From Anagrus nilaparvatae (taxonomy: Eukaryota; Arthropoda; Insecta; Hymenoptera; Mymaridae): a stretch of 64,000 bases of DNA. Made by a program: the position numbers and the translations under genes. Location: the NCBI GenBank assembly GCA_022575985.1, contig JAKSXM010000107.1, forward strand, positions 1,550,001 through 1,614,000, in the 5' to 3' direction. Of this stretch, positions 1 to 64,000 are shown piece after piece. How positions within the stretch are numbered: position 1 is the stretch's first letter; every line of letters begins with the position of its first letter. The notes under the pieces were generated by a model. It made no database searches. It worked only from the letters and a program-made list of their open reading frames with translations, and had not been told where the DNA came from.

Positions 1-589
1 ATTTTATATTTTTTTTTACTGCTGGACCGTGAAAATAAAACAAATTAAAATAGAATTTTAACAAAATTACTTCGTTCCGGTAAGGACCCGGAGATGATGC
101 GTCTGCAGCCACACCATCCCCTAGAACTCTCCGAAACTAGGCAATTATTGTTTGCAAAAGTATTTAAAAGACACGCAAATCAAAATTCAAGTTTTTCAAA
201 AGGTTACGCGATCCCGATATTTCAAAATCAGGTAAACGACCTTAGAAAAATTACATTGTAGAAAATTGAGACAAATATTGCCACATAAAATTTATTATTT
301 GAAAACCGATAATATTTAATTTTGCACGAGAAATCCCAAGAGCTGAGATATAAAATGCGCGAAACCGGTATCATCGAAGTAACTAAATTTCAGATGAATG
401 ATGCAATTAAATCACTCAAAATTTAAATGACATAAATCATAAATTTTAATTGCTTCATAGCCAAACAATTTAATTGTTCAGAGGAATAACGCGCAATAAA
501 TTTCGTTGTACATGTTATGAGCAAAGGGAGCAAAGAGTTCACAAATAAATAGTCTACACGCTATCAGCAAAGGTAGCAAAGCCATTATT
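1..589. other. AT-rich sequence, no gene seen
   Basis: No convincing ORF, tandem array or inverted repeat was seen here. Near 475-560 short phrases rich in 'gcaaagg' begin, and these become regular in the next segment. Confidence 0.4.
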
Positions 590-1000
590 AAGTGGTAAAG
601 GAGCAAAGGCCTACGCAAAACAAGGCAAAGCAAAGGCAAAGGCTGCGCGCGGCAAAACCGTTATAAATTTTGTGATAGCTGCTAGAGCAAAAGGAGCTAA
701 GGCGACTGCAAAAAAAATGTTACTGTCACTAAGAGCAAAGGGAGCTAAGGCCATCACAAAGAAATGTTATTGCCGCAAGAGCAAAGGGTATTAAGGCCAT
801 CGCTAAGCACCGCAAAGCTAAGTTTGCGTGGCAAGGCTATGTAAAAGGCCGGCCGAGCTCGCCAGAGTGCAGGAACGATTTGAATGCGTGGCAAAGCTAT
901 GTAAAAGGCTAAGAGTGCCCAAGCTCGCCGGAGTAGCAAGGCTATGTGAAAGGCTACGAATGCCCAACAGTGTTCCCGGAGCAACTCTAATATATTTTTC
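590..1000 (+). repeat. Imperfect 'gcaaaggagc' repeats, lysine/alanine-codon-like
   Basis: The plus strand repeats variants of 'gagcaaagggagctaaggcc' at irregular spacing. Between about 603 and 690 one frame reads as a Lys/Ala/Arg/Gly-rich string, like a histone H1 or H2A/H2B basic tail. It breaks with stops before any globular domain. Together with the histone stem-loops at 1472 and 2020, the simplest reading is decayed histone-tail-like DNA expanded as a repeat. The short ORFs here on both strands are repeat shadows. Confidence 0.4.
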
Positions 1001-1365
1001 TTTTATTCCCAACACTGCAATTTATAATTCACCAACTTTTAAAAGTTCAAGATGCAATTTAACTGCTCAAAATTAAGACGTCTCCATTCATTAATTTTAA
1101 TTGCTTCAAAGCCAAAAATTTAAATTATCCACTAGGGAAACGCGAAATATATTTCGAGTCAAGACATGTGCCACACAAGGTAATACACGAAGCCCGGCAA
1201 CGGGAATATACTGCTGATCAAGTCGCGTTAAAGTTGTAGACCCGGAGCATTAAAATGCATATCCGCGTGCATATATTTTTTATGTTACTAACAAATCACG
1301 ATTTAGAAAACGGGAAGTCTAGGGGTATTTCCCGAAATTAATCACTCTCGACGGATAACGAAACA

Positions 1366-1450
1366 AAAATAATCCAGAAAGCTTCTTCGGGTATAAAAGT
1401 TCCCGGTTGATGCACCAATGTTATTTTCAGAAGCTTTCTGAATTATTGTT
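1366..1450. repeat. Inverted repeat around a plus-strand TATA-like box
   Basis: Arms of about 22 bp (around 1366-1387 and 1429-1450) are near-perfect inverted repeats ending in 'agaaagcttct' / 'agaagctttct'. The loop holds 'gggtataaaag' near 1389-1399, a good TATA box for plus-strand transcription. It may be a small terminal inverted repeat or a promoter hairpin. Confidence 0.5.
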
Positions 1451-1471
1451 CTTATTTTTTACGTAATAGGT

Positions 1472-1487
1472 GGCCCTGAAAAGGGCC
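1472..1487 (-). terminator. Exact histone mRNA 3' stem-loop, minus strand
   Basis: On the minus strand this reads GGCCCTTTTCAGGGCC followed by ACC, the consensus metazoan replication-dependent histone 3'-end stem-loop (6-bp stem, 4-base loop) with its usual ACC flank. A minus-strand TATA/CCAAT pair lies about 450 bp upstream, a normal histone transcript length. The DNA between does not encode a recognisable histone. Confidence 0.7.
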
Positions 1488-1753
1488 GGTGGATTTTTTA
1501 GCATTTGATGCGTGGCCCCAGCCACACGTTTTACACCCAACAATTCACAAGCATACAACAAATTCAATCACCAAGGTCACAAATACACATTCATACACAA
1601 ACATACAAAAGAGAAACAAAAACTTACAAACATGCGAGCACCTCGTGCTCAGGTGACTTCTCCTGGCCAGGAATATCAATGTCCACCTCTTCAAGCCTAC
1701 GAGCTCGGAAAATTGCACCAAGCGATTCAAACAATTACAGCTTACGAGCTGCT

Positions 1754-1849
1754 TCAATGAGGATTTAACGTCCGAAAGCCATGGACTCCTCCAAGTGCAC
1801 CAAGCACATCAGCAACAATCAAACCAGCAAACAATCTCATCCACAGCAT
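1754..1849 (-). CDS. Short ORF with a signal-peptide-like N-terminus
   Basis: A 31-codon minus-strand ORF begins MLWMRLFAGLIVADVLGALG and ends in a stop at 1754-1756. The first 24 residues form a hydrophobic leader ending in small residues (...GVHG), like a secretory signal. Immediately downstream another frame continues as a plausible peptide of about 36 residues containing LEEVDIDIPGQEKSPEHEVL, ending near 1630. A frameshift or small intron could join them. Upstream lie TATA- and CCAAT-like boxes, and downstream is the histone-type stem-loop at 1472. I do not recognise the product. It could be a first exon, a decayed secreted-protein gene, or chance. Confidence 0.3.
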   Translation of the reverse strand: MLWMRLFAGLIVADVLGALGGVHGFRTLNPH

Positions 1850-1926
1850 AGCGAAGATGTCAAGGTAGCCGCGTGCGTGAAGGCTGAAGTCAGGACAGCA
1901 AATGCTGCTTTGGCCAGATTCGCGGT

Positions 1927-1972
1927 TATACTTATAGGCCTTCGCTGACTTCGAGCTCGTTCACTGATTGGA
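1927..1972 (-). promoter_or_regulatory. CCAAT and TATA boxes of histone-like layout, minus strand
   Basis: Reading the minus strand, a CCAATCA motif (around 1972-1966) is followed about 28 bases later by TATAAGTATA (around 1938-1927). This order and spacing is typical of histone promoters and it faces the stem-loop at 1472. Inference only. Confidence 0.4.
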
Positions 1973-2019
1973 GCGCGCGCAACAATTATGAGATGTGGCA
2001 AAGGAGGATTTTACCAATC

Positions 2020-2035
2020 GGCCCTTTTCAGGGCC
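2020..2035 (+). terminator. Exact histone mRNA 3' stem-loop, plus strand
   Basis: GGCCCTTTTCAGGGCC followed by AC, identical to the element at 1472 but on the other strand. An A-rich stretch, 'aaacgaaaaaat', follows about 10 bases later, like a histone downstream element that pairs with U7 snRNA. The matching plus-strand TATA box is at 1389-1399. Confidence 0.65.
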
Positions 2036-2059
2036 ACGTTCCTTAAACGAAAAAATATA

Positions 2060-2210
2060 AGTACTCGACGTGGCAAAGGAGCAAAAGTCAAAGTTTAGAA
2101 TAAGCCTCGCAAAGCAAGACTGCGCGCGGCAAGCCCGTGGTAAGGCTGTCAAAAAGGCATAGAAAGGCTAGAAGCCCGTGGTAAAGCGCCAAGCAAAGAC
2201 TGCGCTTTGT
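2060..2210 (+). pseudogene. Histone tail-like fragments (H2A/H2B N-terminus-like)
   Basis: From about 2063 one frame reads RRGKGAKVKV, close to the histone H2A N-terminal pattern of alternating G/K/R, and then stops. From about 2127 another frame reads ARGKAVKKA, like an H2B basic tail, again ending in stops. No histone-fold sequence follows. The phrases match the 590-1000 repeat. This is decayed histone-like DNA, or a low-complexity basic repeat that imitates it. Confidence 0.35.
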
Positions 2211-2219
2211 CACGGATAT

Positions 2220-3090
2220 TTATTTTTAATGCCTAAAAATAACAAAGACCTATAATTGATGTGAACGACAAAAATTTTTTTCAAAATACGTTTTTTATGT
2301 TTTCTTATATGTTTTCAGTGTCGGTAAACTCGAAAATGAGCACCCCAGTGATCGTTAATGCCACTAAAACACACAAAACACCTCTTTTTTTACCTACAAT
2401 TTTTGGATTAAATAGCAAAAATCGTATATATTAGGAACATCTGAATCGTAAATTACAATGTATAGTTATGGATGACTTAAATATGTTGAAAAAATTCCCA
2501 AAACTCCTCCCGTTTATTACAACGCGCCTTTAGGCAATTTTCCAAATAACGCTGTCATATTACATTTTAACCAAAATACTACCGATTGGTCTCACTTTTT
2601 TTTTATAAGTGCTACCTTTCATTCCCCGTAAACCGTAATTTTTTATTACCGATTCTCTCATCGCTATCGTAGTAAATCAAATGTCCATTTTTTGGGAAAA
2701 ATGACCAATTTTAAAATTGCTAAGCCAACAACTTGAGAGCTACCCTGGGTTTTTGCGACCCCTAAAACGTTCTCAAATGAGTTAAAAATTGGCATGGGAT
2801 CATTTTATAACCAAAACTTTAACATACTTCAAGAAGAACATTTTTGAAGCATTTTTTTTTTAGTGAACTACCTTAATGTCAAGAATAGCTAGAACACTAA
2901 CCAAGGGGAGTGTCAAATGTTTAAGCAGCCGATTTGCTTGTAACTTTCAGGACAGTTTAAGGTAGTTGAAAAAATATCTCCTATATCCTCATCATTACTA
3001 AATAGGCCCCTGTACCAAGTATGCTATATGATAGAGGTTTTTAGGCTTTCATTTAAACGACGCTGCTACCTTGTCCAATATTGAAAAATG
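2220..3090. other. AT-rich dispersed-repeat DNA, no gene
   Basis: No coding region was seen. The stretch around 2580-2760 resembles sequence at 29640-29900 and, more weakly, 39170-39310, so it appears to be a dispersed repeat. Confidence 0.35.
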
Positions 3091-3099
3091 CCTGTTTCT

Positions 3100-3690
3100 G
3101 AACTTTAAATATGCATTACTCGCTTGATTTTCATCGTAAAATAATAATTTTTTTTTTAAATCGATATATTTTTCCCTGGAAATTCATTTCTTTATGAAAA
3201 AAATCATTTGTACCAAATTTCAATTTTCAGGTCAAAAGCCTTTGAAAACTATAAGTAGTAAAATTTACTTAACACAGTGTTTAACCTAAAAATTGAAATT
3301 TAGTCAATAAAAATGATTTCTTTCTTGAAGAAATGAATACTCAGGGAAAAATTAATTGATAATAAAAAAAAAATTTATTATTTTACGATGATAATCAAGC
3401 TAGTAATGCATATTTTAAGTTCATAAATAGGCTTATTTCAATAGAATTTCAATCATTTTTAAGACAAATTTCAGCAATAATATGCATTATTCGCTTGATT
3501 TTCATTGTAAAATAATAAATTTTTTTTTTATAGTCAATTAATTTTTCCCTGAGTATTCATTTCCTCAAGAAACAAATCTTTTTTATTGACCTAATTTCAA
3601 TTTTTAGGTCAAAAACTGTGTTAAGTAAATTGTGCTACTTACAGTTTTCAAAGGCTTTTGACCTAAAAATTGAAATTATCTTAAATTGAC
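3100..3690. repeat. Three-armed inverted repeat (foldback-like)
   Basis: A module of about 165 bp occurs three times in alternating orientation: direct (about 3105-3270), inverted (about 3272-3430) and direct again (about 3478-3680). Shared phrases include 'tatgcattactcgcttgatt', 'ttttccctg' and 'ctaaaaattgaaatt'. The outer parts could form hairpins. No ORF. Confidence 0.6.
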
Positions 3691-3774
3691 GATAACTTGG
3701 CTAAATTTCATCGGAAAAAAAAAAGTTCAAAAACTTAAAAAAGTTGCAAAAAGTGGCAAATTTTTCGGTATTTT

Positions 3775-4085
3775 TACTTTGCTTTCGCTAACAAGAGACC
3801 GCTACCTTTAGGAAAACAAATTAAAAATTACTTTCATTAATATATTGAAAAAAAACCCCGATAACCTCCGTTTATTCCAACGGGCCTTCTAGGCATAAAA
3901 ATACTGTGCACAAAGCTTTTAAATAGAGTTTTTTGGTAATATTGCTTTTTAGTTAGTTAATTAAAAAAAACACTTCTTGTTGGTCACAATTTTTTGGTAT
4001 TAAAGTCATTTGCCAAACCTCGGATACAGGAATTTTTTGTCACTGATTTTCTCAATGTTAGAGCCAATTAACCAGTGATTTTTTT
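3775..4085 (+). repeat. Dispersed repeat; inverted copy at 39240-39600
   Basis: About 300 bp, from 'gctttcgctaacaagagacc' to the 'tcactgattttctcaatgtt' region, recurs in reverse orientation at 39240-39600 with scattered substitutions and small indels. It has no coding capacity. Confidence 0.6.
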
Positions 4086-4088
4086 AAC

Positions 4089-4165
4089 ATGCAGTTCTAC
4101 ACAAAAAGTGCAGTTCTGAAAAAATTTGTGCAGTTCTAAAACCTAGTTTGTGCAGTTCTAAAATT
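4089..4165 (+). repeat. Four copies of a 'tgcagttct' motif
   Basis: Four imperfect units of about 25 bp share 'gtgcagttct(a/g)'. The core resembles the 25-bp satellite phrase 'ggtgcagaagt', but the rest of the unit differs, so I do not claim homology. Confidence 0.45.
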
Positions 4166-4676
4166 TAAATTTTTTTGTTTTTTTATACAAAATATTTTAT
4201 ATTCTGAAAAAAATGAATTTTATATGGATATTTTTCGTATAAATGATGCATGATTTATAATTTGTATACATGCCCACAGAGTATTATAAGGTTTACGAAT
4301 TTTTAAATTATATTAAAATTATATTATATTAAAAATTTTTAAATTATATTATTAAGATATTATTCGTCATACGTCATAATCCCAAAGTCATAACAAAGAA
4401 TTATATTCTTTCTCTTTGGTAATATCCAAACAACAACAGTAGAATAATCTTGTTTGCTTATAATACACATCGACAGTATTTTATTTTTGTGAGTAATTTT
4501 AGTAAAAGTCAGTGTTGCGGTCTCAATATCAGTTATTTTGTTATTCTTCAAGATTTAAAATCATCGTAAGTTAAAATTTTAAAAATGATTTTTTTTCAGA
4601 TTTATATAATTATGTATAAATAAGTTTTATAAAGTGTAAAAAAAAATTATTTTTTTTGATTTTTAGCTTAATTAAC

Positions 4677-5805
4677 ATGACTTTAAAAAAAAAACGCACT
4701 CAAGATGATAATCAAGGTAAATTAATTACCAAGTGGTTTAAATCTTCAACTTTTGAGAACCATGTTGCGGATGCATTAAAATGAACTGTTATTGTCTTGA
4801 CAGAAATAAATCCAGTTGATGGCGAAGAAAATATACTTGAATATAAATTTAATTGTGATTTAAACACAAATATTAGATTTAAAAAAAGTCAGTGCAATGA
4901 AAATTATTTAACAGATAGTGACAAAGAAAATTGCTCTGATTCTAAAGCATATAATGAAGAATGTTGTGGTCAAACTTTTTACTAGGAACAATAAAATTCC
5001 ATCTTTTGCTCAAGAAGACGGTACTATTTATCGTCAAATTATTGTAGATGAACATTTAAATACAAAATATCATGCAGAAGCTCTCAAAGCACATAAAATA
5101 TCTTCTTTGCCTCCTTTAGAAGCTTCGAAATCAGATCCAATCGCAAAAGGCCTAGTGAAAGTTACAGATGCCTATTCTAAAAAAGTTGGACAGTTAATGC
5201 TTCATGTTTATGGTGATGGCAAAAAATTTACTTTAAGCTCAAACACTTTTCCTGCTCGCGTAGTTATCAGTCAGCTTTCTTCAAAATATTCTTCTGAATT
5301 TTTTTCCAGTGATTTTGATAAATCTCAATTGGATTTGCAATATGCATGTCCAAATGGACCTCGAGAATTACTTGAAACTATAGTGTCAATTGATCAAGAT
5401 CGATTAAAAAATATATTAAATAATGATATTTTAGCTCTTTCTATCAGGTGTGATGGGTCGGTAGATAGAACTCAAATTGATAAAATTTATACGATGGCTA
5501 AAATTGTAACTATAGATAGCAAAGAAGAAAACATTTTTTTGGGTGCTTGTGAATCAACAAGTCGTGGAGCTCTTGGAGCATATAATGCAATGATTAAAGG
5601 ATGTCGAAAAATTGTGGGAGAACAGTTAACCAATAAAATTTTTCAAATTGCATCTTCTATTGTTACGGATGATGCTAGTTTAAATACTGGTGAAAAAGCA
5701 GGACTTTGGAAAATTTTTGATAAAAGTCAAGAAAGGTCTGATTCTAATGTACCTCTTATAAAAATTTGGTGTGCTGCGCATAGATCAAACCTTGCCTGTA
5801 AATAG
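4677..5805 (+). pseudogene. Broken hAT-transposase-derived gene (KIAA1586-like)
   Basis: An ATG at 4677 opens a frame with a short charged N-terminus (KLITKWFK) that hits an in-frame TGA at 4782-4784. The same frame then continues to 4985, and a +1 shift near 4960-4980 leads into a long frame to 5805. The long part contains LSIRCDGSVDRTQ, FLGACESTSRGALG, then VTDDASLNTGEKAGLWK and IWCAAHRSNLACK. In my memory these match the RNase-H-like core of KIAA1586-like / hAT-derived vertebrate and invertebrate proteins, including the conserved 'DG', 'TD.....G' and 'C..H...L' blocks. The C-terminal half (the hAT dimerisation region) is missing, because the frame ends exactly where the tRNA-bearing repeat starts. 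One stop, one frameshift and a truncation mark it as dead. Confidence 0.75.
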
Positions 5806-5988
5806 TTAAAAGCAGTATAATGATGATTAAAAGTATATAAAATCTTGCATTCGTAAAAGGTCGCTAAAATTAAAATAATATTAAGTTACTATCGAATGTA
5901 TAAAATTTCTTCCTTGTCATAGGCACTTGACCAAATGGTTGCCATTCTTGAAAGATAAAAGTGTGTTTGATTGTCTCAGGTGGTGTCC

Positions 5989-6060
5989 GTCTCCATGGCG
6001 CAAGTGGTAGCGCGTATGTGGCTAAAACATAAGGTTGGAAGTTCGTACCTTCCTGGAGAC
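5989..6060 (+). tRNA. tRNA-like cloverleaf, anticodon position CTA, odd base 33
   Basis: The 72 bases fold as a full cloverleaf. The acceptor stem is 7 perfect pairs (5989-5995 with 6054-6060), the D stem GCGC/GCGC, the anticodon stem TATGT/ACATA with a 7-base loop GGCTAAA, there is a 5-base variable region, and the T stem GGAAG/CTTCC has loop TTCGTAC. The A-box-like sequence TGGCGCAAGTGG fits the Pol III consensus. The loop places CTA at 34-36 and G at 33, where U is nearly universal, and base 58 is T instead of A. The D arm resembles tRNA-Trp. The odd residues and the tandem repeat setting favour a tRNA-derived SINE head over a working tRNA. Confidence 0.5.
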
Positions 6061-6386
6061 CAAATGATGGAGATTTTTTTTCTTCAAGAATTTGCTTCTT
6101 TAAGCTTTAATTAGCTTAAAAAAGTTTATAAAAATTTTTTACAAAAAGATCTAGTATTTTTAAAAATTATTTAAAAACTGCTTCTACATAGTATGAAAAT
6201 ACATTGTATTTCATATGTAAATAGTTAAAAGCAGTATAATGATAATTAAAAGTATATAAAATCTTGCATTCATTAATATTAATTTACTATCAAATGTATA
6301 AAATTTCTTCCTTATCATAGGCACTTGACCAAATGGTTGCCATTCTGGAAGGATAAAAGTGTGTATGCTTGTCTCAGGTGGTGTCC

Positions 6387-6458
6387 GTCTCCATGGCGCA
6401 AGTGGTAACGCGTATATGGCTAAAACATAAAGTTGGAAGTTCGAACCCTCCTGGAGAC
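6387..6458 (+). pseudogene. Second, decayed copy of the tRNA-like segment
   Basis: This is homologous to 5989-6060 and lies 398 bp downstream. The acceptor stem is intact, but the D, anticodon and T stems each carry a mismatch. The T loop is the canonical TTCGAAC and the anticodon loop is again GGCTAAA. Each copy is more canonical than the other in a different place, as expected for diverging SINE copies. Confidence 0.5.
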
Positions 6459-6464
6459 CAAATG

Positions 6465-6640
6465 ATGAGTACTTCTGCACCAATGGTTCCTAAATCAAAA
6501 ATACTCTAAGTCAATTTCACACCCGCCGCCTAAAAACGTCAATATTTCACCCTCCCCCCTAAAAACGTCACTTTTTCACCTCCCCCTGCCAAGCCGAACT
6601 TTTTAAAATACCCCATCCAATGAACATGTTCCATGTTAAT
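6465..6640 (-). mobile_element. Fragment of the satellite-bearing CATGGAACATG element, reversed
   Basis: On the minus strand this begins 'taacatggaacatgttcatt', passes G-rich phrases ('gggggaggtgaaaaagtgac'), and ends in a single monomer resembling the 25-bp satellite ('accattggtgcagaagtact'). It serves as an uninterrupted reference for the nested copy at 40645-41750. Confidence 0.6.
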
Positions 6641-7410
6641 AAAAACTGCAACTCTTAAGTTAAGTGGGATGAATTTGTCTAGTTCCATTTACTTATTAAA
6701 AATTGCTACGAAATAATTTTGGAATTGTTAAATTCATCTCGGTCAGAGTAAAAATTTTATATTTAAGTTATCGCAAAAAATCAACGAGCTTTATCTAACA
6801 TTAAAATTTGGAGTCAAATATATCAGGAACCTAAGATGCTGGATTTTTTTAGTTTGTTTTTTTAATTTTATTTTCTTATCAAAGCCAGAAGAAATAACTT
6901 TGAAGACTTTGAATTTGTTAGGCTTATACACGACTTTTATATGATAAAATTTATGTATTATTCGGATTGTCGATAGTAAGTAAAAGTATAAGAACAAATT
7001 TTTCATATCCAAAACAAAAACTGTAACATTTAAAATAATTGGGTTGTTTTTATCTGCTTCTCTATACTAATTAGAAATTGCTAAGCAATAATTTTAAAAA
7101 TTAACTGCTTTAAAATTACATGATTTGAAACTCAAAAGCTTTATCAGTTATCCGAACAATCAAAGCGAGCTTCACCAAATGTTAAAAATTTAGGAGTCAA
7201 ATGAGGAACCTGATGTTCTGGAACTTTGGAGTTTGTTTTACCAATTTCTATTTTCTCATTAGAACTAGAAGAAGCAAATTTTAAGACTCGGTCTACTTGC
7301 ACAAAAAGAAACATAATGATTTCCCATATGGTTTACCATAAGGTGTATTATTGACCAAAAAAGATTTTAGTTATCTCCTGGAAAACCTTTGGGATGAAAA
7401 TGAACCGTCC
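6641..7410. other. AT-rich sequence, no gene seen
   Basis: There is a weak internal repetition of about 410 bp: phrases such as 'aattgctaagcaataattt' and 'aggaacctgatgttctgga' echo between 6660-6990 and 7050-7290. No ORF with coding character. Confidence 0.35.
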
Positions 7411-7419
7411 GAAGAAAAG

Positions 7420-7890
7420 TTGATATCCTGGAAGTAAAATTTTTCTTATTTCACCTAAAACTATTTTTCGAATGTCCAAGATACCGGACCAAAAAATATC
7501 AAAAAAGGAACTTTCTACATTACCTGGGGGTTTTAAAGGTTGAAAAAATGGTTTAAATTGATGAAAATTTTCAATATTTCATCCTAACGTATTTTATTGA
7601 TTGTCTAAGATAGCGGACCAAAAAGCATCAAGAAAGTAACTTTCTACATTACCTGGGTGTTTTGAAGGTTGAATGATTTAAATTGATGAAAATTTTCAAT
7701 ATTTCATCCTAACGTATTCTATTGATTTTCCAAGATGGCGGACCAAAAAACATAAAGAAAGACATTCTACATTACCTGGTGGTTTCAGAAAATGAGAAAA
7801 ACGATTTTTTTAAACAAAATTTTTAATTTTTGACCCTAACGTTTTTTTTGATTTTTCAAGATGGCGGATAGAAATATCCAAATAACATTG
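7420..7890 (+). repeat. ~125-bp tandem repeat, about four units
   Basis: Units share 'ccaagatggcggaccaaaaa', 'aactttctacattacctggg' and 'ttttcatcctaacgtatt'-like phrases, with a period near 120-125 bp. The same repeat occurs inverted at 25165-25330, so it is dispersed. Confidence 0.65.
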
Positions 7891-7974
7891 AGGTTTTTGG
7901 TTGAAAAAGAAGAATTAAATGTTTTATAGTTTAGTAAAAATTTTTATTAATATGGAACAAATTAATAATATAAA

Positions 7975-8280
7975 AAATAATAATAATATTTATAATCGAC
8001 CTTTTTACGAGTACATGGTATTAAATGAATTTACAAATTCATCGCCCACGCTTTTTATATGCGGATGCTTATCGTCATCTCTTTTTTTATTAAGGCATAC
8101 AAAGCGGCGACATTAGATGAATTTTTAAACTTATTTAAAAATTTGAATTTACGCGGTTTTTAAATGTCGGTACAGAAGGTACCTAGCGTTTCGATCAACA
8201 CTAACACATAGATCTCATCAGTGTAGCTGTGTGTGTTAGTGTATGTGCTACAGACGCTGATGTAAACACGTCCTTATTTT
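7975..8280 (+). repeat. Dispersed repeat with hairpin; second copy at 51390-51660
   Basis: The segment from 'attaaatgaatttacaaatt' to 'tgatgtaaacacgtccttat' recurs at 51390-51660. It contains an imperfect hairpin, 'acactaacacata' against 'tgtgtgttagtgt'. Its first 160 bp are also copied at 8485-8660. Confidence 0.65.
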
Positions 8281-8443
8281 TCTTATATAGTTAACAAATG
8301 GCGATTTTAGCACTTGTGAGGACGACTCACATTGCTTTAGCCATCTGTTCTGTATATAAGAAATGATGTTATATATATATATTTATTAAAATGCGAGTTG
8401 AATGTTATAACTCAGAGCGTTATTAGGTCCAAGCTCTATATAT

Positions 8444-8735
8444 GAAAATTAATAATTATTATTACTCGTTTGTAATTCTTAAACAATAATATTTATAATC
8501 GACCTTTTTACGAGTACATGGTATTAAATGAATTTACAAATTCATCGCCCACGCTTTTTATATGCGGATGCTTATCGTCATCTCTTTTTTTATTAAGGCA
8601 TACAAAGCGGCGACATTAGATGAATTTTTAAACTTATTTAAAAATTTGAATTTACGCGGTTATAAAAGGTCGATTATAAATATTATTGTTTAAGAATTAC
8701 AAACGAGTAATAAAAATTATTAATTTTCATAAAAA
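8444..8735. mobile_element. MITE-like element with ~68-bp terminal inverted repeats
   Basis: The arms at about 8444-8512 and 8663-8732 are near-perfect inverted repeats ('taattattattactcgtttg' versus its complement). The interior is the first half of the 7975 repeat. It is non-coding. No target duplication was identified. Confidence 0.6.
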
Positions 8736-9107
8736 ATAATAAATAGGTAAAAATGAGTGTACATTTATTTTATTTAGTATTTTTGTAATAATGGAACAAA
8801 TTCGGAACTTTTGTTAGGTATTCTTGAGCTCTTATACTTAAGTAAACGCAAATTGAATATATTGAGGTAGTTTCTACAACAGAAGTATCTACATTGATTG
8901 CATCAAGTCTATATTTTACAGGACACAAAAGAGGAGTACAAGGAATAGATTTACATACAGTGTATTCTTTCTCATTAACTGCGTCAACTAAAAATTCAGA
9001 ATACCTAACAAAATTTCTGAATTGGTACCATTATTATTAAAAAAAGCGCTGCCAAGTAATTGGCACTATGGTTCCTCATTAACAATAACAAACAATTTTT
9101 AATCGTC
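8736..9107. other. No gene seen
   Basis: AT-rich, with only short ORFs on either strand and no tandem structure. Confidence 0.35.
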
Positions 9108-9235
9108 TATTAATATGGAACATGTTTATAGGGAGGGGGTACTTCAGAACTTGAAAATTAAGGGGGGGGGGGTCAAATTTGTCCTATTTAAGGAGGGGGG
9201 GGGGTGTCAAATGGTACTTAGAATAATTATCAGAA
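9108..9235 (+). mobile_element. Left-end fragment of the CATGGAACATG element
   Basis: It begins 'ttaatatggaacatgtttat', then 'agggagggggtacttc' and two poly-G phrases, and ends in 'cttagaataatt' before the satellite section would start. It is homologous to 10404-10660 and 23838-23950. Confidence 0.6.
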
Positions 9236-9512
9236 GCACGCAGTCGCTAAGACTTCCTTATCGATAAAAATTCCGGCTTGGAATTTATCGATAGATAATA
9301 TCTTGCTCATAAAAATTTGGTCTGCAGTAGATATCAACCAGGAGGTTTTAGTCAAGGAGTATATCTTTGGCAAGGTAAAAAGAAGACATTTCATTTTATA
9401 CGGGAATGTGCTCCGCGACGATTAGTTAGGTTATTTTATAGAATATAGCTAAATATTTGTATACGGAAAGACGCCCTTATTTTCATGCTCGCCTTTTTCT
9501 CTTATAACATGG
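9236..9512 (+). other. Hairpin and unrecognised ORF fragment
   Basis: A 14-bp inverted repeat, 'tatcgataaaaattcc ... ggaatttatcgata', is at about 9258-9293. From about 9299 a 49-codon frame reads with protein-like composition, including YQPGGFSQGVYLWQG and FHFIRECAPRRLVRLFY, ending in TAG near 9450. I do not recognise it. It may be an exon or retroelement remnant. Confidence 0.25.
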
Positions 9513-9764
9513 TGTTAGCCATTACAGGTTACACGGTCGCCACGAGATTCTCTTACTTACTTTGATCTCCGGACCTAAATCTCGAAGAGGATAAGGAGGT
9601 CAAAGGAATATATCTTGGATAATTAAGAACACTTGGTTTATTATACTTATATTTATTTAGACTGGATAGAGCCAGTGCGTATAATATATATATAGCCAGG
9701 GACTTCCAGTCTCCTGAAGTATCTCAGATACACTGACTCATACGCTGCGCTTCAAGCGCTTACA
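9513..9764 (-). repeat. 3' LTR of the gypsy-type element
   Basis: 252 bp. On the minus strand it starts TGTAAGCGCTTGAAGCGCAG and ends GGCTAACA, with TG...CA termini. It matches the 5' LTR except for a missing CGCG near its end and a few substitutions. Confidence 0.85.
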
Positions 9765-10403
9765 AACTTCTTCCTCCAGTTCCATGTTTAAAAATGCCCA
9801 TTTGATGTCTATTGTCGAAAACCATTTCGCTTTTCCCATTCTTGTTACCAATTCTTCTATGGTTGGTGGTTGATGGGTATCTCCTTCCATTCAACTATTT
9901 ATTAGCCGGGCATCCAAGCATAGTCTGATAGAACCATCCTTCTTTTCTTGCACTACCAATGGATTGACATAATCGGTTAGGCTTTTTTTGATGACTCCTT
10001 TTTCTAGCATTTCCTTTATATATATTATGGCTTGTGGCATATGTATATCCGGAATTAGATACATTGGTCCCTTATATGGTCTTTTGTCCACCATGTTAAT
10101 TTTAACCTTTTCCGCCTTGATTGCACCTAGCCCTTCATTGAATATTCTTGGGAATTCTCCCACCAATTTTCTGATATCTTCTTCCAGTTTTGCTTCGATT
10201 TGATACAATAGTTTTTCTTGTACGAACTTAATCTTCGTTCCTTTAATTATTACTGATTGATCTATTATATCAATCTTCGCTTTAACTTCCTTCAGTAAGT
10301 TAATTCCGATTATCATATCGTTGTTCATCCATGGGACTACTAAAAATATCCATGATAGCATTTTATCCTTTAGTTTTATATTTAGATGTGCTTGCTCCTT
10401 TAT
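9765..10403 (-). pseudogene. Truncated pol: end of protease and start of reverse transcriptase
   Basis: The minus-strand frame from 10409 to 9891 encodes the protease C-terminal half (WIFLVVPWMNNDMIIGINLL, with the gypsy-type IIG motif), a linker, and the RT start (VVQEKKDGSIRLCLDARLIN, the palm entry block). An in-frame TAG follows. Beyond it, in the same frame, come PPTIEELV and KWFSTIDIKWAF, which contain the first catalytic Asp block (FSTID). The frame then enters the 3' LTR at 9764. RT motifs B and C (YxDD), RNase H and integrase are gone. The purine run 'ggaggaagaagt' beside the LTR could act as a polypurine tract. Confidence 0.75.
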
Positions 10404-10675
10404 TAACATGGAACATGTTTATAGGGAGGGGGTACTTCAAAACTGGAAAATTAAGGGGGAGGTCAAATACACGGTCTTTGTGAAACAGAAGTAGTGAAAG
10501 TAGAAGAGCGCCAAAATAATTCAAAAATTTCTATGCTAGTGCTTATGGTGCTCTTTTAGTGGGCGTGGTTTCACTACTTCTATTTCACAAAGAGCGAGTA
10601 TGTCCTTTTTAAGGGGGGGGGACAAATTTGTCCTTTTTAAGGGGGGGGGGTCAAATGGGACTTAGAATATTTTCG

Positions 10676-13600
10676 ATTTAAGGGCCTTTGGTGCAGAAGT
10701 ACTTAGGAAGCATTGGTGCAGAAGTAACTAGGGACCTATGGTGCAGAACTTCCTAAAGGCCTTTGGTACAGAAGTACCTAGGGACCTATGGTGCAGAAGT
10801 CTCTAAAGACCTTTGGTGCAGAAGTACCTAGGGAACTATGGTGCAGAAGTACTTAGGAAGCATTGGTGTAGGAGTACGTAGGGACCTATGGTGCAGAAGT
10901 ACCTAAGGACCTATGGTGCTGAACCCCCTAAAGGCCTTTGGTACAGAAGTACCTAAAAACCTTTGGTGCAGAAGTACTTAGGAAGCATTGGTGTAGAAGT
11001 ACCTAGGGACCTATGGTGCAGAAGTCTCTAAAGACCTTTGGTGCAGAAGTACTTAGGAAGCATTGGTGTAGAAGTACCTAGGGACCTATGGCGCAGAAGT
11101 CCCTAAAGACCTTTGGTGCAGAAGTACCTAGTGAGCATTGGTGCAGAAGTCCCTAAAGACCTTTGGTGCAGAAGTACCTAAAGACCTTTGGTGCAGAAGT
11201 ACCTAAAAACCTTTGGTGCAGAAGTACTTAGGAAGCATTGGTGTAGAAGTACCTAGGGACCTATGGTGCAGAAGTCCCTAAAGACCTTTGGTGCAGAAGT
11301 ACTTAGGGAGCATTGGTGCAAAAGTCCCTAAAGACCTTTGGTGCAGAAGTACCTAAAGACCTTTGGTGCAGAAGTACCTAGGGACCTATGGTGCAGAACC
11401 CCCTAAAGGCCTTTGGTACAGAAGTACCTAGGGACCTATGGTGCAGAAGTCTCTAAAGACCTTTGGTGCAGAAGTACCTAGGGACCTATGGTGCAGAAGT
11501 CTATAAAGACCTTTGGTGCAGAAGTACTTAGGAAGCATTGGTGTAGAAGTACCTAGGGACCTATGGTGCAGAAGTCCCTAAAGACCTTTGGTGCAGAAGT
11601 ACTTAGGGAGCATTGGTGCATAAGTCCCTAAAGACCTTTGGTGCAGAAGTACCTGAAGACATTTGGTGCAGAAGTACCTAAAAACCTTTGGTGCAGAAGT
11701 ACTTAGGAAGCATTGGTTTAGAAGTACCTAGGGACCTATGGTGCAGAAGTCCCTAAAGATCTTTGGTGCAGAAGTACTTAGGGAGCATTGGTGCAAAAGT
11801 CCCTAAAGACCTTTGGTGCAGAAGTACCTAAAGACCTTTGGTGCAGAAGTACCTAAAAACCTTTGGTGCAGAAGTACTTAGGAAGCATTGGTGTAGAAGT
11901 ACCTAGGGACCTATGGTGCAGAAGTCCCTAAAGACCTTTGGTGCAGAAGTACTTAGGGAGCATTGGTGCAGAAGTCCCTAAAGACCTTTGGTGCAGAATT
12001 ACCTAAAGACCTTTGGTGCAGAAGTACCTAGGGACCTATGGTGCAGAAGTCCCTAAAGACCTTTGGTGCAGAAGTACTTAGGGAGCATTGGTTCAGAAGT
12101 CCCTAAAGGCCTTTGGTACAGAAGTACCTAGGGACCTATGGTGCAGAAGTCTCTAAAGACCTTTGGTGCAGAAGTACCTAAAGACCTTTGGTGCAGAAGT
12201 ACCTAAAAACCTTTGGTGCAGAAGTACTTAGGAAGCATTGGTGTAGAAGTACCTAGGGACCTATGGTGCAGAAGTCCCTAAAGACCTTTGGTGCAGAAGT
12301 ACTTAGGGAGCATTGGTGCAAAAGTCCCAAAAGACCTTTGGTGCAGAAGTACCTAAAGACCTTTGGTGCAGAAGTACCTAGGGACCTATGGTGTAGAACC
12401 CCCTAAAGGCCTTTGGTACAGAAGTACCTAGGGACCTATGGTGCAGAAGTCTCTAAAGACCTTTGGTGCAGAAGTACCTAGGGACCTATGGTGCAGAAGT
12501 CTCTAAAGACCTTTGGTGCAGAAGTACTTAGGAAGCATTGGTGTAGAAGTACCTAGGGACCTATGGTGCAGAAGTCCCTAAAGACCTTTGGTGCAGAAGT
12601 ACTTAGGGAGCATTGGTGCATAAGTCCCTAAAGACCTTTGGTGCAGAAGTACCTGAAGACATTTGGTGCAGAAGTACCTAAAAACCTTTGGTGCAGAAGT
12701 ACTTAGGAAGCATTGGTTTAGAAGTACCTAGGGACCTATGGTGCAGAAGTCCCTAAAGACCTTTGGTGCAGAAGTACTTAGGGAGCATTGGTGCATAAGT
12801 CCCTAAAGACCTTTGGTGCAGAAGTACCTGAAGACATTTGGTGCAGAAGTACCTAAAAACCTTTGGTGCAGAAGTACTTAGGAAGCATTGGTTTAGAAGT
12901 ACCTAGGGACCTATGGTGCAGAAGTCCCTAAAGATCTTTGGTGCAGAAGTACTTAGGGAGCATTGGTGCAAAAGTCCCTAAAGACCTTTGGTACAGAAGT
13001 ACCTAAAGACCTTTGGTGCAGAAGTACCTAAAAACCTTTGGTGCAGAAGTACTTAGGAAGCATTGGTGTAGAAGTACCTAGGGACCTATGGTGCAGAAGT
13101 CCCTAAAGACCTTTGGTGCAGAAGTACTTAGGGAGCATTGGTGCAGAAGTCCCTAAAGACCTTTGGTGCAGAATTACCTAAAGACCTTTGGTGTAGAAGT
13201 ACCTAGGGACCTATGGTGCAGAAGTCCCTAAAGACCTTTGGTGCAGAAGTACTTAGGGAGCATTGGTTCAGAAGTCCCTAAAGGCCTTTGGTACAGAAGT
13301 ACCTAGGGACCTATGGTGCAGAAGTCTCTAAAGACCTTTGGTGCAGAAGTACCTAGGGAACTATGGTGCAGAAGTCTCTAAAGACCTTTGGTGCAGAAGT
13401 ACTTAGGAAGCATTGGTGTAGGAGTACCTAGGGACCTATGGTGCAGAAGTACCTAAGGACCTATGGTGCTGAAGTCTCTAAAGACCTTTGGTGCAGAAGT
13501 ACTTAGGAAGCATTGGTGTAGAAGTACCTAGGGACCTATGGTGCAGAAGTCTCTAAAGACCTTTGGTGCAGAAGTACTTAGGAAGCATTGGTGTAGAAGT

Positions 13601-15854
13601 ACCTAGGGACCTATGGTGCAGAAGTCCCTAAAGACCTTTGGTGCAGAAGTACTTAGGGAGCATTGGTGCATAAGTCCCTAAAGACCTTTGGTGCAGAAGT
13701 ACCTGAAGACATTTGGTGCAGAAGTACCTAAAAACCTTTGGTGCAGAAGTACTTAGGAAGCATTGGTTTAGAAGTACCTAGGGACCTATGGTGCAGAAGT
13801 CCCTAAAGATCTTTGGTGCAGAAGTACTTAGGGAGCATTGGTGCAAAAGTCCCTAAAGACCTTTGGTACAGAAGTACCTAAAGACCTTTGGTGCAGAAGT
13901 ACCTAAAAACCTTTGGTGCAGAAGTACTTAGGAAGCATTGGTGTAGAAGTACCTAGGGACCTATGGTGCAGAAGTCCCTAAAGACCTTTGGTGCAGAAGT
14001 ACTTAGGGAGCATTGGTGCAGAAGTCCCTAAAGACCTTTGGTGCAGAATTACCTAAAGACCTTTGGTGTAGAAGTACCTAGGGACCTATGGTGCAGAAGT
14101 CCCTAAAGACCTTTGGTGCAGAAGTACTTAGGGAGCATTGGTTCAGAAAACCCTAAAGGCCTTTGGTACAGAAGTACCTAGGGACCTATGGTGCAGAAGT
14201 CTCTAAAGACCTTTGGTGCAGAAGTACCTAGGGAACTATGGTGCAGAAGTCTCTAAAGACCTTTGGTGCAGAAGTACTTAGGAAGCATTGGTGTAGGAGT
14301 ACCTAGGGACCTATGGTGCAGAAGTACCTAAGGACCTATGGTGCTGAAGTCTCTAAAGACCTTTGGTGCAGAAGTACTTAGGAAGCATTGGTGTAGAAGT
14401 ACCTAGGGACCTATGGTGCAGAAGTCTCTAAAGACCTTTGGTGCAGAAGTACTTAGGAAGCATTGGTGTAGAAGTACCTAGGGACCTATGGTGCAGAAGT
14501 CCCTAAAGACCTTTGGTGCAGAAGTACCTAGGGAGCATTGGTGCAGAAGTCCCTAAAGACCTTTGGTGCAGAAGTACCTAAAGACCTTTGTTGCAGAAGT
14601 ACCTAAAAACCTTTGGTGCAGAAGTACTTAGGAAGCATTGGTGTAGAAGTACCTAGGGACCTATGGTGCAGAAGTCCCTAAAGACCTTTGGTGCAGAAGT
14701 ACTTAGGGAGCATTGGTGCAGAAGTCCCTAAAGACCTTTGGTGCAGAATTACCTAAAGACCTTTGGTGCAGAAGTACCTAGGGACCTATGGTGCAGAAGT
14801 CCCTAAAGACCTTTGGTGCAGAAGTACTTAGGGAGCATTGGTTCAGAAGTCCCTAAAGGCCTTTGGTACAGAAGTACCTAGGGACCTATGGTGCAGAAGT
14901 CTCTAAAGACCTTTGGTGCAGAAGTACCTAAAGACCTTTGGTGCAGAAGTACCTAAAAACCTTTGGTGCAGAAGTACTTAGGAAGCATTGGTGTAGAAGT
15001 ACCTAGGGACCTATGGTGCAGAAGTCCCTAAAGACCTTTGGTGCAGAAGTACTTAGGGAGCATTGGTGCAAAAGTCCCAAAAGACCTTTGGTGCAGAAGT
15101 ACCTAAAGACCTTTGGTGCAGAAGTACCTAGGGACCTATGGTGCAGAACCCCCTAAAGGCCTTTGGTACAGAAGTACCTAGGGACCTATGGTGCAGAAGT
15201 CTCTAAAGACCTTTGGTGCAGAAGTACCTAGGGACCTATGGTGCAGAAGTCTCTAAAGACCTTTGGTGCAGAAGTACTTAGGAAGCATTGGTGTAGAAGT
15301 ACCTAGGGACCTATGGTGCAGAAGTCCCTAAAGACCTTTGGTGCAGAAGTACTTAGGGAGCATTGGTGCATAAGTCCCTAAAGACCTTTGGTGCAGAAGT
15401 ACCTGAAGACATTTGGTGCAGAAGTACCTAAAAACCTTTGGTGCAGAAGTACTTAGGAAGCATTGGTTTAGAAGTACCTAGGGACCTATGGTGCAGAAGT
15501 CCCTAAAGATCTTTGGTGCAGAAGTACTTAGGGAGCATTGGTTCAGAAGTCCCTAAAGGCCTTTGGTACAGAAGTACCTAGGGACCTATGGTGCAGAAGT
15601 CCCTAAAGACCTTTGGTGCAGAAGTACTTAGGGAGCATTGGTGCAAAAGTCCCAAAAGACCTTTGGTGCAGAAGTACCTAAAGACCTTTGGTGCAGAAGT
15701 ACCTAGGGACCTATGGTGCAGAACCCCCTAAAGGCCTTTGGTACAGAAGTACCTAGGGACCTATGGTGCAGAAGTCTCTAAAGACCTTTGGTGCAGAAGT
15801 ACCTAGGGACCTATGGTGCAGAAGTCCCTAAAGACCTTTGGTGCAGAAGTACCT
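10676..15854 (+). repeat. 25-bp satellite array, block 1 (~207 units)
   Basis: The unit is 'ggtgcagaagtacctaaaga' plus 'ccttt', 25 bp. Four main variants alternate: ...acctagggacctat, ...ccctaaagaccttt, ...acttaggaagcatt and ...acctaaaaaccttt. Marker variants recur in the same multi-unit order ('acctgaagacattt', 'gtgctgaag', 'ttgttgcag'), showing higher-order repeats. Because 25 is not a multiple of 3 and every frame has frequent TAG/TAA, the array is not coding. There are no unique spacers. Confidence 0.9.
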
Positions 15855-16203
15855 ACATTGGTCCCTTATATGGTCTTTTGTCCACCATGTTAATTTTAAC
15901 CTTTTCCGCCTTGATTGCACCTAGCCCTTCATTGAATATTCTTGGGAATTCTCCCACCAATTTTCTGATATCTTCTTCCAGTTTTGCTTCGATTTGATAC
16001 AATAGTTTTTCTTGTACGAACTTAATCTTCGTTCCTTTAATTATTACTGATTGATCTATTATATCAATCTTCGCTTTAACTTCCTTCAGTAAGTTAATTC
16101 CGATTATCATATCGTTGTTCATCCATGGGACTACTAAAAATATCCATGATAGCATTTTATCCTTTAGTTTTATATTTAGATGTGCTTGCTCCTTTATTAA
16201 CAT
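15855..16203 (-). pseudogene. Duplicated protease/RT fragment
   Basis: An almost exact copy of 10061-10409 lies at an offset of 5,794 bp. It codes for the same 116-residue protease-tail segment on the minus strand and ends abruptly where the satellite begins at 15854. The left junction shows the shared phrase 'cattggt', also present in the satellite variant 'gcattggtg'. Confidence 0.85.
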
Positions 16204-16477
16204 GGAACATGTTTATAGGGAGGGGGTACTTCAAAACTGGAAAATTAAGGGGGAGGTCAAATACACGGTCTTTGTGAAACAGAAGTAGTGAAAGTAGAAG
16301 AGCGCCAAAATAATTCAAAAATTTCTATGCTAGTGCTTATGGTGCTCTTTTAGTGGGCGTGGTTTCACTACTTCTATTTCACAAAGAGCGAGTATGTCCT
16401 TTTTAAGGGGGGGGGACAAATTTGTCCTTTTTAAGGGGGGGGGGGGTCAAATGGGACTTAGAATATTTTCGATTTAA
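16204..16477 (+). repeat. Duplicated G-rich lead of the satellite element
   Basis: This is the second copy of 10410-10675, differing mainly in poly-G run length (two extra G). It includes the same 'gtgaaacagaagtagtgaaa' hairpin. Confidence 0.8.
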
Positions 16478-19400
16478 GGGCCTTTGGTGCAGAAGTACTT
16501 AGGAAGCATTGGTGCAGAAGTAACTAGGGACCTATGGTGCAGAACTTCCTAAAGGCCTTTGGTACAGAAGTACCTAGGGACCTATGGTGCAGAAGTCTCT
16601 AAAGACCTTTGGTGCAGAAGTACCTAGGGAACTATGGTGCAGAAGTACTTAGGAAGCATTGGTGTAGGAGTACGTAGGGACCTATGGTGCAGAAGTACCT
16701 AAGGACCTATGGTGCTGAACCCCCTAAAGGCCTTTGGTACAGAAGTACCTAAAAACCTTTGGTGCAGAAGTACTTAGGAAGCATTGGTGTAGAAGTACCT
16801 AGGGACCTATGGTGCAGAAGTCTCTAAAGACCTTTGGTGCAGAAGTACTTAGGAAGCATTGGTGTAGAAGTACCTAGGGACCTATGGCGCAGAAGTCCCT
16901 AAAGACCTTTGGTGCAGAAATACCTAGTGAGCATTGGTGCAGAAGTCCCTAAAGACCTTTGGTGCAGAAGTACCTAAAGACCTTTGGTGCAGAAGTACCT
17001 AAAAACCTTTGGTGCAGAAGTACTTAGGAAGCATTGGTGTAGAAGTACCTAGGGACCTATGGTGCAGAAGTCCCTAAAGACCTTTGGTGCAGAAGTACTT
17101 AGGGAGCATTGGTGCAAAAGTCCCTAAAGACCTTTGGTGCAGAAGTACCTAAAGACCTTTGGTGCAGAAGTACCTAGGGACCTATGGTGCAGAACCCCCT
17201 AAAGGCCTTTGGTACAGAAGTACCTAGGGACCTATGGTGCAGAAGTCTCTAAAGACCTTTGGTGCAGAAATACCTAGGGACCTATGGTGCAGAAGTCTAT
17301 AAAGACCTTTGGTGCAAAAGTACTTAGGAAGCATTGGTGTAGAAGTACCTAGGGACCTATGGTGCAGAAGTCCCTAAAGACCTTTGGTGCAGAAGTACTT
17401 AGGAAGCATTGGTGTAGAAGTACCTAGGGACCTATGGTGCAGAAGTCCCTAAAGACCTTTGGTGCAGAAGTACTTAGGGAGCATTGGTGCAGAAGTCCCT
17501 AAAGACCTTTGGTGCAGAATTACCTAAAGACCTTTGGTGCAGAAGTACCTAGGGACCTATGGTGCAGAAGTCCCTAAAGACCTTTGGTGCAGAAGTACTT
17601 AGGGAGCATTGGTTCAGAAGTCCCTAAAGGCCTTTGGTACAGAAGTACCTAGGGACCTATGGTGCAGAAGTCTCTAAAGACCTTTGGTGCAGAAGTACCT
17701 AAAGACCTTTGGTGCAGAAGTACCTAAAAACCTTTGGTGCAGAAGTACTTAGGAAGCATTGGTGTAGAAGTACCTAGGGACCTATGGTGCAGAAGTCCCT
17801 AAAGACCTTTGGTGCAGAAGTACTTAGGGAGCATTGGTGCAAAAGTCCCAAAAGACCTTTGGTGCAGAAGTACCTAAAGACCTTTGGTGCAGAAGTACCT
17901 AGGGACCTATGGTGCAGAACCCCCTAAAGGCCTTTGGTACAGAAGTACCTAGGGACCTATGGTGCAGAAGTCTCTAAAGACCTTTGGTGCAGAAGTACCT
18001 AGGGACCTATGGTGCAGAAGTCTCTAAAGACCTTTGGTGCAGAAGTACTTAGGAAGCATTGGTGTAGAAGTACCTAGGGACCTATGGCGCAGAAGTCCCT
18101 AAAGACCTTTGGTGCAGAAGTACTTAGGGAGCATTGGTGCATAAGTCCCTAAAGACCTTTGGTGCAGAAGTACCTGAAGACATTTGGTGCAGAAGTACCT
18201 AAAAACCTTTGGTGCAGAAGTACTTAGGAAGCATTGGTTTAGAAGTACCTAGGGACCTATGGTGCAGAAGTCCCTAAAGACCTTTGGTGCAGAAGTACTT
18301 AGGGAGCATTGGTTCAGAAGTCCCTAAAGGCCTTTGGTACAGAAGTACCTAGGGACCTATGGTGCAGAAGTCTCTAAAGACCTTTGGTGCAGAAGTACCT
18401 AGGGAACTATGGTGCAGAAGTCTCTAAAGACCTTTGGTGCAGAAGTACTTAGGAAGCATTGGTGTAGGAGTACCTAGGGACCTATGGTGCAGAAGTACCT
18501 AAGGACCTATGGTGCTGAAGTCTCTAAAGACCTTTGGTGCAGAAGTACTTAGGAAGCATTGGTGTAGAAGTACCTAGGGACCTATGGTGCAGAAGTCTCT
18601 AAAGACCTTTGGTGCAGAAGTACTTAGGTAGCATTGGTGTAGAAGTACCTAGGGACCTATGGTGCAGAAGTCCCTAAAGACCTTTGGTGCAGAAGTACCT
18701 AGGGAGCATTGGTGCAGAAGTCCCTAAAGACCTTTGGTGCAGAAGTACCTAAAGACCTTTGTTGCAGAAGTACCTAAAAACCTTTGGTGCAGAAGTACTT
18801 AGGAAGCATTGGTGTAGAAGTACCTAGGGACCTATGGTGCAGAAGTCCCTAAAGACCTTTGGTGCAGAAGTACTTATGGAGCATTGGTGCAGAAGTCCCT
18901 AAAGACCTTTGGTGCAGAATTACCTAAAGACCTTTGGTGCAGAAGTACCTAGGGACCTATGGTGCAGAAGTCCCTAAAGACCTTTGGTGCAGAAGTACTT
19001 AGGGAGCATTGGTTCAGAAGTCCCTAAAGGCCTTTGGTACAGAAGTACCTAGGGACCTATGGTGCAGAAGTCTCTAAAGACCTTTGGTGCAGAAGTACCT
19101 AAAGACCTTTGGTGCAGAAGTACCTAAAAACCTTTGGTGCAGAAGTACTTAGGAAGCATTGGTGTAGAAGTACCTAGGGACCTATGGTGCAGAAGTCCCT
19201 AAAGACCTTTGGTGCAGAAGTACTTAGGGAGCATTGGTGCAAAAGTCCCAAAAGACCTTTGGTGCAGAAGTACCTAAAGACCTTTGGTGCAGAAGTACCT
19301 AGGGACCTATGGTGCAGAACCCCCTAAAGGCCTTTGGTACAGAAGTACCTAGGGACCTATGGTGCAGAAGTCTCTAAAGACCTTTGGTGCAGAAGTACCT

Positions 19401-21616
19401 AGGGACCTATGGTGCAGAAGTCTCTAAAGACCTTTGGTGCAGAAGTACTTAGGAAGCATTGGTGTAGAAGTACCTAGGGACCTATGGTGCAGAAGTCCCT
19501 AAAGACCTTTGGTGCAGAAGTACTTAGGGAGCATTGGTGCATAAGTCCCTAAAGACCTTTGGTGCAGAAGTACCTGAAGACATTTGGTGCAGAAGTACCT
19601 AAAAACCTTTGGTGCAGAAGTACTTAGGAAGCATTGGTTTAGAAGTACCTAGGGACCTATGGTGCAGAAGTCCCTAAAGATCTTTGGTGCAGAAGTACTT
19701 AGGGAGCATTGGTTCAGAAGTCCCTAAAGGCCTTTGGTACAGAAGTACCTAGGGACCTATGGTGCAGAAGTCTCTAAAGACCTTTGGTGCAGAAGTACCT
19801 AAAGACCTTTGGTGCAGAAGTACCTAAAAACCTTTGGTGCAGAAGTACTTAGGAAGCATTGGTGTAGAAGTATCTAGGGACCTATGGTGCAGAAGTCCCT
19901 AAAGACCTTTGGTGCAGAAGTACTTAGGGAGCATTGGTGCAAAAGTCCCAAAAGACCTTTGGTGCAGAAGTACCTAAAGACCTTTGGTGCAGAAGTACCT
20001 AGGGACCTATGGTGCAGAACCCCCTAAAGGCCTTTGGTTCAGAAGTACCTAGGGACCTATGGTGCAGAAGTCTCTAAAGACCTTTGGTGCAGAAGTACCT
20101 AGGGACCTATGGTGCAGAAGTCTCTAAAGACCTTTGGTGCAGAAGTACTTAGGAAGCATTGGTGTAGAAGTACCTAGGGACCTATGGTGCAGAAGTCCCT
20201 AAAGACCTTTGGTGCAGAAGTACTTAGGGAGCATTGGTGCATAAGTCCCTAAAGACCTTTGGTGCAGAAGTACCTGAAGACATTTGGTGCAGAAGTACCT
20301 AAAAACCTTTGGTGCAGAAGTACTTAGGAAGCATTGGTTTAGAAGTACCTAGGGACCTATGGTGCAGAAGTCCCTAAAGATCTTTGGTGCAGAAGTACTT
20401 AGGGAGCATTGGTGCAAAAGTCCCTAAAGACCTTTGGTGCAGAAGTACCTAAAGACCTTTGGTGCAGAAGTACCTAAAAACCTTTGGTGCAGAAGTACTT
20501 AGGAAGCATTGGTGTAGAAGTACCTAGGGACCTATGGTGCAGAAGTCCCTAAAGACCTTTGGTGCAGAAGTACTTAGGGAGCATTGGTGCAGAAGTCCCT
20601 AAAGACCTTTGGTGCAGAATTACCTAAAGACCTTTGGTGCAGAAGTACCTAGGGACCTATGGTGCAGAAGTCCCTAAAGACCTTTGGTGCAGAAGTACTT
20701 AGGGAGCATTGGTTCAGAAGTCCCTAAAGGCCTTTGGTACAGAAGTACCTAGGGACCTATGGTGCAGAAGTCTCTAAAGACCTTTGGTGCAGAAGTACCT
20801 AGGGAACTATGGTGCAGAAGTCTCTAAAGACCTTTGGTGCAGAAGTACTTAGGAAGCATTGGTGTAGGAGTACCTAGGGACCTATGGTGCAGAAGTACCT
20901 AAGGACCTATGGTGCTGAAGTCTCTAAAGACCTTTGGTGCAGAAGTACTTAGGAAGCATTGGTGTAGAAGTACCTAGGGACCTATGGTGCAGAAGTCTCT
21001 AAAGACCTTTGGTGCAGAAGTACTTAGGAAGCATTGGTGTAGAAGTACCTAGGGACCTATGGTGCAGAAGTCCCTAAAGACCTTTGGTGCAGAAGTACCT
21101 AGGGAGCATTGGTGCAGAAGTCCCTAAAGACCTTTGGTGCAGAAGTACCTAAAGACCTTTGTTGCAGAAGTACCTAAAAACCTTTGGTGCAGAAGTACTT
21201 AGGAAGCATTGGTGTAGAAGTACCTAGGGACCTATGGTGCAGAAGTCCCTAAAGACCTTTGGTGCAGAAGTACTTAGGGAGCATTGGTGCAAAAGTCCCT
21301 AAAGACCTTTGGTGCAGAAGTACCTAAAGACCTTTGGTGCAGAATACCTAAAAACCTTTGGTGCAGAAGTACTTAGGAAGCATTGGTGTAGAAGTACCTA
21401 GGGACCTATGGTGCAGAAGTCTCTAAAGACCTTTGGTGCAGAAGTACCTAGGGTGCAGAAGTCTCTAAAGACCTTTGGTGCAGAAGTACCTAGGGAGCAT
21501 TGGTGCAGAAGTACCTAGGGACCTATGGTGCAGAAGTCCCTAAAGACCTTTGGTGCAGAAGTACCTAGGGACCATTGGTGCAGAAGTCTCTAAAGAACTT
21601 TAGTGCAGAAGTACTT
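16478..21616 (+). repeat. 25-bp satellite array, block 2 (~205 units)
   Basis: Same monomer family as block 1. The first ~0.8 kb aligns with block 1 at the 5.79-kb offset. Further in, the order of variants differs (for example the 'acctgaagacattt' marker sits at other distances, in multiples of 25 bp), so internal rearrangement followed the large duplication. The last units (21420-21616) are degenerate and include one short unit. Confidence 0.9.
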
Positions 21617-21690
21617 GGATATAAATATTGATATTATGAACAGAATAGATACTTTATTATCAGTGTTAGTTATTAGTGAATATGTTCCAT

Positions 21691-22062
21691 GCTCGTTGGT
21701 TGTGTAGTTACACAAACCGGTCATAAGTTTTTTTCTCTGACTGCCACATACTCCTTTTATTATCACATTGCTCACTGGCAATATTCTAACGTCCTCCTTT
21801 TCTCTTAGATTGGATAACAATGCTTTAGAGATTACCGATAATTGAGCACCCGTATCTAATAGTGCCCTCACTAACCTTTTATTTACTAGAACTTCAATCA
21901 TCGGACTCCCTTTTCCTTTTGACTCTTCTACAACGTTCACTTCATACTCCTCAGGTTCAGAGTGTGCGTCTTCTTTATCAGAACTTTTAATGATTTCCTT
22001 TTCCGAATTGACATCTTCCCATTCTGAATCTGAGTTTTGATTTCCTGTATACTTGATTGCTC
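21691..22062 (-). CDS. Retroviral-type aspartic protease, N-terminal half
   Basis: The minus-strand frame contains the acidic lead EEYEVNVVEESKGKGSP, then LVRALLDTGAQLSVIS with the DTGA active site, then NVIIKGVCGSQRKKLMTG. The frame is cut at about 21690 by the satellite element; residues beyond CNYTTNEHG are insertion sequence. The protein would resume at 10409. The frame is open upstream to the end of gag, in the -1 frame relative to it, as in many gag-pro junctions. An A-rich stretch, 'agagaaaaataag', lies at the overlap. Function: cleavage of the Gag-Pol polyprotein, lost here through the insertion. Confidence 0.8.
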
Positions 22063-23206
22063 TTATTTTTCTCTCACGCTGATTGCCATTTGTCGCTTTA
22101 AAATTTCTTTTGTATTTATGTTCTCTTGAATCGTTCTCCTCTCTCTCTCTTGTCCCTTTTGGTCTTTTGTAGGCTTTCCAACTTCCTTTCTTTGAGTTTG
22201 ATCGCCTCGAAAATTCTTCTTATAATAGCTTTTCGACGTGCCATCTTTACCTCTTACTTTGCTGCCATCTTTGTCCAAAACACCATTACCATCGATCCTT
22301 CCTAGTATTTTAGCCATTTCCCAAATAGTTCGAGGTTGTCTCATTTCTAGCCTGTCCACTACTGCTTTAGAAAAATGCCACTTCAGTTGATCAATTATTT
22401 CCTCATCATTAGGAAATTGATTTAGATGACGAGCATGGTTAGCCCACTTCAGAAAGTAGTTTTCTCTACCGTTGTTACTTTCACAGCATCCTGACCTCAG
22501 ATAAGCACTTACTTCCCTTTGAATGGTTTCAGACCAATACTTATCCAAGAATCGACGTCTCAATTGCTGATAGTCTCCTTCATCCGCAAAACGAACCCAG
22601 TTGGCTGCATCTCCTTTCAACGCCGCCTTGAATACACATTTGATAGCTTCATCTCCTACTAGTTCTTGATTTGCCATCTCCTCAATTTGATTAACAAACC
22701 ACACCGGGTTTGTTTTCTTAATGTTTCCATTAAAATTTACATCCGCTTGCCGAATACTTTTAGTTATCGCATTAACTTTGTCCTGAGTCGACCTTCGCCG
22801 ATCTTCCATTTGTCTCCCATTTACATTGCCTGCGCCACCTACTCGTTCACAGAGTAATTGTTGTCTTTCTACTTCAAGCTGGTGAATGCGTTCCCGCAGT
22901 AGTTCCACATAATTGACTCCCACGATTCTCCTTTGGCCCCTCAGACTTTCCCGGCCATCATGGCCTTATCTGTCTTCCTTCCTGTTGTTGTTGCACTTGA
23001 CCAGGAGAGGGCGTGACTCGACGATCGTTTAATGGTGGACTTCTGATGCCTCTTCCCCTTCCTTGCGGGGTTCCTTGATTGCCATTGGCCAATCCAAAGT
23101 TGTTCGCCCATCTTCGATGACCCACATCCGGTTCGTTGGATGCCTGACTTCCGTCTTCTTCCCCCGAATTCTCCGAAGCATGGTCCTCGATTTCATTATC
23201 CGCCAT
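22063..23206 (-). pseudogene. Gag polyprotein gene with one frameshift
   Basis: The ATG at 23206 opens an 82-residue frame rich in D/E then R/G/Q/P (PPLNDRRVTPSPGQVQQQQE), ending at 22958. A second frame, open from about 22960 to 22063, holds a coiled-coil-like segment (ELLRERIHQLEVERQQLL), then a capsid-like helical domain including WFVNQIEEMANQELVGDEAIKC, and a basic C-terminus. The region from about 130 residues on matches retrotransposon Gag capsid style (KGDAANWVRF, RFLDKYWSE). No CCHC zinc knuckle is visible. The frame break near 22960 is probably a mutation, since gag is normally one frame. Confidence 0.7.
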
Positions 23207-23530
23207 TTTGACTCTAAAACGCCGGTTTAGTTAATTAATAATAGTTAAACGAATACAATGAATTAGATATTAATATCTCTAGTCTGTTCCAATGGAAAGA
23301 CTTTAGCTCATTTACTAAATTTACAACAGTGTTTAAAATCACTTTCGGTTAAATAATGAATCACTTGTTTTCACTGTTACTATTTTATTGATAATCAGCA
23401 CTTGTTTTCACAGTTAGTAATTTAATATTATTGATCATTGGTTCTCACAATTAATAATTAATGAATTTTAATACTTTATATTATTTGCGATTTAATAACC
23501 ACCACTTATTCACCGCGTGGTCACTGCGGC
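23207..23530 (-). other. 5' untranslated leader of the gypsy-type element
   Basis: About 320 bp between the primer site and the gag ATG. AT-rich, with repeated 'cacttgttttcac' phrases. No ORF. Confidence 0.5.
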
Positions 23531-23548
23531 GTCCTGTCACGGTCGCCA
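23531..23548 (-). promoter_or_regulatory. Primer binding site, tRNA-Arg
   Basis: Directly after the 5' LTR end the minus strand reads TGGCGACCGTGACAGGAC, complementary to the CCA-tailed 3' end of an insect-type tRNA-Arg (UCG) as I remember it, over about 18 bases. The site touches the LTR terminal CA with no gap, which fixes the LTR boundary. Confidence 0.75.
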
Positions 23549-23804
23549 TGTTAGCGCGCCATTACAGGTTACACGGTCACCACGAGATTCTCTTACTTAC
23601 TTTGATCTCCGGACCTAAATCTCGAAGAGCATAAGGAGGTCAAAGGAATATATCTTGGATAATTAAGAACACTTAGTTTAGTATACTTATATTTATTTAG
23701 ACTGGATAGAGCCAGTGCGTATAATATATATATAGCCAGGGACTTCCAGTCTCCTGAAGTATCTCAGATACACTGACTCATACGCTGCGCTTCAAGCGCT
23801 TACA
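23549..23804 (-). repeat. 5' LTR of the gypsy-type element
   Basis: 256 bp with TG...CA ends on the minus strand. It contains a TATATATA-rich promoter region and matches the 3' LTR at about 98%. Confidence 0.85.
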
Positions 23805-23837
23805 CCCCTACTCAGGCTGTCCACTATCCCCTCTTAC

Positions 23838-24240
23838 AATGGAACATGTTTACAGGGATATGGTACTTCAGAACTTGAAAATTAAGGGGGAGGGGTCAAA
23901 TTTGTCCTATTTAAGGGGGGGGGGTCAATTGAAACTTAGAATAATTAGGAGACTATGAAAAATTTTAGCTTAAGGACTCTAGCTAAGGATAATACAGGTT
24001 TATGGACTTATAATAATATCGATTTAGGGACTTGGAATAATTCAGGTTCAAGGACTTGGAATCATTCAGGTTCAGGGACTTGGAATAATTCAGGTTTAGG
24101 GAATCAAAATAGTTTGGGTTTAGAATCTTAACAGCTAGTAAGGTGATATTTACAAATTATAAAATTAGAAAATTGTATTTTAATGTTGAGTAACATTTGT
24201 ATTATACCTAGTCCTCAGCTGGAAGTAAACATGTTCCATG
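23838..24240 (+). mobile_element. Short copy of the satellite-bearing element with 14-bp TIRs
   Basis: The ends at 23840-23853 and 24225-24238 are perfect 14-bp inverted repeats (tggaacatgtttac / gtaaacatgttcca). Inside are the poly-G lead and a degenerate ~24-bp tandem array ('ggacttggaataattcaggt', 23950-24120), the counterpart of the 25-bp satellite. It shows what the element looks like before the large expansion. Confidence 0.75.
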
Positions 24241-24340
24241 CATTTAGTCTGTGTTTACACAAATCTGTTATAAGTTTTATTTTTGCAGTTTCTCTTTTTG
24301 TTAAATACAAACCTTTTATTTTGGTTAATTAATTATTTCC
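24241..24340 (-). pseudogene. Remnant of a second gypsy-type protease
   Basis: On the minus strand one frame gives KGLYLTKRETAKIKLITDLC, aligning with KGVCGSQRKKLMTGLC in the protease at 21690. At nucleotide level 24231-24290 also aligns with 21679-21735. The satellite element therefore abuts the same protease position in two diverged retroelement copies. Confidence 0.5.
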
Positions 24341-24534
24341 GGTTTAAGAACCGGTGGCGCTCAACATAATTTTGTAATATAATAATCTTTTATTTTTAAT
24401 CTGAATATTTTATTTTCAGGGTCACGTAGCCAGTAACGAGCGAAGCATGGTAAGTTCAAGGCGCCGCTCGTTGCTCTAAAAGTTTATTTAATAACATTTA
24501 TTTTTCTTTAATTTTTTTTTTTTTTTTTTTTTAT

Positions 24535-25110
24535 ATGACTCCGGTCATAGTGCTAAAAAAAAGAATTTTTTTTCTACTTTTTTTATGTAAAAAATTTCTT
24601 AATAAATTTTTCGAAAAATTAGGTATCGGATTGGAGATAACGAGTAAAAATGATAATTCTAGATATTCGTACTTTCATAGGAAGAAATTAAGTATTCTAC
24701 GTCCTAAGAATAAAAAAAAAATCGCTTTTTTGTATTTTTTGGCGGAAAAAATTTTGAGAAAAAAATGTTCAAAAAATTACGTATCAGATTCAAAAATTGA
24801 CTTTAAATGATATTTCTAAACCTAGTACTCCCATAGAAAAAAAATTATGTACTAGGTCCAAAAAGAAAAATAAAATTTTTATTTTTTGTATTTTTTTGTG
24901 AAAAAAATTTGAGAAAAAAAATGTTTAAAAAATTAATTATAAGATTCAAGATATCGAGTAAAAACGATTCTTCTAGATATTAGTACTTTAATGGAAAAAA
25001 ATGAAGTATTACATCCAAATTAAAAAAAAAAAAAATTACCTCGAGATTTTTTTGTGAAAAAAATTTTAGAAAAAAAATTAGGTCATAATGTCATACTGGT
25101 TGTGAAATAT
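24535..25110 (+). repeat. ~160-bp AT-rich satellite, about three units
   Basis: Units share a 'tctagatattagtactttaa'-like box, a 'tattctacgtcc' box and a 'gaaaaaaaatgttcaaaaaa' box at a period near 160 bp. It recurs inverted at 42555-43208 and 45161-45410. The 91-codon ORF here is a chance product of the A/T runs. Confidence 0.65.
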
Positions 25111-25164
25111 CATCGGTTACAGTGCTACATACAAACATACACACACGCACACATATAATATTTG

Positions 25165-25330
25165 TAACCGCCATCTTGGAAAATCAAAACATACGTTAGG
25201 GTGAAAAATTGAAAATTTTCATTAAAAAAATCGTTATTCTCAACCTCCAAAACCTCAAGTTAATATAGAAAGTACCTTTCTTGATGTTTTTTGGTCCGCC
25301 ATCTTGGAAAATCAAAAAATACTGTAGAAA
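25165..25330 (-). repeat. Inverted copy of the ~125-bp repeat of 7420-7890
   Basis: On the minus strand it reads 'ccaagatggcggaccaaaaa', then the 'aagaaagg' and 'ctaacgtatg' phrases of that repeat. Confidence 0.6.
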
Positions 25331-25572
25331 AACTTTCCCTTTCCGAAGGTTTTCATTCTTTTGGTATCGTCAGAAAATGAGTAATTCTCATCCAAAGGAT
25401 TGCATAAAATTTTTTGGATTTATTTTAAGGTTTAGGTTAATAGTGTGGATTTTCGTAGTTAGATATTATATTTATAAGGGTGTTGGTAAATTTTTTTGTG
25501 TGAATTAAATAATAGGAGTTCTAGTTATAAGAAAAGCAATTTCATACGCTAATCAAAATTCTGTTTGTGCAG

Positions 25573-26325
25573 ATGGAAAAAATAACCATGATCCGAGAAA
25601 GTTTATTAGCAGCAGAAGTAGCAGTTGGCTCACCGCAAGCGAGACCCAACTCAAAGCCACTCCACCTGGTACGGACAAAAGTAAAGAAAACTTCTCTGAT
25701 CCGAACCCTGCAAAGAGTGAAGAAACAGTTCGATAAAAGGGAATTTAATCAACCGACGAATTACATGCTAGGTGTGTGCCAGATAATGCTAAGAAACCGT
25801 TACTTCTGTAACATCTACGAAATAATAAGGTTAAAATTAGAAGAATATGTCTTAGAAGAAGAAAGCGACAATTTAGCGCTAAGCTCTATGAGTTTAGTGC
25901 CACTTTTCGAGGATCAGTTTGGAAAAAAGCACAATTTTCTGAGAAACTACTACCTCAGCTCTCTGACTGAAGACATCACGATAACCAAGAACTGGAATTG
26001 GTATCGCTGCTATTCCAGCCCCTGCGAGAGCTTTTTTGTCAATTTCAAGAAAAGAACAATGACCTGTGGTTCATGTTATCTAAAAGCTCACCCTGACGGA
26101 TTATATGACGACGACTGGAATCCCAAGGAGGGCATCTTTGAACATTTGACTACTAGGAGGAAGCTAAAAAACACCTGCGAAAGATGCAAAGAAAAGGTGG
26201 CAAGATTCCAGTTTGTTCGAGATTGTTTTGGCTGCCGGAACGAAATATTCAGGAATAAGGATCAGCTGATGAAGTTAGGCTACCTAAAGACGAGCCTATA
26301 CCTCAGCTGGATTATAGAACCTTAA
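25573..26325 (+). CDS. Unrecognised 250-aa protein with two Cys4 zinc-ribbon-like clusters
   Basis: An uninterrupted frame from the ATG at 25573 to TAA at 26323-26325. A GTG two codons upstream is in frame but is no eukaryotic start. Numbering from the GTG, the N-terminus is basic, a middle acidic helix-like part contains LEEYVLEEESDN, and two Cys sets follow: C148/C153/C167/C170 and C204/C207/C220/C223, each C-x(2-4)-C-x(12-13)-C-x2-C as in zinc ribbons. No signal peptide or membrane segment. Base composition is visibly richer in G+C than the flanks, and codon use looks constrained. The ATG directly follows 'tctgtttgtgcag', a good splice acceptor. An A-rich run starts about 100 bp after the stop. 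I do not recognise the family; a domesticated viral gene, transposon accessory gene or host gene are all possible. Confidence 0.6.
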   Translation: MEKITMIRESLLAAEVAVGSPQARPNSKPLHLVRTKVKKTSLIRTLQRVKKQFDKREFNQPTNYMLGVCQIMLRNRYFCNIYEIIRLKLEEYVLEEESDNLALSSMSLVPLFEDQFGKKHNFLRNYYLSSLTEDITITKNWNWYRCYSSPCESFFVNFKKRTMTCGSCYLKAHPDGLYDDDWNPKEGIFEHLTTRRKLKNTCERCKEKVARFQFVRDCFGCRNEIFRNKDQLMKLGYLKTSLYLSWIIEP

Positions 26326-26419
26326 GTGGAGAGTAGTAAAAAAAAAATTTTTAACATTGTGATCAGTTTAAATAGTGTTTTGTGTTACTTTCGAAATTAT
26401 TTTTGTGTGTTAAATTTTA

Positions 26420-26500
26420 AGTTCTGTGTTAAAAAAAAAAATAAAAAAAAAAATAAAAAAAAAAAAAATAAATAAATAAAAAAAAAATAAAAAAAAAGAC
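26420..26500 (+). repeat. A-rich run with several AATAAA signals
   Basis: About 80 bases of (A)nTAAA directly downstream of the Cys-rich ORF. It offers polyadenylation signals, or is the poly-A scar of a retroposed copy. Confidence 0.5.
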
Positions 26501-26958
26501 ATTATTAAAGACAATTAAGTGATGTTTATAAAATTTTAGTTTTAATACAAGTTAATTGAGGAAATAAATTTAAAGACAATATTGATATAAATATAGCCAC
26601 CAAGGACCCCTGCAACTTGATTTTTCCCAAGACATTTTGTTTCAGGTTACTCAATATTTTGTATAACATTTTTTTACCCGTAGTATTATCTAAAATTTAC
26701 TAAATCATAAAAATTACGGGCATAACAACCCAGACGCATAATTAGTGATCAGCAATATAAATTAAGCTAGCCTTCCCTAGGTTCCAGAAGTAGCCGTTGC
26801 TTCCCACCCTGTTAATAACTGTTCAAGCTTCTTTTAGTTACTGTATTGAATTAATTTTTGCCACCTTTTGCCGTAATCCCAATGTCTGTAGCTTTTACCG
26901 TGTTCTCGTTTATCGCGTTCGGACATACACACTTACACACAAACATACATAATTAAAG
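26501..26958. other. No gene seen
   Basis: AT-rich. It holds a small hairpin, 'acccgtagt ... aattacgggc' (about 26676-26721), and a CA-rich run near 26925-26950. Confidence 0.35.
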
Positions 26959-27195
26959 ATTTTTTGCCTTCCCGGGCGTAAAACTCGTGTGTAAAGAATT
27001 TTCTGAACTCATTCTACGTCTAGGTGGCAAAAAATAGTGTAAGCATCATGGGCGAAATACTTTAGACACGAGCGTGAACACTTATCACTCGTGCTAGTGC
27101 TCACGCTAGTGCCGAAACTTTTACGCCCTTGATACTTAAAATATACTATATCTCTATATATTATAAAGTTATAATCGCTGCCGCCGCTGTCGAAT

Positions 27196-27434
27196 GACAC
27201 CTTTGGGGCAATCTGACACTTTTGCGCCAATCTGATACTTTTGGGCCAATCTGACACTTTATGGCCACTCTGACACTTTTGAGAAACTCTGACACTTTTG
27301 GGCCATTCTGACACTTTTGGGCCAATGTGGTACTTTTGGGCCAATCTAACACTTTTGGGCCAATCTGACACTTTTGGGCCAATATGGTACTTTTGCGCCA
27401 TACTGGTCCTTTTGGGCCAATCTGGTACTTTTCA
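27196..27434 (+). repeat. 19-bp minisatellite, ~12.5 units
   Basis: The unit is 'gacacttttgggccaatct', with variants in most copies. Because 19 is not a multiple of 3, all three frames read through similar peptides (…GPKVSDWPKSVRLAQK…), which produces long but meaningless minus-strand ORFs at 27009-27401 and 27161-27478. Confidence 0.9.
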
Positions 27435-27654
27435 GTATATTTAGCCATAAAAAATTGCTTTTCAAAAATAATATACATGCAATTTATTACACATTATTGT
27501 ACATATAAAAAAAAGTTATTTTTTTTTTTTAATTTTGCTACTTTATCCATATCCATATAAAGTTATTGTAGTAGTGTCTTTTTTATATTTTGAATTGTAA
27601 CACAATTGTGCTTACATTAAAAAGAATTAATTTAATTAAGTAAATTAATATTAA

Positions 27655-27880
27655 GGAAGAAATTTTATACATTCGATAGTAAATTAATATTATTTTAATT
27701 TTAACGACCTTTTACGAATGCAAAATTTTATATACTTTTAATCATCATTATACTGCTTTTAACTATTTACATATGAAATAAAATGTATTTTCATACTATG
27801 TAGAAGCAGTTTTTAAATAATTTTTAAAAATACTAGATCTTTTTGTAAATAATTTTTATAAACTTTCTTAAGCTAATAAA
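27655..27880 (-). repeat. Inverted copy of the tRNA-headed repeat body (5804-6217)
   Basis: The minus strand reads 'aaatagttaaaagcagtata', 'aatcttgcattcgtaaaagg' and 'aagatctagtatttttaaaa', matching 5805-5880 and 6130-6217. The tRNA-like part itself is absent. Confidence 0.6.
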
Positions 27881-27994
27881 GCTAATAAAAAAATTAATTA
27901 AATTGAAATATTGAAATTGGTCAATAAGGAACAGGACGTGATGTAATTTTTACAAACTTTTTTTATTGTAAAATGGTCCAAAATATTAGATTTT

Positions 27995-28032
27995 GCGACA
28001 GTTTCGAATGTCTCATTACATTCCTCTTCAGG
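27995..28032 (-). ncRNA. Hammerhead-ribozyme-like core of Penelope type
   Basis: On the minus strand the order is CTGAAGA, one G, GAATGT, loop AATGAG, ACATTC, GAAAC, then TGTCGC. This gives the hammerhead core boxes (CUGANGA and GAAA) around a perfect 6-bp stem II. There is one extra G before stem II, and stems I and III were not resolved. Penelope-like elements are known to carry such motifs in their terminal repeats. Confidence 0.4.
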
Positions 28033-28825
28033 CTAAAAAAAATTTTTGAAAAAATGTTTTTCACAATCTTTTACAAAAATTTAAGTAATAAAGTTGAAAT
28101 ATACAAAAACAAACATACCTAATTTATATACAAACATAATAACATAATAACACTTACAATCAGTTCCACTTTCAAATAAACTGATTTTTTACTTCCTAAG
28201 TGTCACTAATTAATCGATTGTAACTCACTATTAATCGATTGTAAGAATTCGGAAAATTTAAGAAAAATCTAACATTGCAAAGTGAATAACTTTCTTATAC
28301 TAAAATGTTTGGAGACCAAAAAAATTACAACTACTTGTAATACAAAAAAAGTTCATTACTTGTTTTTTCTTTTTGTTTTATTTTCAAGATAAGCAATATA
28401 TATAAAAGTGAAGTAAAATTTTGTAAAATATTTTTAAGAAAAATTTAATTTAGATGTTTTGTTTATTTTTTAATTTATGTCCAATAGTATATTAAGTATC
28501 AAGGGCGTAAAAGTTTCGGCACTAGCGTGAGCACTAGCACGAGTGCTCGGCGAAGCCGGGCACGAGTGATTTGTGTTCATGCTCGTGTCTAAAGTATTTC
28601 GCCCATGGTGCTTACACTATTTTTTGCCCCCCTAGGCGTAGAACGAGTTCAGAAAATTCTTTACGCACGAGTTTTACGCCCGGGAGGGCAAAAAATATTT
28701 ATCGGGTTAAATAGTTTATAAAATAGAATGCCAGTTTTTGTCAAATTCTTTAAAAAAATTTAATATATTTCAAGTTCAAGTATTAAGTTTTGCTCAGACT
28801 CTCTCCATAACCGGGTCGGGTGTTT

Positions 28826-29445
28826 TCTCGAAGCAGATTTTGAAATCAAGATTTTTTAATCATATATTTATTTAAAATATTTTTTTAATGAAAGACTCAA
28901 TGCTTTTCTGTGTTCAGTACAAGAATATAAAAAAAATTGAAAATGTTTCAAATTTTTAAGTCATAAAAGCCTGACTTCCCAGATCTGGGCAACTTGGATC
29001 TAAATTCTGCTTGACTCATATTGAAGATCATTCAATTTTAAGAGAAGGTATCGTGGAAAATTTTTTGTTAAACCTTTTCAGTATTGAGTTACAGCTAATT
29101 TTTTATAAAAAAAAGTTCGAAATGCTCTAAAATTTATAAACAAATACCCATAACTCATTGCCGATGAGTTGTTGGAAAAAATTTCTTACGATACCTCCTC
29201 CTAGAATTAAAAGATCTTCAATATGAGTCAAGCAGAATTTTTATCCAAGTGGTCCAGATCTGGAAACTCAGGATTTTATTACCCATAAAATTAAGAAAAT
29301 TTAAAAGGTCGTATTTGTTTAAATAAATAAACATTTTTGATTTTTTTTTATATTCTTGTACCAAATACAAAAAAAAATTAGATCTTTTATAAAAAAATAT
29401 ATATTATAAACAAATATATGGTTAAAAAATCATAATTTCAAAATG
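28826..29445. repeat. ~620-bp near-palindrome
   Basis: Arms of about 280-330 bp (28826-29105 and 29110-29445) are inverted copies, with 'ctgcttgactcatattgaag' and 'tcccagatctgg'-like blocks at mirror positions and almost no loop. It is a foldback or MITE head-to-head dimer. It would extrude as a long hairpin. Confidence 0.7.
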
Positions 29446-30412
29446 TGCTGCGAGAAAATAATTTTCACTAGAAAAGTAGAATTAAAACAATATTTTCCAA
29501 CAATAGCAGCTGTTTTGAGCTTGGTCAAGAAAATAGTACGTGACTTATAGAATAACAGTGTTAAATTCTGTTTAACAAAATTTACACATAACATAACAGC
29601 GTATAACTGTGTTATACACAGTTTAAATGTCTCAGGTGGGTCAACCAAATACCTTCCAGTTGGTCAAATTTTTTTGACTTAGTATCACCTTTTGATCCCC
29701 GTAAACATCATTTTTTATCAGTAACTTTTCTATCATTATATTCATTAAACCAAATGGCCATATATAGCAAAAAGGCTAGTTTTTAAACGGCTGGAAAAAT
29801 TGCAATTAAAATTTTAAGTTAAAACTGAAATGGATTTTATAGGTCTCATAATTTTTTACTCGTTCCATTTGCTTCAGTTATTTTCGTAATATGACTCTGT
29901 GAAGAAGGAATTTAAAATTAGGTTTATTAAAAAATCTTGAAGCAGGACTTTGACTTTAAGTTTTCATATCTCACAAACCAATGATCAAAGAATTTTTGAA
30001 AATTATAAGCTTGTAAAAAATCAAAATCCCAAAAGTGAAAAATTAATGAAACTTTTTCCTAACATTATTAGCTTTGCTCTACCTGTCATTGACGGTATTT
30101 AGCAGAAACCAGAGAGCGATCAACGAACCAAATTTGCACCCCCCATAGGATTCCAAAATTTTTTTATTATTGTACTTCAAATTACATGTATCTTATAAAT
30201 TCTAAATATAAAAAAATATTTTATAATCTTTAAATATCTTATATTAATTTCATAAACAAAGTTTAAAATACTGATAATTTTAACTACATACAATCTTAAA
30301 TTTTTTTAAATTAGCTTTACAAAATTTATACCTTTTACTATTGTAATCTACAACTAGACTTAAGTACTTTTAACAAATCAAGTTTGTTTAATATTAAGCT
30401 TCTTGAATTATA
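29446..30412. other. No gene; diverged dispersed repeat near 29640-29900
   Basis: Apart from weak similarity of 29640-29900 to 2580-2760, nothing is recognisable. The 72-codon minus ORF at 29430-29648 has no coding character. Confidence 0.35.
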
Positions 30413-30414
30413 TA

Positions 30415-31342
30415 CCCTGTCAACATGAAAATACCGAATTGTCCGTACTAAACTACAAAAAGGGCTTTTTCGTATTTTGTAAAATACTAAACAGCGTTGT
30501 TAGTATTTTATAAAATTTTCATGAACTCTTCTGCGTTTACAAAATACTAAACATCGTCGTTTGTATTTTTAAAACTACCAACGACCTAATTTATAATTTT
30601 ACACAGAATTGGCAACTAAATCGTATTTTTTAAACTACAAACGAGGCTCATTTAATATTTTATAGAAAAATATACACATATTATAGTTAAAATAAAGTGA
30701 TTGTAATTATTGTTTTATAATTATTTATAAATTATAATAAGCCAACCATAATTTCTATTTTTTTAAATACAATTTATTAGCAAAAATGGTCCAGTTGCCA
30801 ACAATAGGCGTTTTTTGGTTATGTATAGCAGTTTTTTTTTCGAATTTTCAATTATTATATATGTTTTTATGGTAGATAAAAACGAAAACATAACCTACTA
30901 CTTCCTTAGGTTAGACGTATCGTTATTCGTTTATTTATTTTTGACTACTTCTTTAGGTTATGTTAGTGCAAAGCTTGACGAAATTAGAAATTATTTGGTT
31001 GGCTTATTATAATTTATAAATAATTATAAAATAATAACAATCACTTTATTTTAACTATAATCTGTGTATATTTGTATATGTTTATATTTTTCTATAAAAT
31101 ATTAAATGAGCCTCGTTTGTAGTTTACAAAATACGTTTTAGTTGCCGATTCTGTGTAAAATTATAAATTAGGTCGTTGGTAGTTTTAAAAATACAAACGA
31201 CGATGTTTAGTATTTTGTTAACGCAGAAGAGTTCATGAAAATTTTATAAAATACTAACAACGCTGTTTAGTATTTTACAAAATACGAAAGAGCCCTTTTT
31301 GTAGTTTAGTACGGACAATTCGGTATTTTCATGTTGACAGGG
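30415..31342. mobile_element. MITE with ~330-bp TIRs and TA target duplication
   Basis: The termini start CCCTGTCAACATGAAAATAC and are inverted and near-perfect over about 330 bp at each end (for example 'ccgaattgtccgtactaaac'). TA flanks both ends (30413-30414 and 31343-31344), as for Tc1/mariner-type insertion. The ~260-bp centre contains 'acttccttaggtta' phrases related to the minisatellite at 35260. The 65-codon ORF inside lacks known domains. Confidence 0.8.
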
Positions 31343-31344
31343 TA

Positions 31345-31745
31345 AATTTGATAATTACCAAAATTTTGTAAACTGAATATTGTAAAAATTGACACGCAGA
31401 AAATTGACAGATTTCCACTTGTATTTTACCACCTCTATGTCCCTTTGTCATCAACCCTATCTTCCTCACGTACATAACTCAATCGGGACGACTGGATAGG
31501 AGGGAGGGAGGTGTTGATTATTAAGGGTCATTTTTGATAAATATTTATTAATATATATATATTAATCTTAAATCCGATATTTACATGAACGTCGTAAACG
31601 ATTTCCGCCGACGCTGATCTAGCACAAAAGCGTTCAAACGAAGATCAGCTATGACGTCAAATAGGAGAGACTTATGCAAAATTAAGTTGCTTAGATTCCT
31701 CCTCGCAATTCTTGGTAATAACTAGGGATGCCTTCTTTAATTGGA
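31345..31745. other. Mostly non-coding; open minus frame at about 31590-31735
   Basis: A minus frame of about 47 codons (…SLLFDVIADLRLNAFVLDQR…) lies just downstream of, and in the same frame as, the ORF at 31746, separated by three stops. A small hairpin, 'gctgatct ... agatcagc', is at about 31613-31650. Confidence 0.25.
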
Positions 31746-31901
31746 CTAGACAAGACTAATGCTTTTTTGTATTGGACGTCTTCCACAAAAGCCCGTGAAA
31801 TTTGCAGATGCAACGTAGATTATATAGTGCCCTTCAGGCGCCTCAAAACTTAGACCGATTATACCATCATTTCGGTAACTCATTAGAGATTTACCATTCA
31901 T
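31746..31901 (-). CDS. Unrecognised 51-codon ORF, possible exon
   Basis: The minus frame starts at 31901 (MNGKSLMSYRNDGII...), continues with GLSFEAPEGHYIIYV and ANFTGFCGRRP, and stops TAG at 31746-31748. Composition is protein-like and less AT-rich than the surroundings. The family is not recognised. It could be a gene fragment together with the open frame immediately downstream. Confidence 0.25.
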   Translation of the reverse strand: MNGKSLMSYRNDGIIGLSFEAPEGHYIIYVASANFTGFCGRRPIQKSISLV

Positions 31902-33470
31902 ATAATACTAACTTATTAGAGAACGATTGTACTAGTACTTGATATAGACTGATTTATATCAGCTATAATCAATGAATATTAGTTAAAGCTGAGTTAAAGT
32001 TAAACTAGTAGTATTTTTTTTGTGTTTTATTAATCCTTCTTATAAAATACGAACTTAGAAATAGGTTCACCAGCTCAAGTCAAACCATTAACATCATCCA
32101 TGCAACTAACCAAAACCCCTGGGGCGCAATAATCATCCCCCAGGATACATATTTACATAATTTATATTTACAGTTACGTATCTCTCAGAATACGTAACAG
32201 TAGGTTACATACAATTTTTAAGTTTAAAAAAACATTACGAAAAAATTTTTAAATATTGAAAAAAAAAGTTTTAGTAAAAATGTCCTTTCGGAATCATTTT
32301 TTTTTTTCGGAAAATTTTTTTTAGAAAAAATGTCCTTGGGTATACTTGGTTTGGAAAAAGTTAAATTTAAATTTAAATTTTACTACAATTAAATTATGAT
32401 ACTTATTAAAAAAAAAAGAAATTAATAAATAAAAAATTCAATAATTAAAAATTTTTAATTTAGTAAATTAAATAAATAAGTTAAATTTTTTTTGGAAAAA
32501 ATGGAAATATATAAAAAACATGGAAGAAATTTAGTATCGCAATTGGTTTTGTTTGATTTGATACTAATTTTTACGTATTCAATTAAATTTTAATTCAAAA
32601 CGGACCTTTTAATCTATATAACTTTTTTTGATATAATTTTAAAAAGTTTTTATTTTTTTAATTTTGTTCGCAGTTTATTTAACAATAATGTTTTTTTGAA
32701 AATTTTTGGTAGCCCAGAAATAAAAAACGCAGTCTTTGACATAAAAGTATAAAAATATTTTTGGCAGCTATCGCGAATTTCTTGTTCGCGATTTTTTTCA
32801 GTTTTCTTAATGCACCTTTGTGAACCTATTTTTTAACCCTCAGCCCTGGAATAAAAAAAAAAAATAAAGGCTAGTCTAATGGACCCATATTTTCAGGTAA
32901 TTTGAATTTATTTAAATTTGTTTGAACTACTATACGTGAAAATACGTGTCAATTCGATAGTGCCAATTACTAGGCAGCTTTTTTTTTAATTTGTTTAAAC
33001 AATTTATAAGTAATTCAATTAATTGTCTAAAGAGTAAGTTGAATTTATTGAATTCGGGTTAGTCAGGTAAAAATAAAAAAATAAAATTGTTTTTTTTTCA
33101 TTATAAATAATCCGTTATCTACAGTTAATTTTACAGCTTGATTTTTGGCCAATTTTGTAATAACTTGTTAATAATAAAAAATTGTCCGCGAAATTTGTAA
33201 AGCGAACCCTGGATTCGTGTTCAGTGGGTCGAAAAACATAAATACCCCATATTTTTATCCTCGGAAAAAGAAATTTTAATTTTGGGCGTGATTAGTATGG
33301 CTGACGACTGCTTTAAAATTGGTTTCTAAAAAATTTCATTTTTATTATTCTGCAGTGTCTCCTCTAATTAATAAAATATCAATATTATCTGTTAGTTTTA
33401 AACGAAACTTTACTATAAACTAATAAAAATATAAACAAAAAATATATTTTTTTTTTTCAGTGGTCAAAAA
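31902..33470. other. AT-rich, no gene seen
   Basis: A segment at 32560-32640 resembles 63640-63720, so at least part is dispersed repeat. Otherwise long A/T runs. Confidence 0.35.
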
Positions 33471-33620
33471 ATGAGTGCATTCACATTAACTTTTGGATTG
33501 CTGGCAACTTACTTTGGTATATGTATATTCGAAATAATAATGACAACATGTGATGTAGCTATAGGAAAAAAAAAAGAAAAACCAACCGATGAGGAAGACT
33601 GTTCTGAACCTCGTTTGTAA
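33471..33620 (+). CDS. 49-aa single-membrane-segment ORF
   Basis: The ATG at 33471 follows 'tttttttttttcag', a strong splice-acceptor-like tract, by 10 bases. The peptide has a hydrophobic segment (FTLTFGLLATYFGICIFEII, residues 4-23), then a short loop, a KKKEK basic patch and an acidic tail (DEEDCSEPRL). This is the layout of a small integral membrane protein. TAA is at 33618, and an AATAAA-type signal follows within 15 bases. It may be the last exon of a gene or a complete micropeptide. Not recognised. Confidence 0.35.
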   Translation: MSAFTLTFGLLATYFGICIFEIIMTTCDVAIGKKKEKPTDEEDCSEPRL

Positions 33621-34169
33621 GATAAAAATAAATTTTTCTCGTGATATTTTTATTTGTTAGCAGAATCACCCTATACATCAGGAGAAAAAAACCATATTGT
33701 GCAAGATTTTTGGGCACGTATCGGTTGTCTAAAAAATGTTACGTTAAACATTGCTGTTCTATAGAATCAATATAAATATTTTATATCTTAATTTTTATGA
33801 TTATTGTTTTATATTTAATTTTACCACCTCGTTTAGCTTACCATTATTATCGATCAAGGCAAAGTAAAATTATTACCACGCGAGATTCATACTAGCGCCA
33901 CCGTGGAATTAATGTAAAATTATATGTTAGTTTTTACATAGTGCGTTGTCTATCTTATCCCAGCTAGCAAATGCGGGGCAACAATGTCCTAAAAACGTTC
34001 TTTGGACGTCTGTTTGGACGTCTTTTTTAAGATGTCTTAAAAACTTGATTTGGACGTCCTATTTTGACATTTTATAAACAAAAATATTGTTATAATTAGT
34101 GAAAAAGAAGTGAGGTAAGAAAATTACAATAATTTATTAAATTGTAAATACGATCAAGCTATACTAGAA
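33621..34169. other. No gene; short 'tttggacgtc' repeats
   Basis: Around 34000-34070 the phrase 'tttggacgtc' recurs three times. Otherwise featureless. Confidence 0.35.
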
Positions 34170-34500
34170 AGTATAATCCGGGGTTAGGGACTTAAAATAA
34201 TTTCTATTTAGGCAATAAATAATAAAATAAATAATTTACTTTTAGGAGCTTAGAAAAATTCAATTTTAGGGACTTAAAATAATCCGGGTTTAGAGACTTC
34301 TAATAATTCGAGTTGAAGGACTTAGAATATTTTCGATTTAAGGACTTAGAATAATACAGGTTTACGAAATCAGATTAGTTTGGGTTTAGAATCTTAACAT
34401 CTAGTAAAGGCGAGTAAAGGTGATAATTACAAATTATAAGAATAGCGATTGTATTGTAATGTTGCTTAGCATATGTATTATAAATAGTCCTTTTTAGAGG
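34170..34500 (+). repeat. Satellite-type part of the CATGGAACATG element
   Basis: Degenerate ~24-bp units ('gggacttaaaataatccggg', 'ggacttagaataatacaggt') are followed by a unique tail, 'gggtttagaatcttaacatc', matching 24115-24215. A mirror fragment with 'taagtccgtaaccccggatt' lies at 38845. Confidence 0.65.
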
Positions 34501-35250
34501 TTTAGTTTTCACGTCCTATAGTTAGTCTTATAGCCCAATTAGAGCTTGTAATTATTGAATCCCAATATTTTCTTACCCTTTCTTCAAGAAACGCAGTTAA
34601 TTATATAATTTTAGCTCTGCTTCCAAAATATTGCAAAAAAATCTTAAAATGGGGTAGTTTTTGCTGATTTCATGTCTTCTACTTCTCATCCACTTTGTAC
34701 AACAGATTGCGTATTTCAGAATCAAAGCATACCTACTTTTGTATTCTAATTTTTTTGGTCGCGTGTTCTAGAAAAAGTTATGGGTCCATAAAGTTAACCA
34801 ATTTTTGAAAAAAAAAACTGAAATTACGACACTTCGAAATAGACTAGATTTTTAGATTAGGACAAAGCATACTTAATTTATATTTTAAAATTTTTAGTAT
34901 TTTGGCTCTGGAAGGGCATGTCGGGCTATTGAAGACCCACCGTTTACTCGCGCTCTTAGTTTATTATAGAGCGAAGCCCTACCTTAATGGATGCAAAAAT
35001 CAACAACTTGTGGACACAATATCTCAACAACGATCTATCGGATTACTTTCATTTTTTAAAACTGGGTTTCTTTTATCTAGTTGATGGAACCTATAGTTTT
35101 TGGGCCTAATCCGGTATTTTTAAAAGCATGTTTATTCTTGTATTTTCGCTTCACAGAGGTGAAAATCCTTATAAATGTCAACTGCGCAATAAATTTCATA
35201 GCTTTTGTATAAACTTTGCATCGATGAAATATCATAGAAATGCAAAATAA
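34500..35250 (+). repeat. Dispersed repeat carrying a C2H2 zinc-finger remnant
   Basis: This matches 37960-38295 (direct, its second half) and 37640-38000 (inverted, its first half). Near the end (about 35155-35250), after a splice-acceptor-like 'ttcgcttcacag', one frame gives RGENPYKCQ...SMKYHRN. This is the linker and finger skeleton of a C2H2 zinc finger with its second Cys lost. Short frames elsewhere are not coding. Confidence 0.6.
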
Positions 35251-35259
35251 CATACTACT

Positions 35260-36430
35260 GTAAGGCTTGACGTGTCGTTTTTTATTATAGTCTAATTCCT
35301 TAGATTACGCTACTGTAAGGCTTGACGTGTCGTTTTTTATTATAGTCTACTCCCTTAGGTTACGCTACTGTAAGGGTTATCGTGTCGTTATTTTATTATA
35401 GCCTATTTCCTTAGGTTACGCTACTGTAAGGCTGGACTTGTCGTTTTTTATTATAGTCTACTTCCTTAGGTTACGCTACTGTAAGGCTTGACGTGTTGTT
35501 TTTTATTATAGCCTACTTCCTTAGGTTATGTTAGTGTAAGGTTTGTCGTGTCGTTATTTTATTATAGCCTATTTCCGTAGGTTACGCTACTGTAAGGCTT
35601 GACGTGTCGTTTTTTATTATAGCCTATTTCCTTAGGTTACGCTACTGTAAGGCTTGACGTGTCGTTTTTTATTATAGTCTACTTCCTTAGGTTACGCTAC
35701 TGTAAGGGTTATCATGTCGTTATTTTATTATAGCCTATTTCCTAAGAATACGCTACTGTAAGGCTTGACGTGTCGTTTTTTATTATAGTCTACTTCCTTA
35801 GGTTATGTTAGTGTAAGGCTTGACGTGTCGTTTTTTGATTATAGCCTATTTCTTTAGGTTACGCTACTGTAAGGCTTGACGTGTCATTTTTTATTATAGT
35901 CTACTTCCTTAGGTTACGCTACTGTAAGGGTTATCATGTCGTTATTTTATTATAGCCTATTGCTATAATAAAAAAAAGACATGTCAAGCATTACACTGGC
36001 GTAACCTAAGGAAGTAGGCTATAAAGAAAACGACACGTCAAGCCTTACAGTAGCGTAACCTAAGGAAGTAGACTATAATAAAAAACGACACGTCAAGCCT
36101 TACAGTAGCGTAACCTACGGAAATAGGCTATAATAAAATAACGACATGATAACCCTTACAGTAACGTAACCTAAGGAAGTAGACTATAATAAAAAAACGA
36201 CACGTCAAGCCTTACACTAACATAACCTAAGGAAGTAGACTATAATAAAAAACGACACCACAAGCCTTACAGTAGCGTAACCTAAAGAAATAGGCTATAA
36301 TAAATAAAGACACGTCAAGCCTTACAGTAGCGTAACCTAAGGAAGTAGACTATAATAAAAAACGACACGTCAAGCCTTACAGTAGCGTAACCTACGGAAA
36401 TAGGCTATAATAAAATAACGACACGACAAT
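35260..36430. repeat. 55-bp minisatellite, head-to-head
   Basis: The unit is 'gctactgtaaggcttgacgt' / 'gtcgttttttattatag' / 'tctacttccttaggttac', about 55 bp. About 13 units run forward (35260-35957) and about 8 run in reverse (35958-36430). Orientation flips once, at the palindromic phrase 'attatagcctattgctataat'. Related phrases occur in the centre of the MITE at 30415-31342. Confidence 0.9.
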
Positions 36431-36606
36431 GTTTTACGATATATTTTAATATTTATTAATTAATCCCAATTTTATTGAATTAAACGTCCAAGAGCCTATC
36501 TACGTGCACTAAATTAATTTATTTTTAAAACCAAAATTTATTTTTCTAAAAATGTATCCCTATGTTAAAAAGTCTCTATTATCAGAATTTGATATCAAAC
36601 TTACAG

Positions 36607-36981
36607 TAGCAATCTTACTCGACACGAAAATAAATTGAACACATCACTTTTTCACACGGAAGTTAAAACACACAAAACTCAACACAGTATATTTTTAACA
36701 CTAACTTTTGAACACGATTTAAGTTAAATACAAAATTTTTCAGAACATTTTATTTGACACACAAATTCAACACAAAAAACTGAAATTTAATTAGTTTTTA
36801 CGTAATTTGCATAAAAAATTTAACTTTGTGTTGAGTAAAACGGGTCAAAAAAAATTGTGATAGATTTAAATGGTGTGCAAAAAATAGTGTTAATAAATAG
36901 TGCGTGTTCAATTTTACGTGTTTTAATTTTGGTTATCAAAAATGATGTGTTCAATTTTTTTTGTGTTGAATAAGATCGCTA
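36607..36981. mobile_element. 375-bp MITE
   Basis: Termini 'tagcaatcttactcgacac' and its counterpart 'gtgttgaataagatcgcta' are inverted; similarity extends about 80 bp inward ('aaattgaacacatca'). The interior is AT-rich and non-coding. No clear target duplication. Confidence 0.65.
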
Positions 36982-37289
36982 CCATATTGGTTTAAAGATT
37001 AATTTAGTATTCAAAAAAAAATAGACACGTAAAATTTTAAGTAGATATATTTTTTTTGACTAAACCTAGTTCAAAGAATATGTAACTCCATCCATATGCA
37101 TTCTATGTATAATTCCATTATCGTTGAATTTTTTCATTTTTATGATCAGTTTGAAAAGTTGATAAGAAACTAATAACTAATAAGTTTTTAATTCTTCTGA
37201 AGGTTACTTCTTGAAAAAAAAAGGTTATTTAAAAACCGATTTTTTTAAAAATTTTAAACCATTTTATAAAAGTATATTAAAGCGTAATT

Positions 37290-38000
37290 TTATTAAATAA
37301 AAAATAATTTAGGAGCCTGGTAATGATACTGGTAAGATAATAAGTGCGTGTGAGTATGACAGCTGAATTTCGGCACAGAGATATTCAAGACCCACTTTCG
37401 TATCCTAATTTTTTCGGCCACGTGTTCTGGAAAAAGGGTCCACAAAAATGACCAATTTTTGTAAAAAAAATAAAAGTATGAAACCGTGGAATAGCCTAGG
37501 TTTTTAACTAAGGCCAAAACATAATAATTTTATATTTGAAATTTTTCATTATTTTAATTCTGAAGAGGCATGTCGGGCCATTGAAGACGTTTATCCGAGC
37601 TCAAAATCATGTATACTATAAACGGCGGCTCTTCAATAGCCCGACATGCCCTTCCAGAGCCAAAATTCCAAAAAATTTAAAATATAAATTAATGTTTTGG
37701 CCTAATCTAAAAATCTAGTCTATTCCGGGTTGTCATAATTTCAGTTTATTTTTTCAAAAATTTGTTAAATTTTTCTAGAACAAGCGACCAAAAAAATTAG
37801 AATACAAAAGTAGGTATGCTTTGATTCTGAAATACGCAATCTGGGGTATAAAGTGGCTGAGAAGTAGAGGACCTGAATTCAGCAAGAAATATCCTATTAT
37901 AAGGTTTTTTTGCAATATTTGGGATTTAATTAACTGCCTTTTTTGAAAAAAGGCTGTAGGACTATACTAATTATAGGACGTGAAAACTAAACCTCTAAAA
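37290..38000. repeat. Two more copies of the 34500 repeat, in opposite orientations
   Basis: 37310-37600 is a direct copy ('ttttcggccacgtgttctgg', 'gaggcatgtcgggccattga'). 37640-38000 is inverted ('cgacatgcccttccagagcc' to 'gacgtgaaaactaaacctct'). The two meet at about 37620 as an imperfect palindrome. Confidence 0.65.
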
Positions 38001-38295
38001 AAGACTAGTTATAGAGCGAAGCTCTACCTCAATAGATGCAAAAATCGACACCTTGTGGGCACGATATCTCAACAACGATTCATTGGATTACTTTCATTTT
38101 TTAAAACTGGGTTTCTTTTATCGAATTAATGGAACCTATAGTTTTTGGGCCCAATCCGCTATTTTTAAAAGCATTTTTATTCTTGTATTTTCTCTTCACA
38201 GAGGTGAAAAACCTTATAAATGTCAACTGCGCAATAAATTTCATAGCTTGTGTATAAACTTTGCATCAATGAAATATCATAGAAATGCAAAATAA
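38001..38295 (+). pseudogene. Second copy of the C2H2 zinc-finger remnant
   Basis: Close copy of 34965-35250. The frame at 38053-38295 ends RGEKPYKCQLRNKFHS then FASMKYHRN. It has an intact GEKPYKC linker, but R replaces the second Cys (C-x2-C lost) and the second His is replaced by Lys. This is a captured and decayed zinc-finger exon: the upstream 'tctcttcacag' looks like its splice acceptor. Confidence 0.55.
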
Positions 38296-38819
38296 CACAA
38301 GATACCTAAATTTTTAGGCACGATCACCCTATGTATGCAATACATGGATGAAATCGTGCCTTAGAAGTTTGTCAGGTCAAAAAACAAAAAATTTTCTAAA
38401 TTTTCCAATTCGTGGAGAAATTTGGTCCCCAGGTCATTCCGAGGCCTCTAAATGCTTATATTGCCTTGGTGTGTGTAGGGGTGTATGCTCGAGAAAGTTT
38501 ATCCTCAAGATCTCAGAACCTACTCGATGAATCAAAAATCCCTAAGACCAAAATTTTTGAAATCAGATCTAGTTGCAGAGTTTTTAATTTTAAGTAATTT
38601 TATCATGTATTTGCACAGAAATGCCCTAAAAACTGATTTCAGATATGAAAAAAAATTATGCAAAAATGATAAAAATGGTGAAAAATGAATTGGTTTTGAA
38701 TTTAATACATCAAAAATATGGTTAATGATCTAAAATAATGAAATTAATTATTACTTTATGTATGCAATACATAGATGATTAGGCACTATCACCCTATCTT
38801 TGCAATACATAAATGAAAA
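38296..38819 (+). other. No confident gene
   Basis: Three overlapping short frames (60-67 codons) occur at 38348-38688 without recognisable motifs. A ~45-bp phrase, 'tatgcaatacatggatgaaa', is repeated at 38333 and, in variants, at 38760 and 38800. Confidence 0.3.
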
Positions 38820-38960
38820 CGTGCCTTAAAAGTTTATTTATTTTAAGTCCGTAACCCCGGATTATTCTAAGTGCCTAAATTGAAATTTGTCCAAGCACCA
38901 TTGGACCTCCCCCCCTTAAATCAGACACATTTGACTTCACTTGATTTTGATATTTACAGG
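38820..38960 (-). mobile_element. Reversed end fragment of the CATGGAACATG element
   Basis: Contains 'ccccggattattctaagtgc', 'accattggacctccccccct' and 'tcagacacatttgacttcac', the reverse of the poly-G lead and first satellite phrase. Confidence 0.55.
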
Positions 38961-39239
38961 TTACCCCTCTTTATAAACATATTAATTGTTAAATCTACGA
39001 TTTTTGTAGCAAATTGAAAATTGATTTTATTCCAAAAATGGGAATTCAGTTTACTGACTGTAAAGAATAGAATTTAAAAATAAAAATTAAAAAGGTAAAA
39101 TATTTTGCAAACGAATAATTCTGAAGGACAAATAAAGAATTTTTAGAAAAAAGCTTTTAGAAAATTATTGAGACCTATAAAACCCATTTTTGTCTAAAGT
39201 TATAATTTTGGAGATAATTTAAAAATTAATCATTTTGGG

Positions 39240-39600
39240 CCAAAAATGACCATTTGGTTAATTTACTATAACATTAAGAAAATCAGCGATAAAAAATTGC
39301 GGTGTCCGAGGCTTGACAAATGACTTTAATACCAAAAAATTGTGACCGACAAGAAGTGTTTTTGTTAACTAACTAACTAAAAAGCAATATTACCCAAAAA
39401 CTCTATTTAAAAGCCTTGTGCACAGTATTTTTATGCCTAGAAGGCTCGTTGGAATAAACAGAGGTTAAAGGGGGTTTTTTTTAATATATTAATGAAAGTA
39501 ATTTGTAATTTGGTTTCCTAAAGGTAGCGGTCTCTTGTTAGCAAAAGCAAAGTAAAGACACCGAAAAATCTGCCCTAAACTTTGTTAACTTTTTGCATAA
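39240..39600 (-). repeat. Inverted copy of the repeat at 3775-4085
   Basis: On the minus strand 'gctaacaagagaccgctacc' through 'gtcatttgtcaagcctcgg' aligns with the plus strand at 3787-4025. Confidence 0.6.
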
Positions 39601-39768
39601 AGGAATTTAATTAAATTCATAGGTTGGTATCAATGGGATATCTCCGTATGTCGCGTTCACTTATACTACGATATAATAGTGTTAGTGTGTTAATCCCTTT
39701 AATTTTTTTTTTTTGTCATTTGGCTTTAAAAATAACACGTCCAGCACCTGCAGACCGTAAATATGCCT

Positions 39769-40163
39769 TTATACTTCACCTTGCATATAATTAATATCTA
39801 ACTATCCCGCGCATAGATGGCAATTCACATCTTTATTTTGTATTTACGCGATCGTACGCTCATAACTGTTCTAGGAGAAATAAAGTTGAATAAGCATGAT
39901 TTAGTATGCTTTTTTGTGAAACGAAGAGCATCGATATAATTTCGAACTCAACAGTTATAAGGAACGCATGCGCAAAGCTAAAAATGATGTGTCGTGATTA
40001 AAAATAAGTACTAACCTTTTCTGAGATATCGAAGCTGATCACAGTTATATTCAAGTCATAGCGAAAAAATATTTAAGATGTTAATGATATAATTATGATT
40101 TTATTATAAATATTTTTTTAATTAAAGTACCAGACACTAATTATTTAACAAGGTGAAGTATAA
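39769..40163. mobile_element. 395-bp MITE-like element
   Basis: Inverted ends are 'ttatacttcacctt' (39769-39782) and 'aaggtgaagtataa' (40150-40163), followed by imperfect complementarity. No ORF. Confidence 0.45.
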
Positions 40164-40164
40164 A

Positions 40165-40310
40165 ATAATGTAAAGGACTCGGTGGAAATTACGTATATAT
40201 ATCTCGGTGCGCCATTACCCGCACTCGGCTGACGCCTCGTCAACTTCTCGTACCTCAATAATATACGTAATTCCCACCTAGTTGTTTAATATTATATTAC
40301 ATATCTAGGG
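40165..40310. repeat. Hairpin with ~35-bp arms
   Basis: 'gactcggtggaaattacgta' (40177-40196) pairs with 'tacgtaattcccacctagtt' (40264-40283), with pairing continuing outward less perfectly. The loop is GC-richer than its surroundings. Confidence 0.55.
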
Positions 40311-40644
40311 CAAAAAAAAGCCTATTTTCTGCCCTAGGGAGACAGCTTTTTGCCCTTTATATGTAAAACTATGTTTTAAATTCTGGGAAAAAATATGGGG
40401 TTCGATTTTTACATGCTGTTTGCACTTGCTCGCTACACTCGCTCGTGCATACAACTGAATGCAACCTCACAACCAATATTTTATCCCTGGTTTAAAAAAT
40501 AGCTATTTTCAGGATTCAACAAAACAAATTCTCCTCACTCCTATATTAATCCTCTGTTTTTTTATTTATTAAATAAATATGTTAAAAAAAGCCATACCGC
40601 AGAAGTTATGAAAATTCTGAAATTTAAAATGTAATACATTTTTA
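40311..40644. other. No gene seen
   Basis: AT-rich. A short 'gcacttgctcgctacactcg' phrase near 40420-40450 stands out in composition only. Confidence 0.3.
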
Positions 40645-41750
40645 ACATGGAACATAATCATTGAATGGGTTATTAAAAAGTCCGGCTCGGCAGATACTCC
40701 AGTCAAAATACGGGGGGGGGGTTGGACTTACGGTTGCGAATACGAGAGTTGCTCTAGAATAGGTTTTTTGGATCGCTGAACACGAAAATTGGGGTCATTT
40801 GGCAAAGAAAATGCGGGTTCACCCTTAAATTTGCAAAAACTACTCCCAAAAGGGGGTATTTTTGATGTATTCGCCTTTTGGGGGTAGTTTTAACTAATAT
40901 AAGGGTGAAATATTAATATTTTATTAAAAAATCCATGAAATTCGTTTTCAGCAGTCCAAGAAACCCTTGTGGACCTAATCTTGACGGAAAAAGTGCAGAA
41001 ACAGCAAAAACACCCCTTTTGGGGGTAGTTTTCGGTAATTCAGGGGTGTTATATTAATTATTCATAAAAAAATCCATGAAAATCGTTTTCAGCGACCCAA
41101 AAACCTTTGTGAACCAAATCTGCCCGCAAAAAGTGCGAAAACACCCCTTTTGGGGGGTAGTTTTAGCTAATTTAAGGGTGATTTATTAGTTTTACCTTCA
41201 AAAATCATTGAGATTCTTAATTAGCGATCCAAAAAACCCTTAGAAACCAATACTTTGATAAATCTATCGACTTAAAACGCGAATACATCAAAAATACCCC
41301 TTTTTGGGGGAAGTTTTTGCAAATTTAAGGGCGAAGCCCCATATTTTTAGCCAAATGACCCTGATTTTAGTGTTCAGCGACTCAAAAAACCTGTATTAGA
41401 GCAAATCTCGTATTCGCAACCGTAAGTCCACCCAAACCCGTATTTTGACTGGAGTAAGAGGGTGGGTAAAAAAGTGACGTTTTTAGGGGGGGGGCAAAAT
41501 ACAAGGCGATTCAGAGGGGATGAATTGTTTGTTTATTAGTTAACCAATCGCAGCTAAGATTACAAGAATCAACAAATAGCGATGCACCTAATAAAATAAA
41601 ATTCACGTCCCGCTCGGGACCAATGTGTATTGTAGTTTTAAGGGGGGCGGGGTTGAAATAGTGACGACGTTTTTAAGGGAGGGGGTAAAATGGACTTTGA
41701 AAATTTACGATTAAGGCACTTTGAATAATTTGAAGTGCGAGTCAGATCAG
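40645..41750 (+). mobile_element. CATGGAACATG element interrupted by a second element
   Basis: The left end 'aacatggaacataatcattg' to 'aaaaagtccggctcggcag' matches the minus strand of 6600-6640. After the nested insert it resumes with 'gggtaaaaaagtgacgtttt', poly-G and 'ggactttgaaaatttacg', as expected for the same family. Confidence 0.7.
40695..41455. mobile_element. Nested 761-bp TIR element (TACTCCAGTCAAAATACG ends)
   Basis: Terminal inverted repeats of ~115 bp begin 'tactccagtcaaaatacggg'. The interior is a ~175-bp tandem repeat built on 'cccttttgggggtagtttt' and 'cagcgacccaaaaa'. AGA flanks both sides (40692-40694 and 41456-41458), a possible 3-bp target duplication. A relative sits inside the Penelope element at 60388-61104. 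Confidence 0.75.
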
Positions 41751-42381
41751 GTCCTGTTAAGAACAAGAACTTTATCTTACCCTGGAGATAGTTTTCAACA
41801 ACAATAATTACCTCTAATATTCCTCTATTGATACAGAATAAAATAATAAATTCAATATTTAATTACTCTTAAAACGTGGCACTTATTAATTTGATTATTA
41901 GTTCCAAAATATTGTTAAAATGTTAAAATTACCGCCAATAAATAACGGTTTTATCATATTGAGGTAATTTACTTCTGACCGCGTTTTTAACTGAAGTAAG
42001 AAAAAGGGGCGGAGAGCTACCAACACTGCGACTCCGAAAAAGATCTTCTGGTATCGAGTCAGTCCGCGCTGCTCGTTCGACAAGAGCACATGCCTTTCCG
42101 TCATTATTTCTGCAAGCTGTTATATTAAATCAAATGTTTTATATTAATCTCCCACGTGGACGCGTGCATTTTCTTTGTACATAATTATTGTATATATTTG
42201 TGTGTTTCAATACTGATAAAAAGATATTTCTCATTTATAATAAATAGTGCATTATAATTCTAAGATAGAAACTAAACGCAGTGATTATTTAAACCATAAC
42301 TCTTATTCTCATAATTTTCCTGATTCCTGCTAATATATTTATCTATTAAATTCACTATATTTACCAGAAAAAACTCATAAG
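41751..42381. other. No confident gene
   Basis: A 68-codon minus ORF (41898-42104) has no recognisable domain. A 'ttcttgttcttaac'-type palindromic stretch near 41750 was seen. This region precedes the signal-peptide ORF at 42382. Confidence 0.3.
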
Positions 42382-42549
42382 ATGGAAAGTTTCTGCTTGA
42401 TTTTCCTGTTTTTTAACTCATTGTCAGTAGGATCCCGAGTTCGGATTCAGCAACATACAAAACCTACAGAAGACTTTTTCTATTTCTGGTTGTCGAATTC
42501 GGAAACCCTTACATTGCATTCTGACTTGAGTATAATATTAATTTGGTAA
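42382..42549 (+). CDS. 55-aa ORF with a signal-peptide-like leader
   Basis: ATG at 42382, TAA at 42547. The leader MESFCLIFLFFNSLSVGS has a hydrophobic core and a plausible cleavage after VGS. The remaining ~37 residues (HTKPTEDFFYFWLSNSETLT...) are unrecognised. The stop lies at the edge of the ~160-bp satellite, so the gene's 3' part may be missing or spliced (a 'ttg|gtaatt' donor overlaps the end). Possible secreted peptide or first exon. Confidence 0.35.
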   Translation: MESFCLIFLFFNSLSVGSRVRIQQHTKPTEDFFYFWLSNSETLTLHSDLSIILIW

Positions 42550-42554
42550 TTAAG

Positions 42555-43208
42555 TGAATTTAGGGGTAATACCTAATTTATTTCCATGAGAGTACTTATA
42601 TTTGAAAGTACGATTTTTACTCAATATCTCGAATCTAATAATTAATTTTTTGAAAATTTTTTCCCCAAAATTATCAACACAAAAAAATACAAAAAATACC
42701 AATTTTTTTTTTCTTTTTGGACGTAGTACCTAATTTATTTCTATAAGAGTACTAGTTTTAGAAAGTTCGTTTATAGTAATTTTTTGGATCTAATACTGAA
42801 TTTTTCAAAATTTTTTTCTCAAAAATTAAAAAAACTACAATATTTTTTTTTTTAGTGGAATACCTCATTTAATTCCATTAAAGTACTAATATCTGAAAAT
42901 ATTGTAACCGGTGATATTTCACAACCATTATGGAATTAAGACCTAATTTTTTTTTCAAAAATTTTTTCATCAAAAAATCTCAAACTAAATTTTTTTTTTT
43001 AATTTGTGTGTAATACCTAATATATTTCCATGAAAGTATATATAATTGAAAGTACGATTTTTACTCGATATCTCGAATCTGATAATTAATTTTTTGAAAA
43101 TTTTTTTGCCAAAATTTTCGCTACTAAAAAATACAAAAAACATCAAATTTTTTTTCTCTGGACGTAGTACCTAATTTATTTCTATGAGAGTACTAGTTTT
43201 CAAAAGTT
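42555..43208 (-). repeat. ~160-bp satellite, inverted, about four units
   Basis: Boxes 'acctaatttatttccatgag' recur at about 42567, 42727, 42862, 43015 and 43168. It is the reverse of 24535-25110. The array is cut by the BEL/Pao-like element and resumes at 45161. Confidence 0.7.
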
Positions 43209-43576
43209 TGTTTTGATCGTGAAAATATTGAGTTTGTGGAAGCGTGTGTTTGTGGAGTGGATTATGGAAAATAAATTTACACATGAATTTAAATATAAGA
43301 GCCATATAATTATTGTCACTTTAATCTTGAAATAGTAATTCACATAATAGAAACATAAAATTCATATACACAAAATAGTAATATTTAAATTCAAATACAC
43401 AAATTTTATATAGAATAGTAATAGTTTAACACAAATAATTGTAGAGCACGACATTAGCCATTACGGTTCTACATAAGTACTCAAAAAGAACGTAAAAGGA
43501 AAAGAGGCGCTTTAAACGCACACGAAATATAGTTTTTAACTTAATGCGCGTGAAGTACAATTATCGGATTGAAACA
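43209..43576 (-). repeat. 3' LTR of the BEL/Pao-like element
   Basis: 368 bp. The minus strand starts TGTTTCAATCCGATAATTGT and ends ACGATCAAAACA. Confidence 0.85.
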
Positions 43577-43847
43577 TTCCGGCCACCTTGACCTATGGTC
43601 AAAATTATACAAATATAATCCCAAACAAAATAAAAAATAGTAGTGATGCATCTGAAAAACAATAGTAATGTGTTGAAAAAACCAAATAGCACTATGGATG
43701 GTCCTAAAAACTTAAAATTAGAACACACCCCCAAATAGTAAATAGTAAGGTGGGATTATATGAAGAATGCAGCTAATAGTATGTTGGTCACCAACACCAG
43801 TGACTAGAACAAATCATTTGGAAATTGAAAGGTAGAATTGAGTCAAG

Positions 43848-44105
43848 TCAAGACATAGATGTTGTATTGGCAACTGTTTCCAAAGCCTTTAATTTTATCT
43901 TGAGAAATTGCATTAATTGTACGTGAGTGGCAGGAGAAATTGTATTACCATGAGAGATTTTCCACTCCTTCTGAGTTTCAGGATCAAGAAGAGAAATTGT
44001 TAAAGGAACTAATATAAAATCAGCTTCTTCAACTTTAACTTTCAATGATTTGAGCGAGTTCAAGATGTCCATGGTATCATTGTAGAGACGACTCAGCTGT
44101 TCCAT
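43848..44105 (-). CDS. Gag fragment, DUF1759-like
   Basis: The 85-residue minus frame from the ATG at 44105 contains DILNSLKSLKVKVEEADFIL, then LLDPETQKEWKIS and MQFLKIKLKALE. The order 'LKSLKV......DFIL...L...LDPETQKEWE......FL..R..ALE' is characteristic of the DUF1759 region of BEL/Pao Gag. It is only about half of the usual domain, with no zinc knuckle and no protease downstream. It might still mark RNA for packaging by helper Gag, or it might be a leftover of an internal deletion. Confidence 0.7.
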   Translation of the reverse strand: MEQLSRLYNDTMDILNSLKSLKVKVEEADFILVPLTISLLDPETQKEWKISHGNTISPATHVQLMQFLKIKLKALETVANTTSMS

Positions 44106-44792
44106 TGTTAATAGTAAAATTTATAATTAGTAAAATAGCATACAAGTATTATCGTAAAATAACATTTAATAAAAATTTGAAACTGTGTGCTCACTTCACT
44201 TTAAAATGTACTTATTTGTTTAAGCCACGAATAAAACAAAACAAAACAAAACAAATGTCTCCTTTTAATTAATTTTTTTTTAAATATAGATTGATTTTGT
44301 AAAAGTTTATGCATTAATTGAAAAGAGAATAAAACCAAATAGTTTTAAATTTGATGTATAAATTGTTCATTTGTCAAAATAGTATTACAAAAAAGAAAAA
44401 CTTGTTTACGTAACTTAACCGCTTGCTTTTTATAACGCGTGCTCCAAAATGAATTAATGGCGGATTTACCTCCCCTTTTTTTTACCATTTGCACATGTAT
44501 ATTTTTAATTGACAAAAACAAAACAAACACAATTGCAACTTTATACACTTTTAAATTTTTTAATAGATTTTTTACTAAATTTTATGTCCAGCGATGCGAT
44601 AAAATACATTTGATAGAGAAAAAATAGTATTTATCACGACATAAAAAAAGCACTTTTAGTCACTGTCACGTGTATAAATATAACCTTTGATTTGTCACTT
44701 AAATTTGCACGAAATTTTTTAAATTGTAAAATTTAAAGTAGATAATTAAATCACAAACAAAATTTTTCCATAACCACGCTCTTGTCTACCAA
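44106..44792 (-). other. BEL/Pao-like internal 5' leader, non-coding
   Basis: Between the primer site and the gag ATG. Two opposite short ORFs (44345-44548 and 44439-44627) overlap each other and show no domains. Confidence 0.5.
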
Positions 44793-45160
44793 TGTTTTGA
44801 TCGTGAAAATATTGAGTTTGTGGAAGCGTGTGTTTGTGGAGTGGATTATGGAAAATAAATGTACACATGAATTTAAATATAAGAGCCATATAATTATTGT
44901 CACTTTAATCTTGAAATAGTAATTAACATAATAGAAACATAAAATTTATATAGACAAAATAGTAATAGTTAAATTCAAATACACAAATTTTATATAGAAT
45001 AGTAATAGTTTAACACAAATAATTGTAGAGCACGACATTAGCCATTACGGTTGTACATAAGTACTCAAAAAGAACGTAAAAGGAAAAGAGGCGCTTTAAA
45101 CGCACACGAAATATAGTTTTTAACTTAATGCGCGTGAAGTACAATTATCGGATTGAAACA
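44793..45160 (-). repeat. 5' LTR of the BEL/Pao-like element
   Basis: 368 bp, equal in length to the 3' LTR, with about seven substitutions. Confidence 0.85.
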
Positions 45161-45410
45161 AAGTTGGTTTATAGTAATTTTTTTGGATCTGATAAGTAAT
45201 TTTTTCAAAATTTTTTTCTCAAAATTAAAAAAACAAAAAAATTAAAAAAACTGCAATATTCTTTTTTTTGGGTGTAATACTTCATTTAATTCCATGAAAG
45301 TACTTATACTATTTGAAAATATGGTTTTTACTCGATATCTCAAATCTGATAATTTATTTTTTTGAAAATTTGTTCCAAAATTTTTGATCAATAAAAAAAC
45401 TTTTAAAAGT
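45161..45410 (-). repeat. Remaining ~160-bp satellite units
   Basis: Continues the array cut at 43208: 'ggtttatagtaatttttttg' matches 42770, and 'taatacttcatttaattcca' follows. Confidence 0.65.
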
Positions 45411-46547
45411 TAATAGAAATGTACGTATGATTGCATGCTTGTTATCTGTGATATCTGTGGCATATTGAAGTATTAAGATCATTATTTGAGGGACCTTAGT
45501 GCCAGCTAGTTGGCAGGATATTTTTGTTATATTTCATAAATAAACAAGTGTGCTTATTTCTACCTAATCTAATCACATTGTGTTCAATAATCATAGAACA
45601 AAAGAACCCTGAATACTCAATCCCTGGGTGACCGTCACATTACATTAATTTTCAATAAATGAAAACTTTTGTTCGATTACCCAGCTAAAAATTTGATATG
45701 TTGATTTTTTTGAACAACCCTAACGTAAAGGCCACCCTGTAATGCAATAATTTGCATTATAAAAGTGAAGTATTATAATAATTTTTATATTTAAATATTT
45801 TATGATTTCGTGCGTCTTTCCTAATTAAGAAACAGCGAATTTTAACTAAGCTAGACGCCGGGAGCACAGAAAAAGTATGAACACGCGGGAGTGCGACACT
45901 CTCGTCTCGGCCACTGAACAGTAAACAGCTATTGTCAGAAAGAGCTATCTAAGAGAGGGAGAGAGCATGCTCTCCCCTGTGTAATTTAGTGTATGTTTAT
46001 GCACCAGGAAGTATGGCTCCAAATACAGCTAAAATATTAGAAGCTCCAGCCAAACCAGAAAGTTAATATTTAGTAACCAGTACCAGTAACCAGGCCAAGT
46101 AAACAGAAGTCCAGGAAGGAAGATTTAAGCCAGGCCTGACAAGAAAAAGAGTTTCAATAAAAGGTACCTCGCGTTATTATTATTTCGTTTTATTTCATTA
46201 TTAATTTTCATTTATTAAAATTATTTTCACGCGGTTACGCGTATGTATGAGTGAAATTTATGCGTATGAGTGTGTGAAAAATCATCTATGTGTGAGTGCG
46301 CGTGTCGAGAATATTCGTGGTAATTTTAGATAATTTTATTTTATATTTTACATACACGAGTATAATCGACACCCGTGCGCGCACATACGATTCAATAAAA
46401 TATGGCGTCCATCAAAATAATTAAGGCCCAGGAGGTTAATCTAAATATTCCTTTTATTTCTTAGAATGGCCAATCTAGTTATAAGTTTTGTAAATAATTA
46501 TAAAATATAATCTTTTTTTATTATTAAATTCGTTTCTGTTTTTGTTA
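45411..46547. other. Unassigned; GC-richer island at 45850-46180
   Basis: The island has purine-rich transcribed-looking sequence, a 17-codon ORF (MAPNTAKILEAPAKPES) at 46013, and an AATAAA near 46155. Together with 'ataaaatatggcgtccatca' near 46397, it could be an old solo LTR, but no partner LTR or TG...CA pair could be fixed. Confidence 0.3.
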
Positions 46548-46813
46548 CCTACCGCTGCACTTGTATAAGTACTTTTTCTTATTTTTGCTGCTTTTCATGA
46601 TTTATAATGGCTAAAATAACTTTTGGATACCAAATTAAATACTAAAATCCCCTTCGTTACAAAAAGAAACTATTTTCCTTTGAAATTTTCAATAATTTTC
46701 CGGAAAATTTTTAAAAATGGCAATAAAAAAATCAATTTTTTTTTTTAATTTAAAATAATTCTTAAGTCAATTTAAAGTTAATTTGGCAGTAAAAGGGTTA
46801 ATATTTTAATAAA
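46548..46813 (+). repeat. Left terminal inverted repeat of the RAG1-like transposon
   Basis: Inverse of about 49784-50058, with small indels in the T runs. Shared blocks include 'aaaatccccttcgttacaaa' and 'ttttccggaaaatt'. The outermost bases are CCTACC, not the CAC of RAG/Transib ends. Confidence 0.85.
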
Positions 46814-47345
46814 TATATGAATTTTCATACGAGTTTCTTCTCTGTTCAGCGTCACCCATTCTTGAAAAATATGTATAAAAATATATATATTATTTTTTTA
46901 TCAATCGATTCAAAATAAAAATAAAGTAACACTTTAAAATATACATGTCCAGTTAAGAAAATTTTTGAAGACTTAAAGTCTATACACAATAAAATTTTCA
47001 TATAATATACTTTCTGATAGAAAATTTTGATAAGCCTGCTTTACAGAATTATAATCTTTTAGGGAGTAATAAAATTCAAGATATCAAACGGTATCTTGTG
47101 ATATCTCTGTGGAAATTCCAGAGAGATATCATACTGTGGAAATCACAAAGAGATACCGCGAGTTTCAATTTGAAAAATTCTAAATAATTTTTCTATTTCT
47201 TAGATTAGATTAATATAATGTTAATCATTCTGTTTGTTGTATCAACTTATTATTCTATAAAAAAAATTCATTTAAATTATAAATTCAGTTTTTTTCTTCA
47301 GTTTGATAAAGCAGCATCTATAACTTAGTGAAGAAAAATTAAAAA

Positions 47346-49571
47346 ATGAATAGAAATAAATGTTCTCACTATGAGAATAGAAAAAAGATTTGTGCCCCGT
47401 GTGGCAAAAAAATCTCCTTTGGCAAAATTGATCCAAATAAGTTTCTTATTAATAAAAAAACTGAAAATTTGATTAAAAAATTTATAAAAAATGATTTCAA
47501 TATTGAGGATTCGAAATTTCCATTAAGTATTTGTAGAACTTGTTATCTTACTCTGCTTGATTGCGAAAAAGGTCTTGATAAGAGGCCTTTGCAAGATTTT
47601 CCAAACTATAAAGACATACTTTTACCAAAAGAGACGCGATTTTTTAAAGATACATGTAACTGCTTTATATGTATAACTGCTCGGTTTAAGGGACATATCA
47701 AAACTATGAAAGGTAAGGGCCACAAAAGAAATCTAAAAAAAGTGATTCTTAAATCCAATGGACTTTATGGAAATGGGTCGTTACAACCTGATCAGCGCAT
47801 TGATTCTAAAGTAACAAATGAAAAAAGAACCTGCCAGTTACCTATATGTAACAAATGTTTTCAAATTGTTGGTAAAGGTATTTTTCACCCATGTAATAAT
47901 GCAAAAGAAAATTTAATGAAATTAGTTGAAATGCTACCTGAAAGCAATCAACAGCAAATAGCAACAACCATTATAAAGAATTCTCAGGAAACTTGCGTAG
48001 ATGATGAGTTAAGCTTATCTACTAGTGGTCGAAAATTAAGAATTATACTAAATCCTACTGAAAAAAAAGATATTAAATTTAACGAAGAAAGTTTAGATAA
48101 TTTTCGTAATATTACAGGAAGTTCAATTAACAAAATGAAAATAATCACTAATTTTATTAGATGTAAAGTTGGAAGAAAGTCTATTCCACCAAATTATTTA
48201 GATCATATGTCAGAAAAATCAAAAATATTAAAAGATGTCTATAAACATGGTACTTATGAATTTGACTGTTCAGATGAAAATACATCTATTAAACAAAAAA
48301 GGCCTGTTGTATATGCAGATGCTGAAGAACTTCTTGATACAGTTATCGAGGAAAGAAATTTAGTAGGAGATGTTATAATTAAGGTAATGGCAGACGGAGG
48401 TCAAGGCTTTTTTAAAATAAGTTTAACCATCCTCCCTGAAAATTATTCGCTTGAAACAGATACTTCTATCGAGAATACTGATGATTACGTAGAGGATGAT
48501 AATTTGATTTTTAATAATTTAAATAATCAAAAAAGAACACTCTACTCCGAAGGTGGTAGCATGAGTAAAAAGAATAAGCTTACTAGCGTTCATAAATTAA
48601 TTTTGTTATGTGTAGTTCCACAAATCCAAGAATCATATGAGAATATTAAACTATTGTTTGACTTAACAAAAATAAATAATATTCCATTTAAATTTGCTGC
48701 AGATTTCAAGCTTTTATTAATTATAAATGGACAGCAAACTGCATCGGCAACATTTCCTTGTCCATACTGCTTTGTAACATTAGGTCATTTAAGAAGTTTT
48801 CAAAATCCGACTAATGAAATGATCGAGCTGGCAAAATTAATTAAGGATGACTTAGATGTTGAAAATCCTATACGATTAAAAACTTATGGAGACTTAAGAC
48901 GTGACTATGAAAAATTTTGTCTTTCTGGAAAAAATAAAAAAGAAGGCAAAAATTTCCATAGTACAATTAATCCTCCTCTTTTTAGTGAAAATGATGATAT
49001 AAAAGTATTACAAAAATGTGTTATACCCGAATTACATGTTTTGCAAGGGCTTGTAAATCATCTCTTTTGGCATGGATTAATTCCTCTTTTAGGTGAAGAA
49101 AAAGCCATGTTGTGGCCAAAAAAATTAAATGTTGTAGCGCAAAATTATCATGGATATGCATTTGAAGGTAATGCATGCAGAAAGTTGCTTAAAGAAGCTG
49201 ATAAATTAAATGATCCGAAAATATACGTTGATGTAGGATATTTTTCAGTTGTTCCTTATATCCATGCTTACAAAGCTATGAATAAGCTTGTAGATTGCTG
49301 TTTTACTTCTGGGAAACGTGGAATGTTAATAAATTCTCATATTAATGAATTGCGTAATGCACTAAAAAGTATTGGTGACATTTCAGAAACTTTGAAAATT
49401 CATGTTATACTCGAACATGTAGAAAGTTGTTTGCAATTTATTGATAACAATAATGGTTTAGGATTTTGGTCAGAGCAAAGTGGAGAAGCTGTTCACCATG
49501 AATTTCTAAAATTTTGGAGCAGGTACAAATTAAATTGTATAGAGGATATAAATTATGCGCCAAGACTTTAA
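47346..49571 (+). CDS. RAG1-like DDE transposase, 741 aa, intact
   Basis: Uninterrupted ATG-to-TAA frame. Catalytic core: D350 (IIKVMADGGQGFFKIS), D453 (KFAADFKLLLIINGQ) and E710 (GLGFWSEQSGEAVHHEF) correspond to mouse RAG1 D600, D708 and E962. Zinc ligands C472/C475 (CPYC) and H686/H691 (IHVILEH) correspond to RAG1 C727/C730 and H937/H942. Spacings here are D453-C472 19, C-C 3 and H-H 5, the same as in RAG1; H691-E710 is 19 against 20. The block FEGNACRKLL matches RAG1 NGNFARKLM. The N-terminus is Cys-rich: ICRTCYL (61-67) and TCNCFICITARFKG (103-116) resemble RAG1 FCHNCWS and SCDICNTARRGLK, and a further set is C163/C168/C171/H181/C183. No RING finger is evident. Length is between Transib (~700) and RAG1 (~1,040). 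Predicted role: cut-and-paste transposition at its own TIRs. Confidence 0.88.
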   Translation: MNRNKCSHYENRKKICAPCGKKISFGKIDPNKFLINKKTENLIKKFIKNDFNIEDSKFPLSICRTCYLTLLDCEKGLDKRPLQDFPNYKDILLPKETRFFKDTCNCFICITARFKGHIKTMKGKGHKRNLKKVILKSNGLYGNGSLQPDQRIDSKVTNEKRTCQLPICNKCFQIVGKGIFHPCNNAKENLMKLVEMLPESNQQQIATTIIKNSQETCVDDELSLSTSGRKLRIILNPTEKKDIKFNEESLDNFRNITGSSINKMKIITNFIRCKVGRKSIPPNYLDHMSEKSKILKDVYKHGTYEFDCSDENTSIKQKRPVVYADAEELLDTVIEERNLVGDVIIKVMADGGQGFFKISLTILPENYSLETDTSIENTDDYVEDDNLIFNNLNNQKRTLYSEGGSMSKKNKLTSVHKLILLCVVPQIQESYENIKLLFDLTKINNIPFKFAADFKLLLIINGQQTASATFPCPYCFVTLGHLRSFQNPTNEMIELAKLIKDDLDVENPIRLKTYGDLRRDYEKFCLSGKNKKEGKNFHSTINPPLFSENDDIKVLQKCVIPELHVLQGLVNHLFWHGLIPLLGEEKAMLWPKKLNVVAQNYHGYAFEGNACRKLLKEADKLNDPKIYVDVGYFSVVPYIHAYKAMNKLVDCCFTSGKRGMLINSHINELRNALKSIGDISETLKIHVILEHVESCLQFIDNNNGLGFWSEQSGEAVHHEFLKFWSRYKLNCIEDINYAPRL

Positions 49572-49783
49572 TAGGCTGTAGTTGAATTTTCACTGCATAT
49601 CTAAATTTTATCTTTTCTTAATTAAGGCTTACACATCAATAAGACACACACAAAAACAACCCTAACACACACACACACACCCACTTACTTTTTACACATA
49701 TGGAATCAGGTATCCACCACGTCCACGTCGTTGATTCTGGGTAATGCTAAGAGTGGAAATACGTATTAAAATTTTTATATAAT
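49572..49783 (+). other. Transposon trailer with CA microsatellite
   Basis: Contains an (AC)n run near 49664-49682 and no ORF. Confidence 0.5.
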
Positions 49784-50058
49784 ATTAAAATATTAACCCT
49801 TTTACTGCCAATTTAACATTAAATTGACTTAAAAATTATTTTCTATTGAAAAAAAATTTTTTTAAAAAAATTGTTTTTTTTATTGCCATTTTTAAAAATT
49901 TTCCGGAAAATTATTGAAAATTTCAAAGGAAAATAGTTTCTTTTTGTAACGAAGGGGATTTTAGTATTTAATTTGGTATCCAAAAGTTATTTTAGCCATT
50001 ATAAATCATGAAAAGCAGCAAAAATAAGAAAAAGTACTTATACAAGTGCAGCGGTAGG
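49784..50058 (-). repeat. Right terminal inverted repeat of the RAG1-like transposon
   Basis: Inverse of 46548-46813, ending ...GCAGCGGTAGG directly before the GTTA duplication. Confidence 0.85.
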
Positions 50059-50062
50059 GTTA

Positions 50063-50990
50063 AAATGTGAATATCTCAAAAAAGGGATCAGCTAGGATTT
50101 TCATCTTTGCAGATTGTCAATCTGCAAGTGGTTCAGAAACAAATAATGCAAATAGATTTTGGATCCATTTTCATCAAACTTCTTTTCCCTTCAAGCGAGG
50201 CGTGACACAGCAACAGTAACAACTGAGTCCTGGTTTGAGGCAAACGCCCCATAATTGATGCAAGATTCGCATTTAAAAAAAAAAATGTAAAATTTAAGGC
50301 CTCTAACATATATATAATGTGTCTATATTTTGAGTAGTGTATTTTAACAATAACGACCTTTGTGTTGCTCTAAAGAGAGATTTATTATTTAACAATTAAT
50401 TAATTTAATATTTTACATTGATTAATTATTGTACATTACCTAAAGAGAGAAACGACAATTAGGTCTGTTTCTCTACATGTTGAAATTACTACTAAAGACT
50501 TATCTCTAAGAAACTATAGAACTCCTATAGAAACTCCCCTCCTCGGTCAAGAAATTGGTCACAATTTCTATGATATTATACAGACCGACACTCAATCCCA
50601 TTTTCATAATATTTTATAACTGTGTTTATATCGTATTTGTATTTTCAAAATTTGATTTATACATATTAACAACTTTCTTCATTTTAATTACTTTGATTTT
50701 ATTTTTATGATTTTATTTATTTTCTTTATTTTAATAAATTTAACGTTTATTTAAATGTTATATTGAAATCTGTAAATTAATTTTATCTATGTTTTAAATC
50801 TTATCTTCTGCAATCTTGATTTTTCTGATTCCTTAAGAAATCGTATTAAATGTAGTAAATCTTCTACAATTATAATATTTCTGATTCCTTAAGAAATTGT
50901 ATATTATATGTAGCAAATCTTCTACAATCTTAATTTATTTATATTTTTTTTTTGTAGCTCGTATCTTCTACAATTTTTTAAATATTTGAC
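50063..50990. other. AT-rich, no gene; weak ~55-bp repetition
   Basis: Around 50800-50950 'atcttctacaatctt' and 'ctgattccttaagaaat' phrases recur two or three times. Confidence 0.35.
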
Positions 50991-50994
50991 TTAA

Positions 50995-51234
50995 ATTTGA
51001 CTTAACTCGTTCTGAGTTCAGCGGTCTATTTCCAAAGTAGGCTTAACTCAATGAGTTCAGAGGCCATAAAAATTATTTGACTTAACTCGTTTTGAGTTCA
51101 GAGGTCAATTTTCAATGAGGCTTAACTAAAGTTAGTTCAGAGGCCATAAAAATTATTTGACTTAACTCGTTCTGAGTTCAGAGGTCAATTTTCAATGAGG
51201 CTTAACTAAAATTAGTTCAGAGGCCATAAAAATT
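50995..51234 (+). repeat. 80-bp minisatellite, three units
   Basis: Three units of exactly 80 bp begin 'atttgacttaactcgtt' (50995, 51075, 51155). Each holds two 'cttaact ... agttcagagg' half-units, so the 80-bp unit probably arose from a ~40-bp ancestor. Confidence 0.85.
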
Positions 51235-51389
51235 TTCTAATTTCTTAAAAAACCATATTTATTTAATTAATATTATTCAAAATTATTTAGAATTTTGAAA
51301 AATTTTTTTTTTGTGATGAAATTTCTATTAATATTATTATGTTATTCTTGAATATTTTTAACGACTTCACAGACAATTCTCGAGTAATT

Positions 51390-51660
51390 GATATTAAATA
51401 AATTTACAAATTTATCAACCTTTTTACATTTATATGCGGATGCTGAATGTCATCTCTTTTTTTATTAAAGCATACAAAGTGGTGATTTTATATAAATTTT
51501 TAAATTTATTTAAAAATTTAAATTTACGCGGATTTTAATGTCGGTACAGAAGGTACCTAGCGTTTCGATTAACACTAACACATAGATCTCCTCAGTATGG
51601 CTGTGTGTGTTAGTGCAAATGCCATAGACGCTGATGTAAACACGTCCTTATTTTTATTAT
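51390..51660 (+). repeat. Second copy of the 7975-8280 dispersed repeat
   Basis: Includes 'tatgcggatgctgaatgtca', 'gtcggtacagaaggtaccta' and 'tgatgtaaacacgtccttat'. The hairpin 'aacactaacacata / tgtgtgttagtg' is conserved in both copies. Confidence 0.65.
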
Positions 51661-53284
51661 TATCTTAATTTTTTCTTTTCTTTTTAATTTTATTAGATTT
51701 TTAATATTTTTCTATTTATTTAATTATTTCAAATTATTTATTTATAACAAAGCGTTTAACATTTTCTTCACAAAATTTGTATTATTTATTTTTTTCTTTT
51801 TTTTTATTATTTAATTTTTCTTATATTTTTGAATTTATACAATTTTTATAGTTTCTCATTTTTTCTTCTTTTTTTATCAAATTTCTATTATTATACCATT
51901 ATTTCTATATTGTATTGTTGCGGCCAATAGCTTAAAATCATATTTTTCTTTATATTTTTCAAATATTCGCGCATTTACTCTAACTTCTTTGATATTGTAA
52001 TTATTTGATTTATCGGCCCCCCGTTTTAGGGCCCCTTCTCTCACGTTAAACTTTCACCGGTTCTATAAAACCGATTCATGCGCATCAATCGCTCTCATTC
52101 TGTGGTCGGCGGTCGCGCTCGTAAGTCAATTCGAATCATACACCGCCCAGCGTGTTAAACTCAGTAAAATTAAAATCAAATCAACTATATTCTTAAATGC
52201 CAGTTTTTTAGTAATCTTAATTTATACAGTCCGCTAACTATTTATTTATTATTGTAAAATTTATTGAAGTGATTTAAAATAATTAACATTATTTAATTTA
52301 AACAAGTGAATTCATTTATTTTACCTCAAAACCAATTTTCCTACAATTTCCCCAAATATTTCCTTCAAAATATTACATGTATATATGTTTTTGAATTCAT
52401 CATATTTTTTTATTAATTATATTTAATTAATTCTATTTAAAAAGAATTTTTTGTAATGTTTTTGAAACTAAATCAAATTTTTATTTAAATTTTCAGTTTT
52501 TATATATTTTATAATGGCTTAAATTTTTATTCATTTACTATGTTTTTTTTTTAAACATATTTAAATCTATTAAATTTTTATTAATTCTATTTTTAATTTT
52601 TTAAATTTTATTTAATCTGTTATAAAATTTTTATTAATTCTATCTTCAATTCTTATGATTATTTGTTTTTTCAATCACGTAAATCTATATTAATCTATTC
52701 TGAACTTATTTCAAGCTATTGATTGTTTCAAATTTCTTTTAATCTATTTATTATTTATTTATTTAATTTTTTTTATTGTTTTTGATTCTATAAAACTTTT
52801 ATTGTTTCTATTTTTTTTTATGTTTATATTTAATGTACATCTTTATCTAGCTTGTCTTAAAAATGATAACATTCTCTTTAACAAATATGTATATTATTTC
52901 TGTTTTGAACATCTAATTTTTTTTTATTTATCAAATTTTTATTGTTTCTAGATATAATTTTTTTCACTCAAAATTTACATTCTTTTTAACTTTTTATTTA
53001 ACTAAGTTCTATTTATTCTATTCTGATTATTGTTAAACCTTTTATAAATTTATCAAAGTTCCATTAATTCTATAAAATTTTCGTTCTCGTTTTTTAACAA
53101 TTTTTTTTTTTTTGAAATTTATAACTGTATATCTTATCTGTCTTATAAAAAATGGTATATATTCATTTTATGAAATTTTTAATGTTTCAATTTTTGAAGT
53201 TAATGACTGAATTTCTTATCTGTATTATCTTAAATAAAGACTATAACGTCATCTATACTATACAAAATTTGCATTTTTTCTATT
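51661..53284. other. T-rich, non-coding; GC-richer promoter-like patch at 52010-52150
   Basis: The patch contains 'ttctataaaaccg' (TATA-like) and 'gtggtcggcggtcgcgctcg', and stands out in composition. It may be an old LTR promoter. The rest is T-rich without ORFs. Confidence 0.35.
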
Positions 53285-56200
53285 TTTTATTGAGAGTATA
53301 TCTCAGATTTAGCTGATGTTTGATGTGTCCAAGAAAGCATTAAAAAAGATGTATTACTTCCCAGAAAACGAAAGGAATACATAAATTTTTTATAGATTTA
53401 ATATCTTGAACCAATTACTTTGCCCAAGTTACTAATTTTGGCTTTTCTTGAATGTCACTTTATGCAGGTTGTCTATTTAATTTATATAATATTCTAAACT
53501 AAATATTTTAGCAAAGTGTGTTCATACTTAGAAAAAAGTACATTATACGAGAAGCTTTGCATTAATCCATAAAAAGACTGGATTACAGCCATTTTTTTAG
53601 AATTCATCTATTCAGAGGCTTGGTAAAATATTATTGATGTTCAACAAATTACGGCTGTAATTTTTAAATAAAACTTTTATTTACTAGTCAATGTCACGAT
53701 AACCAGTTTTTAATATTTTTAATATACACAAAGTTTACGATATATATAGATCAGAACTACATAGTTTTATCACATTATTTGTTTAATTTATATGGATTAA
53801 AAAGTAGAAATTAAATATTTATTTCTAGTTTCAGCAAAAGATCAAAATTATCCTATATCGCTATAATTATCTAGTTAATGATGTAATTACTTATTTAAAA
53901 TTCTTCATTCTAAAATACTAGTTTGGGTAAACCATAAAATTTCTAAAAAAAAATTGAGCAAATATAAGCATATCTTCTTGAATAATATATCCTTTAGTGA
54001 TAGTACATCTCAGATTTAGCTGATGTTTGTTGAGTCCAAGAAAGCATTAAAAAAGATATAATTTCACAGAAAACAAAAGGAAAAAATAAATTTTTTATAT
54101 ATTTAATACCTTGAACCAATTACTTTGCCCAAGTCACTAATTTTGGCTTTTCTAGAATTTCACTGTATGCACGTTGTCTATTTAATTTATGTAATATTCT
54201 AAGCTAAATATTTTAGCAAAGTGTGTTCTAAGCTCGAAAAAAGTACATTATACAAGATGCTTTTCATTGAACCATAAAAAGACTGCATTACAGCCATATT
54301 TTTAGATTTCGACTATTCAGAGGCTAGGTAAAATATTATTTATGTTCAACAAACTATGGCATTATTTTTTAATTAAATCTTTATTTACTGGTCACTGTCA
54401 CGATAACCAGGTTTTACTATTTTTGTAATGCACACGATGATTAAGATAAATCTGCATCTGAATTACATAATTTTCTTGAATTATCTTTTTTATTTCATTG
54501 GATTATTAAGTATAGGTTAATTAATACTTTGTAGTTTCAGTAGAAGATCAAAATTATTCTATTTCGTTATAATTATCTAGTAAGAGATTATTTTTATAAA
54601 ATTCTTCATTCTAAAATATAATTTTGGGTCTAACAGAAAATTTCTACAAAAAATAGGGCCAATGTGAGTACATCTTCTTTAATAAAATAGCCCATATTGA
54701 AATTACACATCAGATTTTGCTAAAGTTTGTTGACTCCAAGACAGCTATAAAAAAGATGTATATGTTCCCAGAAAACGAAAGGAATATATTTATTTTTAAT
54801 AAATTTATAATTTGAACCAAAAATTTTGCCGAAGTCTTTAATTTTGGTTATTTCTGAATGTCACTTTAATCAGGTTGTCTATTTTATTTATAAAATATTC
54901 TCAGCCAAATATTTTAACTAAGTGTGTTCTTACTTTGAAAAAAGTACATTATACGAGATTCTTTGCATTAATCCATAAAAAGTCTGGATTACAGCCATTT
55001 TTTTAGACTTCGTCTATTCAGAGGCTAGGTAAAATATTATGTATATGAAACAAATTACGGCTGTAATTTTTAAATAAAACTTTTATATACTAGTCAATGT
55101 CACGATAACCAGGTTTTAATATTTTTGTAATGTACACAAAGCTTAAGATATATCTAGACCAGAACTACATAGTTTTATCAAATTATTTGTTTAAATTCGA
55201 TGGATTATAAAGTAGAAATTAAATATTCATTTCTAGTTGCAGCAAAAGATCAAAATTATCCTTAACTATAATTATCATTTTAATGATGTAATTACTTATT
55301 TAAAATTCTTCATTCTAAAATACTGGTTTTGGTAAAACATAAAATTTCTACAATAAAATTGAGCAAATATAAGCATATTTTCTTGAATAAAATATCCCTT
55401 ATTAAGAGTACATCTCAGATTTTGCTGAATTTAGTTGAGTCCAAAAAAGCATTAAAAAAGATTTATTACTTCCCAGAAAACGAAAGGAATACATAAATTT
55501 TTTAAAGATTGAATATCTTGAACCAACTACTTTACCCAGGTCTGTAATTTTGGTTATTCTTGAATGTCACTGTAATCAGGTTGTCTATCAAATTTATGAA
55601 ATATTCTATGCTAAACATTTTATCAAAGTGTATTCTAAACTCGAAAAAAGTACATTATACGAGAAGATTTGCATTGAACCATAAAAAGACTGGATTGCAG
55701 CAATTTTTTTAGATTTCGACTATTCAGAGGCTAGGTAAAATATTATGTATGTGAAACAAACTACGGCATTATTTTTTATTTAAATCTTTATTTAATGGTC
55801 ACTGTCACGACAACCAGGTTATAATATTTTTGTAATGCACACTAGGTTTAAGATATATCTACATCAGAATAACATAATTTTTTTAAATTATCTGTTTAAT
55901 TTCTAGGACTTTATAGTTGAAATTAATTATTAATTTCTAGTTTCAGCAAAGGATCAAAATTATCCTATTTTGCTATAATTATCTTGTTAATGATGTAATT
56001 ACTTATTTAAAATTTTTTACTTTAAAATACTAATTTGGGAATAACATAAAATTTATACAAGAGAATTGAGCAAACACAAGCATATATTCTTGAATAAAAT
56101 ATACCTTATTGAGAGTTATTGAGAGTTGAGAGTTCATGTCAGATTTAGCTGAAGTTTGTTAAGTCCAAGAAAGTATTAATAAAGATGTATAAATTCACAG

Positions 56201-56930
56201 AAAACGAAAGGAATAAAGCTATTTTTTATAATAATAAAATCTTGAACCAAAAACTTTGCCCAAGTCTCTAATTTAAGTTATTCGTGAATATCACTGTAAT
56301 CATGTTGTCTATTTAATTTATGCAATATTCTAAGCTAAATATTTCAGCAAAGTTTGTTCTATTGAAAAAAGTTCATTATACGAGAAACTTACATTGCACA
56401 ATAAAAAAACTGAATTACTGCCATGTTTTTAGATTTCGACCGTTTAGGGGCTATGTAAAATATTATTTATGTTCAATAAATTACGGCAATAATTTTTATA
56501 ATTTCGAAATTTAGCGCCAAATACAGTTCTCTTGAAAATTCCTTGTAACATTTATTTTTATTTTCTTATTTCTAACGAATATTAATATGATCATTTGAAT
56601 TCTTATTTTAACATTATATTAACTATTTTAAAAATTGTAACAAAAGAATATTTTAACCTCTCACATCTACCTTATTTAGTGCTCACTGCCACCTTAACCA
56701 TTTTTACATATTTTTGTAATGCACACTAAGTTTGAAATATATCTACGTCAGTACAATATAATTTTCAAATGTTATCTGCTTGACTTCATTGAATTATTAA
56801 GTATAATTTAATTTTTAATTTCTAGTTTCAGCAAAACATTAAAATTATCCTATTTCGATCAAATTATCTTTTTATGATGTAATTTTTTATTGCATATTAA
56901 TAAATTCCCAGAAAACCAAATTGAATATAA
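53285..56930 (+). repeat. ~700-bp macrosatellite, about five units
   Basis: The box 'catctcagatttagctgatg' or its variants begins units near 53295, 54005, 54702, 55403 and 56130 (spacing about 697-731 bp). Shared inner boxes include 'cagaaaacgaaaggaata', 'ttcagaggctaggtaaaata' and 'aatgtcacgataaccagg'. The last unit decays after about 56520 with one more partial stretch to 56930. Units differ by roughly 10-20%. No frame is conserved across units, so it is non-coding. Confidence 0.8.
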
Positions 56931-56981
56931 TACAGACACTGTATGCAAAACTGTAATTTTTTTTTCAAACTGAAACATGGT

Positions 56982-57762
56982 TAGGGGCATTATACGCTAC
57001 TCAGAGGAACAAAATAATCAAAAATAGCTAAATGGGCCCATTCGGACAAAAGTAAAACGCTAATGTAAAAATTCATTTCCGAGGGGAAAAATGGACTCTA
57101 GAAATTGGAATATAGTCCATTTTCATTCTTGGGGATCAATTTCTACTTCAGGATTTTATTTTTTCTGGATTTCATTTGCATTAAGCCATTAAGGCTGATT
57201 TTACCGTTGGTATTTATTTTATCATGATAGAGCCATTTTTACCCCTACAGTTTATTTTTATTCCAAAATCAATCTATACATCGGAATCAATTTATACATC
57301 AGAATTTTTTTTGTCCGATTGGGCCAAATAGTCCCCTGGATGGCCGTTTTTATCTGGTACTATTTATTTTATTATGCTGGACCCATTTTGTATCCCTACA
57401 GTCCATTTTCATCCTTGCAGATCAATTTATACATCAGAATTTCATTTTGTCTGATTGGGCCCATGAAGCCCCTAGATGGATTATTTTATCCGTTGGTGTT
57501 TGTTTTATCATTCTGGACGTAATTTGTACCCCTCCAGTCCATCCCTATCTCTACATAAGGATTTTAATTGTGCCCAACGGGCCACTAGATAACTGATTTT
57601 CCCTGTTGGTATTTATTTTATCATTTGCGACCCATTTTTTACATCTAGAGTCTATTTTTACCCTCGGAATTCACCTTTTACCATAGAATTTTATTTTGGG
57701 TCAAATTGCCCATTTAATCCCTTTTGGTTATTTTGCTCCTCTGAGCAGTATATAATGCCCCT
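56982..57762. mobile_element. 781-bp TIR element with internal repeats
   Basis: The ends 'aggggcattatacgctactc' and its inverse 'agtatataatgcccct' are inverted over about 70 bp ('cagaggaacaaaataatcaa'). The interior contains ~150-bp tandem units with 'ttggtatttattttatcat' and 'atcaatttatacatcagaat'. The ORF at 57319 falls in these units. No clear target duplication. Confidence 0.7.
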
Positions 57763-58425
57763 GACTATGTTCCGCATCCAAAGGTTCCATTTCTTACGTG
57801 CTAATTAGTGTTTTACTTTAAAAGAAAAATTAAAGTTTTGTACAGTTTCTGTTTGCCGTGAAAAACTGTATACAGGTCTGTATATAGAGGTTTCGTACGG
57901 CAGTAAAATTAGTGAAAAACTGATGTCTTCTTGATTTTTAAAAAGCTTCCTAATTTAAAAAATTTAATAATAAATATTTCTCCTTTTGAAAAAAATGTTT
58001 CAATATTGGAAAAATTGGTGAAAATCTGAAAAGTCTTATTTGCTTTCAAAGATTTTTCTAATTATTAATTAATTCTCTTTATAATTTAATCACAGTTTTA
58101 ATATCTTTTACCCAACAAGAATTTTCAAATTTTTACCTGTTTTTCAGACATTGGAAAATATTTTCCTCCAATGCAGGGATTTTTGTTTTTAATTTTTTTA
58201 AAGCTCTTTAAAAATTTACAAGACTTTTTAGTGTTTCAAAGATTTTCCTGAGAAAAATTTCTGTTTAAAAAGTCTTGGTTTTCAAACAGTTTTCTAACTT
58301 AAAATAATAATTGAGAAAATAACAACCTTTACGAGCAAAAAATTGTTATTTTCTCCATACTGCGTTGTAAATACTCTCCTTTTTATCGAGCGAGAAAAGA
58401 ATTATATTAAACTAATCTTATTCAA
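57763..58425. other. No gene seen
   Basis: AT-rich, with repeated 'tttcaaagattttcct'-like phrases. Confidence 0.35.
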
Positions 58426-58804
58426 GGGTAATTCCATGGATAAATAGCACAAAATGGAACGCGAGGTCTCAGAATTGAAAAATTTTATTTTTATTCGAAA
58501 AAACTATTTAAAATTAAATGACTCACCAATTCTGAAGGTTTTTTATAGATTTTTAAGAGAGTAATACTGTTCTAAAGTTTTTTGGTAAAATTGCTCTCCT
58601 CAGCCACCATTTTTGAAAGTTCCGTAATAAAGCTCCGGAAAACGTTTAAAAAAAAAAAAAAAAGGTTTTCGATGTAAAAATCCATAAAAAATCTTCAGAT
58701 TTGGTGAATCATCTAATTTTAAGTAGTTTTTTCGAATAAAAATAAAAGTTTTTAATTCTGAGACCTCGCGTTCCATTTTGTGCTATTTATCCATGGAATT
58801 ACCC
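58426..58804. mobile_element. 379-bp MITE
   Basis: TIRs of about 110 bp begin 'gggtaattccatggataaat' and include 'tggaacgcgaggtctcagaa'. TCAA is present on both flanks (58422-58425 and 58805-58808), a possible 4-bp target duplication. Non-coding. Confidence 0.75.
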
Positions 58805-59858
58805 TCAAAATACATTCTTTTGTAACTTAAAAAAATTAATAATTAATTAAATTAAATTGGTCTTTACGAACAAATGATGTTAATAATTTTTAATTTTTAC
58901 TACTAAACGTGGTATACAATTAAATACTCAATGTAGTAAATATCAAACATTTTGTAGAAAATTATTGGGAAATAAAAAATTTAATAAAAAATTTTAATAA
59001 AAAATTTTTGTGGACTGAATACAAAAATAAATCAATTTAAACTCATTTGAAAAAGTTACTAACATATTATGTATATATTATTATGTGGAGCCAAAGAAAA
59101 TTTTTAAATCTTTTTTGAAATACCATAATTTCTTTTTTATTATGCTAAAAAAGAAATTATGATATTTTAAAAAAGATTTTAAAATTATCGTTTAAATGAT
59201 ATTTATTTATCAGTGAAAATAAATTCAGTAATTTTTAATATGCTGTATGTCAAAGGCTGATACAGTTTAACTGGCTGACATTAGTTACCGGCTTAAGTAA
59301 TCCATTTATGAAAGTAATTTTAAATCTGGTTATAAATTTATTTTATGACGCTTCTTCCCTTATGTAATTACACTTTTTACATCCTTTTAGATATTTAATA
59401 TATTAGGACCTTAGAATTTAGGATCTTAGGAATTTAGATATCTTAAGCCAATACTAAAAATGTTTTGATATATTATAATTCCTTATTTGTAAATTATTAT
59501 TAATATTTTAATTAGAATAGACTAGACGTTAGACTTCTTCGGACCACTTACATATTGCTATTTCTAATAAACACTTAATTCGTAATTAGTCCTCATTATA
59601 CTAGTTCTTGAAAATTATAATAAATTTTGATACTTTAGAAAGTATATTTGTAGATTTTACATACTTTGCCAATAAGGTTAATTTTAGGTTGTGATCTGTA
59701 AAATGACAAAATATCAGTAAACGTTAGCTTCTATTTTCCAAATTCAAATTTATTTTTGGACTCAGAGATAAATATACTTGTTAAAATTATGAATAAATAA
59801 ACTTCCCAGAAACGAAGTTCCCAGAACATGGCATTCTAGATATATATATATAATATAT

Positions 59859-59890
<32 letters not shown>
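58805..59890. other. AT-rich; hairpin near 59108-59185 and (TA)n near 59838-59893
   Basis: The hairpin arms 'aaatcttttttgaaatacca' and 'tgatattttaaaaaagattt' are near-complementary. The TA run is a microsatellite that borders the Penelope element's 3' end. Confidence 0.5.
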
Positions 59891-59891
<1 letters not shown>

Positions 59892-59901
59892 CTATATATA
59901 T

Positions 59902-60387
59902 CTAAGAATTTGTCTTGAAAAAACGACACATTGTTTTAAATACCGGCTTATATGGACGATGTAGTTTATTTACGTCATCTTTGGAATTTAACGGATAGGG
60001 TTGTTGGTGCATATGAGCTAACTCAGAAATCGTCCGTTTTCTGTAAACAGGCTCGATATCAATAATTAGCGGCGATTTCCAATCCATAATATGCCCATTT
60101 TTACAATGTTTAGGTATCACCTCATTAACTTCGTTTTTAACATCGCGTCTATGTTTATTTACCCGATACCTTAAAGCTTTTTTTGTTTCCCCAACATATG
60201 AGGCGTATAAGATGGGCAAAATGTTAAACTGTTTCATAAGGTGCAAAATTTCATCAAAATAATGCATTTTTAGTGGTAATTTTATTTTTAGTTTTTGTGC
60301 ATAAAGTCGGCTGCGTCTGTCTCTCAAGTTAATACCGTCGTGATGAGAGTTCACAAATTTCCGTTTTTTGATATATTTATTTATGAA
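59902..60387 (-). pseudogene. GIY-YIG endonuclease domain of the Penelope-like element
   Basis: The minus frame rejoins the RT thumb end at HFINKYIKKRKFVN and then holds the endonuclease: ILYASYVGETKKALRYRV (Y-x-x-YVG-E-T, the GIY-YIG signature; residues 75-90 of the frame), R89/H93 (RVNKHRRDV), a GH pair (KNGHIMDW) and the catalytic-type Glu in ISELAHM. The closing PLNSKDDVNKL matches the usual 'LN...D..N' end. It would nick target DNA to prime reverse transcription. The apparent ATG at 60429 lies in the inserted element, so the true protein was a fusion with the RT upstream. Confidence 0.8.
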
Positions 60388-61104
60388 ATGCATACTCCAG
60401 TAAAAATACGGTTTTGGTGGTATAATCACCTACCACTACCAGATTTGGTCTACTATATGTTTTTTGGGTCGCTGATCACGAATTTCGGGGTCATTTCTAT
60501 GAGAAATGGGTGGAACACCCTTAAATTTGCAAAAACTACCCCTGAAAGGGGGTATTTTTTATGTATTTGAATTTCATACTCCAGTAAAAATACGTTTTTG
60601 GTGGTATAATCACCTACCACTACCAGATTTGGTCTACTATAGGTTTTTTGGGTCAGTGATCAAGAATTTCGAGGTGTTTTCTATGAAAAGTTAATATTTC
60701 ACTCCTTAATTAGCAAAATAAACCCCTAAAAAGGGGGTGTTTTTGCTATTTTGGCAGTTTAAGCGTTCAGAAACGGTTCTAATAGGTTTTTTTGGGTCGC
60801 TGAACAAGAATATTGTGGTATTTTTTGTTAAAAATTAATTTCTCACCCTTAAATTAAGAGAAACTACCCCTAAAAAGTTGTTTTTGCTACTTTCGCTCTT
60901 TCAATTTAAGGGTGAAAAATTAAGTTTTAATAAAAAATTTCCCCAAAATTCTTGTTCAGCGACCCAAAAAACCCATTTGAACCTAATCTGAACGCTCAAA
61001 GAGCAGAAGTAGCAAAAAACAACTTTTTAGGGATGGTTTTGCAAATTTAAGGGTGAAAAATTAATTTTTAATAAAAATTTCCCCAAAATTCGTAATCAGC
61101 GACC
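60388..61104. mobile_element. Insertion related to the 40695-41455 TIR element
   Basis: Begins 'tactccagtaaaaatacggt', repeated at 60578. It contains the same 'gggtcgctgatcacgaattt' and 'cccttaaatttgcaaaaact' phrases. The right end stops at 'cagcgacccataac' without a terminal repeat, so this copy is truncated or was rearranged on insertion. Confidence 0.7.
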
Positions 61105-62400
61105 CATAACATATCCATAACTAAGTCCGCAAAAAGAGGTGATATTGGTGATCCCATGGGAGACCCCAAAATCTGTTTATAAACTTTGCCCTTGAAGGTG
61201 AAAAATGTATTATTGAATATAAATCTAACCGTATCGATAACATCTTCAAAGGGTAATGGACACTTGCGTCTAATTTCATCACATCGATGGTCCAAACTCT
61301 GAATTACAAGTTCCACCGAAATATTAGTAAAAAGTGATTGTACATCTAATGAAACTAAGATGTAATCATCCGGTATATTAATGTTTTTTAACTTATTTCG
61401 TAAATCATTGCTATTTTTTACATGAGATTTCGGTAACGCGCAGGAATCGGATAAAAATTGATTAAGAAATTTGGCTACGAGGTAGACTACACTATCCACA
61501 TCTGAAGTTATAGGTCGGTCCGGATATCCTAATTTCTGTAGTTTAATAACCGCATAAAATCTAGCTAATACAGTGTTGGTTCGCGTGAGCTCTCTATAAT
61601 GATATTGTTTCCCTAATATGCCCAAATCGTTCCAATAATGTAGTATAGAACCGCATACTTTCTGTAAATTTTCTAAAAATCTAACACACTTATTACTTTC
61701 CCGTATGTACCGATAAGTCCTTACATCTGACAATAACTCATAAACTTTGCCATCATAATCGGTTTCAAACATTAAAATAAATGTACTACCTTTATCAGCA
61801 TTGACCACTGTTAAATTCGGATTATCTCTAAAAAATTTTTTTGTAATATTAAGTTTATTTTTGAAAATTTTATCATCAATACTCATATATTTTTTATTTT
61901 TAATTGCATTATTTAAAGTATTAGCAAATTTGCCATGGAATTCATTGATAGTTTTATTATCCATTAAATTAGTATTATTATTTCTATTATTACTGTTATT
62001 ATTATTTCTATTATTTACATTGTTATTCGCGATTCTAGTATTATTACAATATTCTACGTACTGCAAAGTATGTTCTACATCTTTAAAAATATCAAATATG
62101 TCAGACTTTTTAAGGTCAGCATTAAACCCAAATTTAGGGCCCAATGACAGCACCTCTACGACTTCCTGTGGTACTTCGATGTCTGTAAGATTTTTAAACC
62201 ATTTATCTTTTAATTTAATTACTTCGCGATCAATTTCTGTGTCAGTAGTGCATACGGCATTTGAATTTCTATTAAATTTGTTAGATAATAAAATGTTATG
62301 CCTACGACTAATGCTTTCAAATCTGTCAGTTTGAGTAGCAAAGAATTTATTTTTTAGATTATTATTATATATTAATGTTAGAGTTTTTTATAAAATTTTT
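61105..62400 (-). pseudogene. Reverse transcriptase of the Penelope-like element, core missing
   Basis: The minus frame is open from about 62395 and contains FATQTDRFESISRRHNILLS, an Asn-rich run, LTVVNADKGSTFILMFETDY (the Penelope 'ADKG' block), VIKLQKLGYPDRPITSDVDS, LVSLDVQSLFTNI with the motif A Asp, and GSPMGSPISPLFADLVMD (motif B). The frame stops matching at ...LVMDM, where the insertion begins. Motif C (YVDD) and roughly 170 residues of palm/thumb are absent on the far side too. A reported start at 62153 is a GTG; the frame really extends upstream. The Asn-rich stretch comes from an ATT/AAT microsatellite. Confidence 0.82.
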
Positions 62401-62790
62401 TATCGAGTCTGACACTTTATTCAAGTATTTTATATGCAAACAAATATCCGTGATTTCCGTATTTAATAAATTTTTACAAAAATTTGCAGTATTTTTTTCA
62501 AAAATTTTCATAACTGAATTTGAATAAAATTGTATATTATTCCTAAGTTTATTATCATTATTTGAGATATGTTTCGGAACCTCATCGTATGTATGGCAAT
62601 GTAATAAATAACGCCGACGAGCAAGAGAAATTGCCAATTCTTTTTGTATGCTCATAAAGTCCTTAAAATAGCCAGCATCTTGATCACCATAAACACTTTG
62701 AATAAATTTTATAAATCCCAAATTTATTGGTTGGTTGGTTCTCGGTCCACAACCATTATCTTGAATATTATCACTGCTTCTATTTTCCAT
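62365..62790 (-). pseudogene. N-terminal part of the Penelope-like polyprotein
   Basis: ATG at 62790; 141 residues including NQPINLGFIKFIQSVYGDQD and ARRRYLLHCHTYDEVPKHIS, ending in a stop at 62365. The RT frame overlaps in another register (…TLIYNNLKNKFF…), so a single frameshift near 62370-62400, beside two T runs, separates the two. The position fits the N-terminal extension of Penelope ORFs. Confidence 0.65.
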
Positions 62791-62895
62791 TTTTATTAAT
62801 TTATAGAATATTTTTTGAATTTATTGACCAAATGGAATAAAATAAAAAAAATTTTATGTATAGTCTACAAAAATTTTTTTATTGCTGTTGTTAAA

Positions 62896-62932
62896 GCGAC
62901 GTTTCGTCAACTGATTTGTTGACCTTATCAAG
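62896..62932 (-). ncRNA. Hammerhead-like motif at the Penelope 5' end
   Basis: On the minus strand: TTGATAA, one G, GTCAAC, loop AAATCA, GTTGAC, GAAAC, GTCGC. Relative to the CUGANGA core, C3 is U and G8 is A, a paired change that keeps the 3-8 base pair. Stem II is a perfect 6 bp. It has the same layout, including the extra G, as 27995-28032. Stems I and III are not evident. Confidence 0.45.
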
Positions 62933-62940
62933 CTAAAATT

Positions 62941-64000
62941 ACAAAATTAATAAAAATTAAAAAAATTTTTTTCTCACAATATTAAAATTTACAATATATG
63001 TATGTTCATTTACCGATTTAACAATTTTTGTGTGCATAATATTTATACACTCATATCACTGAGTCTGATGTAAAACTGAGACTATTTTTATTTTATTTAA
63101 TTTTTTAAAGTCTAAAATTTAAAGTACGTTGGATATTTTATTAGATTCGGATTACAATTTTTTTCTTAAGTACCGATTATTTTAATATAGTTATAGGAAG
63201 TGTGACACATATATACAAAATTTTAAATATACACATACGTATAATACATTGCTAAAATGTGAGTTTGTCTTTTATTTTTGTTTATGTTATAACGAGATTT
63301 AAATTTAAAGGGTTTTATAGGAACATACGAAGAAAAGTAATAATTTTGTTATGTAAAAATTACACACATATCTTAATACTATATATATCTGAAAATTTAT
63401 TTGTCTGTTTGTTTGTACCCTAATGACTCAAGAACCGATTGGCATGAAACCGGCGTCAAAATGAAGAAAAAAAAAATGCGGGTGACATAGGCCCTATATT
63501 TTCTGATTAGCTATCGTAGTTTTTGAGATATTTAATTTTTAGTATTTTTGAACTTGATAACATTTTTTAAAAATTTTAACAAAAATTGAAATATCTCGAG
63601 ACTATCGAAAAATTTTGATATCGCACTTCATAGTATTCGATTCAGCACTAATTTTTACGTATTCTCTGAAATTTTTATTCAAAACGGAGGTATCTTTAAA
63701 ATTTTATAAAATATTTTTAAAGCTGGTAAAAAAATTTTTTTCATTTTTTTATTTTTTATGGCACATTTTTAATCATTTATTTGTGGGTCTGTGTATATTA
63801 TAATGTAATTTATATTCTATATTAAAATGTAATTTATGCGTACTTAGTTAAATTTTTATTAAAAACGTACGTTTCTTTAAAAATAAAAAAAAAAAAAATT
63901 GATGGGGTTAAAATAATGTTTGGTTTTTAAAAATAATTAATAAAAAATAGACAAATTCAAGAAATTAATGATATAATATAATTTTTTTCGTTAAAAAAAT
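62941..64000. other. AT-rich, no gene; dispersed repeat near 63360-63720
   Basis: The stretch 'ttatttgtctgtttgtttgt' to 'aaccgattggcatgaaacc' has the look of a common insect dispersed repeat. Part of it (63640-63720) matches 32560-32640. The 62-codon ORF at 63615 is within it. Confidence 0.4.

Follow-up and report, generated by a model that had tools for sequence, protein, structure and literature searches.

A nearly complete CMCT-clade DNA transposon, most likely Chapaev-like, encoding a transposase of predicted RAG1/Transib-type fold in Anagrus nilaparvatae

The genome of Anagrus nilaparvatae carries, within a 64,000-nucleotide stretch of contig JAKSXM010000107.1 (positions 1,550,001 to 1,614,000; hereafter the window), a DNA transposon of the cut-and-paste type that is nearly complete and belongs to an insect-type family. 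We are confident that it is a transposon of the CMCT clade (CACTA-Mirage-Chapaev-Transib), which also holds RAG1, and that it most likely represents a Chapaev-like lineage with members in several insects. The element spans positions 46548-50058 of the window (3511 bp, about 3.5 kb) and is made up as follows.

46544-46547 (no strand): left copy of the target-site duplication, GTTA (4 bp); the two flanks are identical and abut the inverted repeats
46548-46843 (+): left terminal inverted repeat, terminus CCTACCG; the outermost 184 bp match the right arm exactly
47346-49571 (+): transposase frame (P0001), 741 aa, from ATG (47346) to TAA (49571), uninterrupted
47346-47672 (+): N-terminal zinc domain with C16/C19, C63/C66 and C104/C106/C109, the cysteines present in 46/46 aligned rows
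47847-47894 (+): second zinc-type motif, C168-x2-C171 ... H181-x-C183; C168, C171 and H181 in 46/46 rows, C183 in 45/46
48069-49568 (+): predicted RAG1-type core, residues 242-741
49750-50058 (-): right terminal inverted repeat, found as a blastn match to the left arm
50059-50062 (no strand): right copy of the target-site duplication, GTTA (4 bp)

The inverted repeats are about 300 bp long, align with 90.9% identity across 309 columns (blastn) and give the element the ends CCTACC...GGTAGG. When flank lengths from 2 to 12 were tried, the flanks were identical at 4 only, and among 20,000 random site pairs from the same window the chance of an abutting match of 4-10 bp was 1.26%. The 4-bp GTTA duplication, known from one element copy, is thereby supported. 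No second copy of the element or of its flanks was found inside the window (blastn, 1e-5). The near-identity of the two ends suggests that the transposon has moved recently. The transposase frame is the sole frame of at least 80 codons within 46548-50058, and no RAG2-like partner gene occurs among such frames. An earlier note on this DNA had described an intact RAG1-family transposase, and had overlooked that the element has inverted ends and a 4-bp repeat on its flanks, and that its transposase carries a conserved zinc domain resembling the N-terminus of RAG1 at its own N-terminus. The frame is indeed open for 741 codons, but "intact" was an overstatement: two in-frame stop codons in a row (49569-49574) close it and remove a 12-residue C-terminal tail that is present in 42 of the 46 aligned rows and missing in P0001, P0023, P0130 and P0148. 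Since this conserved tail has been lost, the activity of the shortened copy is uncertain.

The transposase has at least 130 homologues at E <= 1e-3 among 5.8 billion clustered proteins, a lower bound since scoring was restricted to the 7982 candidates sharing most words; 120 of the 130 were listed. The best 20 share 49-59% identity with the query, and 19 of these span 99-100% of it (the remaining one 88%). All 13 species-named rows among the 120 listed are insects, namely the beetles Psylliodes, Brassicogethes and Carabus and the wasps Leptopilina and Eretmocerus. Further searches from P0110 and P0131 returned 34 and 20 proteins, the query being counted in each, and scans of genome contigs for relatives yielded none that was confirmed. 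From these proteins we built five alignments with hand-picked, mostly full-length rows: A1 (P0001 plus 39 homologues out of the 120 listed, 40 rows), A2 (P0001 and 45 matches from the searches with P0001, P0110 and P0131, 46 rows), A3 (the N-terminal model, made up of the window fragment and 46 matches), A4 (12 of the 20 proteins from the P0131 search) and A5 (7 from the P0110 search). A tree of 46 rows, rooted at its midpoint, groups P0001 with P0003, P0005 and P0006 at a local support of 0.977; support is poor for some deeper nodes (0.26-0.29). A deep split (about 25% identity) separates this family from its sister family A4, to which it aligns over 650 columns at E 5e-112 in a profile alignment. 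One distant relative, P0146, scores just above the Pfam cut-off for DUF1280 (PF06918; 25.8 vs 25 bits), a family without assigned function; P0147 falls below the cut-off and P0001 has no match. The match in P0146 precedes the catalytic domain, and DUF1280 may be a piece of such transposases.

The residues expected of a RAG1-type active site and zinc site are highly conserved in the 46-row alignment, which includes P0001.

48393-48395 (+): putative catalytic Asp D350, the presumed counterpart of mouse RAG1 D600; 46/46 rows, in predicted strand 343-352
48702-48704 (+): putative catalytic Asp D453, equivalent to mouse RAG1 D708 by profile alignment; 46/46 rows
48759-48770 (+): zinc ligands C472 and C475, C(2)C motif; 46/46 each
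49032-49037 (+): LH motif L563-H564, equivalent to mouse RAG1 L794-H795; 46/46 each
49401-49418 (+): zinc ligands H686 and H691, H(4)H motif, opposite H937/H942; 46/46 each
49473-49475 (+): E710, the Glu chosen in the earlier note; E in 37/46 rows, G in 5, C in 1, T in 1, gap in 2
49485-49487 (+): E714, likely catalytic Glu, equivalent to mouse RAG1 E962; 44/46 rows, 2 gaps

In the earlier 40-row set C472 and L563 were present in 39/40 rows and D350, D453, C475, H564, H686 and H691 in 40/40. All four zinc ligands had been read correctly, and so had the spacings: the transposase has 103 residues between the two aspartates, 19 from D to C, 3 from C to C and 5 from H to H, and mouse RAG1 has 108, 19, 3 and 5 (computed from D600, D708, C727, C730, H937 and H942). 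Of the three catalytic acids that had been claimed, the two aspartates hold, but the glutamate is probably E714 and not E710. E714 faces mouse RAG1 E962 in the profile alignment, and in the predicted model it lies inside helix 711-727, with E710 outside that helix. The Glu opposite E714 (position 962) is replaced by Q in three RAG1 chains in the database match list, and further RAG1 structure entries bear the title E962Q. D350 would be the counterpart of D600, a residue that lies outside every profile alignment made, and the three acids D350, D453 and E714 would converge in space, judging from the fold match over residues 242-741.

A comparison of the predicted transposase model with known structures (Foldseek, VIA-align), which the earlier note had proposed as a check, bore out the resemblance, the best matches being RAG1 and HzTransib. 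The transposase is therefore predicted to share the RAG1/Transib-type fold and active-site layout, with about 13% identity to RAG1 in the structural alignment. The absence of other DDE families from the match list was not counted as evidence, and since the matches include no Chapaev structure, the top ranking of RAG1 and Transib cannot separate the clades. Direct sequence searches gave no link to RAG1. P0001 matched no Pfam family, hence neither RAG1 nor a RING domain, and RAG1 was not among the 25 of 41 families listed for 40 members, so that the proposed Pfam RAG1 search came out negative within this scope. Sequence and profile searches of the PDB with P0001, A1 and A2 found neither RAG1 nor Transib. 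Aligned directly to mouse RAG1, the A1 and A2 profiles gave short core stretches only: one placed D453 and C472/C475 in register with D708 and C727/C730 (E 0.25, HHalign probability 0.2%), and the other placed H686/H691/E714 in register with H937/H942/E962 (E 0.039, 1.3%), where 0/100 shuffles did as well, the best coming within 0.1 of the observed score (26.0 vs 26.1). A longer match to the RAG1 core was obtained only via sister family A4, which aligns to mouse RAG1 707-1006 over 245 columns (E 3.3e-4, HHalign probability 38%). With the A4 core alone, 0/100 shuffles were as good (observed 39.8, best shuffle 24.9, reversed 17.9), the A4 equivalent of D453 again faces D708 and the LH of A4 pairs with the RAG1 LH. 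HHalign probabilities of the direct profile alignments to RAG1 were low throughout (0.2 to 38%).

The motifs on which the first reading relied are shared clade-wide and place the element in the CMCT clade without assigning it to the RAG1 branch. According to PMC12730594 (this and the other cited articles are drawn on in extract), EnSpm/CACTA, Mirage, Chapaev, Transib, Plavaka, ESTA, Lanisha and RAG1 all possess the C(2)C and H(3-4)H motifs, so the spacings, although correctly measured, do not show membership of the RAG1 family. The element has the C(2)C and H(4)H ligands and D350, D453 and E714; its 4-bp GTTA duplication (one copy) falls within the 2- to 5-bp range of the clade; and its predicted model has the RAG1/Transib-type fold, which we ourselves count among the marks of the clade. 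Its CCTACC...GGTAGG ends differ from the 5'-CA..TG-3' found in most CMCT elements (PMC12730594). Among the members of the clade, Chapaev is described as having generally 3-4-bp duplications, invariable CAC ends and the C(2)C, LH and H(4)H motifs (PMC4079192), and Chapaev3 has been found in a fly (PMC3630058). The element resembles Chapaev and Chapaev3 (CMC group) in these three motifs, in the length of its duplication (again from one copy) and in its single transposase gene, and its N-terminal zinc domain is probably of Chapa type. Since its ends are CCTACC...GGTAGG and not the CAC...GTG of Chapaev, we call it Chapaev-like and claim no formal membership; the lineage call rests on architecture, as the tree places no named Chapaev or Transib sequence.

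It is quite improbable that the element belongs to the RAG1 family proper, either as a Transib or as a RAG-like (RAG1L) transposon without its RAG2L gene. Such an assignment would fit the top structural matches and the RAG1-like N-terminal zinc domain; moreover, Transib is present in arthropods (PMC7204232), and in one scheme a wide Transib superfamily takes in Chapaev as one of its clades (PMC4411706). Against it, Transib elements make 5-bp target-site duplications (PMC7204232, PMC8355894), whereas here the single copy has 4 bp, and the terminus CCTACCG is not a CAC end resembling the RSS heptamer. Canonical Transib, as described in extracts of PMC4411706 and PMC8355894, lacks an N-terminal domain, whereas the present transposase, unlike HzTransib, has one whose cysteines are conserved in 46/46 rows. 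RAG-like transposons such as ProtoRAG and TransibSU share with the element the core D, D and E and the C2/H2 zinc ligands, but are marked by a RAG2-like gene, by ends of the CAC type and by duplications of 5 bp (PMC7204232). Among frames of 80 codons or more the element has no convergent RAG2-like gene, the transposase frame being the only one, P0001 has no RING match in Pfam, and the relevant extract of PMC7204232 names Arthropoda among the phyla without RAG-like sequences. The earlier assignment to a RAG1-family transposase holds broadly, for the predicted type of fold and the link through A4, and fails when taken narrowly, given the clade-wide spacings, the duplication length, the ends and the lack of a RAG2-like frame.

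The CCTACC...GGTAGG termini, together with duplications of 4 bp and a zinc domain resembling ZAD, might instead mark a separate, unnamed CMCT lineage beside Chapaev. This reading narrows the preferred explanation and overlaps it, and the confidences in the two are not additive. The departure of the termini from the CAC rule, the deep split from A4 and the lack of a species name for 107 of the 120 listed homologues speak for it; but it relies on one copy, the motifs agree with the description of Chapaev, with which the N-terminal domain is also compatible, and we consider it rather unlikely. Domestication of such a transposon as a host gene would explain the long open frame and the lack of a second copy in the window, yet is scarcely credible given the identical outer 184 bp of the ends, the GTTA on both flanks, the tail cut off by two stops and the many divergent relatives elsewhere. 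We therefore retain a Chapaev-like CMCT transposon as the best explanation.

For this Chapaev-like element we propose that the transposase, probably acting as a dimer and assisted by its zinc-rich N-terminal domain, would pair the two ends of about 300 bp. An RNase-H-type active site formed by D350, D453 and E714 would then cut both ends, which would be joined to target strands staggered by 4 bp, giving rise to the GTTA duplication, while the C472/C475-H686/H691 zinc site may brace the domain as in RAG1. The analysis shows the anatomy of the transposon, the conservation of its residues and the predicted fold; both catalysis and end pairing are inferred from these, and a 4-bp duplication is presumably the rule for the family.

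The profile of the N-terminal zinc domain matches mouse RAG1 97-218, and the domain resembles RAG1 motifs C1-C3, a region that PMC4411706 relates to Chapa. The domain also shares two CxxC pairs, and may share a similar small fold, with the ZAD (zf-AD) of insect transcription factors, although this likeness is weaker than that to RAG1 C1-C3. In the fold comparison the N-terminal model matched ZAD structures best, albeit weakly, and Pfam zf-AD was found in 15/40 family members (best E 8.2e-05, all four scores shown being below the cut-off) and not in P0001. No zf-AD match up to E 10 was seen in RAG1 1-389 under filters that drop most matches above 0.1, which speaks against a ZAD link. We offer as a tentative and somewhat doubtful proposal that the RAG1 N-terminal zinc module, the Chapa-type domain and insect ZAD form one homologous family, CMCT transposases being the common source of the ZAD regulators and of the V(D)J recombinase N-terminus. 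Our literature searches found no publication joining ZAD with Chapaev, or ZAD with RAG1 and zinc finger or transposase.

We also noted several other repeats and mobile sequences within the window. An 11-kb tandem array of 25-bp-based units (10681-21614) has a GC content of 43-46% against about 28-30% around it. On its 21614 side lie a frame that looks gag-like by eye (22965-22063, -) and a protease frame (22219-21590, -; Pfam RVP), and on its 10681 side a frame (10418-9891, -) that by eye holds a protease end and a reverse-transcriptase start; the array seems to split the protease region of a gypsy-like element. A 55-bp unit makes up two adjoining arrays (35255-35961 and 35962-36429) that run in opposite orientations and could jointly fold as a giant hairpin. 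The region 59902-62820 (-) looks like a Penelope-type retroelement with a reverse transcriptase (Pfam RVT_1, below the cut-off); a separate frame there contains the stretch YVGETKKALRYRVNKH, which we take to resemble a GIY-YIG endonuclease and which has no Pfam match. An inverted repeat at 40720-41433, with 160-nt arms that are 88% complementary and 394 nt between them, is possibly a small non-autonomous transposon. A 19-bp unit, TGACACTTTTGGGCCAATC, is repeated 12.5 times at 27195-27432 within a 140-codon minus-strand frame. At 1447-1492 (-) the Rfam Histone 3' stem-loop scores just over its threshold (35.1 vs 34 bits), and no clear histone frame was seen by eye nearby.

In conclusion, our analysis adds another insect-type example to the RAG1-cousin transposons of Chapaev-like kind, which are already known. 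The element had been thought to bear on the origin of V(D)J recombination outside deuterostomes; a survey published in 2020 (PMC7204232) had already reported RAG-like transposons from cnidarians and intact ones from protostomes (molluscs and a nemertean), and the element alone leaves the picture of V(D)J recombination unchanged. It is a well-preserved copy of an insect-type RAG1 cousin together with its anatomy. A deep alignment of this transposase family could help to root the RAG1/Transib tree, and the likeness of the N-terminal domain to RAG1 C1-C3 and to ZAD provides a testable lead on the origin of two important zinc domains.
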